Origin: Candidatus Zixiibacteriota bacterium
Lineage (GTDB): Bacteria; Zixibacteria; MSB-5A5; GN15; FEB-12
Direction: 5' to 3'
Length of the DNA: 64,000 nt
Assembly: GCA_017999435.1 (NCBI GenBank)
Contig: JAGNLV010000003.1
Coordinates: 372,001 to 436,000, forward strand
Position 1 is the first letter of the stretch. Every line of letters begins with the position of its first letter. The notes under the pieces were generated by a model that made no database searches, had not been told where the DNA came from, and worked only from the letters and a program-made list of their open reading frames with translations. Of the stretch, positions 1 to 64,000 are shown piece after piece. Both the position numbers and the translations under genes were made by a program.

Positions 1-526
1 CCGACACGTTCAGCCAGTAAATCGTCCCCGCCTCCTGCCAGAACCAGTCCGCCTCGGGCAGAAACACGTTGTACTGGAAGTAGGCCTGGTGGTCGTTGTA
101 GAGCACCTCGCCGGTCAAGGGATCGTACCATCCCTCCATCGACGGCGGGTCTAACGGCTGGGCATCCCACTGCGTCACCTCCCGTTCCCACAGGGTCTCT
201 CCCGGCATGCTGTACCCGGTCGGACTCTGGCTCGCCGGAATATCCGCGTGGATGCTCAGGACGAACGATACAATTTGCCCCTCGATCCCGTGCTTCCATG
301 AGCCCCAGAAGTGGATGTCCTTCACCCAGCCCGTCTCGCTGCACTGCCAGTCATCGGCCAGAACGAGCGGCTGTGTGGCGTTCACATCCCATCCCGCCTC
401 ATCCGGAAGCTGGGGATAGTGCATCTTGTGCCCGTCGGCCGGCACCCAATCGGCGGCGGCCGGCCCGATCAAGACCGCCACCAAAAGAGTGAAACCCGCC
501 AGACGGAGCAAGTGCGAATGCTTCAT
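1..526 (-). CDS. Secreted protein, C-terminus cut by window edge (DUF7901-like family)
   Basis: The reading frame is open from an ATG at 526 to the window edge (175 residues visible), so only the N-terminal part is present. It starts with a clear signal peptide (MKHSHLLRLAGF, then a hydrophobic stretch ending GPAAADW). The mature start carries WVPADGHKMHYPQLPD and later DDWQCSETGWVKDIHFWGSW, then a VLSIHADIP stretch. I remember these phrases from large families of exported proteins in Planctomycetes and FCB bacteria; the domain function is unknown and the family name is from memory. A GGAGG ribosome site lies 6-10 nt upstream. The gene points away from aqpZ. Confidence is high that it is a gene, low on function. 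Confidence 0.85.
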   Translation of the reverse strand, partial: MKHSHLLRLAGFTLLVAVLIGPAAADWVPADGHKMHYPQLPDEAGWDVNATQPLVLADDWQCSETGWVKDIHFWGSWKHGIEGQIVSFVLSIHADIPASQSPTGYSMPGETLWEREVTQWDAQPLDPPSMEGWYDPLTGEVLYNDHQAYFQYNVFLPEADWFWQEAGTIYWLNVS

Positions 527-1081
527 GCTTCCTCCACTGACATTCGTGACTGTACGATTCAGTTTTGCCGATATAGCGATTCCTGCTGACCGACCTCAGC
601 GGATACGATGCCAAGCCGCGCGTGGAAGTTCTGCTCGACGGCGTCGTTCGACGATGTCACTTTAAGCAACAGCCATGCGTATCCGCTTTAATTAACGGGT
701 TCTGACAGCACCTGTCAAGGTCTAATTCGCTCGCCGGGACAGGAGATGGATCCTTCACCCGGCCGGAGGTCGCCTCCGGGGACCGGGCGCACTGTCCGCG
801 GTGCGCGTAACCCGCCGTGCGAGTCCATGTTGACTATCATCTTCCGCCCCCGGCGCCGCCGGCCCCCGCATTCCGGGCGCTGATTTTATGTTTGCGTCGG
901 CCTACCCCAACCCCTATCGTGAAACCGGGAAAGAATGATGGGCCGATCCACGACGAGCGGGAGCAGCGTATGGCGGTGTATGCAAATGATCCTCTGAGCT
1001 TCGTCGGGATGCTGCGGCGCGGCGAACCGGCGCGAGCGGCGCGACCCTCGTAACCCCGTGTCTTCTGAAAGGAGATGGCTC
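527..1081. other. Intergenic region between divergent genes
   Basis: This 555-bp gap separates the leftmost gene (minus strand) from aqpZ (plus strand), so it must hold two divergent promoters. The stretch around 545-710 is more AT-rich than its surroundings. I see no convincing gene or RNA in it. The short reading frames here have no family resemblance. Confidence 0.5.
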
Positions 1082-1771
1082 ATGAAGCAGTATGGTGCGG
1101 AGTTCATCGGAACGTTCTGGCTGGTTCTCGGGGGATGCGGTAGCGCCGTGCTGGCGGCCGCCTTTCCCGGCCTGGGTATCGGCCTTCTCGGCGTCGCCCT
1201 GGCCTTCGGACTGACAGTGCTGACGATGGCGTTCGCAATCGGCCACATTTCGGGCTGCCACCTCAACCCGGCTGTCTCGATCGGCCTTTGGGCCGGCGGA
1301 CGATTCCCCGCCGGCAAGCTCTTGCCGTATATCGTGGCCCAGCTCCTGGGCGGGCTCCTCGCCGGCGGCATCCTCTATCTCATCGCCAGCGGCAAAGCCG
1401 GTTTCGACGTGGCGGCCGGGTTCGCCGCCAACGGCTACGGGGAGCACTCGCCGGGCGGCTATGCGTTGCCGGCGGCGCTGGTGAGCGAAGTTGTCATGAC
1501 CGCCATGTTCCTCGTCGTCATCCTCGGCGCCACCGACAAACGCGCCCCCCAGGGGTTCGCTCCGATCGCGATCGGCCTGGCCCTCACCCTGATTCACCTG
1601 ATCAGCATTCCTGTCACCAACACCTCGGTCAACCCCGCCCGCAGCACGGGCGTGGCCCTCTATGTCGGCGGCTGGGCCGTGCAACAGCTCTGGCTCTTCT
1701 GGGTAGCCCCGATCGCCGGCGCCCTGGTCGGAGCCGTCTGCTACCGTCTCATCGACAGGAGTCATACCTAG
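1082..1771 (+). CDS. aqpZ: Aquaporin Z (water channel)
   Basis: A 229-aa major intrinsic protein of the inner membrane, the usual size for the family. Both NPA boxes are present: HLNPAVS at residues 60-66 and SVNPARS at 182-188. The selectivity-filter residues expected for water-specific AqpZ are visible as Phe42, His172, Thr181 and Arg187, which argues for water rather than glycerol. Start: ATG at 1082 is preceded by AAAGGAG about 8 nt upstream; an upstream in-frame start at 1058 would bury this ribosome site and add a charged tail. It stands alone, 64 nt before the next gene on the same strand. Confidence 0.96.
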
Positions 1772-1835
1772 CGGCCGGCCCGGCCGGGCCGCACACACAC
1801 ACGAGGCAGCACTCACCAAACAAAGGATGGAACAC

Positions 1836-3356
1836 ATGATGAAGAAAGTCTCACGAATGGGGATCTTCCTCCTGCTGGCGCTCGCCGCGGCCGCCCCCGG
1901 GCGAGCCGCCGACCTCGCGGGCAAAACCAGCCTAGGAGTCAGGCTCCCGTTCGTCATCCCGCTGTTCGAGGGGAAGAACTTCCAGTACTATGAGTACCCC
2001 GGCCAGCGGCCGAGAAACATCCAGCCGTTCCTGTTGGGCTGGAATTTCGGGCTCGAACTGAAGTACGGTGTCTCCAACCGCGTCATGCTCGGACTCACCG
2101 GCAACTACTTCTATACCCACGACGATTCGACGACCGAGAGCGACGCGGGCAACCAGTTCCACACCAGCGAGCGCGCCCGGGCCAAGCTGAGCGCGCTGGC
2201 CTTCGGGCTCAACGCCTACTGGTACTTCCTCCCCGAGGCCCGGCTCCAGCCGTACCTCCTCGGCGGCGCCGGCATCGACCACTGGACCCTCACATCCACC
2301 GTCAACGAGGACTCGTCGCACAATTCGACGGATCTCAACCTCAAGATCGGCGCCGGCCTCATGGTCCCGCTCAACGACCAGTTCGCCGTCGACCTCCAGG
2401 CCAGGTACTCCCACAACGTCGTCGTCGTCTCCGAGGACTTCCCGATCGGGTTCTACGGTCAGGACACCTGGGGAAGCTACGATGACCGGCCGTTCCGCAG
2501 CTACCTGGAGCTCACGGTCGGACTCGCCTGCCTGTTCGGCGGCGAACCCGACACCGACGGCGACGGGGTGAAGGACTCGAAGGATCTCTGCCCCGGCACT
2601 CCGCTCGGCGTGGTGATCGACAAGGCGGGCTGTCCGCTCGACGGCGACGCGGACGGCGTGCCCGACTACCTCGACCAGTGCCCCGACACGCCCGCCGGCG
2701 TGGCGGTCGACGACAAGGGGTGCCCGCGCGACACCGACGGCGACGGCGTGGCGGACTACCTCGACAAGTGCGCCGACACTCCCGCCGGCTTCAAGGTCGA
2801 CGCTGACGGCTGTCCGCTGGATGCCGACGGCGACGGGGTGGTCGACGAGAACGACAAGTGCCCCGACACCCCTGAGGGCGCTCCCGTGGACGCCGCGGGC
2901 TGTCCGCTCGATTCCGACAAGGACGGCGTGTTCGACTACCTCGACAAGTGCCCGGGCACGCCCGAGGCGATTCCGGTCGATGAAACGGGGTGTCCGAAGC
3001 TGATCAAGAAGGGAGAGAAGATCACTCTCCACATCAACTTCCCCACCAACTCGTTCGAGATCGACGAGGCGTCGAAGAGGACTCTCGACGGGGTGGCGCA
3101 GACGATGCTCTCGTTCCCGGATATCAAGATCCGCGCGGGCGGCTTCACCGACAACACCGGCAGCACCGGGCACAACCAGCGGCTGTCGGAGAACCGCGCC
3201 AAGGCGGTCACCGCCTACCTCGAGAGCAAGGGGGTACCGGCGGATCGGATGTCAGCGAAGGGTTTCGGCGAGGATCCCAAGTACTTCGTCGGCGACAACG
3301 CCACCGAGGAAGGGAAAGCCCTCAACCGGCGGGTGGAACTCGAATCAGTCGAGTGA
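1836..3356 (+). CDS. OmpA-family outer membrane protein with thrombospondin type-3 repeats
   Basis: A 506-aa exported protein. After a signal peptide (hydrophobic run LLLALAAAAPGRAA) comes an N-terminal region of about 210 residues that looks like an outer-membrane beta-barrel. Five calcium-binding TSP3-type repeats follow (residues about 238-386; units of the form DTDGDGVADYLDKC then PDTP). The C-terminal OmpA peptidoglycan-binding domain (about 396-505) shows GFTDNTGS, QRLSENRAKAV and LNRRVEL. Known proteins of this layout anchor the outer membrane to peptidoglycan. ATG at 1836 is preferred over 1827 because AAGGATGG then sits at a normal distance. A strong hairpin follows the stop. Confidence 0.92.
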   Translation: MMKKVSRMGIFLLLALAAAAPGRAADLAGKTSLGVRLPFVIPLFEGKNFQYYEYPGQRPRNIQPFLLGWNFGLELKYGVSNRVMLGLTGNYFYTHDDSTTESDAGNQFHTSERARAKLSALAFGLNAYWYFLPEARLQPYLLGGAGIDHWTLTSTVNEDSSHNSTDLNLKIGAGLMVPLNDQFAVDLQARYSHNVVVVSEDFPIGFYGQDTWGSYDDRPFRSYLELTVGLACLFGGEPDTDGDGVKDSKDLCPGTPLGVVIDKAGCPLDGDADGVPDYLDQCPDTPAGVAVDDKGCPRDTDGDGVADYLDKCADTPAGFKVDADGCPLDADGDGVVDENDKCPDTPEGAPVDAAGCPLDSDKDGVFDYLDKCPGTPEAIPVDETGCPKLIKKGEKITLHINFPTNSFEIDEASKRTLDGVAQTMLSFPDIKIRAGGFTDNTGSTGHNQRLSENRAKAVTAYLESKGVPADRMSAKGFGEDPKYFVGDNATEEGKALNRRVELESVE

Positions 3357-3383
3357 GCACGACCGGTCGGTTTTGGAATGCGC

Positions 3384-3416
3384 GGAGGCGGCCGAACGGC
3401 CGCCTCCGTATTTCTT
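3384..3416. terminator. Bidirectional intrinsic terminator
   Basis: A perfect 10-bp inverted repeat (GGAGGCGGCC / GGCCGCCTCC, loop GAAC) spans 3384-3407 and is followed on the plus strand by GTATTTCTT. It lies between the convergent ends of the OmpA gene (3356) and the CoA-transferase gene (3463). Confidence 0.7.
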
Positions 3417-3462
3417 GGCCCCATCGCGGGGGACGACGCCGCCCGCCGCTTACCCAGGCGGC

Positions 3463-4848
3463 CTAGAGCGACCGCACCGCCCGCTCGTACGGCGTGAACC
3501 CGGGAATGCCCTTGTGCAGCGTGAGATCGGGCTTGTGAAAGGCCGGGTTGTCGTGAATCACCTTGAGCAGCTTGTCCCGCTCCTCCGGCGCCGCCAGGTG
3601 GGCGATCCCGACCGCCCGCTCCCCGAGCGACAGCCCGCGCGGATCGAACGCCCCGTACTCGGTGACCAGCACCACCTGGTCCGCCGGGATCGCCGTCGTG
3701 GTGATCCCCGAAGGGGAGCGGTCGACGATCTTGGAGATGCCCGCCCGCGTCGTCGACTTCAGCGCTATGATCGCCACCCCTCCGTCTGAGTACTGAGCCC
3801 CGCGGATAAAGTCGGCCTGCCCGCCGACCCCGCTGTAAATCTTGCGCGCGTCCAGCGAGTCCGCCCAGATGTTCCCGTGGAGGTCGACGCCGATCGCGCT
3901 GTTGACCGACACCATCCGCGGCTGCTCGGCGATCTGGAAGACGCTGTTGGTGTAATCGCTCGGCCGGATCTGCACCGAACTGTTGTAGTGGAGCCAGTCA
4001 TACTGCGCCTGGCTCTCGGCGAGGAAGATCGACGACACCGCGAAATTGATCCGCGGCTTCCAGCGGTTGCTCACCGCTCCCGACTGGATCAGCCGGATCA
4101 TCGCTCCCGCGAGCAGCTCCGTGTGGATCCCCAGGTTCCGGACGCCTTTGCGCAGCACGGCGTCGGTCACGGCCTCCGGCACTTCGCCGATGCCGTACTG
4201 GAGCGTCGACCCCGGTTCCGTCCCGGAGCCGTCGTGAATATAGAGCGCGGCGATGATCTCGCCGATCCGCCGCGCCCGGTCATCGGGCTCGCGGAACGGG
4301 CTGCGCGGCAGCTCGTAATCCGAATCGACGAGGAAATCGATATCCGCTTCCGGCAGCGTTGTCCCCACCACAAACGGCAACTTGCGGTTGCGCTCGGCGA
4401 TGATCAGCCCGCCCTGGCGCTGAGCCGACCGAATCGCCCCCAGCGTCCCCTCCACGGTTGTCCCCAGACTGTAGTAGCCGCCGTTGTCCGGCCCCGCCAC
4501 CGAGCAGAGCACGATGTTCGGCTTCACGACGTTCATCATGGTGCGCGGAATCTCCCGCAGGTGCATCGGATGATACTTCGCCCAGCCGTTATTGACCGCC
4601 TCCTTGGTCAGCCGGCTGTTGAAAATCACCCGGTGCGTCAACCCCTGGCATCGTTCCTCCGTGTAGAGCGCCGCGATCCGGTCGCCCAGGGGAAGCACGC
4701 AGTAGAGATCGATATCCCGGATCGCCGGATCGCGGGCCAACTGCCCGAGGATAACCTGCGGCGTGGCCGCGTTGCCGGCTGAGTAGATCACGCTTCCGGG
4801 TTTGAGAAAACTGGAGTTGATGACTTCTTCAACTTTCACGATTCGCAT
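3463..4848 (-). CDS. Acetyl-CoA hydrolase/transferase family protein (4-hydroxybutyrate CoA-transferase-like)
   Basis: A 461-aa cytosolic class I CoA-transferase. Such enzymes move CoA between a short acyl-CoA and a free acid through a glutamyl-CoA intermediate. Seen here: a GNAATP loop near residue 26, the LGIHTELLAGAM segment with the likely catalytic glutamate at about 244, a VNSAIGVDLHGN box, and the SGVGGQADFIRGA glycine loop of the C-terminal half. Length and motifs fit the 4-hydroxybutyrate/butyrate CoA-transferase branch better than succinyl-CoA:3-ketoacid transferases. Substrate is not decided by sequence. It is monocistronic, with no fermentation genes around it. Confidence 0.9.
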   Translation of the reverse strand: MRIVKVEEVINSSFLKPGSVIYSAGNAATPQVILGQLARDPAIRDIDLYCVLPLGDRIAALYTEERCQGLTHRVIFNSRLTKEAVNNGWAKYHPMHLREIPRTMMNVVKPNIVLCSVAGPDNGGYYSLGTTVEGTLGAIRSAQRQGGLIIAERNRKLPFVVGTTLPEADIDFLVDSDYELPRSPFREPDDRARRIGEIIAALYIHDGSGTEPGSTLQYGIGEVPEAVTDAVLRKGVRNLGIHTELLAGAMIRLIQSGAVSNRWKPRINFAVSSIFLAESQAQYDWLHYNSSVQIRPSDYTNSVFQIAEQPRMVSVNSAIGVDLHGNIWADSLDARKIYSGVGGQADFIRGAQYSDGGVAIIALKSTTRAGISKIVDRSPSGITTTAIPADQVVLVTEYGAFDPRGLSLGERAVGIAHLAAPEERDKLLKVIHDNPAFHKPDLTLHKGIPGFTPYERAVRSL

Positions 4849-5082
4849 ACAGACCTGCCAACACCTTCTTCTGCACGTTCATACTTAATCCCGGCCCCGG
4901 GGCATACCGGCGGCGGGCTTGTGAAAAATAACACAAGCCTGCCCGGGCCGCCACCCTTTTCTATCTGTCGGCGAAAATAAGGTCGGAACGAGAGCGCGCT
5001 CTCGCTCGATGGGTCGCCGCCGGGCTGCTTTGTCCCGACCGTGGCCACCCTGTCGCAGTCGAACCCGCCCGCCCTGCGCCGC

Positions 5083-5670
5083 TCAGCAGGCCGGCGGCGC
5101 CGGTCCGCCGCGGAAGACGTACGCAATCAGATACGTGATGTCAACCACCGTGATGTCGCCGTCGGCCGTCAAATCCGCTTCCTCCGGGCACGGCGGCACC
5201 GGTCCGCCGCGGAAGACGTAGGCGATCAGGTAAGTGATGTCCGCCACCGAGACCGGATTCATACCGCTGAATTTGTGGTCGACATTCCCCCGGTTCTCAC
5301 AGCACTGACCGGAACTGAAATCCTGCCAGAACCCGGCGTGGACATTAACCCCGGTGGCGCTGGTCCAGCCTACGATCGGCTGGCCGATCGTGGCCGAGAA
5401 CTGCAGCGCTCCGGCCGTGCCGCTGCCGCCCCCGCCTGCCATCACCTGCCAGTTGACCTGAGCCTCCGCGGGCTCCTGCCGCAAGGTCGGCTCCGCCGCC
5501 GCACTCGGCACCGGAGCGCTCTGACTCGGCGTCGTGACAACCTGAGGCACCGGCACACTGGTCTTCGCCGGTTTCCGCACCGCGGCCCCCGCGATGCCGG
5601 CGTAGGCCAGAATGCCGACCAGCGCCGCAACCGCAACCCTCACCACCGTTTGACGAGCGACCATTCTCAT
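5083..5670 (-). CDS. Secreted protein with two dockerin-like C-terminal repeats
   Basis: A 195-aa exported protein. ATG at 5670 is chosen because GAGGAG lies 8 nt upstream; an ATG 18 codons earlier lacks this. It has a signal anchor (VAVAALVGILAYAGIAGAA), a Pro/Ala-rich linker, a short module (LQFSATIGQPIVGW, then VHAGFWQDF) and two tandem dockerin-like repeats at the C-terminus, each ending YLIAYVFRGGP. Dockerins bind calcium and usually attach proteins to cohesin partners. No cohesin is visible in the window. The same tail occurs on proteins at 23768-26650 and 27576-29297. Function unknown. Confidence 0.82.
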   Translation of the reverse strand: MRMVARQTVVRVAVAALVGILAYAGIAGAAVRKPAKTSVPVPQVVTTPSQSAPVPSAAAEPTLRQEPAEAQVNWQVMAGGGGSGTAGALQFSATIGQPIVGWTSATGVNVHAGFWQDFSSGQCCENRGNVDHKFSGMNPVSVADITYLIAYVFRGGPVPPCPEEADLTADGDITVVDITYLIAYVFRGGPAPPAC

Positions 5671-6028
5671 TGCGCACTCCTCTATCAGCGATCTGTCACG
5701 TTCGCAAGTAATCCAAGTGATCATTGAGCAGGACCGGAAGCTCGATTCCGTGTCGGTATGTCATGTCAGCCGATCGTCCTGCGTCTTTCCCGAACGGGCT
5801 GCCGTACCGAGGGTCTTCCGAATCGGGAACTCCTTGACAATATGCGCACTTTCCGGAAAAGGGCAACCGAAATCTTGCCGCCGTCGATAACCTCAGTCGC
5901 GCGGCAACCCGTCGCGCGCATTCCGCCGGCGTCCTCGGATGAATCCCGAGTCTTCTTGTCTCAAATCCCTCGTATGTCTTGGGTGCAGCCGCCGGGCGAT
6001 CCTTTGGGCCGACCGCGCCCACCCGGCT
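5671..6028. other. Intergenic region, nothing recognised
   Basis: A 358-bp gap between two minus-strand genes. It should hold the promoter of the dockerin-like protein and the end of the msrA transcript. I see no coding sequence with family resemblance and no strong hairpin with a T-run. Confidence 0.4.
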
Positions 6029-6655
6029 TCACTTCATGCGGCATGTCGACAGCCCGCGCTTCTCCAGATACTGCTGGTGGTAATCCTCAGCCTTCCAAAA
6101 CGATGAAATCGGTTCAATGGAAGTCGCAATAGGCCGCTCAAACCGGCCGCTTTTCTCCAATTCCTCCCTGGACTTGCGGGCCGCCGTCTCCTGCTCCGGC
6201 GTCTCGTAGAAAATCACTGAGCGGTACTGACTGCCGATATCCGGACCCTGTCGGTTCACCTGAGTCGGATCGTGGCAGTCCCAGAACACCCTCAGCAAGT
6301 CCTCATATGTTACTTCGGTCGGATCATACTCGACCTGAACCACCTCGGCGTGCCCGGTCGTGTCCGAGCAGACCTGCTTGTAGGTCGGGTAGACGGTATG
6401 CCCGCCGGCGTATCCGACGGCCGTCGCTCTGACCCCCTTGAGCTGCCGAAAGGCTGCCTCCACGCCCCAGAAACAACCCGCACCGAATGTTGCTTTCGCC
6501 ATATCGCCTTTCTCCGTGGAATCCGTCGATTTCGCTGCAGCCGTCGAGCCGCTCGCATCCCCTGTCGGTGGCTCTTGTGCCGCCCACGAGACGGACCCGG
6601 CCGACAGTGCGGCGGTCAGGAGTACACCAATGAATACGGTCCTATGAGTCTTCAC
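6029..6655 (-). CDS. msrA: Exported peptide-methionine (S)-S-oxide reductase
   Basis: A 208-aa MsrA that reduces methionine-S-sulfoxide in damaged proteins. The catalytic motif [12 protein letters not shown] places the active cysteine at residue 61. [33 protein letters not shown] and DIGSQYRS are family hallmarks. The C-terminus (STCRMK) keeps one further cysteine that could act in resolving. Unlike cytosolic MsrA, it has a signal peptide (about 25 residues, [16 protein letters not shown]) and a Ser/Thr-rich linker, so it probably repairs envelope proteins. An exported peroxiredoxin occurs at 37035-37586, another extracytoplasmic redox function. Confidence 0.95.
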
Positions 6656-6716
6656 GACGGTTGCCTCTGCTTTCGGGGCGCCATTTCCGCGGCCCCGCTT
6701 TCTTCCCCCCCCACAA

Positions 6717-7226
6717 TCACTCCGGCTCGGTCAGGTCGAGCGCCATCACGATCGAATGCCGGCTGTAGGGAAGCGGTCCAAACTCCGACGTATCCACGGG
6801 CATGAAACCGAGCGATCGATAGAGGTGGTTGGCCGCCTCCAGGCGCGGGCTGGTCGCCAGGATCAGCGTCTCGGCCCCCAGTTGAGCGGCGCGGGCGATC
6901 GCCGCCCGGCACAGCCGCCGGCCCACCCCCCGGCCCTGGAATTTCGGCGACACCCCCATCTTGGCCAGCTCGAACTTGCGCTCCGTGTGCTTGATGAGGG
7001 CGCAGGTTCCCGCGACGTCCTCGCCGATCAGGGCGAACAGCACGCACCCCCCCCGCCCGATTACCTCCCGCTGGGGATCGGCGAGCACGATACGGTCGTA
7101 CGGCTCGACCGAGAAATAGCGCTCGAGCCATTCGTAGTTCAATGCGCGAAAATGCTCGCGGTATTTCGGCCGGTAGTCTTCAATCAGGATCTCCTCGGCC
7201 GAAGGTTTCTTGTGTTCCTCCGTCAT
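6717..7226 (-). CDS. GNAT family N-acetyltransferase
   Basis: A 169-aa single-domain GNAT protein. The acetyl-CoA binding segment is visible as [19 protein letters not shown] (residues about 88-106, Q-x-x-G-x-G type), followed by an [10 protein letters not shown] motif typical of the C-terminal half. The substrate cannot be told. It starts 18 nt after the SET-domain gene, so the two are probably co-transcribed; acetyl- and methyl-transfer may then act on the same or related targets (inference). Confidence 0.88.
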
Positions 7227-7244
7227 CGTCCCGCCCCGGTTCGG

Positions 7245-7769
7245 TTATCCCGCCCGCCGCCGTCGCTTGTCCACGAGGATAGTCCCGCGACACCGTCGGG
7301 CCCGGCAATGGCAGGGATACCGCCGTTTGAGTTCTTCAGTAAGCGCCTCATCCAGATCGTACTGGTAGTCATAGGTCAGCTCCACCCCGGGCTGGATATT
7401 GCGGGCCGCATAAATGAATATCCTTCCGTCCACGTCGACCGCCTCGCAATTGGGATCGCACGAGTGGTTGATATAACTCGCCGCGCTTCCCCCGACGGCG
7501 CCGTCGATTATCGTATTTTCGTCGACTTCGAACAGGAAGGTATGGTGGCGGTCCATCGCCAGGTCGTCGTAGCGGCGGTCGACCTCCTCGGGGGTTATTC
7601 GTTCCCCGGCGTACTCGATAATGCGCTGACCCTTCCGGATCCGGCGCAGGGCGAACACTCCGCGCCCCTGGATGCGGGACTCACGGACTTCGATCAGGTC
7701 GTGGCGCCGTCGTTTGCGACCGGTCATAACGGTATGCACGTTTGATGGTTTTCCGCCCGAACTTCTCAC
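7245..7769 (-). CDS. SET domain-containing protein (lysine methyltransferase-like)
   Basis: Up to 174 aa, essentially only a SET domain. Seen: RIQGRGVFALR at the start of the domain, the pseudoknot motif SYINHSCDPNCEA, ELTYDYQYD, and a post-SET-like cysteine cluster CHCRARRCRG. These make up the S-adenosylmethionine and lysine-channel motifs of active SET methyltransferases, best known from eukaryotic histones but also present in some bacteria. Start is uncertain: the longest form begins with GTG at 7769; an ATG at 7727 gives MTGRKRRRHDLI. Neither has a clear ribosome site. Located upstream of the GNAT gene in a likely operon. Confidence 0.85.
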   Translation of the reverse strand: MRSSGGKPSNVHTVMTGRKRRRHDLIEVRESRIQGRGVFALRRIRKGQRIIEYAGERITPEEVDRRYDDLAMDRHHTFLFEVDENTIIDGAVGGSAASYINHSCDPNCEAVDVDGRIFIYAARNIQPGVELTYDYQYDLDEALTEELKRRYPCHCRARRCRGTILVDKRRRRAG

Positions 7770-8129
7770 CCTTTAACGCCGCCCCAATAAATGTGGTTCC
7801 ACCGTTCCCGTCCACCGGAATCTGTCGAGCAGCGGTCGCCCGGGCCCCGGCCGGCGAACGTCCATCTCGGGCTGGATACTCCGTCAGCCGCCTGCGCTGT
7901 CGCGCGCAGGGGCGTGGTTACGAGGTCGATCGAGGCGCCGCCGGCCCGGCTGAGTTTCCCCCGGACTGCGGCTGGAAACTCCGGCCGCGGCGGCTCCCCT
8001 GCCGCCCGCCCAACCTCTGATTTCTCCCCGTCCTGGGACGGCCCGGTCGGCGCCGGAGTGCAGGGACGCCCCTCTCCGGCGGGGTTTGAATCATCGCGCC
8101 TTGGCAGACGAGGGAGACCTACGCGAGGT
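7770..8129. other. Intergenic region, nothing recognised
   Basis: A 360-bp GC-rich gap. Long open frames run through it on both strands, but none has a recognisable family or a plausible ribosome site. It should contain the promoter of the SET-GNAT pair. Confidence 0.4.
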
Positions 8130-8384
8130 TCACTTTTCGGTCTTGACCACCACAATTGTGCAGTCGGCAACCAGTGCGGCGATCGCCCCCAGGGCGGCCA
8201 GCACCGGGAGCAGGAGCGCCCCCACGGTCGCGACCGTGACCGGAATCTCAATCAGCGACTTGCCTTCCTCGTTCTTGATAATCACGTGGCGGACGTTCCC
8301 CTCGTGAATCAGCTTCTTGACCGTCTCCACCAGTTGTTGACCGGTCACCTTGAATTCTTCCGTGAACGTCTTCTCTTCGACCAT
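8130..8384 (-). CDS. Small DUF4342-type protein
   Basis: An 84-aa protein starting MVEEKTFTEEFKVTG, followed by LIHEGNVRHVIIKNEEGK and a hydrophobic stretch (VTVATVGALLLPVLAALGAIAALVA split over two turns) ending in VVVKTEK. This pattern, a short helical head then one membrane-interacting segment, matches my memory of the DUF4342 family of small bacterial proteins. The ATG at 8384 has AGAGGTG 6 nt upstream; a longer frame upstream is low-complexity and rejected. Function unknown. Confidence 0.85.
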   Translation of the reverse strand: MVEEKTFTEEFKVTGQQLVETVKKLIHEGNVRHVIIKNEEGKSLIEIPVTVATVGALLLPVLAALGAIAALVADCTIVVVKTEK

Positions 8385-8747
8385 GGGGCACCTCTCAGGA
8401 TTGACGTGATCCGTGGCGGGCGGCGGTCCCCGCGGCGTGCGCTGCGGGATGGCCCGGATACTTCCAGGCGGCAAGGTAGAGCGCGCTCCGTCCGGTGGCA
8501 ACGGGTTTTCTCGATGCGGACGCCGTCTCACCGCGCCGCGGAGGTTCCCTGCTCCCCGGCCCGGCGCCGAACGCCCCGCCCGCCGACCTTCACCCGTATG
8601 CCGCGCGGCCGGCCGCATCGGGCCTGCCGTTCGACAAAGCTCCCTGGCGTCCGGGGAGCACCCGGCGATCCGGGAAAATGGAGCGCCGAAGATCGTTTCC
8701 GATCTCCGGCGCGCCGTACCTGTGCCCGGTTGTCGGTTCGCAGTCCG
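8385..8747. other. Intergenic region, nothing recognised
   Basis: A 363-bp very GC-rich gap between the DUF4342 gene and the second fasciclin fragment. No gene, RNA or terminator is convincing here. Confidence 0.4.
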
Positions 8748-9092
8748 CTACGGAATCAGAACCCCGTCGATGATGTGGAGGACGCCGTTCCTCGCGGCGA
8801 CATCCACAAACAGCACGGTGGCGCTGTTGACCTTCACGTTGCCGTCCACGACCGCGATCTCGACCGTCCCGCCATTGGCCATCGCGGCCTCTGTCAGCGT
8901 GACGACGTCGGCGGCCTTGAACACTCCGGAAGTCACGTGGTACAGGAGGATGTTGCTCAACGTCGCCGGATCCTGAAGCAGAGCCTCAACCGTTCCCGCC
9001 GGAAGAGCCGCAAAAGTCTGTTCCGCCGGTCCAAACAGGGTGAACGGACCGTTGTACATCAGGGTGTTCTTGAGACCGGCCAGCCGGGACAC
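8748..9092 (-). CDS. Second fasciclin (FAS1) domain, in a shifted frame
   Basis: This frame encodes most of a FAS1 domain: [41 protein letters not shown] and the closing NGVLHIIDGVLIP. The formal start is a GTG in the middle of the fold. Homology-like sequence continues upstream to about 9180 ([16 protein letters not shown]), where it overlaps the end of the preceding lipoprotein gene in another frame. The simplest reading is that this is the C-terminal domain of one two-FAS1 protein separated from its N-terminal half by a single-base frameshift. It could also be a sequencing error. It has no ribosome site of its own. Confidence 0.75.
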   Translation of the reverse strand: MSRLAGLKNTLMYNGPFTLFGPAEQTFAALPAGTVEALLQDPATLSNILLYHVTSGVFKAADVVTLTEAAMANGGTVEIAVVDGNVKVNSATVLFVDVAARNGVLHIIDGVLIP

Positions 9093-9124
9093 CGTGTAGA
9101 GCGACAGATACTTGGTGAACCGGT

Positions 9125-9737
9125 TCAGCTTGCCGCTCCGGACCGCCTGGGCGATCCAGCCGGAACCGAGAGCGACGCCTTGGCCCCAAGCGGGTTCATC
9201 CGCGCCGAGGAGGAGGCGCCGGGAATGAGGACGGCATCGATCACATGGATCACGCCGTTGGTGGCCTTGATGTCGGTCGCCGTGACCACCGCGTTGTCGA
9301 TCCTGACCGTGCCGTCGCCGCCGAGAGTAATAGTGACGCTGGCGCCGTTGAGAGTCTCGGCGCTGGACAGCCTCACGACCTGATCCGCGGTGACCGCACC
9401 CGGCACCACGTGGTAGGTCAGGATAGCCGTCAAAGCATCCTTGTCGGCCAGCAATGCTTCGACCGTACCGGCCGGGAGCTTGGCAAAAGCATCGTCTGTG
9501 GGGGCAAACAGCGTGATCGGTCCCGCACCCTTGAGCGCATCGACGAGATCAGCGGCTTCAGCCGCGGCCAGAAGAGTCGTGAAATTGCCGGCCGCCGCGG
9601 CCGTCTCGACGATGTCCATGGTGGGATTCGGAGAACCGCTGTTCATCGGATTCTCGTCGTCGTTGCTGCAGCCAGTCATGCCGATCGCCAGGGCAGCCAC
9701 AAGGGCCGTCATCAGTGTAAACTTCCGGGTGAACATC
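9125..9737 (-). CDS. Fasciclin (FAS1) domain lipoprotein, N-terminal part
   Basis: Starts at ATG 9737 (GGAG 9 nt upstream) with a lipoprotein signal peptide: [19 protein letters not shown] then the lipobox GMTGC. One complete FAS1 domain follows (residues about 40-175): [39 protein letters not shown] and [17 protein letters not shown]1 domains mediate adhesion at the cell surface. The last 25 residues ([13 protein letters not shown] onward) are not FAS1-like and end where a second FAS1 domain is found in another frame, so the authentic protein probably had two tandem domains. Confidence 0.88.
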
Positions 9738-9813
9738 TTTTTGCTCCTTACTATACTATGAACGTTTTCTTTTGTTTTCGGTATTCGTCCGCATCTGTCG
9801 GTGTTGCGGCCGG

Positions 9814-10020
9814 CTAGGCCACCCACCGGCGCTGAATGGCCTTCCACTGAACCACTTGATAGAGAGCCCCCAAACCGACCACCATATACACCAGCCGGCT
9901 CAAGAGGGTGGCGTCGCCGAGCAGTGTGGCGACCAGGTCGAAATGCAGGAGGCCCACCAGACCCCAGTTGAGTCCCCCGACTACCATCAGGGCGACAGCG
10001 ATCACGTCGAATGATTTCAT
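9814..10020 (-). CDS. DUF378 small membrane protein
   Basis: A 68-aa protein with two membrane helices. The sequence [20 protein letters not shown] then [15 protein letters not shown] and [11 protein letters not shown] is the signature of DUF378 (YuzA-like) proteins. The ATG at 10020 has GGAG 9 nt upstream. Function is unknown. It lies 76 nt upstream of the fasciclin lipoprotein on the same strand and may share its transcript. Similar small DUF378 genes are often envelope-stress linked in other bacteria, but nothing here proves that. Confidence 0.9.
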
Positions 10021-10803
10021 TCCAGTACTCCTTTTTGCGTATTCTGTTCATTATTTGTCTAAGTTCTGACTTATGTAACTCCGAAGCTGGCGGATCGGTT
10101 CACGAAAAAGGAGAAAATGGCGAAAAATATCATAACCAATTGTAATCACACTAGTTATGTTATATTCTCATGGGCTATGTCAGGTTCACGATGATCGCCA
10201 AAGTGTCCATATTATTGAACAGATACGAGACGGGTGAATCACTCGACAGCACTGCCGGTGGCCTGCGGGGAGATCGCCAAAGGCAGCAGGGCCGAAAAAC
10301 GCCTGCGCGGAGGGCCACCGCCGCGTGCGCGATTCGATTGCCCCGCCGTTAGGCACGCCGTCCGTTACAGCCATCACCAGGTATCTGAGTAGTGTCCTCG
10401 TGTCAGATAAGACAAGAGCGGGGCGCGGAGTCGATCCGAGAGTACTGCGACAGCTCATCATGAGTTGTCTTACTCAGAATGTCAGGGCCGGCGATCGGAG
10501 AGTCACCCGGTCCCCGCCGACGCCCGGCGTCGGCGACGGAATGTCTATGCCCGATTAGGGAGTCGGGGGCTTGTCGCGCCCCGGTTGCAGGCCCTGCCGC
10601 GTGGCCCGGAGTCTTGTCGATGTGAGGGACACCGCAATTCTTGGCGAGACTATCGTGCGAGCTATCATCAGGGAGTGAGCATCGAGCTCCGCGGGAGGTT
10701 CGACCGACTTCAAAGTATCGTTTGAAACGAGGTCCGGGATATGAGTATCTTCCGGTATGCATGAACCTCACCGCAGTACCACCACTGTAAAGGAGGAGTA
10801 TCA
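10021..10803. other. Long intergenic region between divergent genes
   Basis: A 783-bp gap between the minus-strand DUF378 gene and the plus-strand gene at 10804. The part 10090-10200 is unusually AT-rich for this genome (TTATGTTATATT around 10153-10165) and is the likely promoter area. No coding sequence is convincing in the rest. Confidence 0.45.
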
Positions 10804-11202
10804 TTGGACAATCGAATAATTGTATCAACGATTCTTATCGCCGTCTTCGCCATGGCTGTTCCCGGCCTGGCCGACTCGACCTCCCAGAAGGCGGAAAAGA
10901 CTTATAAGATTCACGGGTTTCTGGGGGAGTCATCGACGGTGGCGGCGCCCAACAAGACTGTCACGCTGCTCGATGCCGACAGCAACACGGCGCTGGCTAA
11001 TACCAACAGCAACTTCTTCGGAAAGTACGCCTTCAAGAAACTGCCGCCAGGGCACTATCTCGTCAAAGTAGCCGAGAAAGTCATGGAGGTCTATCTGATC
11101 GACAAAGACATTCGTCTCGATGTCGACTTGAGCGCCAATGACGGGACCATGAACTATGCCGCAGGGGCCGCGGCGCAGGCCGCGAAGCCGGCCGAAAAGT
11201 AA
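10804..11202 (+). CDS. Secreted protein with a carboxypeptidase-regulatory-like domain
   Basis: A 132-aa exported protein starting with TTG; AAAGGAGG lies 8 nt upstream and decides this start. After a signal peptide (IIVSTILIAVFAMAVPGLA) there is one beta-sandwich domain (residues about 32-110: KTVTLLDADSNTALANTN, FGKYAFKKLPPGHYLVKV) of the type that extends surface proteins. The C-terminus is an Ala/Lys-rich linker (AAGAAAQAAKPAEK) that stops at TAA 11200-11202. Directly after this stop the same frame stays open for 124 codons and encodes a second domain, so the protein may once have been, or still be by readthrough, longer. Confidence 0.85.
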   Translation: MDNRIIVSTILIAVFAMAVPGLADSTSQKAEKTYKIHGFLGESSTVAAPNKTVTLLDADSNTALANTNSNFFGKYAFKKLPPGHYLVKVAEKVMEVYLIDKDIRLDVDLSANDGTMNYAAGAAAQAAKPAEK

Positions 11203-11295
11203 GGCGAGGGGACTCCCCCCGGCCGGCCGGAGGGGGACACCGATCTCGCCAAACAATTCTCCGGCAAGTACTACAGCTACACCGGAGGCTCGACA

Positions 11296-11577
11296 TTGGG
11301 CGGCGGGGGCGGTTCGGAAAGTCAGATCGCTTTCTGTCCCGACGGCAGCTATTTCGAAAGTTATGAGTCGGGCTACTATGGTTCCGGGCAATGGGGGCAG
11401 GCGGGCCAAAGCCGCGCGAGCGGCACCTGGTCAATCACCGGCACGATCGAAACCGGGACGATCACCATCACTTACGCCAACGGAAAACAAGAGACGGTAC
11501 GCTACGAGACGACCGGTGAGAGCGGCTGCTACAAATTCGGCGGCCGGTTGTACTGCTACAACGGCGCCTGTGATTAG
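11296..11577 (+). CDS. C-terminal domain in frame behind a stop codon
   Basis: This frame is the direct in-frame continuation of the preceding gene after its TAA. From about 11242 it reads DTDLAKQFSGKYYSYTGGST, then ESQIAFCPDGSYFESYESGY, SGTWSITGT and YKFGGRLYCYNGACD, a compact beta-rich domain I know from the C-termini of bacterial lipoproteins and secreted proteins, without a firm name. A TTG at 11296 has GGAGG 7 nt upstream and could serve as a start, but would remove the first strand and leave no signal peptide. Either a pseudogenised half, a readthrough product or a separate small protein. Confidence 0.55.
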   Translation: MGGGGGSESQIAFCPDGSYFESYESGYYGSGQWGQAGQSRASGTWSITGTIETGTITITYANGKQETVRYETTGESGCYKFGGRLYCYNGACD

Positions 11578-11942
11578 GAGGAGAGCATCTATTATTGTGG
11601 ATATTCCGGCGTGAGGTTCCAGATCCGATTGCGCCACTCCTCGGTTGGCGGAAGCGTGCTCGGAGAGGGTCGGTTGCCAGAGTGCCACGGGAGGCAGGTG
11701 AGCCTGTTCCTGACACACGGTGTGATCAGCGTCTCGACCATCCGGACCGGTTCATGACCGGTGACGCCGGTTATGTCGGCAACGTCTGCTCATCGACCGG
11801 GTGAGGTTACCCGCCATCACAAGGAACAGCGGAGCTGAGTGCGGCGTGCAGAAGTTCCGCCGGGCGACAGCCGGCGGATTTCGTTTGCCTTATCCGGCAT
11901 TTGAGTTACTTTGACGGCAGAACTGCGCCCCCAGGGAGAACC
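11578..11942. other. Intergenic region upstream of the sigma-factor operon
   Basis: A 365-bp gap that should contain the promoter of the ECF sigma/CHAT operon. I see no gene. No sigma-70 promoter stands out; an autoregulated ECF promoter would not be recognisable without knowing its consensus. Confidence 0.4.
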
Positions 11943-12512
11943 ATGAAGCGGTCGCACCTGTCCGATCAGCAGCTGTGGGAAAGCGTGCTCGTGGGCAAAG
12001 CCCGGGCCTGGGACGAGCTTGTCAGCCGGTACGGGCCGCTCGTCTACGCCGTGTGCCGCCAGGTGGGCATCAGCGAGTCCGATGCCGCCGATGTATTCCA
12101 ACACTCCTGGATTGCTCTCTACGAAAACCGCTTCCGTCTCGAGGACCCGACCCGCATCGCCTCGTGGCTGCTGACAACCGCCAAACGGGAGGCCCTGCGG
12201 TACCGGCAGAGACAGGCGCGGCTGCAGTCCGATGACTGCCTGGCCGAACGGGCCGACGAGCGACCGCTGCCGGACGAAGAGCTCCGGCGCCTCGAGCTCC
12301 AGGCCCGGCTGGAGCTCGCCCTGCGGTCGATCGACCGGCTGTGCCGCGATCTCTTGCGGGCGTTCTTCTTCGCCGGGGAGGATCAGTCGTACGAGCAAAT
12401 CGCCGCCGCCTTCCACATTGCCCCGAACTCGCTGGGCGCCAAGCGGCGCCGTTGTCTGGATAAGGTGCGCGCCGTGCTCATCCGTCTGGGATATCTGGAG
12501 GAACGGAAATGA
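11943..12512 (+). CDS. ECF-type RNA polymerase sigma factor
   Basis: A 189-aa sigma-70 family protein with only regions 2 and 4. Region 2 (residues about 18-85): AWDELVSRYGPLVYAVCRQ, SDAADVFQHSWIALYENR, TRIASWLLTTAKREALRY. Region 4 (about 125-185): LRSIDRLCRDLLRAFFFAG, SYEQIAAAFHIAPNSLGAKR, an HTH of the -35-binding type. ATG at 11943 is preceded by AGGGAG. It heads a run of four plus-strand genes (sigma, anti-sigma-like, TPR-CHAT, subtilase) with short gaps or overlaps, so it probably controls them. Expected target promoters are unknown. Confidence 0.93.
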   Translation: MKRSHLSDQQLWESVLVGKARAWDELVSRYGPLVYAVCRQVGISESDAADVFQHSWIALYENRFRLEDPTRIASWLLTTAKREALRYRQRQARLQSDDCLAERADERPLPDEELRRLELQARLELALRSIDRLCRDLLRAFFFAGEDQSYEQIAAAFHIAPNSLGAKRRRCLDKVRAVLIRLGYLEERK

Positions 12513-12549
12513 CCCAGACCGCCTCTGTTCTAGCGGAGAAGGAGTGATC

Positions 12550-13125
12550 ATGAGCCCAGAGAAGCACCTGACTCGGAAGCGGCTAATCGAAATTGCGCGC
12601 GCGGGCACTCCCCCGTCGGATTCTCACTTGGCCGCCTGCGACGTGTGCCGGGAGGCGTACGAGATGCTGTCCCGGTACTACTCCCTGATCGGCCGCCCTC
12701 CCCTTCCCGCACCACCGGCCGACTTCCTGAGGCGGGCCAGGTCAATCGCCCGGGAAGGTGCGCCGTCGGGTGCCCGACTGGTCGAGGTGGCCGCGCGTCT
12801 GGTATTCGATTCCTGGGCGGCGCCGGCGGCGGTCGGCGTGCGCGGACCGGCGGTCGAAAACGACCGCCGCCTGCACTTCGAAGCGGCTGGGGTCGCGGTA
12901 GAGCTGCGGGTTGAACAGAAAGAGACCGGGTGGTCGTGCATCGCGCAGTGCGTCGGCACCTCCGACCGATTTGTCATAGAGACCGACGCAGAAGTGGTCT
13001 ATCCGGATGACCTCGGGGTATGCCAGTGGCGGGCGCCGCGCCCGCCCGCCCGCCTTGTCGTGCACACCGCCGCAACCCGCGTCATTGTCTCCAGACTCCA
13101 ATGGAAGCGAACGAGACGGACATAG
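12550..13125 (+). CDS. Putative soluble zinc-finger anti-sigma factor
   Basis: A 191-aa protein, 37 nt after the sigma factor, start ATG 12550 with GGAGAAGGAG upstream. The N-terminal part shows SHLAACDVCREAYEML (His26, Cys30, Cys33), the H-x3-C-x2-C core of zinc-binding anti-sigma domains; the usual first Cys is not seen. There is no membrane segment. The C-terminal half (about 95-185) is a beta-rich region without a recognised family. By position and motif it should bind and hold the sigma factor in the cytosol. Its last 25 bases overlap the TPR-CHAT gene, implying coupled translation. Confidence 0.78.
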   Translation: MSPEKHLTRKRLIEIARAGTPPSDSHLAACDVCREAYEMLSRYYSLIGRPPLPAPPADFLRRARSIAREGAPSGARLVEVAARLVFDSWAAPAAVGVRGPAVENDRRLHFEAAGVAVELRVEQKETGWSCIAQCVGTSDRFVIETDAEVVYPDDLGVCQWRAPRPPARLVVHTAATRVIVSRLQWKRTRRT

Positions 13126-15863
13126 CGGCGCGGCGGTTCCTGCGCACGGGATCGACCGGGGTTCACGGCGAGAGCGCCGTGGCCGCCGCCTGTGAGAAGC
13201 TGATCCAGAAGGCGTTTCGCACGTCGATTCGCCGCGCGCTTGGACTGGCCGAGCGGTTTCACGCCCGGGCGCAGGCGCACGGCGGACGGGTACTGGGGCA
13301 GACGGCCTGGCGCTCGCTCGGACGGATGCACCACTTCTCCGGCCGGCACGCCGAGGCGCGGCACTGCTACCGGGCCGCGCGCACGCTCTGCGGCGACGAC
13401 TTGTTGATCCGCGGCCGCATCGACCGCACGCTCATCGACATCAACATGTACCTGGGCAATGACCGGGCGGCCGCCGCCGCCGGCCGCGCTGCCCTCCGCG
13501 CCTTCAGCGCCCTCGAGGCCGAGTCCGATCTGGCGCAGACGCGCGTCAACCTGGGCAATCTCTACCACCGCCGGGACAAACCGGTCGAGGCCGACCGGCT
13601 CTACCGGCAGGCCGCCTTGTTTTTCGCGCGAAGCGGCAACAAACTGGCCCTGGCCCGCACCAACTACAACCGGGCCAACGTACTCGTGCAGCTCTTCCAA
13701 ATGGACGAGGCCGAGAAGCTCTACCGGGACGCCCTCGCCGCGTACACCGAGTCGGGGTACGAACTCGATGCCTGCGATACCCGCTACGCTCTGGCCTGGC
13801 TGAATCTTCTGACCGGCCGTTTCCACCAGGCCCTGTCCGACCTCGCTGCATGCGAGGCAACGTATCGGACCGCGGGCGATCCCCGCGGCGTGGCGCTCTG
13901 CCTGCTTGACCGGGCGGAAGTGTTTCTCCAGTTGGGGCTCTATCGAGACGCCCTCGACCTGGCCGGCCGGGCGGGGAAACGGTTTCGGACGCTGAAGCTC
14001 GAATATGAGTCGGGGAAGGCGCACCTGTTCGCGGCCTATGCGCTGACCGGCCTCGGCCGAAAGGACCGGGCCCGGGCGGCGTGGGCCAGAGCCGAGCAGG
14101 GGTTTGCCGCCCTTCGGCATGCCGGGTACCTGGGAACCCTGCACCTGCTGCGGACGGATCTCGACCAGGGATCGCCGGGGACGCGGCAGACCGCGCTGCG
14201 CGCGGCGCGCCGATGCTTCGACCGGGCGGCGCTGTTCTTCTGGCAGGCGGTGTGCGATCTGAAGGCGATCGAACTGAGCGGACGCACGCCGGTCTACCTG
14301 GCGCGCCTTCGCCGCAATCCGGCCGCGTGGTGCGTGCCCCATCTCTACGCCGCCTGGCAGGTGGCGGAGGGGGACCTTCACCTCGTCTCCGGGCGGCGGG
14401 CGGCGGCGCTCACGGCCTGGCGGAAAGCGGCCGACCGCCTCGATCTGGTCCGATCGGCGCTGCCGCCGATGGAATTGCGCAACCAATATGCGCGCGCGGC
14501 GAAGTCGCCGCACGAGCGCCTGGTAGAATCGTATTTCAGCGACACCCCGCGCGAGGCGGCGGCCTGGTCGGAAAGGGCCAGGACGGCCGGAATCTGGAAC
14601 GCCGGCGCCCGACACCCCGCCCTGGCGGCCGCCCGCCGGCGGGTACAGCAGAGCCTCGGGGCGCTGTCGGCACGGGTGCAGACGCTGGCGCAGGAACTCA
14701 TGATCCCCGCGCATCGGTCCATAGGTGCCGGCGCCGCTCTCCCCTCGGCCGCCCGGCTGAACTTCCTCCGCCGCGAGATTCGCGAGTGCCTGCTGACGAT
14801 CGACCAGGCTCCAACGGCGGAGGCTCTCGACACCTCCCGATTGGGCGCCCGCATTGCGGCCGCGTCGCGGCAGGCGCCCATCGTGCAGTTTCAGGTAGCC
14901 GGCGGCGACATCCTCGCCTTTGTCCACGTCGGGGGAGAGGTCGCCACCCGCCGCTTTGTCGGCGGGCGGGAGCGCCTCGAGCGCCTGGCCGAGCGGTGGC
15001 GATTCTGCATCGAACGAAACGTCGTTCGCCACGCGCCCGCGCAGGAGAGCCGAACGCCGCTGGAGCAGGCGCTTTGGCGCGAGTTCGGCGCCTGGCTGTG
15101 GGCAGCGCTGGAGATCCCGGACGAGGCGGCACAGGTCATTATCGTTCCCGACGGTCCGCTGGCCAACCTCCCGTGGCAGGCGATCGAGTGCGACGGCGGG
15201 CTGTTGGGCGAACGCCACGCGCTTGTGCTGGCCCCCAGCCTCCGACACCATTGGTTCGCCCGCACCCGTCCGGGCGCCGGATTGCCGATACACCTCTTCC
15301 GCGGCGCCGGATCCGACCTGGCGTCCGCCCAGGGCGAACTTGCCCGCCTCGCGGCTCTTGCCCCCGGGCGCACGATCATGCATGCGCCCGCGACCCGGGC
15401 GTCGTGGCCGCAGGAAGGCGAATTCTTCATCTGGCATTACGCCGGGCACGCGCAACTGGTGGTCGAAAATCCCTTCTATTCCTACCTGCGGCTGGAGGAC
15501 GGTCCGCTCTTTGCCGCCGATTTTCAGATCCGCTCGTGCCGCGTGGAGTTGGCGACGCTCGCGGCCTGCCGCTCGGGCGAGGAGGTCACGCTGCCCGGCG
15601 AAGAATCCACGGGCTTCGTGCGGGCACTCCTGGAGATGGGTGCGCGCAACGTCCTTGCCGGGCGGTGGCCCGTTCTGGATCAGTCGACCGCCCTGTACAT
15701 GGAGCACTTTTATGCCGAACTACTGAGCAGCAAATCGCTGGTTCAGGCGATGCACAATGCCGAGCGCCGGACGCGGCTTAAATACCCGTCCGCCTATCAC
15801 TGGGCCGCCTTCGGCCTGCACGGCGCCGGCTTTCTCGGAGAGGACCATGCGAAGACTCCTTAA
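13101..15863 (+). CDS. TPR-CHAT protease (caspase-HetF associated with TPRs)
   Basis: A 920-aa cytosolic protein. Residues about 60-400 are helical tetratricopeptide repeats (for example LAQTRVNLGNLYHRRDKPVE, ALARTNYNRANVLVQLFQMD). The C-terminal third is a CHAT peptidase domain of clan CD with both catalytic residues: His783 in WHYAGHAQ and Cys823 in LATLAACRSGEE; ARNVLAGRWPVLDQST and AYHWAAFGLHG complete the fold. CHAT proteases are known as activated cysteine proteases that cut specific partners (e.g. gasdermins, or Csx30 in type III-E CRISPR). ATG 13101 is chosen over 13020, which would put 27 Arg/Pro-rich residues in front. It overlaps genes on both sides, so the four genes are one transcript. 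Confidence 0.93.
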   Translation: MEANETDIAARRFLRTGSTGVHGESAVAAACEKLIQKAFRTSIRRALGLAERFHARAQAHGGRVLGQTAWRSLGRMHHFSGRHAEARHCYRAARTLCGDDLLIRGRIDRTLIDINMYLGNDRAAAAAGRAALRAFSALEAESDLAQTRVNLGNLYHRRDKPVEADRLYRQAALFFARSGNKLALARTNYNRANVLVQLFQMDEAEKLYRDALAAYTESGYELDACDTRYALAWLNLLTGRFHQALSDLAACEATYRTAGDPRGVALCLLDRAEVFLQLGLYRDALDLAGRAGKRFRTLKLEYESGKAHLFAAYALTGLGRKDRARAAWARAEQGFAALRHAGYLGTLHLLRTDLDQGSPGTRQTALRAARRCFDRAALFFWQAVCDLKAIELSGRTPVYLARLRRNPAAWCVPHLYAAWQVAEGDLHLVSGRRAAALTAWRKAADRLDLVRSALPPMELRNQYARAAKSPHERLVESYFSDTPREAAAWSERARTAGIWNAGARHPALAAARRRVQQSLGALSARVQTLAQELMIPAHRSIGAGAALPSAARLNFLRREIRECLLTIDQAPTAEALDTSRLGARIAAASRQAPIVQFQVAGGDILAFVHVGGEVATRRFVGGRERLERLAERWRFCIERNVVRHAPAQESRTPLEQALWREFGAWLWAALEIPDEAAQVIIVPDGPLANLPWQAIECDGGLLGERHALVLAPSLRHHWFARTRPGAGLPIHLFRGAGSDLASAQGELARLAALAPGRTIMHAPATRASWPQEGEFFIWHYAGHAQLVVENPFYSYLRLEDGPLFAADFQIRSCRVELATLAACRSGEEVTLPGEESTGFVRALLEMGARNVLAGRWPVLDQSTALYMEHFYAELLSSKSLVQAMHNAERRTRLKYPSAYHWAAFGLHGAGFLGEDHAKTP

Positions 15864-17253
15864 GATCCTGTCCCTGATCGGGATCGTGCTGTTGACCGGC
15901 CCGAGGCCGGCCATGATCCGGGCCGACGCGGAGCGGCCGAACCACACGCCCGGCGATGTTGTCTGCCGTGTCCTCCCCGGTTCGACAATCGAGGAGATCA
16001 ACCAGACCTACGGTACCGCCGTCAAGGGACACCTCCCGGTCACCGACGTGTACCTCCTGATGATCCCTCAGGGCCAGAACCCCGACACGATTGCGGCCCG
16101 GATCGACGCTGATGCGCGGGTGGACTTCTGCCGCCCCAACTACTATCTCGCGGCGCCGGAGGGGTTTCAGCGGAGTTCACCGTTCGTCGATGCCGAGCTG
16201 ATCGGTACTTTTGAAGACCAGCCGGCGGCTGTGACGCTCGATCTGGCCACCGCCGCCCTGGTGTCGACGGGGGCCGGCGCACGCATTGCGCTGATCGACG
16301 GCGGCGTCGCCGCGAACCACCCGGTATTCGCCTCGTTCCCCGGCGACCTGGTCAGTCGCTGGGATTACCTGGAGGAGGATTCCGTGGCGCAGGCCGACAC
16401 GGCCGGTTCCTGCGCCGCTCACGGCACGTTTGTGGCCGCCGTTCTCCAATTGGTCGCACCCGGCGCCGATGTGTACGTCTACAAAGTTCTCGATACGGCC
16501 GGCCAGGGCAACGCCTACGCCATCGCAGCCGCCATCCTCCAGGCGATCGACGACGGCTGCGACGTGATCAACCTGAGCCTGGGCATGACCCGGGTCGATG
16601 AGAGTCTCGATGACGCACTGCGCACGGCCCGGCAGTCCGGCGTGAGCGTCGTGGCGTCCGCCGGCAACGATTCCACCAATCTCGCCAGCCTCTTCCCCTT
16701 TCCGGCCTCGCGCTCCAACGTCATTGCCGTTGCCGCGCTGGACTCGGTCAACGTGAAGGCGGATTTCTCCAACTACGGGGTGCGCATCGACGTGTGCTGC
16801 CCCGGTACGCGGGTCTATTCGGCCTACGCCGACACCTTGTTCGCCTGGTGGGACGGGACGAGCTTTGCCGCGCCCATGGCGGCGGGCGTGATCGCCTGCC
16901 TGCGCAGCCGGCACCCCGGTCTGACACCCGAGCGGATCGACACGATCCTGGCGCGGTCATCCCACAACGTCGATTCGCTCAACCCGGGTCTGGAAGCGCA
17001 GTTGGGAGCCGGGCTGATTGACCCGCCGGCGGCGCTGGCGCTGGCCGGGCAGATCACCCGCGGCGATGTCACGCTCGACGGCAGGGTCGACATCAACGAC
17101 CTCACCGCGCTCGTGAATTACCTGTTCCGCGGGGCCACACTGGACGTGCTCGCCGACGCCGACGTCTCCTGCGACAGCGCCGTCAACATCGCCGATCTGA
17201 CTCTGCTCGTCAAATACCTCTTCCTCGGCGCCGCCATGCCCTGCGGCGCGTGA
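15847..17253 (+). CDS. Exported subtilisin-like (S8) serine protease with dockerin repeats
   Basis: A 468-aa protein; start ATG 15847 has GAGAGG upstream and lies 17 nt inside the CHAT gene. Signal peptide (LLKILSLIGIVLLTGPRPA), short propeptide-like region, then the S8 catalytic domain with Asp151 (IALIDGGVAANHPV), His192 (AAHGTFVAAV) and Ser339 (DGTSFAAPMAAG), all intact. It ends in two type-I dockerin repeats (GDVTLDGRVDINDLTALVNY and DSAVNIADLTLLVKYLF). Because it is exported while the CHAT protein is cytosolic, a direct cleavage cascade would need membrane passage or cell lysis. Its place in a sigma-factor operon suggests regulated secretion. Confidence 0.93.
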   Translation: MRRLLKILSLIGIVLLTGPRPAMIRADAERPNHTPGDVVCRVLPGSTIEEINQTYGTAVKGHLPVTDVYLLMIPQGQNPDTIAARIDADARVDFCRPNYYLAAPEGFQRSSPFVDAELIGTFEDQPAAVTLDLATAALVSTGAGARIALIDGGVAANHPVFASFPGDLVSRWDYLEEDSVAQADTAGSCAAHGTFVAAVLQLVAPGADVYVYKVLDTAGQGNAYAIAAAILQAIDDGCDVINLSLGMTRVDESLDDALRTARQSGVSVVASAGNDSTNLASLFPFPASRSNVIAVAALDSVNVKADFSNYGVRIDVCCPGTRVYSAYADTLFAWWDGTSFAAPMAAGVIACLRSRHPGLTPERIDTILARSSHNVDSLNPGLEAQLGAGLIDPPAALALAGQITRGDVTLDGRVDINDLTALVNYLFRGATLDVLADADVSCDSAVNIADLTLLVKYLFLGAAMPCGA

Positions 17254-17450
17254 GGACCGGCTTCGCCTTGTCCTCGTTCCGACGCCGGGACGCCCCCGCG
17301 GCCCCCGGCGTTTCTGCTTGATTTGCCGCACCGCAATTCCGCCGCGTCGATCCGAACTCCCTGCACGAAACATTCCCCGCCGCCCTCTGCTTAACAGGAC
17401 ACGAGGCAAGCGAGGACAACAAACGTTTAATACTCTGTCAAGGAGGTTTC

Positions 17451-18653
17451 ATGAACGGACGGACGAAGTGGCTCTCGCTGATGGGAGCGGGCCTGCTGTT
17501 GACGGCGATGATCGGCTGCAGCGAATCGCCCACGGCACCGCAGACCGGAGGGAGCGACGGCACGGCAGTCGAATCGAAGGCGCCCGCCGCCGACTCGCTG
17601 CAGCTCCGCGCCCGCGTACAAACCGTCGACCAGAACCGCCTCAGACTCACCCTGGAAGGGGAAACCGACACGGTGGCGACCCTGCAGAACTGCCAGATTG
17701 TCCGGTACAGCGGCTTCTCGGAAGCTCCCGTCCCCTTCACGGAAATCCGGGTGAACGACTCGGTCGAAGTGGCCGGTCACCGCTACCAGAACGCCTGCGT
17801 GAACGCCTACCGGATCGGGATCTGTGAGGAACCGGGAGCGGTGCGGTATGCGGCGCGCGTCGAGACGGTCAACCGGGACCGCCGCATGCTGACTTTCGCC
17901 GGGAAACCGGATTCTGTCATCGCCAACCTGAACTGCGCGGTAGTCCGCCTCAACGGTAACAGCGAGGCGCCCGTCCCGTTCGACGAGATCAATCCGGGCG
18001 ATTCCGTGCAGCTCTATGGCGAGCGCAACCAGAACCGCTATGTCTACGCCCGCCACCTGGGCGTGTGCAGCCCCGGCGGAGGCGGCTATGATGTCGCCGT
18101 GCGGGACACGATCACCTCAATCGACTACGCCGCCGGCACCTTCACGATCGCCGGCCGCACCGAACTCATCACCGTGGACTCCGAGACCGTCATATGGACC
18201 AACCTCCGGATCCTCCACGAACAGCCGGATGAAAACGGGCGCGACCGCATGGGTATGGCGCTGTCGGACGGCGGCAATTTCTATCGCTCCGACCACGACT
18301 CAATTCTGGCCTTCACCGACGTCGCGGTCGGCGACGTGATAGAATTGCGGGCCGACATCGTCAACGAAACCACCCTCCGTGCGGCGGTGATCAAACTGAC
18401 GCCCGAGTGTCTGAGCCGCTGCCTCGCCTTCAGCGACCGCCTCGCGACGATCGATGTCGCCGCTCGGCTCGTCACCTTCGAAAACGAGACGCGGATCTGC
18501 TGGGTCTGCCCGGGGGCGAAATTGCGGGATCGTGACGGAGCGGAGATCACCCTCGCCGATTTCGCGGTCGGCGATTTCGTTGCCGTCAAGGGCTATCCCC
18601 TGGCGGGCGATACGTTGAAGATCTCCCAGATGGCGCTGACGGCAGAACCGTAG
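17451..18653 (+). CDS. Repeat lipoprotein with DUF5666-like beta domains
   Basis: A 400-aa lipoprotein: MNGRTKWLSLMGAGLLLTAM, lipobox MIGC at Cys23. The mature part is built from about four repeats of some 85 residues, each beginning with a 'RVQTVDQNRLRLTLEG' or 'RVETVNRDRRMLTFAG' strand pair and containing 'EAPVPFTEIRVNDSVEV'-like segments. This matches the DUF5666 type of small beta-barrel. Cysteines recur at the same place in the first two repeats (LQNCQIVRY, LNCAVVRL). AAGGAGG precedes the ATG. It follows the subtilase by 197 nt and is ended by a hairpin at 18790. Function unknown. Confidence 0.85.
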   Translation: MNGRTKWLSLMGAGLLLTAMIGCSESPTAPQTGGSDGTAVESKAPAADSLQLRARVQTVDQNRLRLTLEGETDTVATLQNCQIVRYSGFSEAPVPFTEIRVNDSVEVAGHRYQNACVNAYRIGICEEPGAVRYAARVETVNRDRRMLTFAGKPDSVIANLNCAVVRLNGNSEAPVPFDEINPGDSVQLYGERNQNRYVYARHLGVCSPGGGGYDVAVRDTITSIDYAAGTFTIAGRTELITVDSETVIWTNLRILHEQPDENGRDRMGMALSDGGNFYRSDHDSILAFTDVAVGDVIELRADIVNETTLRAAVIKLTPECLSRCLAFSDRLATIDVAARLVTFENETRICWVCPGAKLRDRDGAEITLADFAVGDFVAVKGYPLAGDTLKISQMALTAEP

Positions 18654-19430
18654 ACGTCTCCACCACAAAGTCGGTGAGACGCCCTCGGCGTCCGGACTCC
18701 CTCCCCGCCGGACGCCGATGCTTTCGTCGCTATCCGGGCAGGCATGGAGAGAGTAGACCGGTCTTGAGCTGGACGGTCTCAGGATGGAGGGCCGGATCAG
18801 GGTCCGGCCTTCCTCTTTGTCTTTTTGGCGCGTTCCCCCGCCCGCCCTCCGGACCCGGCTATCCCGTGGCTGAGGGGGGAGCAAGCTCACGCACGAAGTC
18901 GCCCGGCTGGTGCGCAGGTATCTTCTCGGTTCGGGGGAGGGACTCGCTCACGGCCACTGCTTCCCCACGACCGGATTGCCCGGCGCACAGCCTAATCCGG
19001 AGCCCTCCATCACGCAGCATGGCGTATCCATCACGCTCCCCTCGCGGCCGGGCGCAGGGTCGGAGCCAAGGGGAACCGAACGCCGGATGCCCGCCTGGAA
19101 TTTGACTTTCACAAGAACTCGCCGGGCCTGCGGCCGGGGTCGCCGGAAACCTCCTTGCCCCGTTGTGCTCTTGCGCCTGGTGACGCCGAACCGGGCAGGC
19201 GAATTTCGGCCGGGCCGACGAAAAAAGCGTGGACAGATTTGTTGGACAGAGCATATATTGGGGCAGCACCCACAGCTGCGGCGTCCGTCCTCCGGCTACG
19301 ATACGGGGGGACGGGCTGTCGAAGCAACCAAGCCGTCGTGTCCTTCGGGAGAGGAGGTCGTCGCGTTTGGCTCTGGGGTGAACTCCCTCCTCATCAGTGT
19401 TTTCAAATCAACCCTAAGGAGAGGTCTCAC
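18654..19430. other. Intergenic region with a possible promoter
   Basis: A 777-bp gap between two lipoprotein genes on the plus strand. Apart from the terminator at 18790 I see one promoter-like pair, TGGACA (19230-19235) and TATATT (19254-19259) with an 18-nt spacer, about 170 nt before the caspase-like gene. No coding sequence is convincing. Confidence 0.4.
18790..18826 (+). terminator. Intrinsic terminator after the repeat lipoprotein
   Basis: Stem GGCCGGA / TCCGGCC with a 6-nt loop, then TTCCTCTTTGTCTTTTT. It lies 134 nt after the lipoprotein stop and separates that transcript from the caspase-like gene. Confidence 0.6.
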
Positions 19431-20312
19431 ATGAAAAGGCTATTACTGGTTCTGAGTCTGTTGGGCATGATGACGGCGTTCTTTGGTTGCTCGAACGACC
19501 CGCAGACGACCGGTCCCGCTGTCGGCCAGGACACCCCCGGTACCCTGGTTCAGCGCCCCGAGTTCATCGATAACCGCCCGGATGCGGTGAAAGCTGCATT
19601 CACCAAGCTGGGCACACCCATTGAGTCGTCTGACCGGGTGGTCGCCGACGGCTTTTCCGCCGCCGATCCCAACCCGACCCCGGCTCACAAGTATGCGTAT
19701 GTCATCGGGATCTCCGATTACGACGGCACGGCCAATGATCTGAATTTCTGCGATGACGATGCGCGCGATGTCATAGCGTTCCTGAACAGCCAGGGTTTCA
19801 CCGTGCGCAGCGACATTGACTACAGCGCCTCGGCGGCCAACATCCAGGCGGGCCTGATCTGGTTGCGCGACGCGGCGGTTCCCGGCGACGAGGTGGCCTT
19901 CTTCTATTCCGGCCACGGCACCAAAGTGCGCCCGTCGGGTGGTTCGAGCATTATCTCGCGGGACCTGTACTACCTGACCCACGCATACGTCATGGGCTAC
20001 CTCAACGCGGCCAACTGCACGAAGAAGACGATCAATCTCGATGCCTGTGTCATCGGCGACTTCCATGCCGACTGCAAAACCGGCACCGTGCTCTCCACCG
20101 CCTCCGTATCCAAATACTCCTACGACGCCCCCGATCTGCAGAATGGCGCCTGGACCTATTTCTTCCTGGACGGCGCCATCAATCAGGGGTTGGCGTACAA
20201 CGAAGCGATCTCTACGTATGCCGAAGTGAACATGAAAGCCTGGGCGACCGCGAACAGACTCAAAGTCGATCCCAAACACACCGACATGTACACCGGCGAT
20301 CTGGATATCTGA
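19431..20312 (+). CDS. Caspase-like (C14) lipoprotein
   Basis: A 293-aa protein; ATG 19431 has AAGGAGAG 6-8 nt upstream. A lipoprotein signal (LLLVLSLLGMMTAFFGC, lipobox Cys19) is followed by a linker and a caspase p20-type domain from about residue 92: AYVIGISDYDGTANDLNFCD, DARDVIAFLNSQGF, VAFFYSGHGTK with His162, and TINLDACVIGDF with Cys206. Both residues of the clan-CD catalytic dyad are present. The C-terminal QNGAWTYFFLDG motif fits bacterial metacaspase-like proteins. Lipid anchoring places it in the envelope, not the cytosol. It is the second clan-CD protease within 7 kb. Confidence 0.9.
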   Translation: MKRLLLVLSLLGMMTAFFGCSNDPQTTGPAVGQDTPGTLVQRPEFIDNRPDAVKAAFTKLGTPIESSDRVVADGFSAADPNPTPAHKYAYVIGISDYDGTANDLNFCDDDARDVIAFLNSQGFTVRSDIDYSASAANIQAGLIWLRDAAVPGDEVAFFYSGHGTKVRPSGGSSIISRDLYYLTHAYVMGYLNAANCTKKTINLDACVIGDFHADCKTGTVLSTASVSKYSYDAPDLQNGAWTYFFLDGAINQGLAYNEAISTYAEVNMKAWATANRLKVDPKHTDMYTGDLDI

Positions 20313-20337
20313 CCCCTCTTCGCCTGTTCCTGAGTAA

Positions 20338-20373
20338 TGACAGCCCGCTTCCTCGGAGGCGGGCTTGTCATTT
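20338..20373 (+). terminator. Terminator-like hairpin after the caspase-like gene
   Basis: AGCCCGC (20342-20348) pairs with GCGGGCT (20359-20365), extended by TGAC/GTCA with one bulge; only a short T-run (TTT) follows. It starts 26 nt after the stop codon. Confidence 0.55.
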
Positions 20374-20596
20374 GGGGTGGGCAGGGGGGAGCGCGCGTGA
20401 GTGCAAGTCTCTCGTCGGACCGCTCCGCCCAAAAGAACCACCGCGGACTGTTTTTTTCTGTTATCCGGACGAACGGATTTCCAGGCAAGCTCCCTCTGAT
20501 AGCCAAGAGGTGAACTCGGAACCAGGAACCTGAGCGGCTGTGTCAACGGCTGGCACGAGTATGGCGGGTTCCGGGCTGTGGGTGCTACACAGCAGA

Positions 20597-20622
20597 GGCC
20601 GGGGACCGCGCCCGGCCTTCCT
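20597..20622 (+). terminator. Second terminator-like hairpin
   Basis: GGCCGGG / CCCGGCC with a 7-nt loop, followed by TTCCTTTC. It closely resembles the hairpin at 18790 (also CCGGCCTTCCT). Possibly a back-up terminator for the caspase-like gene or the end of an unseen transcript. Confidence 0.4.
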
Positions 20623-20743
20623 TTCAGCTTCATCCCCCCGAGCGACCGCCCGACGGTCTGCCACGAGCGGCGTTGCCATGACAGCCTGGGGGGGATCAGC
20701 CGCCGGCGGTCTTCCCGACACGACTAACAGCCAGAAACGCCAC

Positions 20744-21000
20744 TCATGAATTGTCTGCTTGACCAGCGAGTGTACGTTGCGTCGCCTCGGGTGCGGCCTG
20801 CCACCGCATGGGCGAGATGGTGGCGCGTTGGAACTTGATCTTATCCACCGCCTCGGCGAGGTGGGCGTAGATCACGGTCGTCGGGATGTCCGAGTGGCCC
20901 ATGAGCTTCTTGACCGTGGGCAGGTCGACCCCGGACATGACCAGGTGGCCGGCGAAGGGGTGGCGGAGGGTATGGAGCCTTCGAACTTCACGCTCACCGA
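20744..21000 (-). pseudogene. Tyrosine recombinase (integrase) C-terminal remnant
   Basis: The frame encodes the end of a phage-type/Xer-type tyrosine recombinase: RRLHTLRHPFAGHLVMSGVD, then PTVKKLMGHSDIPTTVIYAH. The Arg of the R-x-x-H box (LRH), the His of GHS and the nucleophilic Tyr (VIYAHL) are visible. The N-terminal DNA-binding domain and the first catalytic Arg region are missing, and the frame upstream runs into the tRNA, so this is a fragment of about 85 residues. It lies within 70 nt of the 3' end of tRNA-Ser, where integrative elements insert. Confidence 0.8.
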
Positions 21001-21067
21001 CTGAGGCCTCTCCCCCACTTACGAGAAGCCCTTCAGCTACCTTGCCGAAGAGCCCAAAACTGAAATA

Positions 21068-21157
21068 TGGCGGAGGAGGTAGGATTCGAACCCACGGTGC
21101 CCTCGCGGGCACAACGGTTTTCAAGACCGCCGCTTTCGACCACTCAGCCACTCCTCC
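21068..21157 (-). tRNA. tRNA-Ser (anticodon UGA)
   Basis: Minus strand, with a long variable arm as in all tRNA-Ser. The acceptor arms GGAGGAG (21157-21151) and CTCCTCC (21078-21072) pair perfectly; discriminator G at 21071 and an encoded CCA at 21070-21068. D-arm TGGCTGAGTGG, anticodon loop CTTGAAA with UGA, variable arm hairpin TGCCCGCGAGGGCA, and T-arm GGGTTCGAATCC are all visible. UGA reads UCA/UCG-type serine codons. Confidence 0.97.
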
Positions 21158-21322
21158 GTTCCGTTATGTCTGTCTCGTCCACTTCGGCCGCCCTTCCCGC
21201 CCTGCGTCCGTCTTCCGAACCCCCTCGTCGTCCAAGCGTCCGGTTCAGCGGATTGCCCGCCCCGGTTCCGCACCTTTCCTGCGCTGCACCCGGCGCGGCC
21301 GTGTCCCGGCGCTCTTACGCAG

Positions 21323-22531
21323 TCAGCGCCGCACTCGTTTTGCCTGCGGGCCGCCCTCAAGGCCAATGTGCGAACGGCTGCCGTCGGCGTTATAGATCAG
21401 CGTATCGCCGCCATTTATACCCGGGGATCCCTTGGTGAGACGGAAATCCGCCTCTCCCGCAAACAGCGGGTCGCCGTTGAGATTCCCGTTGATGCCGGAC
21501 TGATCCCAGATTGCCTCGTAGTTGCCGTCCTGGTTGCCGTAGACGATGTTGAACCGGAACTCCCACTTGGCCCAGTCGCCGTAGTTCCAGACTCCCACGC
21601 ACGGACACACCCATTGCTCGCGCCAGCCGTTGGCGGTGATGATATTGTTGGCGATCCGGCCGCGGGCCTCGCTCGACCAGGGCGCCACTCCGCAGTTGCC
21701 GTTGTGGTGCACGACATTGTTGGCAATATCCATGTACGAGGCGCCGGTCGCGATGATTCCCCACCCGAGATTGTCGTGCACGAGGTTGTTGCGCGCGATC
21801 ACCCAGGAGGTTCCGAACGCCCCGATTCCTTTCCAGTAGCCGCTGATGTCGTTCCGGTAGGCCGCACAGGTCGCATCCCAGGTCACGCCGATCCCGGCGC
21901 CCCGGCCGTCCCGTATCACGCAATCGGTCACGGTCGCCGCCGCGCCCCGGTAGAGCGCCACGCCGTCCCAGCCGTTGTCGACAATCCGGCAGTCCCGGAT
22001 CTCGATCTCGGAGCCCTCCCGTCCGAACACGCCTCCGATGCCGACCACGACTGAATCCAACCGGTGCGTGTTGCCCGCGATGGTGACGCCGGAGATGTCG
22101 ACGCGCGAGTTGCGCACCACGATCCCGGCGTCGGTCGCGTTCCCGTCCTTGTCCCGCCGTCCCCCGGTGATCGTGAGGTTGGCGATGCGCACCTCCGGGC
22201 AGTCGACGATGAACAGCCCGTAGCCGGCGTTGGTCTCCAGCCGGCTCTCGGTGCGGCTTTCTCCGATCAGCTCGAGCGACTTGCCGCGGATAATGAACCC
22301 GTGGGACGCCTCCACCGGCGTGTGCGGATCGAGGCAGTTTCCGCAGAGCGAGTCGGTAAACAGGCGCGGGCGGGCGCTGAAAGTCTTCGCCGCGATTACA
22401 ATAGTGTCGCCGCTCGCGGCGTAGTTGATCACCGACTGCAGGTCGGAGCCGCGTTCCACGGTGAGGCGCTCCGCCGCCGCCGGCAGAGCCGCGAAAAGCA
22501 CGAGCACACTGAACACCAGTCTCTTTCGCAT
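21323..22531 (-). CDS. Secreted right-handed parallel beta-helix repeat protein
   Basis: A 402-aa exported protein; ATG 22531 starts a good signal peptide (MRKRLVFSVLVLFAALPAAA), while an in-frame start 12 codons earlier spoils it. The body has many 20-30-residue coils of the pectate-lyase/NosD type: VRIANLTITGGRRD, VDISGVTIAGNTHRL, IEIRDCRIVDNGWDGVALYR, MDIANNVVHHNGNCGVAPW, RIANNIITANG. It ends with NLNGDPLFAGEADFRLTKGS, a common closing unit of such helices. Such proteins bind or cut polysaccharides; no catalytic residues could be assigned. No clear ribosome site. Confidence 0.88.
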   Translation of the reverse strand: MRKRLVFSVLVLFAALPAAAERLTVERGSDLQSVINYAASGDTIVIAAKTFSARPRLFTDSLCGNCLDPHTPVEASHGFIIRGKSLELIGESRTESRLETNAGYGLFIVDCPEVRIANLTITGGRRDKDGNATDAGIVVRNSRVDISGVTIAGNTHRLDSVVVGIGGVFGREGSEIEIRDCRIVDNGWDGVALYRGAAATVTDCVIRDGRGAGIGVTWDATCAAYRNDISGYWKGIGAFGTSWVIARNNLVHDNLGWGIIATGASYMDIANNVVHHNGNCGVAPWSSEARGRIANNIITANGWREQWVCPCVGVWNYGDWAKWEFRFNIVYGNQDGNYEAIWDQSGINGNLNGDPLFAGEADFRLTKGSPGINGGDTLIYNADGSRSHIGLEGGPQAKRVRR

Positions 22532-22652
22532 ACGCCGTATTAAGCGCTGCGCGGCGGCGGCGGGCAAGCAAAAAGCCGCCGGGAGGCCGGGCCACCGCCG
22601 CGGCCGCAGAATGTGATTCCCCGCGCCCCGCGCGCCGCCCAGATTCCCGCTG

Positions 22653-23759
22653 ATGGCCCACTATGCCGCTCTCCTGCTGTCCCGCCAGGCGCTTCGGCCG
22701 TGCGCCGCCGCTCCGTGGGTGCGGCAAACCATGGCCGCCCTCGACTGGCTCCGCGCCGAGGGACTGACTGTGATCAGCTCTGTGGGGATGCCTACCTGGG
22801 AGTTGATTTGTGCCGCCGCCGGTCTGCGCGGTGTGCCCCAGGTCGTGATCGTTCCGGGACCGGGTGGGGCTCGCGGCACGGCGCCTGACAGTCTCTGCGC
22901 CGCCTTCGGACTCGGCGAGACCGCCTCCTTTCACCCGCTCCCGGTCGACTCGCGCAAGGCCTTCCCATCCGCCCGGGACCAGGTCGTTTTCAGCCTGGCC
23001 GACCTTCTGGTCCCCATTTCCATCCGCCCCGGCGGTTTCATGGCGACCCGGCTGGCGGAGTACCGGTCGGCGGGCCGCGCGGTCGTCGACCGCTTCGCCG
23101 TCGCCTACCGCCCTCGGGAAGAGCCGTTGCGGTATGCGATCTCCGAACGCGAGCTGAACCCTGATCTCGAGAAGCTCTCTCGTCATTATGTCACCCATTG
23201 GACGCGTGCGGCCCGCGGACCATGGCCGGATGAACTCCCGATCGACTACTATCGGAGCATCCTGGCCTCCCCCGCCTACCCCCGTACCGCATTGGACACG
23301 CTGAGGAGGATTCTGACATCGCGGCGTCTCGTTGCGTCGGACCGCCATTTGCCCCGGGGTGTGCGCGCCGTCGCTTTCTCCGGCCTGTCCCCGCACCGAG
23401 TGCTGCCGCTGATACGCTGGCGCGCCCGGTATCGCGAGATGTCATTCGAACCTTACGGCGTCGCTATCGACGCCTCGGTCGCCCGCGAGCACGGCATTCT
23501 CCCGGTTGAGTACTGCGATCCCGCAACCCGGCCCGCGCTGCCGCCCGATGATCACTGGCGCCTGCAATCAAGCGGCGTCGTCGGCGACTGGGTGCGGGAG
23601 GAGGAGTACCGCTGCGAGGGTGATTTCGACCTGGGGACGGTTCCGGAGGAGGCCCTCCTGGCTTTCTGCCGGTTTCCCGCCGAAGCCGGCGATATAGCGC
23701 GGACCTCCGGCGTTCGCTGCCTGCCCCTGCTCGCCCGCGACCCGCGCCCCCCGGGTTGA
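22653..23759 (+). CDS. Conserved protein of unknown function
   Basis: A 368-aa cytosolic protein with neither signal nor membrane segments. The N-terminal part (WLRAEGLTVISSVGMPTWEL, then GVPQVVIVPG) looks like a Rossmann-type nucleotide-binding fold, loosely similar to DprA/LOG proteins. The C-terminal part (RAVAFSGLSPHRVLPLIRWR, MSFEPYGVAIDASVAREHGI, and EEEYRCEGDFDLGTV) resembles in pattern the short domain of AbiGi-type abortive infection proteins, an impression not a match. It lies head-to-head with the beta-helix gene. Start ATG 22653 is the first in the frame; no ribosome site is seen. Confidence 0.72.
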   Translation: MAHYAALLLSRQALRPCAAAPWVRQTMAALDWLRAEGLTVISSVGMPTWELICAAAGLRGVPQVVIVPGPGGARGTAPDSLCAAFGLGETASFHPLPVDSRKAFPSARDQVVFSLADLLVPISIRPGGFMATRLAEYRSAGRAVVDRFAVAYRPREEPLRYAISERELNPDLEKLSRHYVTHWTRAARGPWPDELPIDYYRSILASPAYPRTALDTLRRILTSRRLVASDRHLPRGVRAVAFSGLSPHRVLPLIRWRARYREMSFEPYGVAIDASVAREHGILPVEYCDPATRPALPPDDHWRLQSSGVVGDWVREEEYRCEGDFDLGTVPEEALLAFCRFPAEAGDIARTSGVRCLPLLARDPRPPG

Positions 23760-23767
23760 GGCCGGAC

Positions 23768-26650
23768 TTAGGGCGCCGTTGTTCCGCACGCCGCCGGGGC
23801 GGGCCCGCCCCGGAAAACGTAAGCGACCAAATAGGTCACGTCGGCGACCGTGATCGCGCCGCCCGCGTCGCTGTTGGCGTTGGCCTCCTCGGGACACAGC
23901 GGCGGCGGCCCCCCCCGGAACACATAGGCGATCAGGTAGGTCACGTCGACCACGGTGATATTCTCGTCCGGATCGCCGTTCACGTTGCCGCGCAGGCCGA
24001 GACAGCAGTCGGCGATCACGTCCTCGTAGACCGTGCTCGCGGCATCGGCGTTGGCCCTGATCTCCCCGAGCGTGTTACCGGTCACCACGGCGAACGCCAC
24101 GGTGTCGGTTTGCCCGGCGGCCATGGTGATCGGGCCGGCCGCCAGCACCTGCATAAGATCTTTCGTGGCCGTCTTGAACGTCTCCGCCGACCCGAAACCC
24201 GCGGCGAGAGCCGCGTATTTCTCCGCCTCCGTCCACCCATCCGACAGACCGCCGCCGTAATACGTGGTCAGGGACGCATCGGCGGTGAACGCCGACGCCA
24301 GCGGGCCGTCCAGCAGTTTGATCCCCCGGAACAGCGACAGCGTCCCGGCGTCGTTGTACGCCATCCACAGCACGCTGTCGGCGGCATCCCACCCCCCCGC
24401 GTTGAGGCTGAACTGCTCGACGTCCCAGTCCAGGTAGAGGCCGGCGCGCAGCCCGGTGATCTCGACCCCGCCGGAGTTGGTGAGGATATAGCGGAAGATG
24501 ATAAAGTCGTCGAAGGAGGCCTCCGTGAAGGCGTACGTCTCCTGGACGACCGCGAGGCCGATGGGGTTCTCCGCCCGGCTGTCATCGAAGCGGGCGGACG
24601 TTTCCTGATCGGCTTTCTTTCCGGGCGTGGAGCGGACGATGTTCCCGCCGTGGGCCACCCGAAAATCCCCGTCCGGCTCGCCGGCGGAGTTGCGCGCTCC
24701 ATCCGAGACCTGAGTGATGCTCCGCCCGAGGAGGAACGCCGACTCATAGACCTCATTGTCGAAGAGCGGGGCGGTCCGGAATCCGATACCGTTGGCCGGG
24801 AAGAACGAGCCGGTGTCCAGCCCGTAGGTTCCGTAGTTCGTGATCGTGCAGTGCAGGTTGTTGACATCGTGATCCGCCTGCAGCCGCTGCGAGCGCGGCT
24901 CGACCACGAAGTACAGCTTGGCCGGGACGGAGTACCCGCTCCCGGCGATCTGGAAGTCGATCGACAGAATGCTGCCCTCCGTCACCGTGTCGCTCACTTC
25001 CACGGCGAGGACATCGCTCGACCGCACCGTGTCCCACGCCGGGGCGGTCCCGAACGACACCGAGCCGTCGAGAACGCTGAGCGCGGGGTGGGATCCGGTG
25101 ATCGTTCCCGCCACATTGGCGACCACCGTTCCGCGGTTCTGGAGGATCACCGGCCCGGTGACGACGTCCCCGGCATGCACGAGCGGATGCGGGAACGACC
25201 AGATGCGGAGATTGGGCGCGGCCGTGGGCCCGGGCAGCGCGTTGAGCGCCGCCTGGCAGTCGATCACCCCCCAGCCGTAGGTGTTGTCCGGAAGAGAGTA
25301 CGTGTAATCCTGGGCGGTCGTCAGAATGGCCGCCTTGATCTGGTCCGGCGTCGCGTTCGGATTCTTCTGCCGCAGCAGTGCGACCAACCCGCTCACGTGG
25401 GGCGCAGCCATCGACGTCCCCGTCAAAAATCCGTAGGTGTTGCCCGGCAGGCTCGAGCGCACGGCGTAACCCGGCGCGCACACGTTCGGCTTGATCCCGC
25501 CGGTGCAGGGGGAGGGTCCGCGGGACGAGGAGCTGTAAATGACCGGCGGGCTCATCGTGTGGATGATGTTGCCTACTGCAAAGCAGTCGAGCGAGTCGAG
25601 CGCCCGGTCAGCCGGGTTGCGGACCGACTCCGGCAACGATCCCTCGTTACCCGCCGCGAAAATGTTGACGATGCCGAGCGCCTCCATGTTCTCCACCACC
25701 GTGTAGAACAACTCGCGGCACTCGGCGAATCTGATCCCCCAGCTGTGGTTCACCACGTCCGGGACGTCGCCGAAGGTCGTCGGGTCGCCGTCCGGGTCGA
25801 CCGCCCACTCGAAAGCATCAAAGATCGGGGCCCCGTGGATATCGATCACCGCCGCCGAGATCCACCGGGCGTCCAGCGCCACCCCCACCGTATCGCCCGT
25901 GGCATCGTCGTGCCCGACCAGAAGGCCCATCACGTGCGTGCCGTGCCCGTCGTTGCCGACGGTGTGCGGAAACGGTTCCTCGTCGAGCGGATAAAACCAG
26001 GCGGCCGCGGCGTTGCCGTCCAGACCTTTCCATCCGGAGGCGATCGCCGGGTGCGCGCCGTCGACCCCCGTGTCGAACGAGCAGATGAGCCGCCCGGCGC
26101 CGGTGTACCCGGCCTGCCAGGCCAGATTTGCCTTGATCACCGAGAGATTGGCCCCGACCGCCGTCGCCGATGACGGCGCCGGTTCCGGTGCGATGAGAGT
26201 GAGCTCGGGCGGCGCCGCCACCAAGTCCACGTCGCCGCGCCGCGCCGCCGCCCGGATCTGTCCCGGCGTCAGTTCAGCTTCGATGATGTTGCCCAGCCAG
26301 TGCGGGCGGACCCGGGCGGCCTCGCCGCGGGCTTCAAGCCCCCGGAGAAATCCGAGCACATTCGCCTGGCGCGCGCCGTGGGCCTCTTTGAGCCGCCGCA
26401 TCCCCTCGCGGTGCCGGGTCGCCCCATCGGGGTAGGATGAAGTCAGAGCGGCTTTGAGAGCGCGGGGATCGACCGCCCCCGTCACCCCGATCCAGACCCT
26501 GATTTTCTCTCCCGCCGCTTTCCCCTGCAGCCGCTCTTCCAGCTCCGGCGCCAGCCGGCCGGCCGACAGCATCGGCGGCGTCAGAATCCAGAGGCTCAGT
26601 GCTATGGACAGCATCCGCATACCGGCGACACTCATACGACCCGTCCTCAT
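23768..26650 (-). CDS. Large secreted subtilisin-like (S8) protease with dockerin-like tail
   Basis: A 960-aa exported protein. Signal peptide (MLSIALSLWILTPPMLSAG); propeptide-like region to about 150 (IIEAELTPGQIRAAARRGDV); S8 catalytic domain with Asp193 (ICSFDTGVDGAHP), His236 (GNDGHGTHVMG), oxyanion Asn335 (FAAGNEG) and Ser413 (TGTSMAAPHVSG). After it come a beta-sandwich region (about 470-600) and a long region (600-870) with alternating beta motifs. The tail carries two dockerin-like repeats ending YLIAYVFRGGPPPLC and YLVAYVFRGGPAPAAC. It lies 8 nt after the convergent unknown gene. Likely cell-surface or secreted degradative protease. Confidence 0.92.
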   Translation of the reverse strand: MRTGRMSVAGMRMLSIALSLWILTPPMLSAGRLAPELEERLQGKAAGEKIRVWIGVTGAVDPRALKAALTSSYPDGATRHREGMRRLKEAHGARQANVLGFLRGLEARGEAARVRPHWLGNIIEAELTPGQIRAAARRGDVDLVAAPPELTLIAPEPAPSSATAVGANLSVIKANLAWQAGYTGAGRLICSFDTGVDGAHPAIASGWKGLDGNAAAAWFYPLDEEPFPHTVGNDGHGTHVMGLLVGHDDATGDTVGVALDARWISAAVIDIHGAPIFDAFEWAVDPDGDPTTFGDVPDVVNHSWGIRFAECRELFYTVVENMEALGIVNIFAAGNEGSLPESVRNPADRALDSLDCFAVGNIIHTMSPPVIYSSSSRGPSPCTGGIKPNVCAPGYAVRSSLPGNTYGFLTGTSMAAPHVSGLVALLRQKNPNATPDQIKAAILTTAQDYTYSLPDNTYGWGVIDCQAALNALPGPTAAPNLRIWSFPHPLVHAGDVVTGPVILQNRGTVVANVAGTITGSHPALSVLDGSVSFGTAPAWDTVRSSDVLAVEVSDTVTEGSILSIDFQIAGSGYSVPAKLYFVVEPRSQRLQADHDVNNLHCTITNYGTYGLDTGSFFPANGIGFRTAPLFDNEVYESAFLLGRSITQVSDGARNSAGEPDGDFRVAHGGNIVRSTPGKKADQETSARFDDSRAENPIGLAVVQETYAFTEASFDDFIIFRYILTNSGGVEITGLRAGLYLDWDVEQFSLNAGGWDAADSVLWMAYNDAGTLSLFRGIKLLDGPLASAFTADASLTTYYGGGLSDGWTEAEKYAALAAGFGSAETFKTATKDLMQVLAAGPITMAAGQTDTVAFAVVTGNTLGEIRANADAASTVYEDVIADCCLGLRGNVNGDPDENITVVDVTYLIAYVFRGGPPPLCPEEANANSDAGGAITVADVTYLVAYVFRGGPAPAACGTTAP

Positions 26651-26952
26651 TTCAGAATCAACTCCCTAGTGACGCGTCCGGCGCCCGATTGACGCAACCG
26701 AATCGAGCGCCCCCGACCGCTGCGGCGCCCTTGCGGCGCCGGTGTGGGGCGGGTGCCTGAACAGCCCGGATGAGGACTCGCCGACCGCCCGTCGTCGGCC
26801 GAGGCCCGAACAGCCTGGGCGGCGCGGCGTCGGCGGCCGGTCTCTCACCGCTTGAGAGCAAGATACTTCCTAAGCTTGCCTTTGCCAAGCGGTTTGCTGA
26901 TATTTCCGATAAACAAGAGAGCGACCACTGCCTCACGAGGACACGAAAGACC
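26651..26952. other. Intergenic region between divergent genes
   Basis: A 302-bp gap with the promoters of the large subtilase (minus) and the DUF6125-like gene (plus). Nothing else is recognised. Confidence 0.4.
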
Positions 26953-27477
26953 ATGAATCTCGGCCACCTCTCGCCCGACACGCTGCGCGCCATGCTCGCA
27001 GATTTTGCGAAAAACTGGCTGGCTCATGACGGCCTTTGGTTCCAGGCCGTCGAGCGCCGCTATGGATTGGAAACAGCAATCGCCCTCGATGCCGAGGCCT
27101 GGGAGCAGTTCACCGCCATCGAGGCCCGCCGGATCATGGCCCTCCATCGCCTTCCCGAAAACGGCGGCCTGGAGGCTCTCAAGACCGCCCTTGGGTTCCG
27201 CCTCTACGCCTTCATCAACGAGCAGGAAATTCTCCAAGAGGAGCGGGCGGCCGATGGCTCCCTGGTCTCGTTCGAGTTCCAGATGGTCGACTGCCGCGTA
27301 CAGTCCGCTCGGCGCCGGAAAGGCCTTCCCCTTTTCCCCTGCAAATCGGTCGGTCTGGTCGAGTACGAGGGTTTTGCCCGCACGATCGATCCCCGCATCC
27401 GGACACAATGCCTCTGCTGTCCGCCGGACGCGGCCGCCGGCGCCGACCAGTACTGCGCCTGGCGGTTCTCGCTTTAG
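26953..27477 (+). CDS. DUF6125-type protein
   Basis: A 174-aa cytosolic protein: LADFAKNWLAHDGLWFQAVE, ALDAEAWEQFTAIEARRIM, then DCRVQSARRRKGLPLFPCKS, EYEGFARTIDPRIRTQCLCC and CAWRFSL. This string of conserved motifs matches what I remember as the DUF6125 family of anaerobic bacteria and archaea, related to small-molecule hydrolase-like helical proteins. The cysteine cluster near the end (CLCCPPD...QYCAW) suggests a metal site. ATG 26953 is taken because the sequence upstream does not resemble the family. Function unknown. Confidence 0.85.
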   Translation: MNLGHLSPDTLRAMLADFAKNWLAHDGLWFQAVERRYGLETAIALDAEAWEQFTAIEARRIMALHRLPENGGLEALKTALGFRLYAFINEQEILQEERAADGSLVSFEFQMVDCRVQSARRRKGLPLFPCKSVGLVEYEGFARTIDPRIRTQCLCCPPDAAAGADQYCAWRFSL

Positions 27478-27575
27478 CCCGAGCCCCTGATCGGCGCCGA
27501 ACTGCGGTCTCTCCGCGCGTTCCTCAAGTGTGACCGGGGGGCTTCAAATGGCGGAAGAGTTCGCCCCGGCGTTCT

Positions 27576-29297
27576 TCAGCACCCCGCCGGGGGCGGTCCC
27601 GCCCGGAAAAGATACGCCACCAGGTGCGTCAGGTCCGCCACTTCCGTCCCCCCGTTCCCGTTCACATCGGCGTGGGCCGGACACCCCGCCCCCGGTCCGC
27701 CCCGGAACAGATAGCCGACCAGATGAGTCACGTCGGCCACGGTGATGCCACCCGCCATGTCGACATTCCCCCGGGCCGTACAGCAGCAGGCGTCGCCGAT
27801 CCCGTCGCCGTCCGCATCGGCCTGGTCCGGATTCTCCGCCATCGGGCAGTTGTCGCAGGCATCCCCCCGCCCATCCTTGTCCGCATCGACCTGATCGGCG
27901 TTGGCGTGATCCTGGCAGTTGTCGCAGGCGTCCCCGATTCCGTCGCCATCCGCATCCTTCTGGTCCGGATTGGCGACCGCGGCGCAGTTGTCGCACCCGT
28001 AACACCAGCCGTCGCCGTCGGCATCGAGCGGACAGGCGGCCCGCTCGACCCGGATGGAATCTCTCACCGGTACGCCGGCCGCCATGCCCTCGGCCACGAT
28101 CGGCAGCGCTCCCTCCGCCGCCGCCAGCTCGCAGTACAGCCCATCCGGGAGCGCCTCACACATCTGCCCGTTGACCTTCACTCCCGGCGCTGTCTGATCG
28201 GACTGAAGCACCCACACCGCGATCGCGGGGCACAGCGTCACCGCCCCGTCGGGCGGCGCCGCGACACACAGGTGGCGCGAGTTGCTCGTCCGGTGCGTCA
28301 GCAGCGGCACCCCGGCCGCCGCCGTCCCCGGAATGACCTTGAGCGAGTAGGGGTAGCAGTAGTCGATGTCTTCCGATCCATCCACCGGGCAGGAGGCGAG
28401 AGCGGCGTAGTCGGGGAGTTCTCCGACCATGCGGGTCGCGTCGAGATACAGCCAGCGGAGATTCACCCTCACCGCCGCGAACATGTGCTGGCTGTACCGG
28501 AACATCCAGCGCGTCTCGGCGATCCCCAGGTCGCGGTCCGGGAGGCCGGCGGTGAAGAGCAGCGAGGCGAGTATGTGCGCCCGGCTCATGCACGTTCCCC
28601 AGGGCAGGAATCCGAACTGGAAATAGGTCTCGGCCATCGCCTCCACCGAGGGCCACCCGTCGTCGTAACCCATGAGGAAATTGTTGGCCTCGGTCCACTG
28701 GGGGTGGCTGCCGGCGGCGCGGGCGTTGACCGCCAGCCAGTGCCAGACTCTGCGGCAGGCCTCCCAGACCAGCGAGTCGCTCGTCGGCGTCGCCGCCGGA
28801 TCTACGCCGATCAGCCCCACGAGCGAATCCACGCTTGCCGAGGGCACCCGGATGTGCGGGAAGAATCCTTCCTCCGCCTCCACCTCCCCGCCGCTCCGAT
28901 AGCAGGCCCCGCCGGCGTACGCGTAGTGCACCGTCCCCTGATTGATGGTCCCGACCAGGTAGCCGTCGGCGAAGGATCGCAGGGCGAAGTCGTGGGTGAG
29001 GGGCACTGCGGCCATAGTCAGCGCGGCCGATTGGTAGCCCGCCGCCGAGGCCATCACCGTGTAATCCGTGCCGCTCGCCAGCCCGCTCACGAGGTATTCC
29101 CCCTCCGCGTCGGTGGTGTCCGCGACCGTCAACTGGACCAGCGAATTGCCCACCCGCACCACGGCGCCGGGGATGGCCTCGCCGCTCGCCTGGTCGTACA
29201 CCCGCCCCGCGACCTCGGCGGCGGCCGCCGGCACCCCGGCGGCCAGCACCGCGCCGCAAAACAAAAGCGCGCGCTTTCCGATACCCGAAACAACCAT
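27576..29297 (-). CDS. Secreted transglutaminase-like protein with TSP3 repeats and dockerin-like tail
   Basis: A 573-aa exported protein with four parts. Residues 28-110 form a carboxypeptidase-regulatory-like beta domain ([20 protein letters not shown]). Residues about 170-290 form a transglutaminase-like cysteine protease fold with a full triad: Cys236 ([15 protein letters not shown]), His271 ([11 protein letters not shown]) and Asp286 (RWLYLDATR). Residues about 440-520 are TSP3 calcium repeats ([14 protein letters not shown] and similar). The tail holds dockerin-like repeats ([26 protein letters not shown]). It could crosslink or cleave surface proteins; substrate unknown. Confidence 0.88.
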
Positions 29298-29403
29298 CGC
29301 ACACCTCCGCTTGACCGAATCGCCGGCGCCCCGCCCGGGTCCTCGGACCTTCCGCCCGCCGCGCCGGGACTATCTCCAATATAGTTCATGGATCAAAGGC
29401 TCC

Positions 29404-29442
29404 AATAGAAAAGAAGACGGCCCCGGCGGGCGCCGGGGCCGT
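29404..29442 (-). terminator. Intrinsic terminator of the epimerase gene
   Basis: A perfect 12-bp stem (ACGGCCCCGGCG / CGCCGGGGCCGT on the plus strand) with a 2-nt loop. Read on the minus strand it is followed by CTTCTTTTCTATT. It lies 41 nt after the stop of the epimerase gene. Confidence 0.75.
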
Positions 29443-29482
29443 GGACTCGTGCTCTCTGATTTGAAGTCGGAGAAGGCGGCGC

Positions 29483-30409
29483 TTATTTCGCTTTGAAGAA
29501 CGCCACCGTGCGCCGCAACCCTTCGTCGAACGACACGCTCGGCTTGTACCCGAACGCTCCCAGTTTGTCGATCGCGGCGAAGGAGTGTCTGATATCTCCC
29601 GGCCGGGGATCGACGTAGGCGGCCTGGGTGCTCGTCCCGATAATGCGGCGCAGGCGGTCCAGCAGCTCGTTGAGCGTGAACTGCCCGCCGCAGGCGACGT
29701 TGAAATAATCCCCTTTGATCCGGTCGTTGGTCGCGGCGAGGATGTTGGCCTGCACGCAGTTGTCGATATAGGTGAAATCGCGCGACTGCTCCCCGTCGCC
29801 GAACACGGTCGGCGACTCGTTCCGCATCAGCGCCGTGATGAAGCGCGGAACCACCGCCGCGTACTGGCTCGCCGGATCCTGCTTCGGTCCGAAAATGTTG
29901 AAATACCGCAGCGCCACCGTCGGAAACCCATACAGCTCCCAGTAGACTTTGCAGTAGTACTCGCAGGTCAGTTTCGTGATCGCATAGGGAGACAGCGGGC
30001 TCGGCCGCATCCCCTCGTGCTTGGGGAGTTCCTCCGACTCGCCGTATACCGAGGACGATGACGCCATGACGAACTTCTTCACCCGGGCGTTCTTCGCCGC
30101 CTCGAGCACGTTCAGCGTGCCGCCGACATTGACCTCGTTGGACGTGAGCGGGTTCTTCACCGACCGGGGCACCGACGGCAGCGCCGCCTGGTGGAGCACG
30201 TAGTCGACCCCGGCCACCGCCTGCACCACCGTCCAGTAGTCGCGAATGTCCCCGTCGACCACCTCCACGCTCGCGGGCAGATCGGCGAGATTCTCCTGCC
30301 GGCCGGACGAGAAATTGTCCAGGATCCGGACCTGGTTCCCGTCCGCCGCCAGCGCCGCGGCGAGATTCGATCCGATAAAACCCGCTCCCCCGGTCACTAG
30401 AAAACGCAT
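29483..30409 (-). CDS. NAD-dependent nucleotide-sugar epimerase/dehydratase
   Basis: A 308-aa extended short-chain dehydrogenase. Motifs: MRFLVTGGAGFIGSNLA (NAD-binding), HQAALPSVPRSV, the Ser in MASSSSVYGESEE, the Tyr-x3-Lys pair in YAITKLTCEYY, and QSRDFTYIDNCVQANILA. The SVPRSVKNP and RPGDIRHSFA segments point to the UDP-N-acetylglucosamine/UDP-glucose 4-epimerase branch (WbpP/GalE-like) that supplies surface polysaccharide synthesis. Exact substrate is not decided. AAGGG lies 8 nt before the ATG. Confidence 0.93.
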   Translation of the reverse strand: MRFLVTGGAGFIGSNLAAALAADGNQVRILDNFSSGRQENLADLPASVEVVDGDIRDYWTVVQAVAGVDYVLHQAALPSVPRSVKNPLTSNEVNVGGTLNVLEAAKNARVKKFVMASSSSVYGESEELPKHEGMRPSPLSPYAITKLTCEYYCKVYWELYGFPTVALRYFNIFGPKQDPASQYAAVVPRFITALMRNESPTVFGDGEQSRDFTYIDNCVQANILAATNDRIKGDYFNVACGGQFTLNELLDRLRRIIGTSTQAAYVDPRPGDIRHSFAAIDKLGAFGYKPSVSFDEGLRRTVAFFKAK

Positions 30410-30698
30410 ACCATCGTCCCTTCTTGACGTTGCCGTCCTTCTCCCATGACTATCGGCTGTTCGGCTCCCGATGTTAGCGCACCAGGCAGTAGTCGGCAGA
30501 GCCTGCCTGAGAAGCAGTCCAAGCTACGGGATCGGTTTCCCGCTGTAAAGCGAAATCACGGTTCTCCGGCGGCCCGCGCCGGGTCGACTCCGGCGCCTCC
30601 TTCCCGGCCCCGGCGGGAATTATCTCAACGACCGTCCGCCCGCCACATTCTGTCAGCCCTCCCACCGGGGCCCGACTGCGGAGGCCGCTTGGAAGATC

Positions 30699-32243
30699 CT
30701 ACTCTCCGCCGCCCCGCTCCTGCCTGAGAATCACGTCCGCAAGGGCCCGGGCGATAATCTCATGCCCCCGGCGGGTGGGGTGGCAATGGTCCACGAACAG
30801 CCCGTCGCCGCCGTTGGCCCGAAACTCCTCCGCGACTGTCACCACCGTGACGCCGGGCTTTTCCCGGAGCGCCCAAAGCGCCTCGAGGTACGGCTGCTTG
30901 ATGCGCAGGGACATCCAGTCTGCCTGAAGCGCCGAGTCCAGCAGAACGAAAGGAACTGAGCCGAGCGCCAGGACCATGGAGGTATCCGCGAGCGAGTCGA
31001 GCAGGTTGATCGCCCGATTGAAGAGGATGGGCGACCCGGCGGCGTCCCGTTCCACCGCGGAAGCTGCGTCCTGGCCGGCCCAGCGCCGGCGGGCCGCGGC
31101 GAATGCCCGGTCGGCCTCGCTCCACGCGCGGTTTCGCCACAGGGCCACACCCAGGTTGTTGGCGGCGACCGGATCCCCCGGCGCCAGCCCCGCGGCCTCC
31201 TGCCAATGCGCCGCCGCGGCTGCGGGATCAAGCGGATCCGAAGCCGCCGACCGGTACACGGCCCGGGTCATGTGGTCCACCGCGGTGTCGGTCACGCTGA
31301 AGCGCCTGCCGTCGAGACAATAGAGGATCGGCCGGTCGAGCAGACGCGCCAGTTGCGGTGGAAAAACGAATTCCCCGTCCTCCCCGGTGACGTGGCTGAA
31401 GATTTTGAACTGAAGACCGGCCGGCCAGAGATAGCGCTGCGGCGGCGCCACCAGCACCACCCGTGTCCGATCGTCCCGGCATGCCCGGATGATACGCTCG
31501 AGATTCGCCGCGTAGCGCTCCGGCGAGACCCGGGGCACGAGCGGCGCGCCGAGAGCGCCCCGGTCGCGCACGGGCCGCACCAGGAGATCGCGCAGCAGCC
31601 GGTACGCCGCCGAACGGGCCAGCAGGCGCCGCAGGCCGGCCGCCCGCTGTGACCGGAGCAAATCCAGATCGGACCAGGAACCCGACACCGAGGCGTCGTT
31701 GTTGCCGCAGTACACAACGACATAGTCCGGCTCGTACCGGAGAAGCTCCCTCTCATAGAGGCGGGCGAGCTGCTCGCTGGTGTACCCGGTGACCGAGGCG
31801 TTGATCATCTCCACGCGCACGTCCGGATCAAGGGCCGCGGCCAGAAGGCGGGTCAACACCTCGGGAAAGGCGAAGGTGCGGTCTTTCAGACCGAGGCCGA
31901 CCGGCGAGGAGTCGCCGAGCACCATCACCCGCAGCGTGCCCGCCGGCCTTGCGTACGGTACCTCATCGGCGATGAGGCCGCGGGAATTGGTCCTGATGAG
32001 GGGATTGTGCAGGTTGGGGCGAAACCGCCAGAGGAGATCCGGGTCGGGCTCGTTCCAGGTGAAGAGCGATCGGAAGAAGACCGCCTGCCAGCCGATACCC
32101 CCGGCGGGCATCGCGTGAGAATCGAGTTGCGAGGTCAGCAACCGGGCGCCGCCTTCGATCAGCCCGAGCAGAACGACCGTCGTCACGGCGGCATACATGA
32201 GCCGCCGCCTCCACGGCAGCGGCGGGGCGCTTGGTGCTCTCAT
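30699..32243 (-). CDS. Membrane-anchored SGNH/GDSL hydrolase with TPR-like insert
   Basis: A 514-aa protein. One N-terminal membrane helix (LMYAAVTTVVLLGLIEGGARL) then an SGNH hydrolase: block I VMVLGDSSPVGLG with the Ser nucleophile, VVYCGNNDASVSG (Asn block), and block V VDHCHPTRRGHEI with the Asp/His pair. Between them is a helical TPR-like stretch (HWQEAAGLAPGDPVAANNLG). Such proteins often deacetylate or transfer acyl groups on surface polysaccharides. ATG 32243 is preferred to the TTG 9 nt upstream. It sits among envelope genes on the same strand. Confidence 0.88.
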   Translation of the reverse strand: MRAPSAPPLPWRRRLMYAAVTTVVLLGLIEGGARLLTSQLDSHAMPAGGIGWQAVFFRSLFTWNEPDPDLLWRFRPNLHNPLIRTNSRGLIADEVPYARPAGTLRVMVLGDSSPVGLGLKDRTFAFPEVLTRLLAAALDPDVRVEMINASVTGYTSEQLARLYERELLRYEPDYVVVYCGNNDASVSGSWSDLDLLRSQRAAGLRRLLARSAAYRLLRDLLVRPVRDRGALGAPLVPRVSPERYAANLERIIRACRDDRTRVVLVAPPQRYLWPAGLQFKIFSHVTGEDGEFVFPPQLARLLDRPILYCLDGRRFSVTDTAVDHMTRAVYRSAASDPLDPAAAAAHWQEAAGLAPGDPVAANNLGVALWRNRAWSEADRAFAAARRRWAGQDAASAVERDAAGSPILFNRAINLLDSLADTSMVLALGSVPFVLLDSALQADWMSLRIKQPYLEALWALREKPGVTVVTVAEEFRANGGDGLFVDHCHPTRRGHEIIARALADVILRQERGGGE

Positions 32244-32414
32244 GATAGACAAACCTAGCGCACAATCGTGCCGTTGTCAAAGGGTGCGGCCGGCCGGATT
32301 CGACAAGCGCCCGCGCTCCCTCCGGGCCGGAAGTCGCGGGCGTGTTTTCCGACCCTGACGGGCCTTATGAAGCCAGTGCATTTGAGCCTCGCGCCGGCCC
32401 GCGCCCGCGTGCCG

Positions 32415-33383
32415 CTATTTTCGCAGACCCTCCAGCCAACTCCGCAGCTTCTGTTCCTGCCGCTCGGGCCGGTATCCGACCACGCCGACCAGCTTCTGGG
32501 CCGCCATACCGGCGATGATTCGCCCGTAGCGCGGGTGTTCCACATATACGGCCGATTCCGGCTCGAACGGCAGCACCGCCGGGACCGTGAGCCGCCGGGT
32601 CCCGTCCTCGGCCCAGTCCCGCAGCACCACGAGTTTCAGTCCGCTCGTATCAGTCGTCAAGAACCACCGCGCGGTGTCGATTCCCGCCACAAAGTCCATC
32701 GTGTAGACGTCATTGAGCCGGGGCGCGCCGAGGAAACCGTAGCCGACGTACCGGTCGGAGGCCGCCACCCGATCGTGCATGGGAAACAGAATGTGATAGG
32801 GGGACAGACGCATCTCGCCCGTCGCCCGGTTCGCCGCCTCGCGCGCGAGCCGCTCGGCCGCCGCGCGGGCCGCGGCCGAGGTGTCCCCGGCCTCGGCGAC
32901 GATCGCGTAGCTCCCCTTGTACACGTAGAGCCTCGTCCCCGTCCAGAACGACTGCCGCCCGATCGTGTCGGTCGCCGCCCCGTTGGGCCGGTGCGCGGCA
33001 TACCACCCATAGGCCGCGATCGGCTCGGCAAACTGGGCGATCGTCACCCGTACCTCCGCCTCGTCCGCCGTGTACCGCGCCGCCGCTTCCCCGATGAAGT
33101 CGTAGGCCAGGTATCCCGGATCCGAGCTGCTGTCAACCGCGAGCGCGCCGATTTTCCGGACCGTGGGCGGCTCCTCCGGTCCTGCCCCGCCGCCCGGCAG
33201 CAGCGAGTCGGCATTGAACGGAAATTCTTCCAGATGCGCGATCGGCGGCCCCGCCGGAAAGAGCCTGGCTGCCCGCTCCTGGGCGTCATCCCCGCAGGCC
33301 CCGAGCCAGAGCGCCGCCGCGGCCGCCGGCCCGGCCGCCCACCTCACAAAACGTAGAGCACGAAACTTGCCGTCACCAGCCAT
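32415..33383 (-). CDS. DUF6599-like lipoprotein
   Basis: A 322-aa protein with a putative lipoprotein signal (RWAAGPAAAAALWLGACGDD). The mature part shows FNADSLLPGGG, YLAYDFIGEAAARYTADEAE, VYKGSYAIVAEAGD and RLNDVYTMDFVAGIDTARWF, which I associate with the DUF6599 family of secreted proteins. Function unknown. Its start overlaps the end of the UbiA-family gene by 40 nt, so the two are probably translated together. Confidence 0.8.
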   Translation of the reverse strand: MAGDGKFRALRFVRWAAGPAAAAALWLGACGDDAQERAARLFPAGPPIAHLEEFPFNADSLLPGGGAGPEEPPTVRKIGALAVDSSSDPGYLAYDFIGEAAARYTADEAEVRVTIAQFAEPIAAYGWYAAHRPNGAATDTIGRQSFWTGTRLYVYKGSYAIVAEAGDTSAAARAAAERLAREAANRATGEMRLSPYHILFPMHDRVAASDRYVGYGFLGAPRLNDVYTMDFVAGIDTARWFLTTDTSGLKLVVLRDWAEDGTRRLTVPAVLPFEPESAVYVEHPRYGRIIAGMAAQKLVGVVGYRPERQEQKLRSWLEGLRK

Positions 33384-34216
33384 AACATCACCGTGAGAAG
33401 AATCGGACGGTCGTCGATCAGCACCCGCGTCGGCGATCCCCCCTGGTCCTTCCGGTGGATCAGGTAGAGATACCGGAAGACGCCGTAGACGACAAACGGG
33501 ATCGTCACGAACAGCTTGTCCGTCCCGAGCTTGTGCATCACTTCCGTCGAAAAAGTGTAGAGCATATAAATGACCAGCATCGCCGCGGTGACCACCGCAA
33601 TCAACTGGTCCAGCAGGTAGGGCGAGTACATCACCAGCGTTTTCCGGTGCGCCTGCGCCTCCTTGTCCAGGTAGAGCAGTTCGTGCCTCCGCTTTCCCAG
33701 CCCGAGAAACAGCGCCAAAAGCAGGGTGTTGATGAGGAACCAGGTCGAGGCGGGCACGTCGATCGCAAACGCCCCGGCGTAGGCCCGGACCACGAACCCC
33801 AGAGCGATCGTGAGGACATCGAGGATCACCACGTGCTTCCACCACAGGCTGTACAGGAGATTGAGCGCCAGGAACGTGACCGCGGACAAGAAGAACGGGC
33901 CGTTGATGAACCACGCTCCGACCAGCCCGGCGGCGGCCAGCACCCCCGCCAGCACCGCCCCCGTCGCCACCCGGATCCGCCCGGCCGCCAGCGGCCGGTT
34001 CTTTTTCAACGGGTGCAGGCGGTCCCGCTCCGCGTCCACGACATCGTTGAACGTGTAGACGGCCGAGGACAACAGGCAGTAGAGGGCGATCGCGCAGGCC
34101 ATGAGAATGATCTTGTCCGCGTGCGCCAATTCCCCGGCGAACACGATCGCCAGCACCATGATCCCGTTCTTGAGCCACTGCGCGGGACGAACGAGCCTGA
34201 GGATATCGTGGATCAT
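33344..34216 (-). CDS. UbiA-family prenyltransferase, decaprenyl-phosphate phosphoribosyltransferase-like
   Basis: A 290-aa integral membrane protein with about nine helices. The first Asp-rich motif NDVVDAERD followed by KNRPLAAG, and GLGKRRHELLYL with YSPYLLDQL, fit the branch that joins phosphoribose to polyprenyl phosphate (DPPR synthase), the entry step to decaprenyl-phosphoryl arabinose. That pathway is best known in mycobacteria; here it could supply a pentose or other lipid-linked sugar for the envelope. The downstream epimerase pair (DprE1/DprE2) is not in the window. Confidence 0.88.
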   Translation of the reverse strand: MIHDILRLVRPAQWLKNGIMVLAIVFAGELAHADKIILMACAIALYCLLSSAVYTFNDVVDAERDRLHPLKKNRPLAAGRIRVATGAVLAGVLAAAGLVGAWFINGPFFLSAVTFLALNLLYSLWWKHVVILDVLTIALGFVVRAYAGAFAIDVPASTWFLINTLLLALFLGLGKRRHELLYLDKEAQAHRKTLVMYSPYLLDQLIAVVTAAMLVIYMLYTFSTEVMHKLGTDKLFVTIPFVVYGVFRYLYLIHRKDQGGSPTRVLIDDRPILLTVMLWLVTASFVLYVL

Positions 34217-34340
34217 CTCGACGAAGGATACGACAAGGCAAAATCCGGTTCAAGTTGAAACTGACCGGCCGGGACGGCCCCCGCTCCGCCCCCGGTTATT
34301 TTCTTTTGCTTGACCGCCCCTTTGCCTATACTTACCGCAA

Positions 34341-35282
34341 ATGCGAAAACGACAGCTTAAAGGCGCCGGCGGCCATTACCTGATCGCAGTGAACCAGCAG
34401 GCCGGGCAGTTTTCCGACCGCCTCCTGCGCCGGCTCACGGGCGCCATTCGGAGTCAGGGGAGTCACTACACGGTTATCGAGCCGGCCTCGGCCGCCGATC
34501 TGGGAGCGACGGCGCGCGAGTACTGCGGGCTGGCCAAGGCCGCCCGCCCGGCGCCGCCCCCGGTGGCCAAACGGGGCCGGGTGACCGCCCTGGTCGCCGC
34601 CGGCGGTGACGGCACCGTCAACGCCCTCGCCGCCGTGGCTCTCGAGGCCGATCTGCCGATGGGCATCCTCCCCATGGGACAGGCCAACAACATCGCCCGC
34701 TCGCTGTGCAGCCACGGCGACTTCCGGGCCGCCGTCGACGCCATCATCAACCGCAAGTACCGGCCCATCGATGTCGTCCGCTCCGGCGAACGCGTCGTCG
34801 TTGGCTCGCTCGCGCTCGGACTTGTTCCGAGCCTCCAGCGCCAACTGGCCGGCAAGGGCGCCCCGCGCTTCGCTTTCCGCTGGTCCGCGATCGCCGCCCG
34901 GGCCGCCGCCGCCGTCGAACCCCTCAGATTCACCCTCAAACTCGATGCGTTCCGCTTCCCAATCGAGGCCAAGATGTTTTCGATCAACCTGCTCGCCTAC
35001 GGACTGGGGCTCCCGCTCTCCCCGGCCTCGCTTTCCGATGATGGCGAGATGGAGATCATTTTCGACGCCCGCTGCTCGGACAGAGATCTCGGGCGCTACA
35101 TCCGCGACGTGTATAAAGGGAAATATGTGTACGGCAGCGCCGTGCGGCTCTACCGGGGCGCCTATCTCAATTTTAACCCCGGCAAGGCGCAGCCGGCCCT
35201 GCTCGACGGCGATCTGGTGGAACTCCCCGCGCAGGAGTACAACTTCCGGATCAGCCCGACCAGACTGAACCTCTTCTGCTGA
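34341..35282 (+). CDS. Diacylglycerol kinase-like lipid kinase
   Basis: A 313-aa cytosolic/peripheral lipid kinase. The catalytic core shows ALVAAGGDGTVNALAAVAL (the GGDGT nucleotide loop) and GILPMGQANNIARSLC, both standard for the DAGK catalytic family, with a C-terminal beta domain (KYVYGSAVRLYRG). It should phosphorylate diacylglycerol or another lipid. ATG 34341 lies only 9 nt behind a TATACT box (34327-34332), with no ribosome site, which suggests a leaderless mRNA. It is followed by the DUF5683 gene after 7 nt. Confidence 0.93.
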   Translation: MRKRQLKGAGGHYLIAVNQQAGQFSDRLLRRLTGAIRSQGSHYTVIEPASAADLGATAREYCGLAKAARPAPPPVAKRGRVTALVAAGGDGTVNALAAVALEADLPMGILPMGQANNIARSLCSHGDFRAAVDAIINRKYRPIDVVRSGERVVVGSLALGLVPSLQRQLAGKGAPRFAFRWSAIAARAAAAVEPLRFTLKLDAFRFPIEAKMFSINLLAYGLGLPLSPASLSDDGEMEIIFDARCSDRDLGRYIRDVYKGKYVYGSAVRLYRGAYLNFNPGKAQPALLDGDLVELPAQEYNFRISPTRLNLFC

Positions 35283-35289
35283 GTCGTCC

Positions 35290-35919
35290 ATGAGGCCCCT
35301 CCTCCCCATCCTTCTGTGTGCCCTCACCTTGGCCGTTCCTGTCGGCGCCTGGTCGGATGACGCTCCCGCGGACTCCGTCGCCGCCCCGTCCGACACGGTG
35401 GCCCCCGCCCCGCCGCGCGACACCGTTCGCTACCTGCGCACGTCTGACCTCGACCGCTTCCTCCCCTCCACCGACTCGGTCGACCTCGAACGGCGCCTCT
35501 CGCAGAACCCGATGGTCGCCCTGTTCAAATCGATGCTGGTTCCGGGGTGGGGCCAGTTCGGCAACGGCGCCTATGTCAAAGCGATTCTTTTCTTCGGCCT
35601 GGACGCCTGGCTGGTCAGCTCGGCCATCGACCACGGGCGGAAGGCCTCCGACTACTTCGACAGCTACCAATCGGCCGCGGACGTCACCGACCGCAACCTC
35701 TGGTATGACCGTTACGATGACGAGCGTAGCCGGCGCAACAAGTATACGTGGTTTGCGGTGATTGTCTCGTTCGTGTCCATGTTTGATGCGTATGTCGATG
35801 CCCACTTCTCGGGATTTCCCGATGCCGACCGCGCCCGCCGAAGCGAACCGGGTCTGAGCCTCAACCTGGAGCCCGCCCCCGAAGGCGGCGTCACCGCCAC
35901 ACTCTCGCTGACTTTCTGA
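35290..35919 (+). CDS. DUF5683 membrane protein
   Basis: A 209-aa protein with a signal peptide (PLLPILLCALTLAVPVGA), a Pro/Ala-rich linker and a DUF5683 core: ALFKSMLVPGWGQFGNGAYV, ILFFGLDAWLVSSAIDHGR, and RRNKYTWFAVIVSFVSMFDA, giving about three membrane segments. DUF5683 is a family of FCB-group bacteria, probably envelope-located; function unknown. It begins 7 nt after the lipid kinase stop, so they form one operon. Confidence 0.9.
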   Translation: MRPLLPILLCALTLAVPVGAWSDDAPADSVAAPSDTVAPAPPRDTVRYLRTSDLDRFLPSTDSVDLERRLSQNPMVALFKSMLVPGWGQFGNGAYVKAILFFGLDAWLVSSAIDHGRKASDYFDSYQSAADVTDRNLWYDRYDDERSRRNKYTWFAVIVSFVSMFDAYVDAHFSGFPDADRARRSEPGLSLNLEPAPEGGVTATLSLTF

Positions 35920-35936
35920 CTCTCTTCCGCCGCAGC

Positions 35937-36707
35937 TCACAGCGAGCCGGCGCGCTCGACCGCGGGCAGCACGCCGCGCGGGTCAAACTTGTCCTTGATT
36001 TTGCGCGAGTACACGGCGTCGGCGGCGTCGTTGTCCCGGTCGAGGGCGGCCGCCAGCGGCGAGCGCGTGATCGCCCGCTGACGCATGGTTGCGAAATCTC
36101 CCGCCCCGGCGATCGGCATCACGCGGAACGTCGCCCGCACGATCAGCCCCAGCAGTCCCCAGGCGCCGGCGAAAATCCGGACAATGTCGTACCCCGACAC
36201 CGACTTGAAACAGCGCGACCCCGGCTGGATGATCTCCCCCTCGCCGGTGACTATCTCCGCCGTGATAAAATACTTCTTGATCGGCACTTCCGCTCCGTGC
36301 AGTTCCCCCGCCAACCCCACCGCCACAGCCCCGCCGGCCGACCCGACATAGGGGAGCGCCGCATGCGGCAGATACAACTCCTCCGCCCGCAGCCGATCGT
36401 TGAGCTCCCGCAGCGGATACCCCGCCCCGACTTCCACCGCGAAATCCTCTTTCGACACGTCGAGAAACCGGTTCAGCCGGTCGGTGCGAACAGCCACCAG
36501 GCCGGCAAACGCCTCCCCGGCCGGTTCGATGTTGTTCCCGAAACCGGTGATGAAAAGCGGTTGCCGGTGCTCGTTCGCCAGCCCGAAAAGCCCGGCCGCT
36601 TCGGCCGCCGATTCCGGATGAAACGTCGCAATCCCCTTCTGCCACGTCAACCGGTCGTCGGGAAACTCGCCCTTGATGACCCGCACAAACGCATCAAGAT
36701 TGGCCAT
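35937..36707 (-). CDS. Compact PCMH-type FAD-binding protein (GlcE-like)
   Basis: A 256-aa protein consisting almost only of an FAD-binding PCMH domain: FITGFGNNIEPAG, DFAVEVGAGYPLRELNDRL, YVGSAGGAVAVGLAG, SVSGYDIVRIFAGAWGLLGL. It ends with IKDKFDPRGVLPAVERAGSL, the typical C-terminus of glycolate oxidase subunit GlcE, but it is about 100 residues shorter than GlcE, missing most of the cap domain. It may be a subunit needing a partner, or an electron-transfer flavoprotein. No GlcD or GlcF gene is nearby. Confidence 0.88.
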   Translation of the reverse strand: MANLDAFVRVIKGEFPDDRLTWQKGIATFHPESAAEAAGLFGLANEHRQPLFITGFGNNIEPAGEAFAGLVAVRTDRLNRFLDVSKEDFAVEVGAGYPLRELNDRLRAEELYLPHAALPYVGSAGGAVAVGLAGELHGAEVPIKKYFITAEIVTGEGEIIQPGSRCFKSVSGYDIVRIFAGAWGLLGLIVRATFRVMPIAGAGDFATMRQRAITRSPLAAALDRDNDAADAVYSRKIKDKFDPRGVLPAVERAGSL

Positions 36708-36886
36708 GCAGCCAAAATACCCGATTTGGCAGAGGAGTCAATCCTTTCGTTCCTTCTCGCTCCCGGCCTCACACCGTTTGACCCGGCCGGGAGGTCACCC
36801 TTCCTTGTCCGCGCATACATTTCACACCAGACGTGGGGCGGAGGGTCACGGAACGTACCTACTGAGAGAAAAACCCGCCTCGCCAT

Positions 36887-37019
36887 GATCCCTTGTACGT
36901 CAGGATCCCTGTGGTCCTGACATCTTCGTCATCTGCGCAAGCGGTCCAGTTAGGGCCATGAAGGTCCTGACCTACAGAACCTGTTTCGCGGGGGTAGGCG
37001 AGCCCGTGTTGCGGCCGCC
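36887..37019 (-). repeat. 133-bp dispersed double-hairpin element, copy A
   Basis: Two hairpins with 9-nt loops: GTCAGGA/TCCTGAC at 36899-36921 and GTTAGGG/TCCTGAC at 36949-36971 (G-T pairs allowed), 27 nt apart. The same layout and length occur at 62107-62239, with about 98 of 133 positions identical by hand count and no gaps. It ends 15 nt from the stop codon of the peroxiredoxin gene, so on the minus strand it is that gene's 3' region. Function unknown. Confidence 0.8.
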
Positions 37020-37034
37020 CCGGCCGAACCCCTC

Positions 37035-37586
37035 TTATTCGCGCGATTCGGCCGATCCCAGGGCGTCCCGCAAAGCCTCGAAATCGTCCCGGTCCTTCAC
37101 CGAGTACTCGTAATCGACATACTCCAGCGTCCCCGTGGGCCCGACCACAAACACGGACCGCTGAAACATCCCGGTGTCCTCCCGGTACACGCCCATCTTC
37201 CTGCCGAACTCGCGCGTCGGATCGGACAGAAGCCGGAAGGGCAGATTGTGGTACTGCGCCCACTCCCGATGGCTGAACACGTAGTCCCCCGACACCGGGA
37301 GGACGATCACTCCCAATTTCTCGAACCCGGCGAACTCATCCCGCAGCATGCACATCTCGGCCGTGCACCCGCTCGACCAGTCGGCCGGATAGAACGCCAG
37401 CACATACCGTTTCCCGGCCAGTTCCGCCGAGCTGAGCCCTTTCAGGTCAACGGAATCTCTGGTCGCAAACGGGAGCGTGAACGCCGGCGCCGGGTCGCCG
37501 ACTTTGACTGTCTCAGCGGCACGGCCGCCCACCGCCCAGAGAAGCACCGCCGCCGGGATAAACAGAGTGACATGGATTTTGCGCAT
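37035..37586 (-). CDS. Exported peroxiredoxin (AhpC/TSA, BCP-like)
   Basis: A 183-aa peroxiredoxin with a signal peptide (VTLFIPAAVLLWAVGGRAA). Core: VGDPAPAFTLPFATRDS, YVLAFYPADWSSGCTAEMCM with peroxidatic Cys74 and a possible resolving Cys79 five residues on, as in BCP-type enzymes; SDPTREFGRKMGVYR and RSVFVVGPTGTL complete the fold. It should reduce peroxides in the periplasm using thiols. It stands between the double-hairpin repeat and a small zinc-ribbon gene. Confidence 0.94.
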   Translation of the reverse strand: MRKIHVTLFIPAAVLLWAVGGRAAETVKVGDPAPAFTLPFATRDSVDLKGLSSAELAGKRYVLAFYPADWSSGCTAEMCMLRDEFAGFEKLGVIVLPVSGDYVFSHREWAQYHNLPFRLLSDPTREFGRKMGVYREDTGMFQRSVFVVGPTGTLEYVDYEYSVKDRDDFEALRDALGSAESRE

Positions 37587-37694
37587 CGCCGTTTCTCTCG
37601 TGATTGGTTTTTCGGCTCAGAACGGAGCGGCCGGCCCGGGGGTTCCCCGGTCGCGCCGGAACGGGAGTGCGGCGTCCGGACCCGCGTCCGGAGG

Positions 37695-38006
37695 CTAGTC
37701 GTTGAAGAGGTCGTCGAACCGCTTCTTCCGCTCTTCCTTGCTGTCCGTCGAGGCCCGAATCCCCCCCGGCCGTTTGATCGCATCGCGAACCTGAAAGAAG
37801 TCGCAGAAGTTGCTTTTTTCCTTGTCCCGCACCGGAGCCTCGATCGTCTCGCGGCACTGGGCGCGGGCGTAGGGGTCGAAATGCCGGCACCCGCGGCATG
37901 CGCGCAGGTCGGCCAGGCAGTGAGGGCAACTGTCGTTCCGCGTCGGATGTCCCTCCACGCCCGTTGCCCGTCCGCAGTTCCAGCACAACAGACCGCTGTC
38001 AGCCAT
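37695..38006 (-). CDS. Small multi-cysteine zinc-ribbon protein
   Basis: A 103-aa cytosolic protein with nine or so Cys/His ligands: LLCWNCGRA, CPHCLADLRACRGCRHFDP, AQCRET and NFCDFFQ. The spacing suggests two zinc ribbons. The C-terminus is charged (EERKKRFDDLFND). ATG 38006 is chosen because GGAGG lies 6-7 nt upstream; a TTG two codons earlier is less likely. I know similar proteins from Zixibacteria-like genomes but no function. Confidence 0.82.
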   Translation of the reverse strand: MADSGLLCWNCGRATGVEGHPTRNDSCPHCLADLRACRGCRHFDPYARAQCRETIEAPVRDKEKSNFCDFFQVRDAIKRPGGIRASTDSKEERKKRFDDLFND

Positions 38007-38084
38007 GATCAACCTCCTCCGGCAGACGCCGCCGCCGCGGCCGGTTCCCGCGCGCGGACTTTCATGAATCCGCGCCGCGGCGGC

Positions 38085-39095
38085 TCACGTGCGACTCTTG
38101 ATCTCTCTCACCAGCTCGTCGGTAAACTCGGTCGTCGAGCACGTCCCGCCGAGGTCCCGCGTGAGCTTGTGCCCCTCCGCGAGCGTCACCACCATCGATT
38201 TCCATATCCGGTCGGCCGCCGCATCCTCGCCGAGATGCCGCAGCATGAGCAGGGCGGAGAAGATGAGGGCGGTCGGGTTCGCGAGGTTCTTGCCCGCGAT
38301 ATCCGGAGCCGAGCCGTGCACCGCCTCGAACACCGCGTACTCGTCGCCGATGTTCGCCCCCGGCACCACCCCGAGCCCGCCGACCAGCCCGGCCGCGAGA
38401 TCGGAGACGATATCGCCGAACAGGTTCCCCATGAGCAGCATGTCGAACTGCGTCGGATCCATGACCAGCCGCATGCACAGGGCATCGACAATGCGGTCCT
38501 CCGCCTCAATGTCGGGATAGTCCTTGGCGACGTCCTCGAACACCTTGAGGAAAAGACCGTCGGAGAGTTTCATGATGTTCGCCTTGTGCACGAACGTGAT
38601 CTTCTTCCGGCCCATTTTGCGGGCGTAGTTGAAGGCCCACCGGGCCACCCGCTCCGACGCCCGCTCGGTCACCACCTTGATCGCCTGCGTCACCCCCGGC
38701 GTGATCATGTTTTCGATCCCCGAGTACAAGTCCTCGGTGTTCTCCCGCACGATCACGAGGTTGACCTTGCTGTACCGGCTCGGCACGCCGCCGATGGTCC
38801 GCACCGGGCGCAGGTTCACGTACAAATCAAGCCGCTGGCGGAGCGTCACGTTCGCCGACCGGAACCCCTTCCCCACCAGCGTCGTGATCGGCCCCTTGAG
38901 CGCCACTTTGTTGGCGTGGATCGAGTCGAGCAGTTGGTCGGGCACCGACGTGCCGTGGGTCTGGACCGCCGGAATGCCGGCCTCCTGGCGGTCCCAGGCG
39001 ATTTCTACCCCCGCCGCCTCGATGACCCGGACGGCCGCCTCGGTGATCTCCGGGCCGATCCCATCGCCGGGAATGAGCGTCACTTTGTGCACCAT
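38085..39095 (-). CDS. Isocitrate/isopropylmalate dehydrogenase family, probably isocitrate dehydrogenase
   Basis: A 336-aa beta-decarboxylating dehydrogenase, the short form typical of NAD-dependent IDH. Motifs: VTLIPGDGIGPEITEA; FRSANVTLRQRLDLYVNLRP with the Ser/Asn pair that favours isocitrate; VIVRENTEDLYSGIE; GDIVSDLAAGLVGGLGVVPG; and FEAVHGSAPDIAGKNLANPT. The Mg-binding Asp residues lie in NLFGDIVSDLAA. Homoisocitrate or isopropylmalate dehydrogenase are alternatives. The ATG at 39095 has AAAGGATG at a longish distance. It is divergent from selD. Confidence 0.9.
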   Translation of the reverse strand: MVHKVTLIPGDGIGPEITEAAVRVIEAAGVEIAWDRQEAGIPAVQTHGTSVPDQLLDSIHANKVALKGPITTLVGKGFRSANVTLRQRLDLYVNLRPVRTIGGVPSRYSKVNLVIVRENTEDLYSGIENMITPGVTQAIKVVTERASERVARWAFNYARKMGRKKITFVHKANIMKLSDGLFLKVFEDVAKDYPDIEAEDRIVDALCMRLVMDPTQFDMLLMGNLFGDIVSDLAAGLVGGLGVVPGANIGDEYAVFEAVHGSAPDIAGKNLANPTALIFSALLMLRHLGEDAAADRIWKSMVVTLAEGHKLTRDLGGTCSTTEFTDELVREIKSRT

Positions 39096-39264
39096 GCTGA
39101 TGTACCGGCATCCTTTCTGTAATGGGCGCCGCAGTATATCGCATTTCCGCAGACCTGTCAACTTCCCCTCCGCGCGCGATCCCCGGTTGACTTTGCCCCC
39201 GCCTTTGGCGTACCTTCTCCGATGACTCCCCGGGGCCGTGGGGCAGCCGGGAAGCGCGACCCGT

Positions 39265-40317
39265 ATGGAAGACAAGCGCAAACAGACCACCGTCCGCCTC
39301 ACCGCCGAGGTGACCTGTGCGGGGTGAGCGTCCAAGCTCGCGCCACAGTTGTTGGCGGACGCATTGAGAAACCTCGCGGTGTCGACCCACCCGGACCTGC
39401 TGGTCGGCTTCAACAAGGCCGATGATGCCGGGGTATTTCGTCTGTCGGAAACGGTCGCCCTGGTCCAGACAGTCGACTTTTTCCCGCCGATCGTCGACGA
39501 CCCCTTCGATTTCGGCCGCATCGCCGCCGCCAACGCCCTCTCGGATATCTACGCCATGGGAGGCCGTCCGCTGACCGCCCTCAACATCGTCGGCTTCCCG
39601 GCCGCCATGGACCCGTGGATCCTCGGCGAGATCCTCCGCGGGGGCGCGCAGAAGATCGAGGAGGCGGGCGCGGTGATCGTCGGCGGCCACTCGGTCAACG
39701 ACAAGGAGGTCAAGTACGGCGTGGCCGTCACCGGCCTCATCGATCCGCGGAAGGTGGTCACCAATGCCGGCGCCCGGCCCGGCGACCGGATCTATCTCAC
39801 CAAGCCCCTCGGCACCGGCCTGATCACGACCGGTCTCAAGCGCGGCGCGGTCGACCCCGCCCTGGTCGCGCTGGTCACCGCGCAGATGGCGGAGCTCAAC
39901 CGCGAGGCGGCCGAGGCAATGGTCGCTGTCGAGGCCCGGGCCGCGACCGACATCACCGGCTTCGGCCTTCTCGGCCACGCCTACGAAATGGCCGCCGCCT
40001 CCGAGGTCACCATCCGCCTGGCCGCCGACCGCCTGCCGCTCCTTCCGGAGGCGGCCCGGTTGGCGGGAGCGGGGATGATCCCCGGGGGCGCGGGGGCCAA
40101 CCGCGCTTTCCTCGCCGGCAAAGTCTCGGTCGCCCCGACCGTCGACAAAAACCTCGAACACGTGATGTACGATCCGCAAACTTCCGGCGGGCTGTTCGTC
40201 GCCGTCCCGCCGGACCGAGCACTGCAGTTTGAAAGAGAACTCCAGAAACGCAGCGTCCCCGGGCGATGCATCGGGGAAGTCGAACCCCGCGGGGCCGTCG
40301 CGCTCCTCGTCGCCTGA
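39265..40317 (+). CDS. selD: Selenide, water dikinase, itself a probable selenoprotein (Sec21)
   Basis: A 350-aa enzyme that makes selenophosphate from selenide and ATP. The frame from ATG 39265 contains one in-frame TGA (39325-39327), codon 21, in the context VTCAG-U-ASKLAP. This aligns with GAGCGCKISP of E. coli SelD, the Sec replacing catalytic Cys17. Downstream the family is unmistakable: GFNKADDAGVFRL, TVDFFPPIVDDPFDFGRIAA, ANALSDIYAMGG, DITGFGLLGHAYEMA, MYDPQTSGGLFVAV. A SECIS-like hairpin begins one base after the TGA. Automated callers would start it wrongly at 39349. Start codon lacks a strong ribosome site. Confidence 0.93.
39325..39362 (+). promoter_or_regulatory. UGA plus bacterial SECIS-like hairpin
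   Basis: The TGA codon is followed at once by GCGTCC (39328-39333) pairing with GGACGC (39357-39362), and an inner GCC (39342-39344) pairing with GGC (39354-39356) that closes a 9-nt loop ACAGTTGTT. Bacterial SECIS elements have this position, size and a G/U-containing apical loop, and recruit SelB to insert selenocysteine. Confidence 0.7.
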
Positions 40318-42421
40318 GCCGGCGCCGGCCGCCGGCGCGGCTCTGGGCCGCGGCCGCTGGCTGCTCCTGCTGGCCGCCGCGATCGTCGCCGGGGGCTTCA
40401 TCTGGTGGCAGTCGGATCTCGTCAAAGATCCGCCCATGTATTTCTCCGGCATCGAGCAGTCGCTCGGTACCGATCCCGCGCAGTATGTCCACCACGCCCG
40501 CAACCGGATCCTTTTCGGCGACTGGGACCCGTTTGACTACCCCCGCTGGGCGGTCTACCGGCACTCCCTCGTGTCGCTCGTGTCGTGGGTGGTGATGTCT
40601 CTCGGCGGCGTCGATCTCCGCAGCGCCAACCTGACGGGCGTGCTGCTGTCGTTCGGCGGTCTGGTCCTCATGCTCCTCGGCCTCCTTCGTCGGCACCGTG
40701 CCTGGGCGGCCGCCGCGGCCGCTTTGGCATTTGCTCTCAACGTCACCCTGCTCACTCACGGCCGGTTGTCGTATCTCGAGGACGGCCTCATCTTCTGGGC
40801 CGGCGCCATGTTCTTTGTTTACAGCCGCTGGGGGGAGCGCTCCGCGGGAGTGATCGCCGCGGGCGCTCTGGCCGCCGCCGCGGCGCTCACCGGCAAGCTG
40901 TTCGGCGCCCTGCTCGCGCCGGCCTTGATGCTGGCGGTCGCGTTCGACGGCCGGCCGCGCGCCTGGGGCCGCGCTGTCCTCGCCGGCGCCGCCTGCGCCG
41001 CCGCCGCGCTGGTTCTCGTCCCCCTGCTCTACGCCGGCGATCTTGCGGCCGCCTTCGCCTACACCGGCGAGCAGTCGTACGGGCTGCGCGGATTTCCCGA
41101 CGGTCTGAAATCACCCTGGGCCTTCTTCGAGCACCTCATCTCCTACGGATTCGACAACCGCCTCTCCTACGTCAACCCCGATCTCGTGATCATGCTCGTG
41201 GCCGCCGGCCTGCTGGCCGCGCGTTTCCGTTTCGAGGGTGACCGGCTCGCCCCGACCACGCGCTTTGCCCTCTGCTGGGCCGTGTGCGGAATTGTCGGCC
41301 TCATGCCCCTCAACTACTCCCCGATCCGCTACACCCTGCTGTTCATCCCGGCGGTCATTCTACTGGCCGTGACCATATTCGACCAGACGGCCTCGGCCCA
41401 CCCCCGCGCCGCCGACCGGCCGGGCAAGTGGACGTTGGTTGTATTGCTGTTTTCGCTCTGGGCGGCCTTTTTCCACCTCGCGGGCAACCTTTTCTATTTC
41501 AACACCTTCCCGCGCCCTATCCGTTCTCTCACCTGGGCGACTCTGGTTCCCGCGGCGGCCGCCGCCTGGGGCCTCTTCATTCTCTTCCGCCGCGCGTGGC
41601 CCCGCCGCGGGCGCGTCCTCTGGTATGCCGCGCTCGCATGCGTCCTGGCATCCGTGGTCGGTTTCAACGCCGAGCGCATCTACCGCTTTCACATCCGGGA
41701 GCGCATTTTCAGCATCGCCGAAGCGAACGCCGACCTGGCGGCGATTCTCGGCCCCGGCGCGGTCGTCTCCGGTCCCTACGGCCCCACCCTGACCTTGAAC
41801 ACCAGCCTCCGCTCCTTCATTCACCTCTTCCAGGTGGCCGAGGTAGACCCCGACCTCTTTGCGAAATATCCGATCACCCACCTCATTATGGACCCCTCCA
41901 ACTACGCCGAGGCGGTTCGCAACTACCCCGCCATGGCCGGCCTCACGCCCATCACCCACTACTTCATCCGCGACATCGAGGTGGGTGTCTACCGGATCGA
42001 CACCGGATTCGGCAATCCGACCGCCGAGGCTTACGCCGTGAGCCCCTTTGAGCGCGCCGTCGCCTTCCTCCAAGCCGACCGGGTCGACAGCGCTCTCGCT
42101 CTGGCCCTCCCCGTCTACGCCGCCCACCCGGAATCCAAGTCGGCCGGCCTGCTGGTCGCCGAACTTCAGATGCGTGCCCGGCAGGGGGATGCCGCGTATG
42201 ACGTCTTGATGAACCTCTCCCGCCGCTTCCCGACCGATTTCTCCATCCAGCTCCAGGTCGGCCGGTTCCTCCTCCTGGCCGCCATTCAGAAGAAAGATCT
42301 TAACCTCCAGCGCACCGCCGAGCGCTATTTCGCCGAATCGGTGCGCATCAATCCCTACCGGGGAAAGTACGCCATGAACATCTGGTCGCAGATGCTCTCC
42401 GGGGCGCAGGGTCAGCCCTAA
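40229..42421 (+). CDS. Polytopic membrane glycosyltransferase-like protein (GT39/ArnT type) with C-terminal helical repeats
   Basis: About 730 aa. Around a dozen membrane helices from residue 43 (WLLLLAAAIVAGGFIWW) to about 470, with a first periplasmic loop GTDPAQYVHHARNRILFGDW and DPFDYPRWAVYRH typical of the GT-C fold of dolichyl-mannosyltransferase/ArnT-like enzymes that use lipid-linked sugars. The last 130 residues are TPR-like (SALALALPVYAAHPESK, AERYFAESVRINPYRG). The TTG start at 40229 overlaps selD by 89 nt; the first 40 residues are low-complexity, so the true start may be later. Substrate unknown. Confidence 0.85.
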   Translation: MKENSRNAASPGDASGKSNPAGPSRSSSPEPAPAAGAALGRGRWLLLLAAAIVAGGFIWWQSDLVKDPPMYFSGIEQSLGTDPAQYVHHARNRILFGDWDPFDYPRWAVYRHSLVSLVSWVVMSLGGVDLRSANLTGVLLSFGGLVLMLLGLLRRHRAWAAAAAALAFALNVTLLTHGRLSYLEDGLIFWAGAMFFVYSRWGERSAGVIAAGALAAAAALTGKLFGALLAPALMLAVAFDGRPRAWGRAVLAGAACAAAALVLVPLLYAGDLAAAFAYTGEQSYGLRGFPDGLKSPWAFFEHLISYGFDNRLSYVNPDLVIMLVAAGLLAARFRFEGDRLAPTTRFALCWAVCGIVGLMPLNYSPIRYTLLFIPAVILLAVTIFDQTASAHPRAADRPGKWTLVVLLFSLWAAFFHLAGNLFYFNTFPRPIRSLTWATLVPAAAAAWGLFILFRRAWPRRGRVLWYAALACVLASVVGFNAERIYRFHIRERIFSIAEANADLAAILGPGAVVSGPYGPTLTLNTSLRSFIHLFQVAEVDPDLFAKYPITHLIMDPSNYAEAVRNYPAMAGLTPITHYFIRDIEVGVYRIDTGFGNPTAEAYAVSPFERAVAFLQADRVDSALALALPVYAAHPESKSAGLLVAELQMRARQGDAAYDVLMNLSRRFPTDFSIQLQVGRFLLLAAIQKKDLNLQRTAERYFAESVRINPYRGKYAMNIWSQMLSGAQGQP

Positions 42422-42484
42422 GCATAATGAGCGCCGCTATCGAGCCGGTCCGGTGAAAAAAACCGGATTTCCGCCTGAAACCTC

Positions 42485-42512
42485 TTGACAAGTTCCGCGT
42501 TACAATTATATT
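42485..42512 (+). promoter_or_regulatory. Sigma-70 type promoter of groESL
   Basis: TTGACA (42485-42490), 16-nt spacer, TATATT (42507-42512). The expected start point is about 42519, just before the CIRCE element and 165 nt before groES. Confidence 0.75.
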
Positions 42513-42523
42513 CAAGACCGCTG

Positions 42524-42550
42524 TCAGCACTCATTGATAGTGACTGCTAA
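42524..42550 (+). promoter_or_regulatory. CIRCE element (HrcA operator)
   Basis: TCAGCACTC, 9-nt spacer, GACTGCTAA. This matches the consensus TTAGCACTC-N9-GAGTGCTAA with one difference in each arm. Its position at the start of the transcript is where HrcA repressor binds, so groESL is probably HrcA-controlled and heat-inducible. hrcA itself is outside the window. Confidence 0.9.
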
Positions 42551-42683
42551 TAGCTGCTAAGAACATGAGATTGAATAGCTTAAGAGCCTGCAGCAACGAA
42601 GTGCGGCCCAGCTAACATAGCCAAAACTAATCGACATAACGTTCCGGTAACCATTGGCTGAATTCACAGGAGGTAAAAAAGCC

Positions 42684-42974
42684 ATGCAGATTAAACCGCT
42701 GGCCGACCGCGTGGTCGTGAAGCCTTTCGAAGAGGCTGAAACTGTCAAGGGCGGAATCATTATCCCTGACACCGCCAAAGAGAAACCGATGCAGGGTGAG
42801 GTCGTGGAAGTCGGCCCCGGCCGGGTCAACGAGGAGGGCAAGAAGACGCCCATGGAAGTCAAGAAGGGTGACCGCGTCCTCTACGGCAAGTACTCCGGCA
42901 CCGAAGTTACGATCGGCGGCACCGAGTACCTCATCATGCGCGAATCCGACATCTTCGCCATCGTCCAGGGGTAA
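42684..42974 (+). CDS. groES: Co-chaperonin GroES
   Basis: A 96-aa 10-kDa chaperonin, normal length. [39 protein letters not shown] with the mobile loop, [14 protein letters not shown] and [12 protein letters not shown] are standard. ATG 42684 has AGGAGGT at a good distance, while an upstream ATG at 42654 would cover it. It forms the lid of the GroEL chamber and precedes groEL by 37 nt under CIRCE control. Confidence 0.98.
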
Positions 42975-43005
42975 ACCACACGACACAAGAAGAGAGAAAG
43001 GCTGA

Positions 43006-44640
<1,635 letters not shown>

Positions 44641-44668
44641 ACTGACCCCTCCTCTTGTGATGCGAAAG

Positions 44669-44698
44669 AAGCCCCGGTCGCCGCGACCGGGGCTTTTG
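44669..44698 (+). terminator. Intrinsic terminator of groESL
   Basis: AAGCCCCGGTC pairs with GACCGGGGCTT around a GCCGC loop, followed by TTGCTT. It lies 28 nt after the groEL stop. Confidence 0.8.
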
Positions 44699-44880
44699 CT
44701 TGCGCCCGCATCGCACCCGGCCGCGCCCGAAACATCGCCCCATCAACGGAAAATACTCTTTGGCAATTCCTCCCCCTTCGACCATATTTCTCCCAGCCCC
44801 ACTCGACTGCCGCCGCCTCGTTGCAGGGCGAAAGTGATCACCGTCGCGGCCGGCAGCCCTGCGCGCCGAGAAGGAGACCC

Positions 44881-47568
44881 ATGACCCTCGCGAAAGGCCA
44901 CAGGCTCGGTCCCTACGAGATCGAGGGCAAAACCGGCTCGGGCGGCATGGGCGAGGTCTACCGGGCCAAAGACACCCGCCTCGACCGCACGGTCGCCATC
45001 AAGGTCCTCCCCGAACACTCCGCCTTAAACCCCGAGGCCAGAGCCCGTTTCGAACGCGAGGCCAGGACGGTCTCGAGCCTGAACCATCCGCACATCTGCG
45101 TGCTCCATGATCTCGGCCGGCAGGAAGGCGTTGACTTCCTGGTCATGGAGTATCTCGAGGGCGAAACGCTGGAGGATCGCCTCCGCCGCGGCCGGCTTGA
45201 CCTCAGCGAGGTTCTGACCATCGCCTCCCAGGTCGCCGCCGCCCTCGAGGCCGCCCACCGCAAAGGGCTGGTCCACCGCGATCTCAAACCCGGCAACATC
45301 TTCCTGACTGAAGACGGCGCCAAACTCCTTGATTTCGGCCTCGCCAAACCCCAGGCTGAGTTTGTCCAGGGGCTGGACGGGGAGACTCGCACCACCCCTG
45401 TCACCGGCGCGGGAGCCATTGTCGGAACCCTGCTGTACATGTCGCCCGAGCAACTCGAGGGCCGCGAAGCCGACGCCCGCTCGGACATCTTCGCCCTGGG
45501 CGCGACGCTCTACGAGATGATCACCGGTGAGCGCGCTTTCACCGGCGACAGCAAGGCCGGCCTCATCGGCGCCATCATGAGCGAACAGCCCCGCGCCATT
45601 GTCGAACGGCTGCCGAGCGCCCCGCCCGTCCTCGACCGCCTGGTCAGGAAGTGCCTGCAGAAGAGCCCCGACCGCCGCTGGCAGACCGCCGGCGACCTGA
45701 AAGACGAGTTGGACTGGATCGCCTCGGCCGGTTCACAGGCTGGCCTTGCCGCCCCGGTGGCGCTCCAGCGGCGTTTCCGTCTGCGCCTCGCATGGATACT
45801 GGCCGCGGTGTTCGCCCTGACCGCGGCGCTCCTCGGGGCCCAATGGCTGACGCAGAAAACGCCCGTTGCCCGGACCATGCGCTTCCGGATGCCGAAGCCG
45901 GAGGGCCTGGCGAGAACCGACTGGCCGCAGCTCTCGCCCGACGGCCGCTATCTGTCGCTCCTGGCGACCGATACCAGCGGCGAAACGCAAATCTGGATCC
46001 GACCCCTGAGTTCACCCCAGCCGTACCCGCTCCCCGGAACCGCCAATGCCCGCCGCCCCTTCTGGTCGCCCGACGGCGAGTTTCTGGCCTTCTTCGATCG
46101 GTCCTCGGACCGGCTCATGAAGGTCCCCGTGGCCGGGGGGCAACCGCAGATAATCTGCAAAACGGCCGGCTCCGACGGTACCTGGGGCCGCAACAACATC
46201 ATCCTGTTCGACGATTACCGCGACTACCGATCCATCGGCCAGGTGTCGGCATCGGGCGGGGAGCCCCGGCTGGCCGTCGCCCCTGACACGGCGGCCGGAG
46301 AACTGACCGCCACCTGGCCGTGCTTCCTACCCGACGGGCAGCACTTCATCTTCACCTGCGGCAGCGACTCACTTCGAGGCACGGATCAGGTGTTTCTCAA
46401 GCTCGGGGATATTGACGGCGGCGAAAGCCGTACACTCGGCACCGTGGAATCCCGGGCGGTCTTCTGCGAACCGGAGTACGTGCTCTACATGAAGAACGGC
46501 TTTTTGGTAGCGCACCGGTTCAATCTGAAGCGTCTGGAGCTGGAAGGCGAGCCGGTCCCGCTTACCGACCGTGTCGGGATTTCAGCCGGTTCGAACCTGG
46601 GGGTGAATGTCGCGGCCTCGGCCACCGGCATACTGGCCTGGCAGACGAAGGGACAGGCGAAAAGCCGTATGGTCTGGACCGACCGGGCCGGCGTTGCGCA
46701 GGATACGGTGGGCCCACCGGCAAATTACCGGGAGATCCGGCTGTCTCCCGACAACAGGCGGATAGCCTGCACCATCGCCGAAACAGGAGTGGAGTTCACA
46801 CGTCTATGGGTGGCGGACGTCGCCCGGGGATCGGTCTCAATCCTCACGTCCGGCGCCGGAAACTGGTTTGATGCGACCCCGCTGTGGTTCTCCGACAGCC
46901 GGTCCCTGGTGTACCTCTCCGTTTCGGCGACGGATCTCACCGCGAGTCTGTGCCGCCAACTGATCAGCCGGAGCGAGGCCTCCGTCCTGCGGCAGTCGAC
47001 CGGGGACGGTCTCCTCCCGCTTGGCTGGACGGCCTCCGGAAACCTGATCGTCGGAGCCATCCCCCTGTCCGCCGTCTCGACCGATACCGCGTGGAGGCTG
47101 GTGGCGATCGATCCGGAAGACACTGGCCGCCTCGATACGCTTCTCACCGGAGGGGACGCGGGCGTTCTCTACGATGTCTCCCCCGACGGACGTTACCTGC
47201 TGGTCGGAATGACCTCCGGGGTCGAGAGCGGGTTGCACGTGCGCGACCTCCTCCAACCCGACAATGCCTGGCTTCTGCCGGGGTCGGGGACCGCGGCCCG
47301 TTGGAGCCCGGCGGGTGATGAGATATTCTACTTTGAAGGCGACAACCTTGTCGCACTGGATATCGACCTCAGGGGAGGATTCGCCTTCGGCGCTCCCGAC
47401 ACCCTCTTCCGTCGCCATTTGGTCGCCGGACGGACGACACTCCGGGGGTATGACGTATCGTACGATGGCCGCCGGTTCCTCTTCGTCGCTCCGGTCGGCC
47501 CGGAAGAGCAGGAGCCGAACGAAATTGAGATTGTCCTCAACTGGAACGCCGAACTGAAGAGGAAGTGA
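44881..47568 (+). CDS. Transmembrane Ser/Thr protein kinase with TolB-like beta-propeller
   Basis: An 895-aa protein; ATG 44881 has AAGGAG upstream. Residues about 10-280 are a complete Hanks-type kinase: GSGGMGEVYRAKD, VAIKVL (Lys), HRDLKPGNIFL (catalytic Asp), DFGLAKP and MSPEQLEGREADARSDIFAL. One membrane helix follows (LRLAWILAAVFALTAALLGA), then a large extracytoplasmic part with TolB/WD40-like repeats (WPQLSPDGRYLSLLA, RRPFWSPDGEFLAFF, EIRLSPDNRRIACTI). Kinases of this build sense outside signals and phosphorylate cytosolic targets. Apparently monocistronic. Confidence 0.95.
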   Translation: MTLAKGHRLGPYEIEGKTGSGGMGEVYRAKDTRLDRTVAIKVLPEHSALNPEARARFEREARTVSSLNHPHICVLHDLGRQEGVDFLVMEYLEGETLEDRLRRGRLDLSEVLTIASQVAAALEAAHRKGLVHRDLKPGNIFLTEDGAKLLDFGLAKPQAEFVQGLDGETRTTPVTGAGAIVGTLLYMSPEQLEGREADARSDIFALGATLYEMITGERAFTGDSKAGLIGAIMSEQPRAIVERLPSAPPVLDRLVRKCLQKSPDRRWQTAGDLKDELDWIASAGSQAGLAAPVALQRRFRLRLAWILAAVFALTAALLGAQWLTQKTPVARTMRFRMPKPEGLARTDWPQLSPDGRYLSLLATDTSGETQIWIRPLSSPQPYPLPGTANARRPFWSPDGEFLAFFDRSSDRLMKVPVAGGQPQIICKTAGSDGTWGRNNIILFDDYRDYRSIGQVSASGGEPRLAVAPDTAAGELTATWPCFLPDGQHFIFTCGSDSLRGTDQVFLKLGDIDGGESRTLGTVESRAVFCEPEYVLYMKNGFLVAHRFNLKRLELEGEPVPLTDRVGISAGSNLGVNVAASATGILAWQTKGQAKSRMVWTDRAGVAQDTVGPPANYREIRLSPDNRRIACTIAETGVEFTRLWVADVARGSVSILTSGAGNWFDATPLWFSDSRSLVYLSVSATDLTASLCRQLISRSEASVLRQSTGDGLLPLGWTASGNLIVGAIPLSAVSTDTAWRLVAIDPEDTGRLDTLLTGGDAGVLYDVSPDGRYLLVGMTSGVESGLHVRDLLQPDNAWLLPGSGTAARWSPAGDEIFYFEGDNLVALDIDLRGGFAFGAPDTLFRRHLVAGRTTLRGYDVSYDGRRFLFVAPVGPEEQEPNEIEIVLNWNAELKRK

Positions 47569-47796
47569 CGCGCGCCGCACGGCGTCGGCTCGGCCCCGGA
47601 CGGCGTGCGACCGCCTTGGGAAGCGCAAGCCGAGTCATCTTTTCTTTCGGCAATGCCTGCAGGAGCCTCAGTCGCCGGAACCGAGGCCCATCGGCGGGCG
47701 CGCCTGTCGGCAGACTCTCTCCCGCGCAGACGTCAACATCATGTTGCGTTCGGCCGGGTGTGTGGTATCTTGCTGTAAACGTAGGAAACTACCGGG

Positions 47797-48756
47797 ATGA
47801 ACCGCAGGGAATTCTTGACCGAGGCCGGGCGCCTAGCCACGCTGGCCATCGTCGCCGGTCAACCTGGACTGATCAGCCTGGGCTGTCAGTCGGCCGGGTA
47901 TCGGCGAGCCTCCGGTCCCAAACCCGACTTCCTCGTCCCGCCCGATCCCCGTCTTCCGGGCGTCGTTCTTGCCCGCGACGAGGATCATGCGGCGGCGCTG
48001 GGCGCCGCCCTCGAGGGGATCGGCGGCATTCGGCGCTTCATCCAGCCGGGAGAACGGGTCCTCCTCAAACCGAACGCCGCCTGGGATCGCGTGCCGGCGC
48101 AGGCGGTCAACACGAATCCGCTCGTGGTGGGGGAGATGGTGCGCCAGTGCCGCCTTGCAGGCGCCGCCGAGGTCCTCGTCACCGATCATGGCGGCCCGCG
48201 ACCAGAGGAGGCTTTCACCCGCTCCGGCATCGCCGCCGCCGTCGCACAGAACGGCGGCCGGGTGATCTATCTTGAGGAGGACGATTTTCTGGAGGATGAT
48301 CTGGGCGGCCGCTTCATTGGCGCCTGGCCGGTCCTGCGCCACGTTTTCGAGGTCGACCGCTTCATCAACATGCCGATCGCCAAACACCACGGCCTCGTCG
48401 CCGGCACCGCCTCGATGAAGAACTTCTTCGGCGCTATCGGCGGTGTCCGCGACGTGCTCCACGATCAGCTCGACCAGGCGATTGTCGATCTGGCCGCCTA
48501 CTTCCGGCCTACCCTCACGGTGATCGATGCGACCCGCGTGCTCATGCGGCACGGCCCGGGGGGCGGTGCGTTCGAGGATGTCGCCGTCCGCAATGCGGTG
48601 ATCTGCGCTACCGACCAGGTCGCCGGTGACTCCTGCGCCGCCGGTTTCCTCGGCGCCGCCGGCCGCGACATTCGCCATATCATCCTCGCCGCGCAGCAGG
48701 GCCTTGGCGAGATCGACTACCGCCGCGCCGGGTTCCTCGAACTGGGCGGCATCTAG
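47797..48756 (+). CDS. DUF362 domain-containing exported protein
   Basis: A 319-aa protein beginning MNRREFLTEAGRLATLAIVA, a Tat-like or lipoprotein-like signal. The rest matches DUF362: PGERVLLKPNAAWDRVPAQA, EVLVTDHGGPRPEEAF, MPIAKHHGLVAGTASMKNFF and IVDLAAYFRPTLTVIDATRV. DUF362 proteins are often linked to iron-sulfur proteins, but no cluster-binding cysteine motif is seen in this one. Function unknown. Confidence 0.87.
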   Translation: MNRREFLTEAGRLATLAIVAGQPGLISLGCQSAGYRRASGPKPDFLVPPDPRLPGVVLARDEDHAAALGAALEGIGGIRRFIQPGERVLLKPNAAWDRVPAQAVNTNPLVVGEMVRQCRLAGAAEVLVTDHGGPRPEEAFTRSGIAAAVAQNGGRVIYLEEDDFLEDDLGGRFIGAWPVLRHVFEVDRFINMPIAKHHGLVAGTASMKNFFGAIGGVRDVLHDQLDQAIVDLAAYFRPTLTVIDATRVLMRHGPGGGAFEDVAVRNAVICATDQVAGDSCAAGFLGAAGRDIRHIILAAQQGLGEIDYRRAGFLELGGI

Positions 48757-48805
48757 GCTCTTGAGCGAAAGTCCGCGTGCAATCCGCGGTCGGGGGGAAA
48801 ACAAT

Positions 48806-48940
48806 ATGGGTGGCCACCTTCTCCAGGGCAGGGTTGATCGCAATGGCTCTTTCTCTTGCCACTACGGCGGTGGGCCACCCATTTGTCGCGAACGTCTCGA
48901 CAGTGAGCGATCGCGCTCCTGCCCGCGCGCCATCGCTCAC
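48806..48940. repeat. Intergenic inverted repeats
   Basis: Between the convergent DUF362 and enolase genes. Outer arms ATGGGTGGCCACC (48806-48818) and GGTGGGCCACCCAT (48869-48882) pair over 13 of 14 positions. A second pair, GTGAGCGAT (48903-48911) and ATCGCTCAC (48932-48940), is perfect over 9 bp. No T-run follows either. It may be a relic of a mobile or palindromic element. Confidence 0.55.
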
Positions 48941-49063
48941 CCCCGCGAAACGTCCGCCCATCAGGCCCAGGCGATTTCGACGGCGCCTGGTCCGCCGCGC
49001 GGCCGGGACGCCGGCCGCCGCGTGTGTCGGTCTCCCCGGAACCCCCCCGCTTCGGCGCTCCCG

Positions 49064-50392
<1,329 letters not shown>

Positions 50393-50439
50393 TCACATCC
50401 GCCGTAGATGCTACCATCCGCCCCGGACGCATGCAAGTT

Positions 50440-50646
50440 TTAACAGTCATTGGGGGGACAAGCCCTCAGAGTATGGGGCCCGGCCGCGACTTCCGCGCTG
50501 TGGCCGGTCCCGATCCCTTTGTGCGGCAACACGCTTGGCGCCGGCACCCGGTTTGATACGTAGGCCGTGTACCTTGGGTAGGACAGCAAGACCGGCGGAT
50601 TAAAAGATGCCGGTCGGGGCCGGCCGCTAACCGGCCCCTTTTTTAT
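50440..50646 (+). ncRNA. Candidate structured non-coding RNA
   Basis: This stretch has no convincing reading frame but several strong hairpins: GGGCCCGGCC with GGCCGGTCCC near 50477-50510, GACCGGC/GCCGGTC at 50590-50615, and an intrinsic terminator at 50616-50646. A terminator on the plus strand with no gene before it (enolase runs the other way) indicates a short independent transcript of roughly 150-200 nt. I could not match it to tmRNA, SRP RNA or RNase P RNA. 6S RNA is possible but unproven. The 5' end is a guess. Confidence 0.5.
50616..50646 (+). terminator. Strong intrinsic terminator
   Basis: GGGGCCGG (50616-50623) pairs with CCGGCCCC (50631-50638), followed by TTTTTTATT. Confidence 0.9.
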
Positions 50647-50922
50647 TCCCTCACCAAATGTGATTGTGCTCTCCCCCGCCACGGGTAGTTTCTGGCTTAG
50701 CGCGGCCCGAAACAGCCGGCGGATGGCGGTTTTCGACTCGCGCTAAAGAAAAAACTCGACAAACCGGTGCAAAAGCGCGTTAAACCCAATCTGAACACGA
50801 GGCCGACGCGAGCCGCCTGCCCCCGCGGGAAACGGTCGCCGGCCGCGGAAGCGAAAACCCGACCGGCGTCCGATTGGCCAGAGCGGCCGGGGCGCCCGAG
50901 GATTGACAACCCGAGAGACACT

Positions 50923-51174
50923 ATGGCTACCACTCCTTCGTCCTCCGCTCAGCCGGCCGAGGCTGCCCAACCGCAGACCGGCGAAAAACCGAAAATCTCC
51001 CTCCCCGACCTGAACTGGAAGACCGCTACCTGCGTCGTGTGCGGGAAACCGTTCGACTATCACGGACGGAAACCGAAAACTTGCCGCGACGGCAACTGCC
51101 GCTACCGTTTCGAGTACAAAATTGAGCCCGACAAGTGGGCCGGGCGCCAGAAAACTCTGTTCGACGTCGAGTAG
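50923..51174 (+). CDS. Small zinc-ribbon-like protein
   Basis: An 83-aa protein: a Ser/Ala/Pro-rich head, then LNWKTATCVVCGKPFDYHGR and KPKTCRDGNCRYRFEYKI, giving a C-x2-C then C-x4-C zinc-finger-like core. The ATG at 50923 has GAGAG upstream; the upstream frame is Arg/Pro-rich and rejected. Probably a small metal-binding DNA- or RNA-linked protein; family not recognised. Confidence 0.78.
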   Translation: MATTPSSSAQPAEAAQPQTGEKPKISLPDLNWKTATCVVCGKPFDYHGRKPKTCRDGNCRYRFEYKIEPDKWAGRQKTLFDVE

Positions 51175-51457
51175 CCCGGCCGGTTCAGCCTCCCGTGCGT
51201 TCTGCAGCGCTTCGCGGCGAGCAAACCCCGGCGTATAAGGGGCAACTCATTTCCGAAAGCGAGGTGCCCCGGGCCTACCTTACTCGGCCTATTCAGCGCG
51301 CTCGCCCTTGCAACGGCCGCCTTTGCCTCATCTTTGGCAATGATCTCTACCGGGAGTGCAGCCTCGGCCGGCTGACACCCGGAGAGAGCGACCGCCCCCT
51401 CCCGCGCCCTTCGCCCCGGCTGGCCGCGCCCCACACCACCCCCGCCTCTGCGCCGCT

Positions 51458-52039
51458 CTACGCCGAAAACTGCTTTCCGACAAACTCCCAGTTCACCAGT
51501 TTCCAGAATGTTTCCAGGTATTTCGCCCGGAGGTTGCGGTAGTCGATGTAATAGGCGTGTTCCCAGACGTCGCACGTCAGCAGCGGCTTCTGACCGTCCC
51601 GCAGCGGATTCCCCGCATTTCCCTTCGGCACGATCTCCAGTCCCCCGTCGGCTTTCCTCGCCAGCCAGACCCAGCCCGCGCCAAACAGCCCGACCGCGGC
51701 CGCGGTGAACTGCTCCTTGAATTTGTCGAACGACCCGAACGACCGCGTGAGCGCTTCGGCGAGCTTGCCCTTCGGTTCCCCGCCGCCCGCGGGCGACAGA
51801 CAGTGCCAGTAGAACGTGTGGTTCCACACCTGGGCGCCGTTGTTGAAGATCCCCCCCTCCGATTTCCGGATAATCTCCTCCAGCGAGGCGTCCTCGTACT
51901 GAGTTCCCCGGATGAGCTCATTGAGCTTGGTGACGTAAGCCAGGTGGTGTTTGCCGTAGTGATACTCCAGCGTTTCGGCGGAAACATGCGGCGCGAGCGC
52001 ATCTTTTGCGTACGGCAGGTCGGGCAGCGAATGGGTCAT
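51458..52039 (-). CDS. sodB: Superoxide dismutase (Fe/Mn family)
   Basis: A 193-aa enzyme that converts superoxide to peroxide and oxygen. Metal ligands appear in LEYHYGKHHLAYV (His), QVWNHTFYWHCLSP (His) and the closing DVWEHAYYIDYRN (Asp and His). The GLFGAGWVWLARK segment and GNAGNPL are more like iron than manganese types. No signal peptide, so cytosolic. ATG 52039 is chosen because GGAG lies 7 nt upstream; a start 13 codons earlier is not supported. Confidence 0.97.
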   Translation of the reverse strand: MTHSLPDLPYAKDALAPHVSAETLEYHYGKHHLAYVTKLNELIRGTQYEDASLEEIIRKSEGGIFNNGAQVWNHTFYWHCLSPAGGGEPKGKLAEALTRSFGSFDKFKEQFTAAAVGLFGAGWVWLARKADGGLEIVPKGNAGNPLRDGQKPLLTCDVWEHAYYIDYRNLRAKYLETFWKLVNWEFVGKQFSA

Positions 52040-52346
52040 GGGAGGCTCCTTTCCCCGGACCGGCGATTGAGCCGTCATTAGGTTTGCCCGAACGTTACCA
52101 CTCTGTCATGGCGGTGTCAAGCGGAGGCCGACGTTGGTCCCGCCGCAGATAATTGTCAAGTTCGGTCGCCGCGTCTCCGATAATCTGAGTGAAGACTGAT
52201 GGTGACTTAACGGAAATCGGACGTTTTGTTCGTTTATTGGGAAACCAGTCGTGCGGTTGGTTCGTTAAAGAGACAAAGAGCTTTTTAGTTGACCGCATCC
52301 TGGCGTCCTAACACTTTACATCTGGTTACTCATGGGGTGAAAGGCC
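52040..52346. other. AT-rich divergent promoter region
   Basis: A 307-bp gap between sodB (minus) and a small plus-strand gene. It is more AT-rich than the surroundings (52180-52320), as expected for two promoters. The 67-codon minus frame here (52095-52298) lacks a ribosome site and is not supported as a gene. Confidence 0.5.
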
Positions 52347-52604
52347 ATGGAGATTGGCTTGATTTATTCAAAGGATGACCCTCGCCAGACTGAGACGCGG
52401 GATTTTGTGCACTCGTACCTTCGAGATCGGGGAATCCTGGCCCAGATTGTCGAGGACCATCAACCGGTCGCTTCCCCGACCGTGGTCATCAACGGCGAGG
52501 CTGTTCGAGACCGCCGCGCCAAGCCGCGTGATGGCCATGGCCGGATGTTTCCGGCCCTCGCCGACATCGCCCGGGCCATCGAGCAACACGCGTGGTCTTT
52601 GTAA
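52347..52604 (+). CDS. Small thioredoxin-fold-like protein
   Basis: An 85-aa cytosolic protein: MEIGLIYSKDDPRQTETRDF, then GILAQIVEDHQPVASPTVVI and NGEAV. A Ser-Pro before a beta strand (cis-Pro type) and the length suggest a glutaredoxin-like fold, but there is no CxxC. Ribosome site GGGGTGAAAGG lies before the ATG. Located next to sodB, on the opposite strand; perhaps part of oxidative stress functions (inference only). Confidence 0.75.
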   Translation: MEIGLIYSKDDPRQTETRDFVHSYLRDRGILAQIVEDHQPVASPTVVINGEAVRDRRAKPRDGHGRMFPALADIARAIEQHAWSL

Positions 52605-52892
52605 CGGGTTAGCAGAAGGTACTCGACCGCACATTTTGTCAGTTTACGGCGCGGCCCCCCGGCCGCGCCGTTCTCGTGTCCGGCCGGCGCCCGGCCCGAA
52701 AACCCGCGTCCGGCGCGGGATTTCCCAGAAAACGCTTTACTTTGTCCCGCCCCGCCGATACTATAACGGGGTCAACCCATTGTTACTGCAACGACCTTTA
52801 CCTGTACCTGCAAGCGGGCTGAGAAAACTCAACGATTCGTGTATTTCCCGGGTTGCTCCGTGCGCCCGGACGTGCGAAAGGAGACAGATCCT

Positions 52893-54698
52893 ATGCAAAT
52901 GCTGCTGAAAGCAGGATTGACCATCGTCGCCGCGGCCCTGGTCCTGGCCGGGTGCGGCGGCGACCCGATGCCCACCACCCCGGCCGCCGCTCCCCAGGCG
53001 TACAAGGCTCTTGCCGGCGTGCCCACCACCGCCACCATCGACTCCGCCTGGGTCGCCATCCACGTCAGCCGGCCTGACACCCAGACGGTCGCGGTTCACC
53101 CCGTTCTGGGCGAGTGGACCGAGACCGAACTCACCTACGCCGGCCGCCCGGCCGTCGATACACTTGATACCCTCGCGGTCTTCACTGTCGTCGACACCGG
53201 CTGGATCATGATCCCGATCAGCGGCCTGGCAGCCGACTGGGTCGAGGGTCGGGACAATTTCGGCCTCATTTTCCGGCAAGCGGACACGGCGGCGGGCTTC
53301 GTCGGCTGGGACAGCCGCGAGGCGGCCGGCCTTGAACCTTACCTGCGCCTCTGCTATAGCTGGAAGGCCGACACGATGTGCGAGGTTTTCACGGCGGTCG
53401 CCGACGCCTACATCGACGAGGCCGCCCCGGATGCGAACTTCGGCGCCGCCGCCGAGCTGTTCACCGGCCGCGACACTGCCGAAGGCACCTCGCGCGCGGC
53501 TTTGGTGCACGTTGAGATCCCGGTGTACACGCCGCCGGCTACGCTCGGCGACTTCGTCTGGCTGGACACCGACCGCAACGGCGTTCAGGACGACGGCGAA
53601 CCGGGCCTGGCCAGCATCACGATTGATCTGTTCGCGTGCGACGGCGACACGCTGGTCGCTTCGGCCGCCACCGACCTCTCCGGTTACTACCGCTTCGATT
53701 CCCTGGCCCCCGGCGCCTACTACATCGCCGCGGCCCTGCCGGACAGCCTCATGTACGCCCTCCCGGATCAGGGCGGGGACGAGACCGCCGACAGCGATCT
53801 TGACCCGGCGACCGGCCGGAGCGCCTGCGTGGATCTGGCCCCCGGCGACGACTACCGGGCGCTCGACGCCGGCTACACCCTCGCCTATGCCGCGGTCGGC
53901 GACTTCGTTTGGAATGACATGAACGAGAACGGCCTCCAGGATGCCGGCGAGCCTGGGCTGGCGGGCATCGCCGTCAACCTGTTCGCCTGCGACGGCCGCC
54001 CTGTCGCCTCCGCCGTCACCGACTCTTCCGGCCGGTACCTCTTCGAAAACCTGGAGCCCGGCGACTACTACCTGCAGCTTGCCAATCCCTTCGGCTGGAT
54101 CTTCACCTATGCCGGCGTCGGCGGCGACGACCTGATCGACAGCGACGTCGACCGGTACTACAAGACCACGACCTGCTTCGCCCTCTCTCCCGGCGAGGAG
54201 GATTACTCCCGCGATGCCGGTTTGATCGAGACCGACGGCTGCACGCACGGGAAGGGGTACTGGAAGAACCACGCCGGCTTCGGGCCGCAACCCGACGAGG
54301 TGACCCGGCTTCTCCTGCCGATCTACCTCGGGACGCCGGAGGGCACTAAGACGATCGCGGTGGCCGACGCCCGCACTGCTTTCGACATCCTCCAGCAGCA
54401 CACCTATGGCCATCCGAGCAACGGGATCACGAAGCTCTACGCCCACCTGCTCACCGCCAAGCTGAATATCGTCAACTTCGCCAACCCCGAGGCGGTGTAC
54501 CCGTTGATCGACGAGATCGACGCCTTCCTGTCGGAGTACGACTGGAACGACTGGGAGATGCTCGCTCCGGACCGGCAGACCATGGTCCAGAGGTGGAAGG
54601 GCCGTCTTGAGATGTACAACGGGGGGAACCTCGGCCCGGGTCGCTGCGATGGCGATGCGGCGTACGATGATGACGGCGACAGCGACGGCGATTACTGA
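52893..54698 (+). CDS. SdrD/Cna-B repeat surface lipoprotein
   Basis: A 601-aa lipoprotein; ATG 52893 has AAAGGAG upstream, and LLKAGLTIVAAALVLAGC gives the lipobox. Part 1 (about 45-215) is a DNRLRE-like beta domain. Part 2 holds two SdrD B-like units, each starting with LGDFVWLDTDRNGVQDDGEP or VGDFVWNDMNENGLQDAGEP and each calcium-binding in appearance. Part 3 (about 445-590) starts GCTHGKGYWKNHAGFGPQ, a domain I know as a common C-terminal unit but cannot name. It ends in an Asp-rich tail DDDGDSDGDY. Probably an adhesion or scaffolding surface protein. Confidence 0.9.
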   Translation: MQMLLKAGLTIVAAALVLAGCGGDPMPTTPAAAPQAYKALAGVPTTATIDSAWVAIHVSRPDTQTVAVHPVLGEWTETELTYAGRPAVDTLDTLAVFTVVDTGWIMIPISGLAADWVEGRDNFGLIFRQADTAAGFVGWDSREAAGLEPYLRLCYSWKADTMCEVFTAVADAYIDEAAPDANFGAAAELFTGRDTAEGTSRAALVHVEIPVYTPPATLGDFVWLDTDRNGVQDDGEPGLASITIDLFACDGDTLVASAATDLSGYYRFDSLAPGAYYIAAALPDSLMYALPDQGGDETADSDLDPATGRSACVDLAPGDDYRALDAGYTLAYAAVGDFVWNDMNENGLQDAGEPGLAGIAVNLFACDGRPVASAVTDSSGRYLFENLEPGDYYLQLANPFGWIFTYAGVGGDDLIDSDVDRYYKTTTCFALSPGEEDYSRDAGLIETDGCTHGKGYWKNHAGFGPQPDEVTRLLLPIYLGTPEGTKTIAVADARTAFDILQQHTYGHPSNGITKLYAHLLTAKLNIVNFANPEAVYPLIDEIDAFLSEYDWNDWEMLAPDRQTMVQRWKGRLEMYNGGNLGPGRCDGDAAYDDDGDSDGDY

Positions 54699-54728
54699 GA
54701 CCCGCTCCCGCTGATCAGCCAAGACAGA

Positions 54729-54760
54729 AAGGCCCGGCGCTTGCGCACCGGGCCTTCCTC
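54729..54760. terminator. Bidirectional terminator
   Basis: AAGGCCCGG pairs with CCGGGCCTT (54748-54756) around a 10-nt loop. It lies between the convergent ends of the SdrD-like gene and glyS. Confidence 0.75.
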
Positions 54761-54780
54761 GTGGCTTGTCCGGCCCGCGG

Positions 54781-56130
54781 CTAGATCTGAGTCTGCTCCC
54801 GCAGGAACGCCGCGACCTCCGCCGTCTTCATCCGCTTCTGCTCCTGGGTATCGCGGAAGCGCAGCGTCATCGTCTCGTCCTCGATTGTCTGGCCGTCGAT
54901 CGTGATGCAGAACGGGCAGCCCGCCTCATCCATGCGCGCATACCGGCGGCCCACGGCGCCGGAGACATCGTAGAACACCTTGAAATGCCGCTTCAGTTCG
55001 GCGTACACCTTCTCGGCGAACTCCGGCATTCCGTCCTTCTTGACCAGCGGGAACACGGCCGCCTTGATCGGCGCCACCTTCGGCGAGAGGCGCAAAAACA
55101 CCCGCGTCTCCCCTTTGATTTCTTCCTCGTCGTACGCGTCGACCAGGAGCGTGAGGAGCGTTCGGTCGCACCCGGCCGAGGTCTCGATAATGTACGGGAC
55201 GAACTTCTCGGTGTAGACGTCGTCGCTGTAGCGCAGGTCTTTGCCGGTGGCCTGCATGTGCCGCCCGAGGTCGAAGTCGGTCCGGTTGTGCACGCCCTCG
55301 AGTTCCTGCCAGCCGAAGGGGTACTCGTACTCGATATCCCAGGCCGCCTTGGCGTAGTGCGCCAGTTCCCCGGGGCCGTGCTGGTGCCAGCGCAGCCGGG
55401 CCTCCCGGATCCCCAGGTCGAGATAGAACTGCCAGCGCTGCGCCCGCCAGTACTCCATCCACTTCTCATCTTCGCCCGGCGCGACGAAATACTGCATCTC
55501 CATCTGCTCGAACTCGCGCGTGCGGAAAATGAAATTTCCCGGGGTGATTTCGTTGCGGAACGCCTTCCCGATCTGGGCGATCCCGAACGGGATTTTCTGG
55601 CGCGAGGAGTTCTTGACGTTGAGGAAATTGACATAGATCCCCTGCGCCGTTTCCGGCCGGAGGAACACCTCGCTCGCGGAATCCTCCATCGGCCCCATGT
55701 GCGTCTTGAACATGAGGTTGAACTGGCGCGCCTCGGTCAGTTCTCCGCCGCACTCCAGGGGCGACTTCGACGGTTTCAGGGGACAGCGCGAGGATTCAAG
55801 CTTGTCGGCCCGAAAACGCGCCTTGCACTTCTTGCAGTCCACCATGGGATCGTGGAATTCGGTCACGTGCCCCGAGGTATGCCACACCTGCGGGTGCATG
55901 AAGATCGCGGCATCGAGCCCCTCGACATCGTCCCGCCGGTGCGTCATCGCGTTCCACCACACCGTCTTGAGATTCCGCTTCAGCTCGGCACCGAGGGGAC
56001 CGTAGTCCCAGCACGACGACAGCCCGCCGTAGATCTCGCTGGAGGGGTAGATGAAGCCGCGCCGCTTGCACAGCGACACCAGCTTGTCCATCAACTCGTC
56101 ATTCTTCTTCTGTTCGCTCTTGGTCGTCAT
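54781..56130 (-). CDS. glyS: Glycyl-tRNA synthetase, homodimeric type
   Basis: A 449-aa class II aminoacyl-tRNA synthetase that charges tRNA-Gly. It is the alpha-2 type found in archaea, eukaryotes and many bacteria. Signatures: RRGFIYPSSEIYGGLSSCWD, YGPLGAELKRN, a Cys-rich insertion (VDCKKCKARF, RCPLK), FLRPETAQGIYVNFLN (motif 2 region), and QIGKAFRNEITPGNFIFRTR. The anticodon domain is at the end (RRYARMDEAGCPFCITID). It starts 23 nt after the recO stop, so recO-glyS is a likely operon. Confidence 0.98.
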   Translation of the reverse strand: MTTKSEQKKNDELMDKLVSLCKRRGFIYPSSEIYGGLSSCWDYGPLGAELKRNLKTVWWNAMTHRRDDVEGLDAAIFMHPQVWHTSGHVTEFHDPMVDCKKCKARFRADKLESSRCPLKPSKSPLECGGELTEARQFNLMFKTHMGPMEDSASEVFLRPETAQGIYVNFLNVKNSSRQKIPFGIAQIGKAFRNEITPGNFIFRTREFEQMEMQYFVAPGEDEKWMEYWRAQRWQFYLDLGIREARLRWHQHGPGELAHYAKAAWDIEYEYPFGWQELEGVHNRTDFDLGRHMQATGKDLRYSDDVYTEKFVPYIIETSAGCDRTLLTLLVDAYDEEEIKGETRVFLRLSPKVAPIKAAVFPLVKKDGMPEFAEKVYAELKRHFKVFYDVSGAVGRRYARMDEAGCPFCITIDGQTIEDETMTLRFRDTQEQKRMKTAEVAAFLREQTQI

Positions 56131-56153
56131 ACCGTCTTCGTGCTTTCCTTTCC

Positions 56154-56945
56154 TCAGGCTTCGGCGTCCTTCCTGAGCTTCTCCAAAAAAGTCAGCGCTT
56201 TCAGCTCCGCCCGCACATCCGCCTGGAAGCTCAGGAACCTGGTCAGCGCTTCTGTCAGCCGGACCGTCTCACGGTAACTTATCGGAAGCGTGGCCGCCTG
56301 TCCCAACGACGCTCCCTCCAGCGCCCGGATCAGCCGGTGGCTCTCCGAAGAAAAGGGAATATAGCAATCTCCGACCGATTCGCAAGCCCGGCAGACCATT
56401 CCCCCACGCTCGGCCGAGAACTGCACCCCCCCGGCGGCGTCGGCCAGCCGCTCCCCCGTCGCCCCGCACGCCACGCACCGGGTGAGCGAGGGGTGGTACC
56501 CGAGCCGCGAGATCAGCCGGATGTAGTAATTCACGAAGAGCGGCCCCAGCCCTTGTTTCGGCGCCGTCTCCACCAATTCGAGGTAGGAAACCGTGTAGGT
56601 ATAGAGGTCCGGGTGCGGCGCCCGGTCCCCCAGCAGACTCAGCAGCAGTTCGATCGCCGCCGAGGCGAAAGCCAGCCGCCCGAGCGTCCCCTCCCGCTCG
56701 AACTGCCACGCCTGTACGAGGCTGACGTCCGACAGGTACCCCGCCGATTCCTTCTCCGAGTGGTAGAACGTCAGCTCCAGGCGGGCGAACGGAACGAGCC
56801 GCCCCCGTTTGCCGGTCAGCCGCCGCCCGCCCCGGTCGGTCAGAGCCAGCCGCCCGAAATCGCGGGTGAAAAACACCACCGTCCGCGAGGACTCCGACCA
56901 GTTGTGCGCGCGCAGGAGAATCGCTTCCGTCGCCTTTATCGCCAT
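56154..56945 (-). CDS. recO: DNA repair protein RecO
   Basis: A 263-aa protein that helps load RecA in recombinational repair. The N-terminal OB fold is visible as MAIKATEAILLRAHNWSESS, RTVVFFTRDFGRLALTDRGG; the helical part holds a zinc-finger-like pair CVACGA and MVCRACES. ATG 56945 is preferred: GGTGAGA lies upstream and the longer form is Arg-rich. It precedes glyS on the same strand, an arrangement also known in other bacteria. Confidence 0.93.
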   Translation of the reverse strand: MAIKATEAILLRAHNWSESSRTVVFFTRDFGRLALTDRGGRRLTGKRGRLVPFARLELTFYHSEKESAGYLSDVSLVQAWQFEREGTLGRLAFASAAIELLLSLLGDRAPHPDLYTYTVSYLELVETAPKQGLGPLFVNYYIRLISRLGYHPSLTRCVACGATGERLADAAGGVQFSAERGGMVCRACESVGDCYIPFSSESHRLIRALEGASLGQAATLPISYRETVRLTEALTRFLSFQADVRAELKALTFLEKLRKDAEA

Positions 56946-57221
56946 GGTCTCACCGCAGTTCCCGTTTTGAGTGCGGGTCGGCGCCGCCCCTATGCCGGCG
57001 GCCCGGACCGCGCCCCGCAATAACGGCATTTTGCGGCTGCTGCGCCACCGCTAAGCGCTCTGCCCCCCGCCGGCTGCGTTCGAAAGGCTTCCGGGCCGCG
57101 ACCGGCCCGGTCCGGGCGAGTGAACATGGGTCAAAAAGGTTCACAATGTGATTGCGCCCGGCCGCCCGAGGGCCTATCTTGCCCTCACCGGACAGTAAAC
57201 CTCTTGAAATGGGAGATCGCT

Positions 57222-57716
57222 ATGCAGACCGAACCGCACCCGGAACACATCTGGCTGCAGCGCTTTGTCGGCGACTGGACCATTGAGATCCAGGCGGTGA
57301 TGGGACCCGGCGAACCGCCGACCACCCACACCGGGCGCGAAACCGTCCGCTCCCTCGGCGGGCTGTGGATTGTCGCCGAAGGCCACGGGGAGACGCCCGG
57401 CGGCTCGTTCGACTCCATCCTCACGCTCGGCTTTGACCCGCAGCGCCGGCGGTTCGTCGGCAGCTTCATTGCCTCCGTAATGACCCACTTCTGGATATAC
57501 GAGGGCGCCCTCGATGCCGCCGGGAAAGTGCTCACCCTCGACTGCGAGGGCCCCGTCTTCGGCGCCGAAGGAAAGACCACCCGGTACCAAGACGTCCACA
57601 CCTGGGTCTCCGAGAATGAGCGCACCCTCACCGGAAAGATCCTCGGACCCGATGGGCAGTGGCAGGACATGATGACCAGCCGGTATCGGCGGGTTCGCCG
57701 GACTGCGACTCAGTAG
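57222..57716 (+). CDS. DUF1579 domain protein
   Basis: A 164-aa cytosolic protein: HIWLQRFVGDWTIEIQAVMG, ETVRSLGGLWIVAEGHGE, DSILTLGFDPQRRRFVGSFI and MTHFWIYEGALDAAGKVLTL, all standard DUF1579 pieces. This family has a lipocalin-like small-molecule barrel in structure predictions. ATG 57222 has GGGAG upstream; the upstream in-frame ATG at 57120 is rejected. Function unknown. Confidence 0.93.
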   Translation: MQTEPHPEHIWLQRFVGDWTIEIQAVMGPGEPPTTHTGRETVRSLGGLWIVAEGHGETPGGSFDSILTLGFDPQRRRFVGSFIASVMTHFWIYEGALDAAGKVLTLDCEGPVFGAEGKTTRYQDVHTWVSENERTLTGKILGPDGQWQDMMTSRYRRVRRTATQ

Positions 57717-58116
57717 ACGAAGGACCTGCCTCGATGAGGCGACCGGGCGTCTTCAATCCGGTCAACCTCGACGGTTGATTTCCCGGCTGCGGCGGCGACA
57801 TCTTTCGGCATGCTGTCGATGATGAGTTGCAGCAGTTCGCCGACGATCGTCTCCTCCTGTACCCGCGAACGGGCCGAGTGAACCGCCATGCGCCTCGTGG
57901 AAGATGATCCCGCCGGAATTGCCCGCGAACTCAAACGGCAGGCGGGGGCCGGCCTGCGGGCGAGGAACCTGACCGCCCACCTCCGGAGCCCTGACCGCCT
58001 GTGTCTCCCGGGGGATGAAACGGCGCAAAGCGAGACCTCCCGCCTCCCGCGCTGCGGAGACCTTGGCGGGCGGTCTCTGTCGTTTGTGCACGTGTGGGGG
58101 GAATCCCCCGCCCCCG
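57717..58116. other. Intergenic region between convergent genes, nothing recognised
   Basis: A 400-bp gap between the convergent ends of the DUF1579 gene and the FtsB/DivIC-like gene. It is highly GC-rich. A GGGGGGAATCCCCC palindrome lies near 58096-58109. No gene is convincing. Confidence 0.4.
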
Positions 58117-58482
58117 TCACTGGCCGCGATACCGGTAGATCACCTCGTTGGGCCGTACCATGCGGTAGCGTGTGCGGGCGATGTACTCGAGGTAGCTCGG
58201 GTCCGTCTCCAGCATATGCCGGATGCGGGCCGCATCGGCCAGCGCCACCGTGTACTGGCGGTTGGCCTCCAGGAGCGCCCCGTGTTCGAGGTGCAGCCGG
58301 ATAATCCGGGGAATGCTGTACTCCCCGACGGCCAGGGACCAGACAAACATCCCCCCGACCACCCACAGCCCGTAGCGCACGATCTGGCGGCGCAGGCGCG
58401 AGTCGCCGGAGGCCAGTCGCGCCCTGAAATTCTCAGCCACCGGCGCCCAGAACGGCCGGCCCTGTTTTACCCGTCTCGGCAT
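58117..58482 (-). CDS. Septum formation initiator family protein (FtsB/DivIC-like)
   Basis: A 121-aa protein with one membrane helix (IVRYGLWVVGGMFVWSLAV) followed by a heptad-like helical segment and RTRYRMVRPNEVIYRYRG, the terminal YR-x-VxPxExxY motif of the FtsB/DivIC family. Such proteins link early and late division proteins (FtsL, FtsQ). ATG 58482 is assumed; an ATG 13 codons earlier is possible. No strong ribosome site. It lies divergently from pilT. Confidence 0.85.
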   Translation of the reverse strand: MPRRVKQGRPFWAPVAENFRARLASGDSRLRRQIVRYGLWVVGGMFVWSLAVGEYSIPRIIRLHLEHGALLEANRQYTVALADAARIRHMLETDPSYLEYIARTRYRMVRPNEVIYRYRGQ

Positions 58483-58695
58483 GGGGAGATTGTTACAGCG
58501 GCCGACGCTGTTCGGCAACATAAAATCGCCGCCGCCCGGGTTGACCCGGAAATGCGCCCTGCCCGCGGCAACCGCGCCCGGCCGTTTCAACCCCGCCCTG
58601 TGCAACTTCTGCGCACCCCGTCCCCTTCATCCCTCCGCCCTTCCTGCCGATACTACTCAAAACGTCCGAGATTGATCACGCGACGGCGGACCCAC

Positions 58696-59778
58696 ATGGC
58701 AAAGATCGACCAACTCCTGAATATTGTGCGCGACGCCCACGCCTCCGACCTCCACCTGGCCGCCGGGAGCGTCCCGATCGTGCGCGTCTCCGGCCGGCTG
58801 GAGAAGACGAGCCACAAGCGCCTCACGAGCGAGACGATCAAGGCGCTCGTTTACGAGATGCTCTCGGACGATCAGATCCGCCTGTTTGAGCGCGAGGGGG
58901 ATCTCGATGTCGCGTATGGTGTTCCCGGGGGCGCCCGTTTCCGCATCAACATTTTCCACATGCAGTGCGGCGTGGCCGCCGCGATCCGGCTCATCCCCGA
59001 CCGGCCGCCGAGCCTCGACTCCCTCGGCTTCGCCGACACCGTCGCCCGCCTCACGGAACAGCGTTCCGGGCTGATCCTGGTCACCGGCCCCACCAACTCC
59101 GGCAAGACCACGACCCTGGCGGCCATGATCGACCAGATCAACACCGGTTTCGCCCGCCACATTCTCACCCTCGAGGACCCGATCGAGTACATCCACGAGA
59201 GCAAGAACTCGCTCGTGTCCCAGCGCCAGGTCGGCCGCCACGTCGGGTCGTTCGCCGCCGGTCTGCGCGCCGCGCTGCGCGAGGATCCCGATGTGATCAC
59301 GGTCGGCGAACTCCGCGACACCGAGACAATCGCCCAGGCTATCACCGCCGCCGAGACCGGCCTGCTGGTCCTCGGCACCCTGCACACCACGAGCGCCGCC
59401 GCCACCGTCGACCGCATCGTCGATGTCTTCCCGCCGGACCAGCAGCAGCAGATTCGCATCATGCTCGCCGATACCCTGCTCGGAGTCGTCTCCCAGCACC
59501 TGCTCACCCGGGCCGACGGCCCCGGCCGCGTCCTCGCGTACGAACTGCTCGTCCGCACGCCCTCGGTGCAGAATCTCATCCGCGAGAGCAAGACGCACCA
59601 GTTGTCGATGATCATCCAATCCAGCCGGAAGCTCGGCATGCGGCTTCTGGACAATCACCTCAAGGCGCTTGTCGATGCCGGGATTATCAGACCCGAGGAG
59701 GCGGTGCGCGTCGCCCACGACCCGTCGCCGTTCCTCGCCAAATCCGAGCAGCCGGAAGAGATGGTGCCCGCGCCATGA
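58696..59778 (+). CDS. pilT: Type IV pilus retraction ATPase PilT
   Basis: A 360-aa secretion/pilus ATPase of usual length. Seen: the HASDLHLAAGSVPIVRVSG entry motif, Walker A VTGPTNSGKTTTLAAM with Lys137, the Asp box LEDPIEYIHESKNS, the Walker B/AIRELRD-like VGELRDTETIAQAI and HTTSAAATVDRIVDVFPPDQ. It powers twitching retraction. The stop codon overlaps the start of the next gene (ATGA), so the two are coupled. Start ATG 58696 follows no strong ribosome site. Confidence 0.96.
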   Translation: MAKIDQLLNIVRDAHASDLHLAAGSVPIVRVSGRLEKTSHKRLTSETIKALVYEMLSDDQIRLFEREGDLDVAYGVPGGARFRINIFHMQCGVAAAIRLIPDRPPSLDSLGFADTVARLTEQRSGLILVTGPTNSGKTTTLAAMIDQINTGFARHILTLEDPIEYIHESKNSLVSQRQVGRHVGSFAAGLRAALREDPDVITVGELRDTETIAQAITAAETGLLVLGTLHTTSAAATVDRIVDVFPPDQQQQIRIMLADTLLGVVSQHLLTRADGPGRVLAYELLVRTPSVQNLIRESKTHQLSMIIQSSRKLGMRLLDNHLKALVDAGIIRPEEAVRVAHDPSPFLAKSEQPEEMVPAP

Positions 59779-62060
59779 GCCCGTCGCCGAAAAAACGACT
59801 CGATGAGATTCTCGTCGCCGAGGGCCTCGCCAGCGACACGCAGATTCGCGAGGCCCTCATGCGCCAGAAAGCCCGGGGCGGCAAACTCGGCTCCCACCTG
59901 CTCTACCACCGCTATGTCGACGAGGCCGGCCTGGTCAAGGCCCTCGCCATTCAGTTCGCCTGCGAAGGGGTGGTCCTGGCCAACCTCGACATCCCGGACT
60001 CCATCCTCGAGTTGATTCCCAAGAAGATCGCCCTCGCCCGGCGCGTCCTCCCCGTCGCTTTCGACGGCGCCACCCAGACTGTCACCGTCGCCTGCGAAGA
60101 TCCGACCGACGCCGCTCTCCAGCGCGAGCTCCAGTTCGCTCTGGGCGGCCGCCCCGTGAAACTCTGCGTCGCCGCCGAACTCGCCCTCGACGTCGCCATC
60201 GCCCGCTGCTACCTCAAACAGTCCCGGTCGCTCGAGGAGAGCCTCGCCCTGGCGATTCCGGACGCCGCCACCGACACCGGCCCGATCGCGGTCCCGGCCG
60301 CCGCCGGGAACGGCCCCGCCCCGTCCGACCGCGAAGCTATCCTCCTCGTCACCGACGAGGAGTACTGCGGACCGCTCCTTCAGGCGATCTTCGAACGCGA
60401 CAATTTCGACGTGACCACGACCGATTCCGCCGACGATGCGATTGAGGCGATCGGCAACCGCCGCTTCCACAGCGTCTTCATCAAAGACACCGTCCCCGGC
60501 GATTACCTCGACCTGATCGACAGGCTCCGCAAGATCTCGCCGCGCACCCGGGTGCGCTACTACGAATCGGCCGCCCGCCTGCTCCTGGTCGACGATCTCT
60601 TCACGACCGAGGGGGACCTCCTCGTCAAGAACCTCGACCTTTTCACGGCCATGATGTCGACGCAGGCGCGCCAGCCCGACAACCACAGCGGCCGCGTCGG
60701 CCACTACGCCGACCGCCTCTGCCGCCGCCTCGGCCTGCCCGACAAAGACCGCCTCCAGATTGTCTCGGCCGCCTACCTCCACGACCTCGCCCGCTTCCAC
60801 TACACCCCGTCCGAGACCCGCGACACCCGCACGACCATCAAACTCACCACCCGTCTCCTCCAGTCGCTGAACTACCCGCCGGTGGTCGTTGAAATGCTGC
60901 GGAAAATGTACGTCGACCTCAAGGGCAAGTACACCAAGCGCCTCCCCATCGAGGCCCTCGGCGGCAACATCCTGACCATCGTCGACCTCTACTGCGAAAA
61001 TGTCGCCGCCAACGAGCGCCTCCTCCTGGACAAATTCGACGCGATCAAGAAGAAATTCCGCGACCTCACCGGCCGCCTCTTCATGGCCGAAGTCGCGGAG
61101 GCCTTCATCGGCCTCATCCAGGAGGAACTGCTGGCGCAGCAGACCTCTCTGCAGGTCGCCCAGGTGATGCTGCTGTCCGATCGGCCCGGCTCTCTCACCC
61201 CCGCTTACCTCCGCCTGCGCAACGAGGGTTTCCGCACCATGGCCCCTGCCGGCCTCGACTCCTTCGTCGATCTCTACCGCCGCAGCCGCCCCGACATCAT
61301 TGTCCTCGCGGTCTCCGGGTCGGCCGAGGACGTCGTCGCTTTCATCGAGCGCCTGCGCCAACGCGACGTTGATTTCGATCACACCCCAGCCTTTGCTTTG
61401 GTCGACAGCGCCGTTGTCCCCTCGCTCACCGGGCTCCTGGAGAAGGGGATCGAGGACATTCTTCCCGTCGATGCCGGCCTCGACCTGCTGGTGGTGAAGA
61501 TGCAGAAGATCCAGGCGGTGCTGCAGGCGAAGCAGAAGCAGCGCGAAACCGCCGACCACAAGTCCGGCGCCACCGGCCGTCTCGCCGACATGAATCTCAT
61601 CGACCTCCTGCAGGCCCTCGGCCCGAGCCGCAGGACGGCCCGCATCACCGTCACCCCCGGCCCCTCCGCCGCCCGAGCCGACGATTCTCGCCCGGGCCTT
61701 GAGCCCGACCCGCGCGGCGGTTTCTCCGACAATTCGCGCGCCGGCCGTTCCGGCGACGCCGCCAGCGCCGGAAGCACTCCCGGCCGGCCCGATCGCCGCC
61801 CCGACCAGAAAGACCGCCGCCTGAACGACCATCTCATCCTCTACCTCGACCGCGGAGCGATCGTCTTCGCCCAGTACCGGGACAAAATCGGCGCCGAGGC
61901 GGTCTATGAAACAATCGGCTGGGCGGATGGGTACTGGTCGGTGGAACCGGTGTCCCGCGAGGCCCTTCCCGCTCCGAACAACGACCTCTCCAATGAGTCG
62001 ATTCTCATGGAAGGCTGCCGCCTCCTCGACGAACGCCTCCACGCCGGCAAGTTGTTTTGA
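59775..62060 (+). CDS. MshEN-REC-HD-REC-PATAN regulatory fusion protein
   Basis: A 761-aa cytosolic protein. Residues about 1-150: MshEN/GspE N-terminal type domain (LDEILVAEGLASDTQIREAL, GGKLGSHLLYHRYVDEAGLV). About 185-290: receiver-like fold (AILLVTDEEYCGPLLQAIFE). About 295-450: an HD domain with His304 and His336-Asp337 (NHSGRVGHYADRLCRRLG, AAYLHDLARFHY); the later GYP motif of phosphodiesterases is replaced by LKGKYTKRLP. About 460-575: a second receiver-like fold. Last 170 residues: DUF4388/PATAN type (LADMNLIDLLQALGPSRRTA) with a variable linker. MshEN domains bind c-di-GMP and PATAN occurs in pilus/chemotaxis regulators. Coupled to pilT, it probably controls pilus motor function. Confidence 0.88.
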   Translation: MSPSPKKRLDEILVAEGLASDTQIREALMRQKARGGKLGSHLLYHRYVDEAGLVKALAIQFACEGVVLANLDIPDSILELIPKKIALARRVLPVAFDGATQTVTVACEDPTDAALQRELQFALGGRPVKLCVAAELALDVAIARCYLKQSRSLEESLALAIPDAATDTGPIAVPAAAGNGPAPSDREAILLVTDEEYCGPLLQAIFERDNFDVTTTDSADDAIEAIGNRRFHSVFIKDTVPGDYLDLIDRLRKISPRTRVRYYESAARLLLVDDLFTTEGDLLVKNLDLFTAMMSTQARQPDNHSGRVGHYADRLCRRLGLPDKDRLQIVSAAYLHDLARFHYTPSETRDTRTTIKLTTRLLQSLNYPPVVVEMLRKMYVDLKGKYTKRLPIEALGGNILTIVDLYCENVAANERLLLDKFDAIKKKFRDLTGRLFMAEVAEAFIGLIQEELLAQQTSLQVAQVMLLSDRPGSLTPAYLRLRNEGFRTMAPAGLDSFVDLYRRSRPDIIVLAVSGSAEDVVAFIERLRQRDVDFDHTPAFALVDSAVVPSLTGLLEKGIEDILPVDAGLDLLVVKMQKIQAVLQAKQKQRETADHKSGATGRLADMNLIDLLQALGPSRRTARITVTPGPSAARADDSRPGLEPDPRGGFSDNSRAGRSGDAASAGSTPGRPDRRPDQKDRRLNDHLILYLDRGAIVFAQYRDKIGAEAVYETIGWADGYWSVEPVSREALPAPNNDLSNESILMEGCRLLDERLHAGKLF

Positions 62061-62106
62061 CCTTTCCTCCGATGGCGCCGGGCACACAGGTAACAGCCGT
62101 CCCCCG

Positions 62107-62239
62107 GATCTCTTGTGGGTCAGGACCCTTGTGGTCCTGACATTCTGACCATCGATGTGAGCAGCCCCGTCAGGATCATAAAGGTCCTGACTTACAAGAC
62201 CTATTTCGCGGAGGTTATCCGGCCCGTGTCGCGATCGCC
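62107..62239 (-). repeat. 133-bp dispersed double-hairpin element, copy B
   Basis: Two perfect GTCAGGA/TCCTGAC hairpins with 9-nt loops (62119-62141 and 62169-62191), 27 nt apart, the same geometry as copy A at 36887-37019. It ends 12 nt from the stop codon of the TPR gene on the minus strand. Confidence 0.85.
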
Positions 62240-62251
62240 TTCACCGGCGGC

Positions 62252-63319
62252 TTACTCCCCGGCCACCCCCAGATACTCCAGCCGCTCCCGCTGCCGCTCC
62301 TGCGTCTCTTCCGACACCTCTCCCATGTATCCCGACACATCGGCGGCCGTGCCCGCCCATTCGCCCGGCAGGCCCATCATCTCAAAGCACCGGGCGATCC
62401 GATAGTCGCACTCGATCAGGTTGTAATAGTTGCCGGGCTCTTCGCGCAGCATTTCCCGCAACCGGCCGTACGCCGCCGCCGCATCGGCATAGCGTCCCAG
62501 GCGATACTGCGCCTCGGCCACCGGCCACAGGAAGCTCCGGCTGTGCGGGTAGCGGCGCATCAGGCTGTCGCCGAGCGCAACCGCTTCCCGGTACTCCTTA
62601 CGATCCAGCCGCACCCAGACCAGCGATGATCTCGCGGCCTCCCTCGAAATGAGCGACCCCTCCGCCGCCGTCTCCAGCTCCCGCAGGCCCCGTTCCTTGT
62701 CATCGGATACAATTCCCAGCCATCGCAGTACTCCCGCCTTCGCCGACTTCCAGTAATGGTACAGCCCCAACCCAAAGTACAGGTCGTACACCGTGCTGTC
62801 GGCCCGCAGTCCCCGTTCGTAGAGTCCGGCCGCGGTTCTCCCGGCGCGCGCGGCGGTGAGCTTTGATCCGAACTTGGCTTCCCAGACCGCGCGGTAGGAG
62901 GCGGCGTGTCCGAGCACGAGGAATCCCCAGGCCCGCGTGTGCCGATCTCCCGACGCGATCTGTAATCCCGCCAAGCGCTCCGCCGCGGCGAGGCTTGTGC
63001 GGAACTCGCGTTCGCGCAGCGCCTCCTCGGCGTCGTAGGCCGCCGTGACCAGCGTGATGCCCGTGAACAGGTGTCCCAGCGGGTCATCCGGGTACGAGGA
63101 CACCATAAGTCGCGCGACCTTCTCGGCTGCGTCGTACCGGTCGTTGTAGAGGTCTTCCTGAAGCGCGGCCAGCAGCCGCACCTGCTGGGAATCCGGGTAC
63201 GCGGCTGCCCGTGCGCTCGTGTGCGCGGGGAGGAGCGCCGCCAGGACTACGGCGACGACCGCGGCCGTCGCACGCCGGGAGTATGTGAGCCGGACCGTCA
63301 CATGCCTAGTATCGGCCAA
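62252..63319 (-). CDS. Exported TPR protein
   Basis: Up to 355 aa. A signal segment (AAVVAVVLAALLPAHTSARA) is followed by at least five TPR-like helical pairs (AEKVARLMVSSYPDDPLGHL, YREAVALGDSLMRRYPHSRS, FLWPVAEAQYRLGRYADAAA). TPRs serve as protein-binding scaffolds; here probably in the periplasm. Start is uncertain: TTG at 63319 or GTG at 63301, neither with a strong ribosome site. Partner unknown. Confidence 0.82.
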   Translation of the reverse strand: MADTRHVTVRLTYSRRATAAVVAVVLAALLPAHTSARAAAYPDSQQVRLLAALQEDLYNDRYDAAEKVARLMVSSYPDDPLGHLFTGITLVTAAYDAEEALREREFRTSLAAAERLAGLQIASGDRHTRAWGFLVLGHAASYRAVWEAKFGSKLTAARAGRTAAGLYERGLRADSTVYDLYFGLGLYHYWKSAKAGVLRWLGIVSDDKERGLRELETAAEGSLISREAARSSLVWVRLDRKEYREAVALGDSLMRRYPHSRSFLWPVAEAQYRLGRYADAAAAYGRLREMLREEPGNYYNLIECDYRIARCFEMMGLPGEWAGTAADVSGYMGEVSEETQERQRERLEYLGVAGE

Positions 63320-63382
63320 TAGGGTCGGCGATTGAGCGGGGGAAAAGTTGGCAGCTCGGCCGGGAGGCGGCCGGGGCGGTTG

Positions 63383-64000
63383 TCAGATCGCGGGCCGTCC
63401 CGGCACGAACGCGAGCAGGTCGATGCGGTGGTCGTTCGAGGCCGCCACGACCATGGTGTCCCCGGCGCGGTGGAAGACGATTCGGCAGCCCCGGCAGTTG
63501 TGGTCAAAGAAGCGGACATTGTCGCGGACCACTTCGCTGAGACGCCCGTCGTTAACCTGTGCGAACCAGGCCGCCGGCGCGAGGAAGACCGACACGGTTT
63601 GCCGGTCGCGGGCGTAGACAAAGTGCAGCATCTGCTCGCCCATGATGGTCTCGCTGCGCCCCGCGATCAGGTGGAATTCGCCCACGGCCGGGCGGATTTG
63701 GTACCCGAACTTCTCCCGCGCCCCGGCCGCCGCGCGCGCCGCGTCGTAAGAACCGCCCTCGCGGACAGCGGCGGCGAGGTTCACGTGAGCTTGCTGGAGC
63801 GGGGCGAATTTTGTCTGGTGGGAGTAGAGCCGGACGCCGAGCATGCCGGCGCCGATGAGAATGAGTGCCGCAGCCGCCGCCATCAGGGAGATGGCGGCGC
63901 GCCTAAAAGGGCGGGGGTTCCCCCGCGCCTTGGTATGTCCGCGATCGGCCGCCTCCCCTGCCCCGTCCAGAGCGTCGAGACGGTCAAGGATGCGGGATTT
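63383..64000 (-). CDS. Membrane protein, anti-sigma-like, N-terminus cut by window edge
   Basis: The frame is open to the right edge, so the start lies outside; 205 residues are visible. A charged cytosolic part (ILDRLDALDGAGEAADRG) leads to one membrane helix (LMAAAAALILIGAGMLGVRL), followed by an extracytoplasmic domain with VYARDRQTVSVFLAP, a CRGC pair and IVFHRAGDTMVVAASN. This layout fits transmembrane anti-sigma factors, but the zinc motif that would decide lies beyond the edge. A heme- or metal-binding role of the CxxC is possible. Confidence 0.68.
   Translation of the reverse strand, partial: KSRILDRLDALDGAGEAADRGHTKARGNPRPFRRAAISLMAAAAALILIGAGMLGVRLYSHQTKFAPLQQAHVNLAAAVREGGSYDAARAAAGAREKFGYQIRPAVGEFHLIAGRSETIMGEQMLHFVYARDRQTVSVFLAPAAWFAQVNDGRLSEVVRDNVRFFDHNCRGCRIVFHRAGDTMVVAASNDHRIDLLAFVPGRPAI

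Follow-up and report, generated by a model that had tools for sequence, protein, structure and literature searches.

A conserved sigma factor, anti-sigma-like protein, TPR-CHAT protease, and subtilase module in Zixibacteria as a candidate protease-controlled switch

A compact operon encoding an ECF-type sigma factor, an anti-sigma-like protein, a TPR-CHAT cysteine protease, and an S8 subtilase recurs across the Zixibacteria, a little-known bacterial phylum. As judged by comparison of related loci, the four genes are one inherited unit, far beyond what chance would produce. Conservation of this module as a unit in dozens of species suggests that an internal protease probably controls the sigma switch, in a manner resembling Craspase. 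The more specific proposal, that sigma release depends on CHAT through cleavage of the anti-sigma-like protein, with the subtilase as the fixed output, is given roughly an even chance of being correct. The operon lies within a 64,000-nucleotide stretch of DNA, referred to here as the window, whose host is itself a member of the Zixibacteria.

Operon organization and encoded proteins

All four genes are on the plus strand: the sigma factor (11943..12512; 189 aa; regions 2 and 4), the two-domain, predicted soluble anti-sigma-like protein (12550..13125; 191 aa), the TPR-CHAT protease (13101..15863; 920 aa; His783/Cys823), and the predicted exported S8 subtilase (15847..17253; 468 aa; Asp151/His192/Ser339). 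With anti-sigma starting at 12550 and S8 at 15847, a 37-nt gap separates the first two genes, followed by overlaps of 25 nt (anti-sigma/CHAT) and 17 nt (CHAT/S8). The coordinates, gap, and overlaps given in an earlier note, made from the sequence alone, matched exactly on re-checking, and its domain calls for the sigma factor, CHAT, and S8 proteins were borne out by Pfam/NCBIfam matches. CHAT residues His783 and Cys823 were confirmed by residue position, and the S8 residues Asp151, His192, and Ser339 follow from motif positions.

The sigma factor matches Pfam Sigma70_r2 (1.9e-13) and the NCBIfam sigma70-ECF model (2.7e-21, residues 22-177), and its family profile matches SigH/SigW/RpoE structures. 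The third protein contains a Pfam CHAT domain (6.8e-33) together with TPRs, and its structure model (pLDDT 82.5) places this domain at the C-terminus of a long TPR superhelix. A Foldseek search with the model returned separase as the top match (4.7e-13), with Craspase Csx29 also matched (7.5e-11); the global TM-scores are modest, such that the likeness is at the fold level, and the sequence comparison with Csx29 gave E 0.21. The models of both the anti-sigma and CHAT proteins were built from shallow alignments (24 and 34 sequences, respectively).

The subtilase matches Peptidase_S8 (2.7e-41) and carries a signal peptide, a weak match to a fervidolysin-type propeptide, and a C-terminal dockerin-like repeat (Dockerin_1, 1.6e-7); a hydrophobic N-terminus is present in most of its homologues. 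A role for the dockerin as a cellulosome anchor was rejected, given 60 dockerin matches versus one sub-threshold cohesin in the host genome; dockerin repeats may be a surface-sorting tag in this phylum. Filing the locus as a defence system was likewise discarded, as PADLOC returned only a generic subtilase, a weak IetS, and a generic caspase model. A probable lipoprotein of caspase fold (Peptidase_C14), carrying SGHG and DACVIG motifs, is encoded two genes 3' of S8 at 19431-20312 (+); this gene is not conserved beside related modules. On the 5' side of the operon, two adjacent fasciclin-domain proteins are encoded on the minus strand (8748-9092 and 9125-10051).

A two-domain anti-sigma-like protein

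The second gene product consists of a helical N-terminal domain with an H26-x3-C30-x2-C33 motif, a variable linker (about residues 61-79), and a C-terminal domain (about residues 80-185) that is confidently modelled as a beta-sandwich. The overall model has a pLDDT of 88 and a pTM of 0.60, and the latter value, together with the weaker linker, fits two domains that are only loosely tethered to each other. The anti-sigma-like assignment made in the earlier note stands as far as the motif is concerned; a family match for the window protein itself was not obtained with any Pfam or NCBIfam model. Its homologues matched zf-HC2 (5.2e-7) and an NCBIfam anti-sigma model (9.7e-5), an RsrA-like NCBIfam match was obtained at 0.0025, and the C-terminus matched CarboxypepD_reg in 6 of 26 homologues (best, 1.8e-5). 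A Foldseek search with the model gave no significant PDB match.

None of 57 anti-sigma homologues contains a transmembrane-like segment (top mean 19-residue hydropathy, 1.52), and the protein is predicted to be soluble and cytoplasmic. Given that the S8 protease is predicted to be exported, CHAT would be the only co-encoded protease able to reach it. The C-terminal domain, with its FDS...GVR...RRL signature, is the best conserved part of the protein, while the linker is among the least conserved. Taken together, these features are evidence that the carboxypeptidase-like gene encodes a two-domain anti-sigma-like protein, an assignment offered here as new.

Conservation across Zixibacteria

To assess conservation, 80 related loci were annotated with profiles for all four families, and an anti-sigma gene was counted when its score was at least 70 bits (n = 75, phylum-wide). 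The full order sigma/anti-sigma/CHAT/S8 is present in 57 of these 75 loci, and a further 16 are interrupted by contig ends only, leaving the order uncontradicted. The two exceptions are a locus with a divergent CHAT gene (L036) and one without S8 (L063). Across the 75 homologues, sigma is located 5' and CHAT 3' of the anti-sigma gene wherever the contig permits, with L036 as the sole exception, and S8 is next in line in all but one locus once contig ends are allowed for. The CHAT His and Cys are intact in every readable homologue, suggesting that catalysis is under selection; the S8 Asp, His, and Ser are also intact wherever readable. In nearly all loci the anti-sigma and CHAT reading frames overlap, most commonly by 4 nt (ATGA), which suggests that the two proteins are stoichiometric partners.

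Pairwise distances of the four proteins are correlated (r 0.86-0.90 over 54 loci), and none of the Mantel permutations of these distances exceeded 0.29. The loci were divided into three clades (Ia, Ib, and II) according to the CHAT motif and the size of S8, and these clades can co-occur within single genomes. All four protein trees recover clade II, three recover Ib, and two recover Ia, the remaining trees coming close. The conserved order and co-varying distances in three clades point to inheritance as a unit. Conserved synteny had been named in advance in the earlier note as a check on its interpretation, and the 57 complete loci and co-varying distances strongly uphold that part of it. The H-x3-C-x2-C motif is distributed unevenly, being kept in 16/18 clade Ia proteins, 4/9 of Ib, and 0/27 of II.

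A CHAT search of 61 genomes recovered full-length orthologues at 38-47% identity, and anti-sigma matches were found in 59 of 132 genomes of the phylum. A CHAT-profile scan of 84,980 species genomes, which reaches only close relatives of this CHAT, yielded 26 loci, essentially all in Zixibacteria. An apparent occurrence outside the phylum, in a record titled Calditrichaeota, was discounted, as it has the same matches at the same coordinates as a Zixibacteria genome (G084). CHAT genes on Streptomyces, Azospirillum, and Caballeronia plasmids and on a Nonomuraea replicon were also set aside, being without the other three genes. By the data-set taxonomy, the Calditrichaeota record (CLD4; L099) and another public record, titled Ignavibacterium BE2012_50_10 (L090), both appear to be Zixibacteria.

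In clade Ia, a DUF5666 gene often directly follows S8, and homologues occur in 12 related loci. In the window this gene (17451..18653, +; DUF5666, 1.4e-8) encodes a probable lipoprotein, possibly a fifth member of the module or a gene of its regulon; none of the other flanking genes tested is common to related loci.

The earlier note had also proposed that the released sigma factor induces its own operon in a feedback loop. When the regions upstream of 72 sigma genes were searched for two-block motifs, no shared promoter motif stood clearly above Markov-resampled controls; candidate motifs scored modestly above the controls, were clade-dependent and unlike an ECF site, and were dropped. This negative outcome leaves autoinduction unsupported rather than refuted.

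Copies of the module in the host genome

The host genome encodes 17 sigma region-2, 15 S8, and 4 CHAT genes, and three of the four CHAT genes adjoin both sigma and S8. These represent three copies of the module: the one in the window, one on contig 1 (L035) whose S8 protein is 1,373 aa long with a FlgD/T9SS-like tail, and L036 on contig 2, where CHAT is on the strand opposite to S8, anti-sigma, and sigma. The fourth CHAT gene (L037, on contig 1) follows genes for an ECF-like sigma factor and a zf-HC2 anti-sigma that appears to have a transmembrane segment; this different set is at 4126-8381 of L037, and no S8 match was found alongside. In 14 of 40 other CHAT regions of the phylum, an approximate count based on iterated profiles, CHAT likewise follows genes for an ECF sigma factor and an anti-sigma-like protein, suggesting that sigma control may be a common task of TPR-CHAT proteins in this phylum.

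Proposed mechanism and alternatives

From these features we infer two contacts, a cleavage, a signal, and a set of targets. At rest, the N-terminal helices of the soluble anti-sigma would grip the ECF sigma factor, with TPR-CHAT bound to the C-terminal beta-sandwich of the anti-sigma. The TPR superhelix would detect a cytoplasmic signal, and CHAT, through its His783/Cys823 dyad, would then cleave the anti-sigma, the simplest site being its variable interdomain linker. The sigma factor would thereby be freed and would raise expression of its targets; the exported subtilase is probably among them, and the DUF5666 lipoprotein perhaps so. Counted in favour of this course of events were the gene order, the distance correlation, the CHAT dyad, the frame overlap, the predicted compartments, and the contrast between C-domain and linker, as well as the separase/Csx29 fold match, the Csx29-Csx30 precedent, and the presence of sigma and anti-sigma genes at other CHATs. 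Counted against it were the missing family match of the window anti-sigma, the zinc motif score of 0/27 in clade II, the lack of a promoter motif, the divergent CHAT in the contig 2 copy, and the one related locus without S8. In addition, the Craspase sigma factor is still on the N-terminal fragment after the cut in vitro (PMC9729208), and thus a single cut may be insufficient here.

Separase, the closest solved structure to CHAT, is restrained by securin (PMC9729208), and a comparable arrangement would have the anti-sigma C-domain hold CHAT inactive while the N-domain holds sigma, with a signal acting on the anti-sigma freeing both. CHAT would then be an output and not the trigger, making it the inner and the subtilase the outer effector protease. 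The overlapping anti-sigma/CHAT frames would suit such a stored complex, as would a C-domain more conserved than any other part of the anti-sigma. However, the known sigma-adjacent TPR-CHAT cleaves the sigma inhibitor itself (PMC10028731), and among the genes tested at the loci there is no conserved gene for another intracellular target; this arrangement is considered unlikely.

The anti-sigma might also be the sensor itself, for zinc or redox state or for a ligand bound by the beta-sandwich, releasing sigma by a change of shape and leaving CHAT and S8 as ordinary regulated products. The motif retained in most clade Ia proteins resembles that of redox-type soluble anti-sigmas, and the RsrA-like match points in the same direction. 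However, the motif is gone from 27/27 clade II and 5/9 Ib proteins with the module still intact, such that the clades cannot have zinc sensing as their common mechanism, and this explanation is regarded as quite improbable. A last alternative makes the exported subtilase the initiator, an extracellular cut producing a peptide or stress that is detected by TPR-CHAT or the anti-sigma. The S8 triad and gene position are conserved as well as the cytoplasmic parts, yet the anti-sigma is predicted not to be membrane-bound and, among the genes tested, none for a transporter or receptor is kept alongside the module; a start from outside the cell is considered very unlikely.

Comparison with known systems

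The gene context closely resembles that reported for group ECF54 (Casas-Pastor 2021 and Huang 2015, as cited in PMC8999054), a group absent from the earlier note. In that account, proteins with subtilase, CHAT, and carboxypeptidase domains are encoded nearby, proteolytic control is proposed with an anti-sigma factor described as lacking, and the model member comes from the actinobacterium Geodermatophilus. The resemblance is one of described gene context and lies in the CHAT and S8 genes at nearly all loci and in the CarboxypepD_reg matches of the anti-sigma homologues; so close a resemblance to the reported context means that the context as such is not new. The difference is that the second gene here has an anti-sigma-like N-terminus on a carboxypeptidase-like protein, and for the puzzle of proteolytic control without an anti-sigma, as ECF54 is presented in that source, a possible answer is that the anti-sigma role falls to the carboxypeptidase-like neighbour. 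What is new is that the module is present across Zixibacteria, that three clades inherit it as a unit, and that there is evidence for the carboxypeptidase-like gene as a two-domain anti-sigma.

Soluble zinc anti-sigmas of the RsrA and ChrR type share the helical N-domain with H-x3-C-x2-C found in clade Ia and in some Ib members, whereas clade II is without the motif and the C-terminal beta-sandwich with the FDS...GVR signature sets the present family apart. Membrane anti-sigmas under regulated intramembrane proteolysis differ in having the transmembrane segment not found in the 57 homologues. Eukaryotic separase, the best fold match, likewise combines a long helical repeat arm with a caspase-like domain, but the protein described here is bacterial and the substrate and inhibitor differ. 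A survey of conflict systems (Kaur 2020; PMC7159879) makes no mention of CHAT or sigma factors.

In Craspase, the TPR-CHAT protease Csx29 cleaves Csx30, which inhibits the ECF factor CASP-sigma (PMC10028731, PMC9729208). Both systems encode together a TPR-CHAT protein of similar fold with a His/Cys dyad, a sigma inhibitor (putative in the present case), and an ECF sigma factor. In contrast to Craspase, the host genome contains no RAMP match to Cas7-11/gRAMP (four control genomes matched), no CRISPR-like array is located near the operon, and the inhibitor is not detectably related to Csx30, which gave no profile match up to E 10 and was absent among the 50 Foldseek matches listed; the subtilase is an addition here. 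Tentatively, and as a rather unlikely possibility, sigma/anti-sigma/TPR-CHAT could be a portable protease-gated switch older than and independent of CRISPR. The Zixibacteria version would then correspond to the Craspase output arm without CRISPR, and the guide-RNA effector could be a later add-on in type III-E. The module poses a testable question about the origin of the Craspase output arm and provides a clean CRISPR-free gene set for testing whether TPR-CHAT control of sigma factors via inhibitor cleavage is common.
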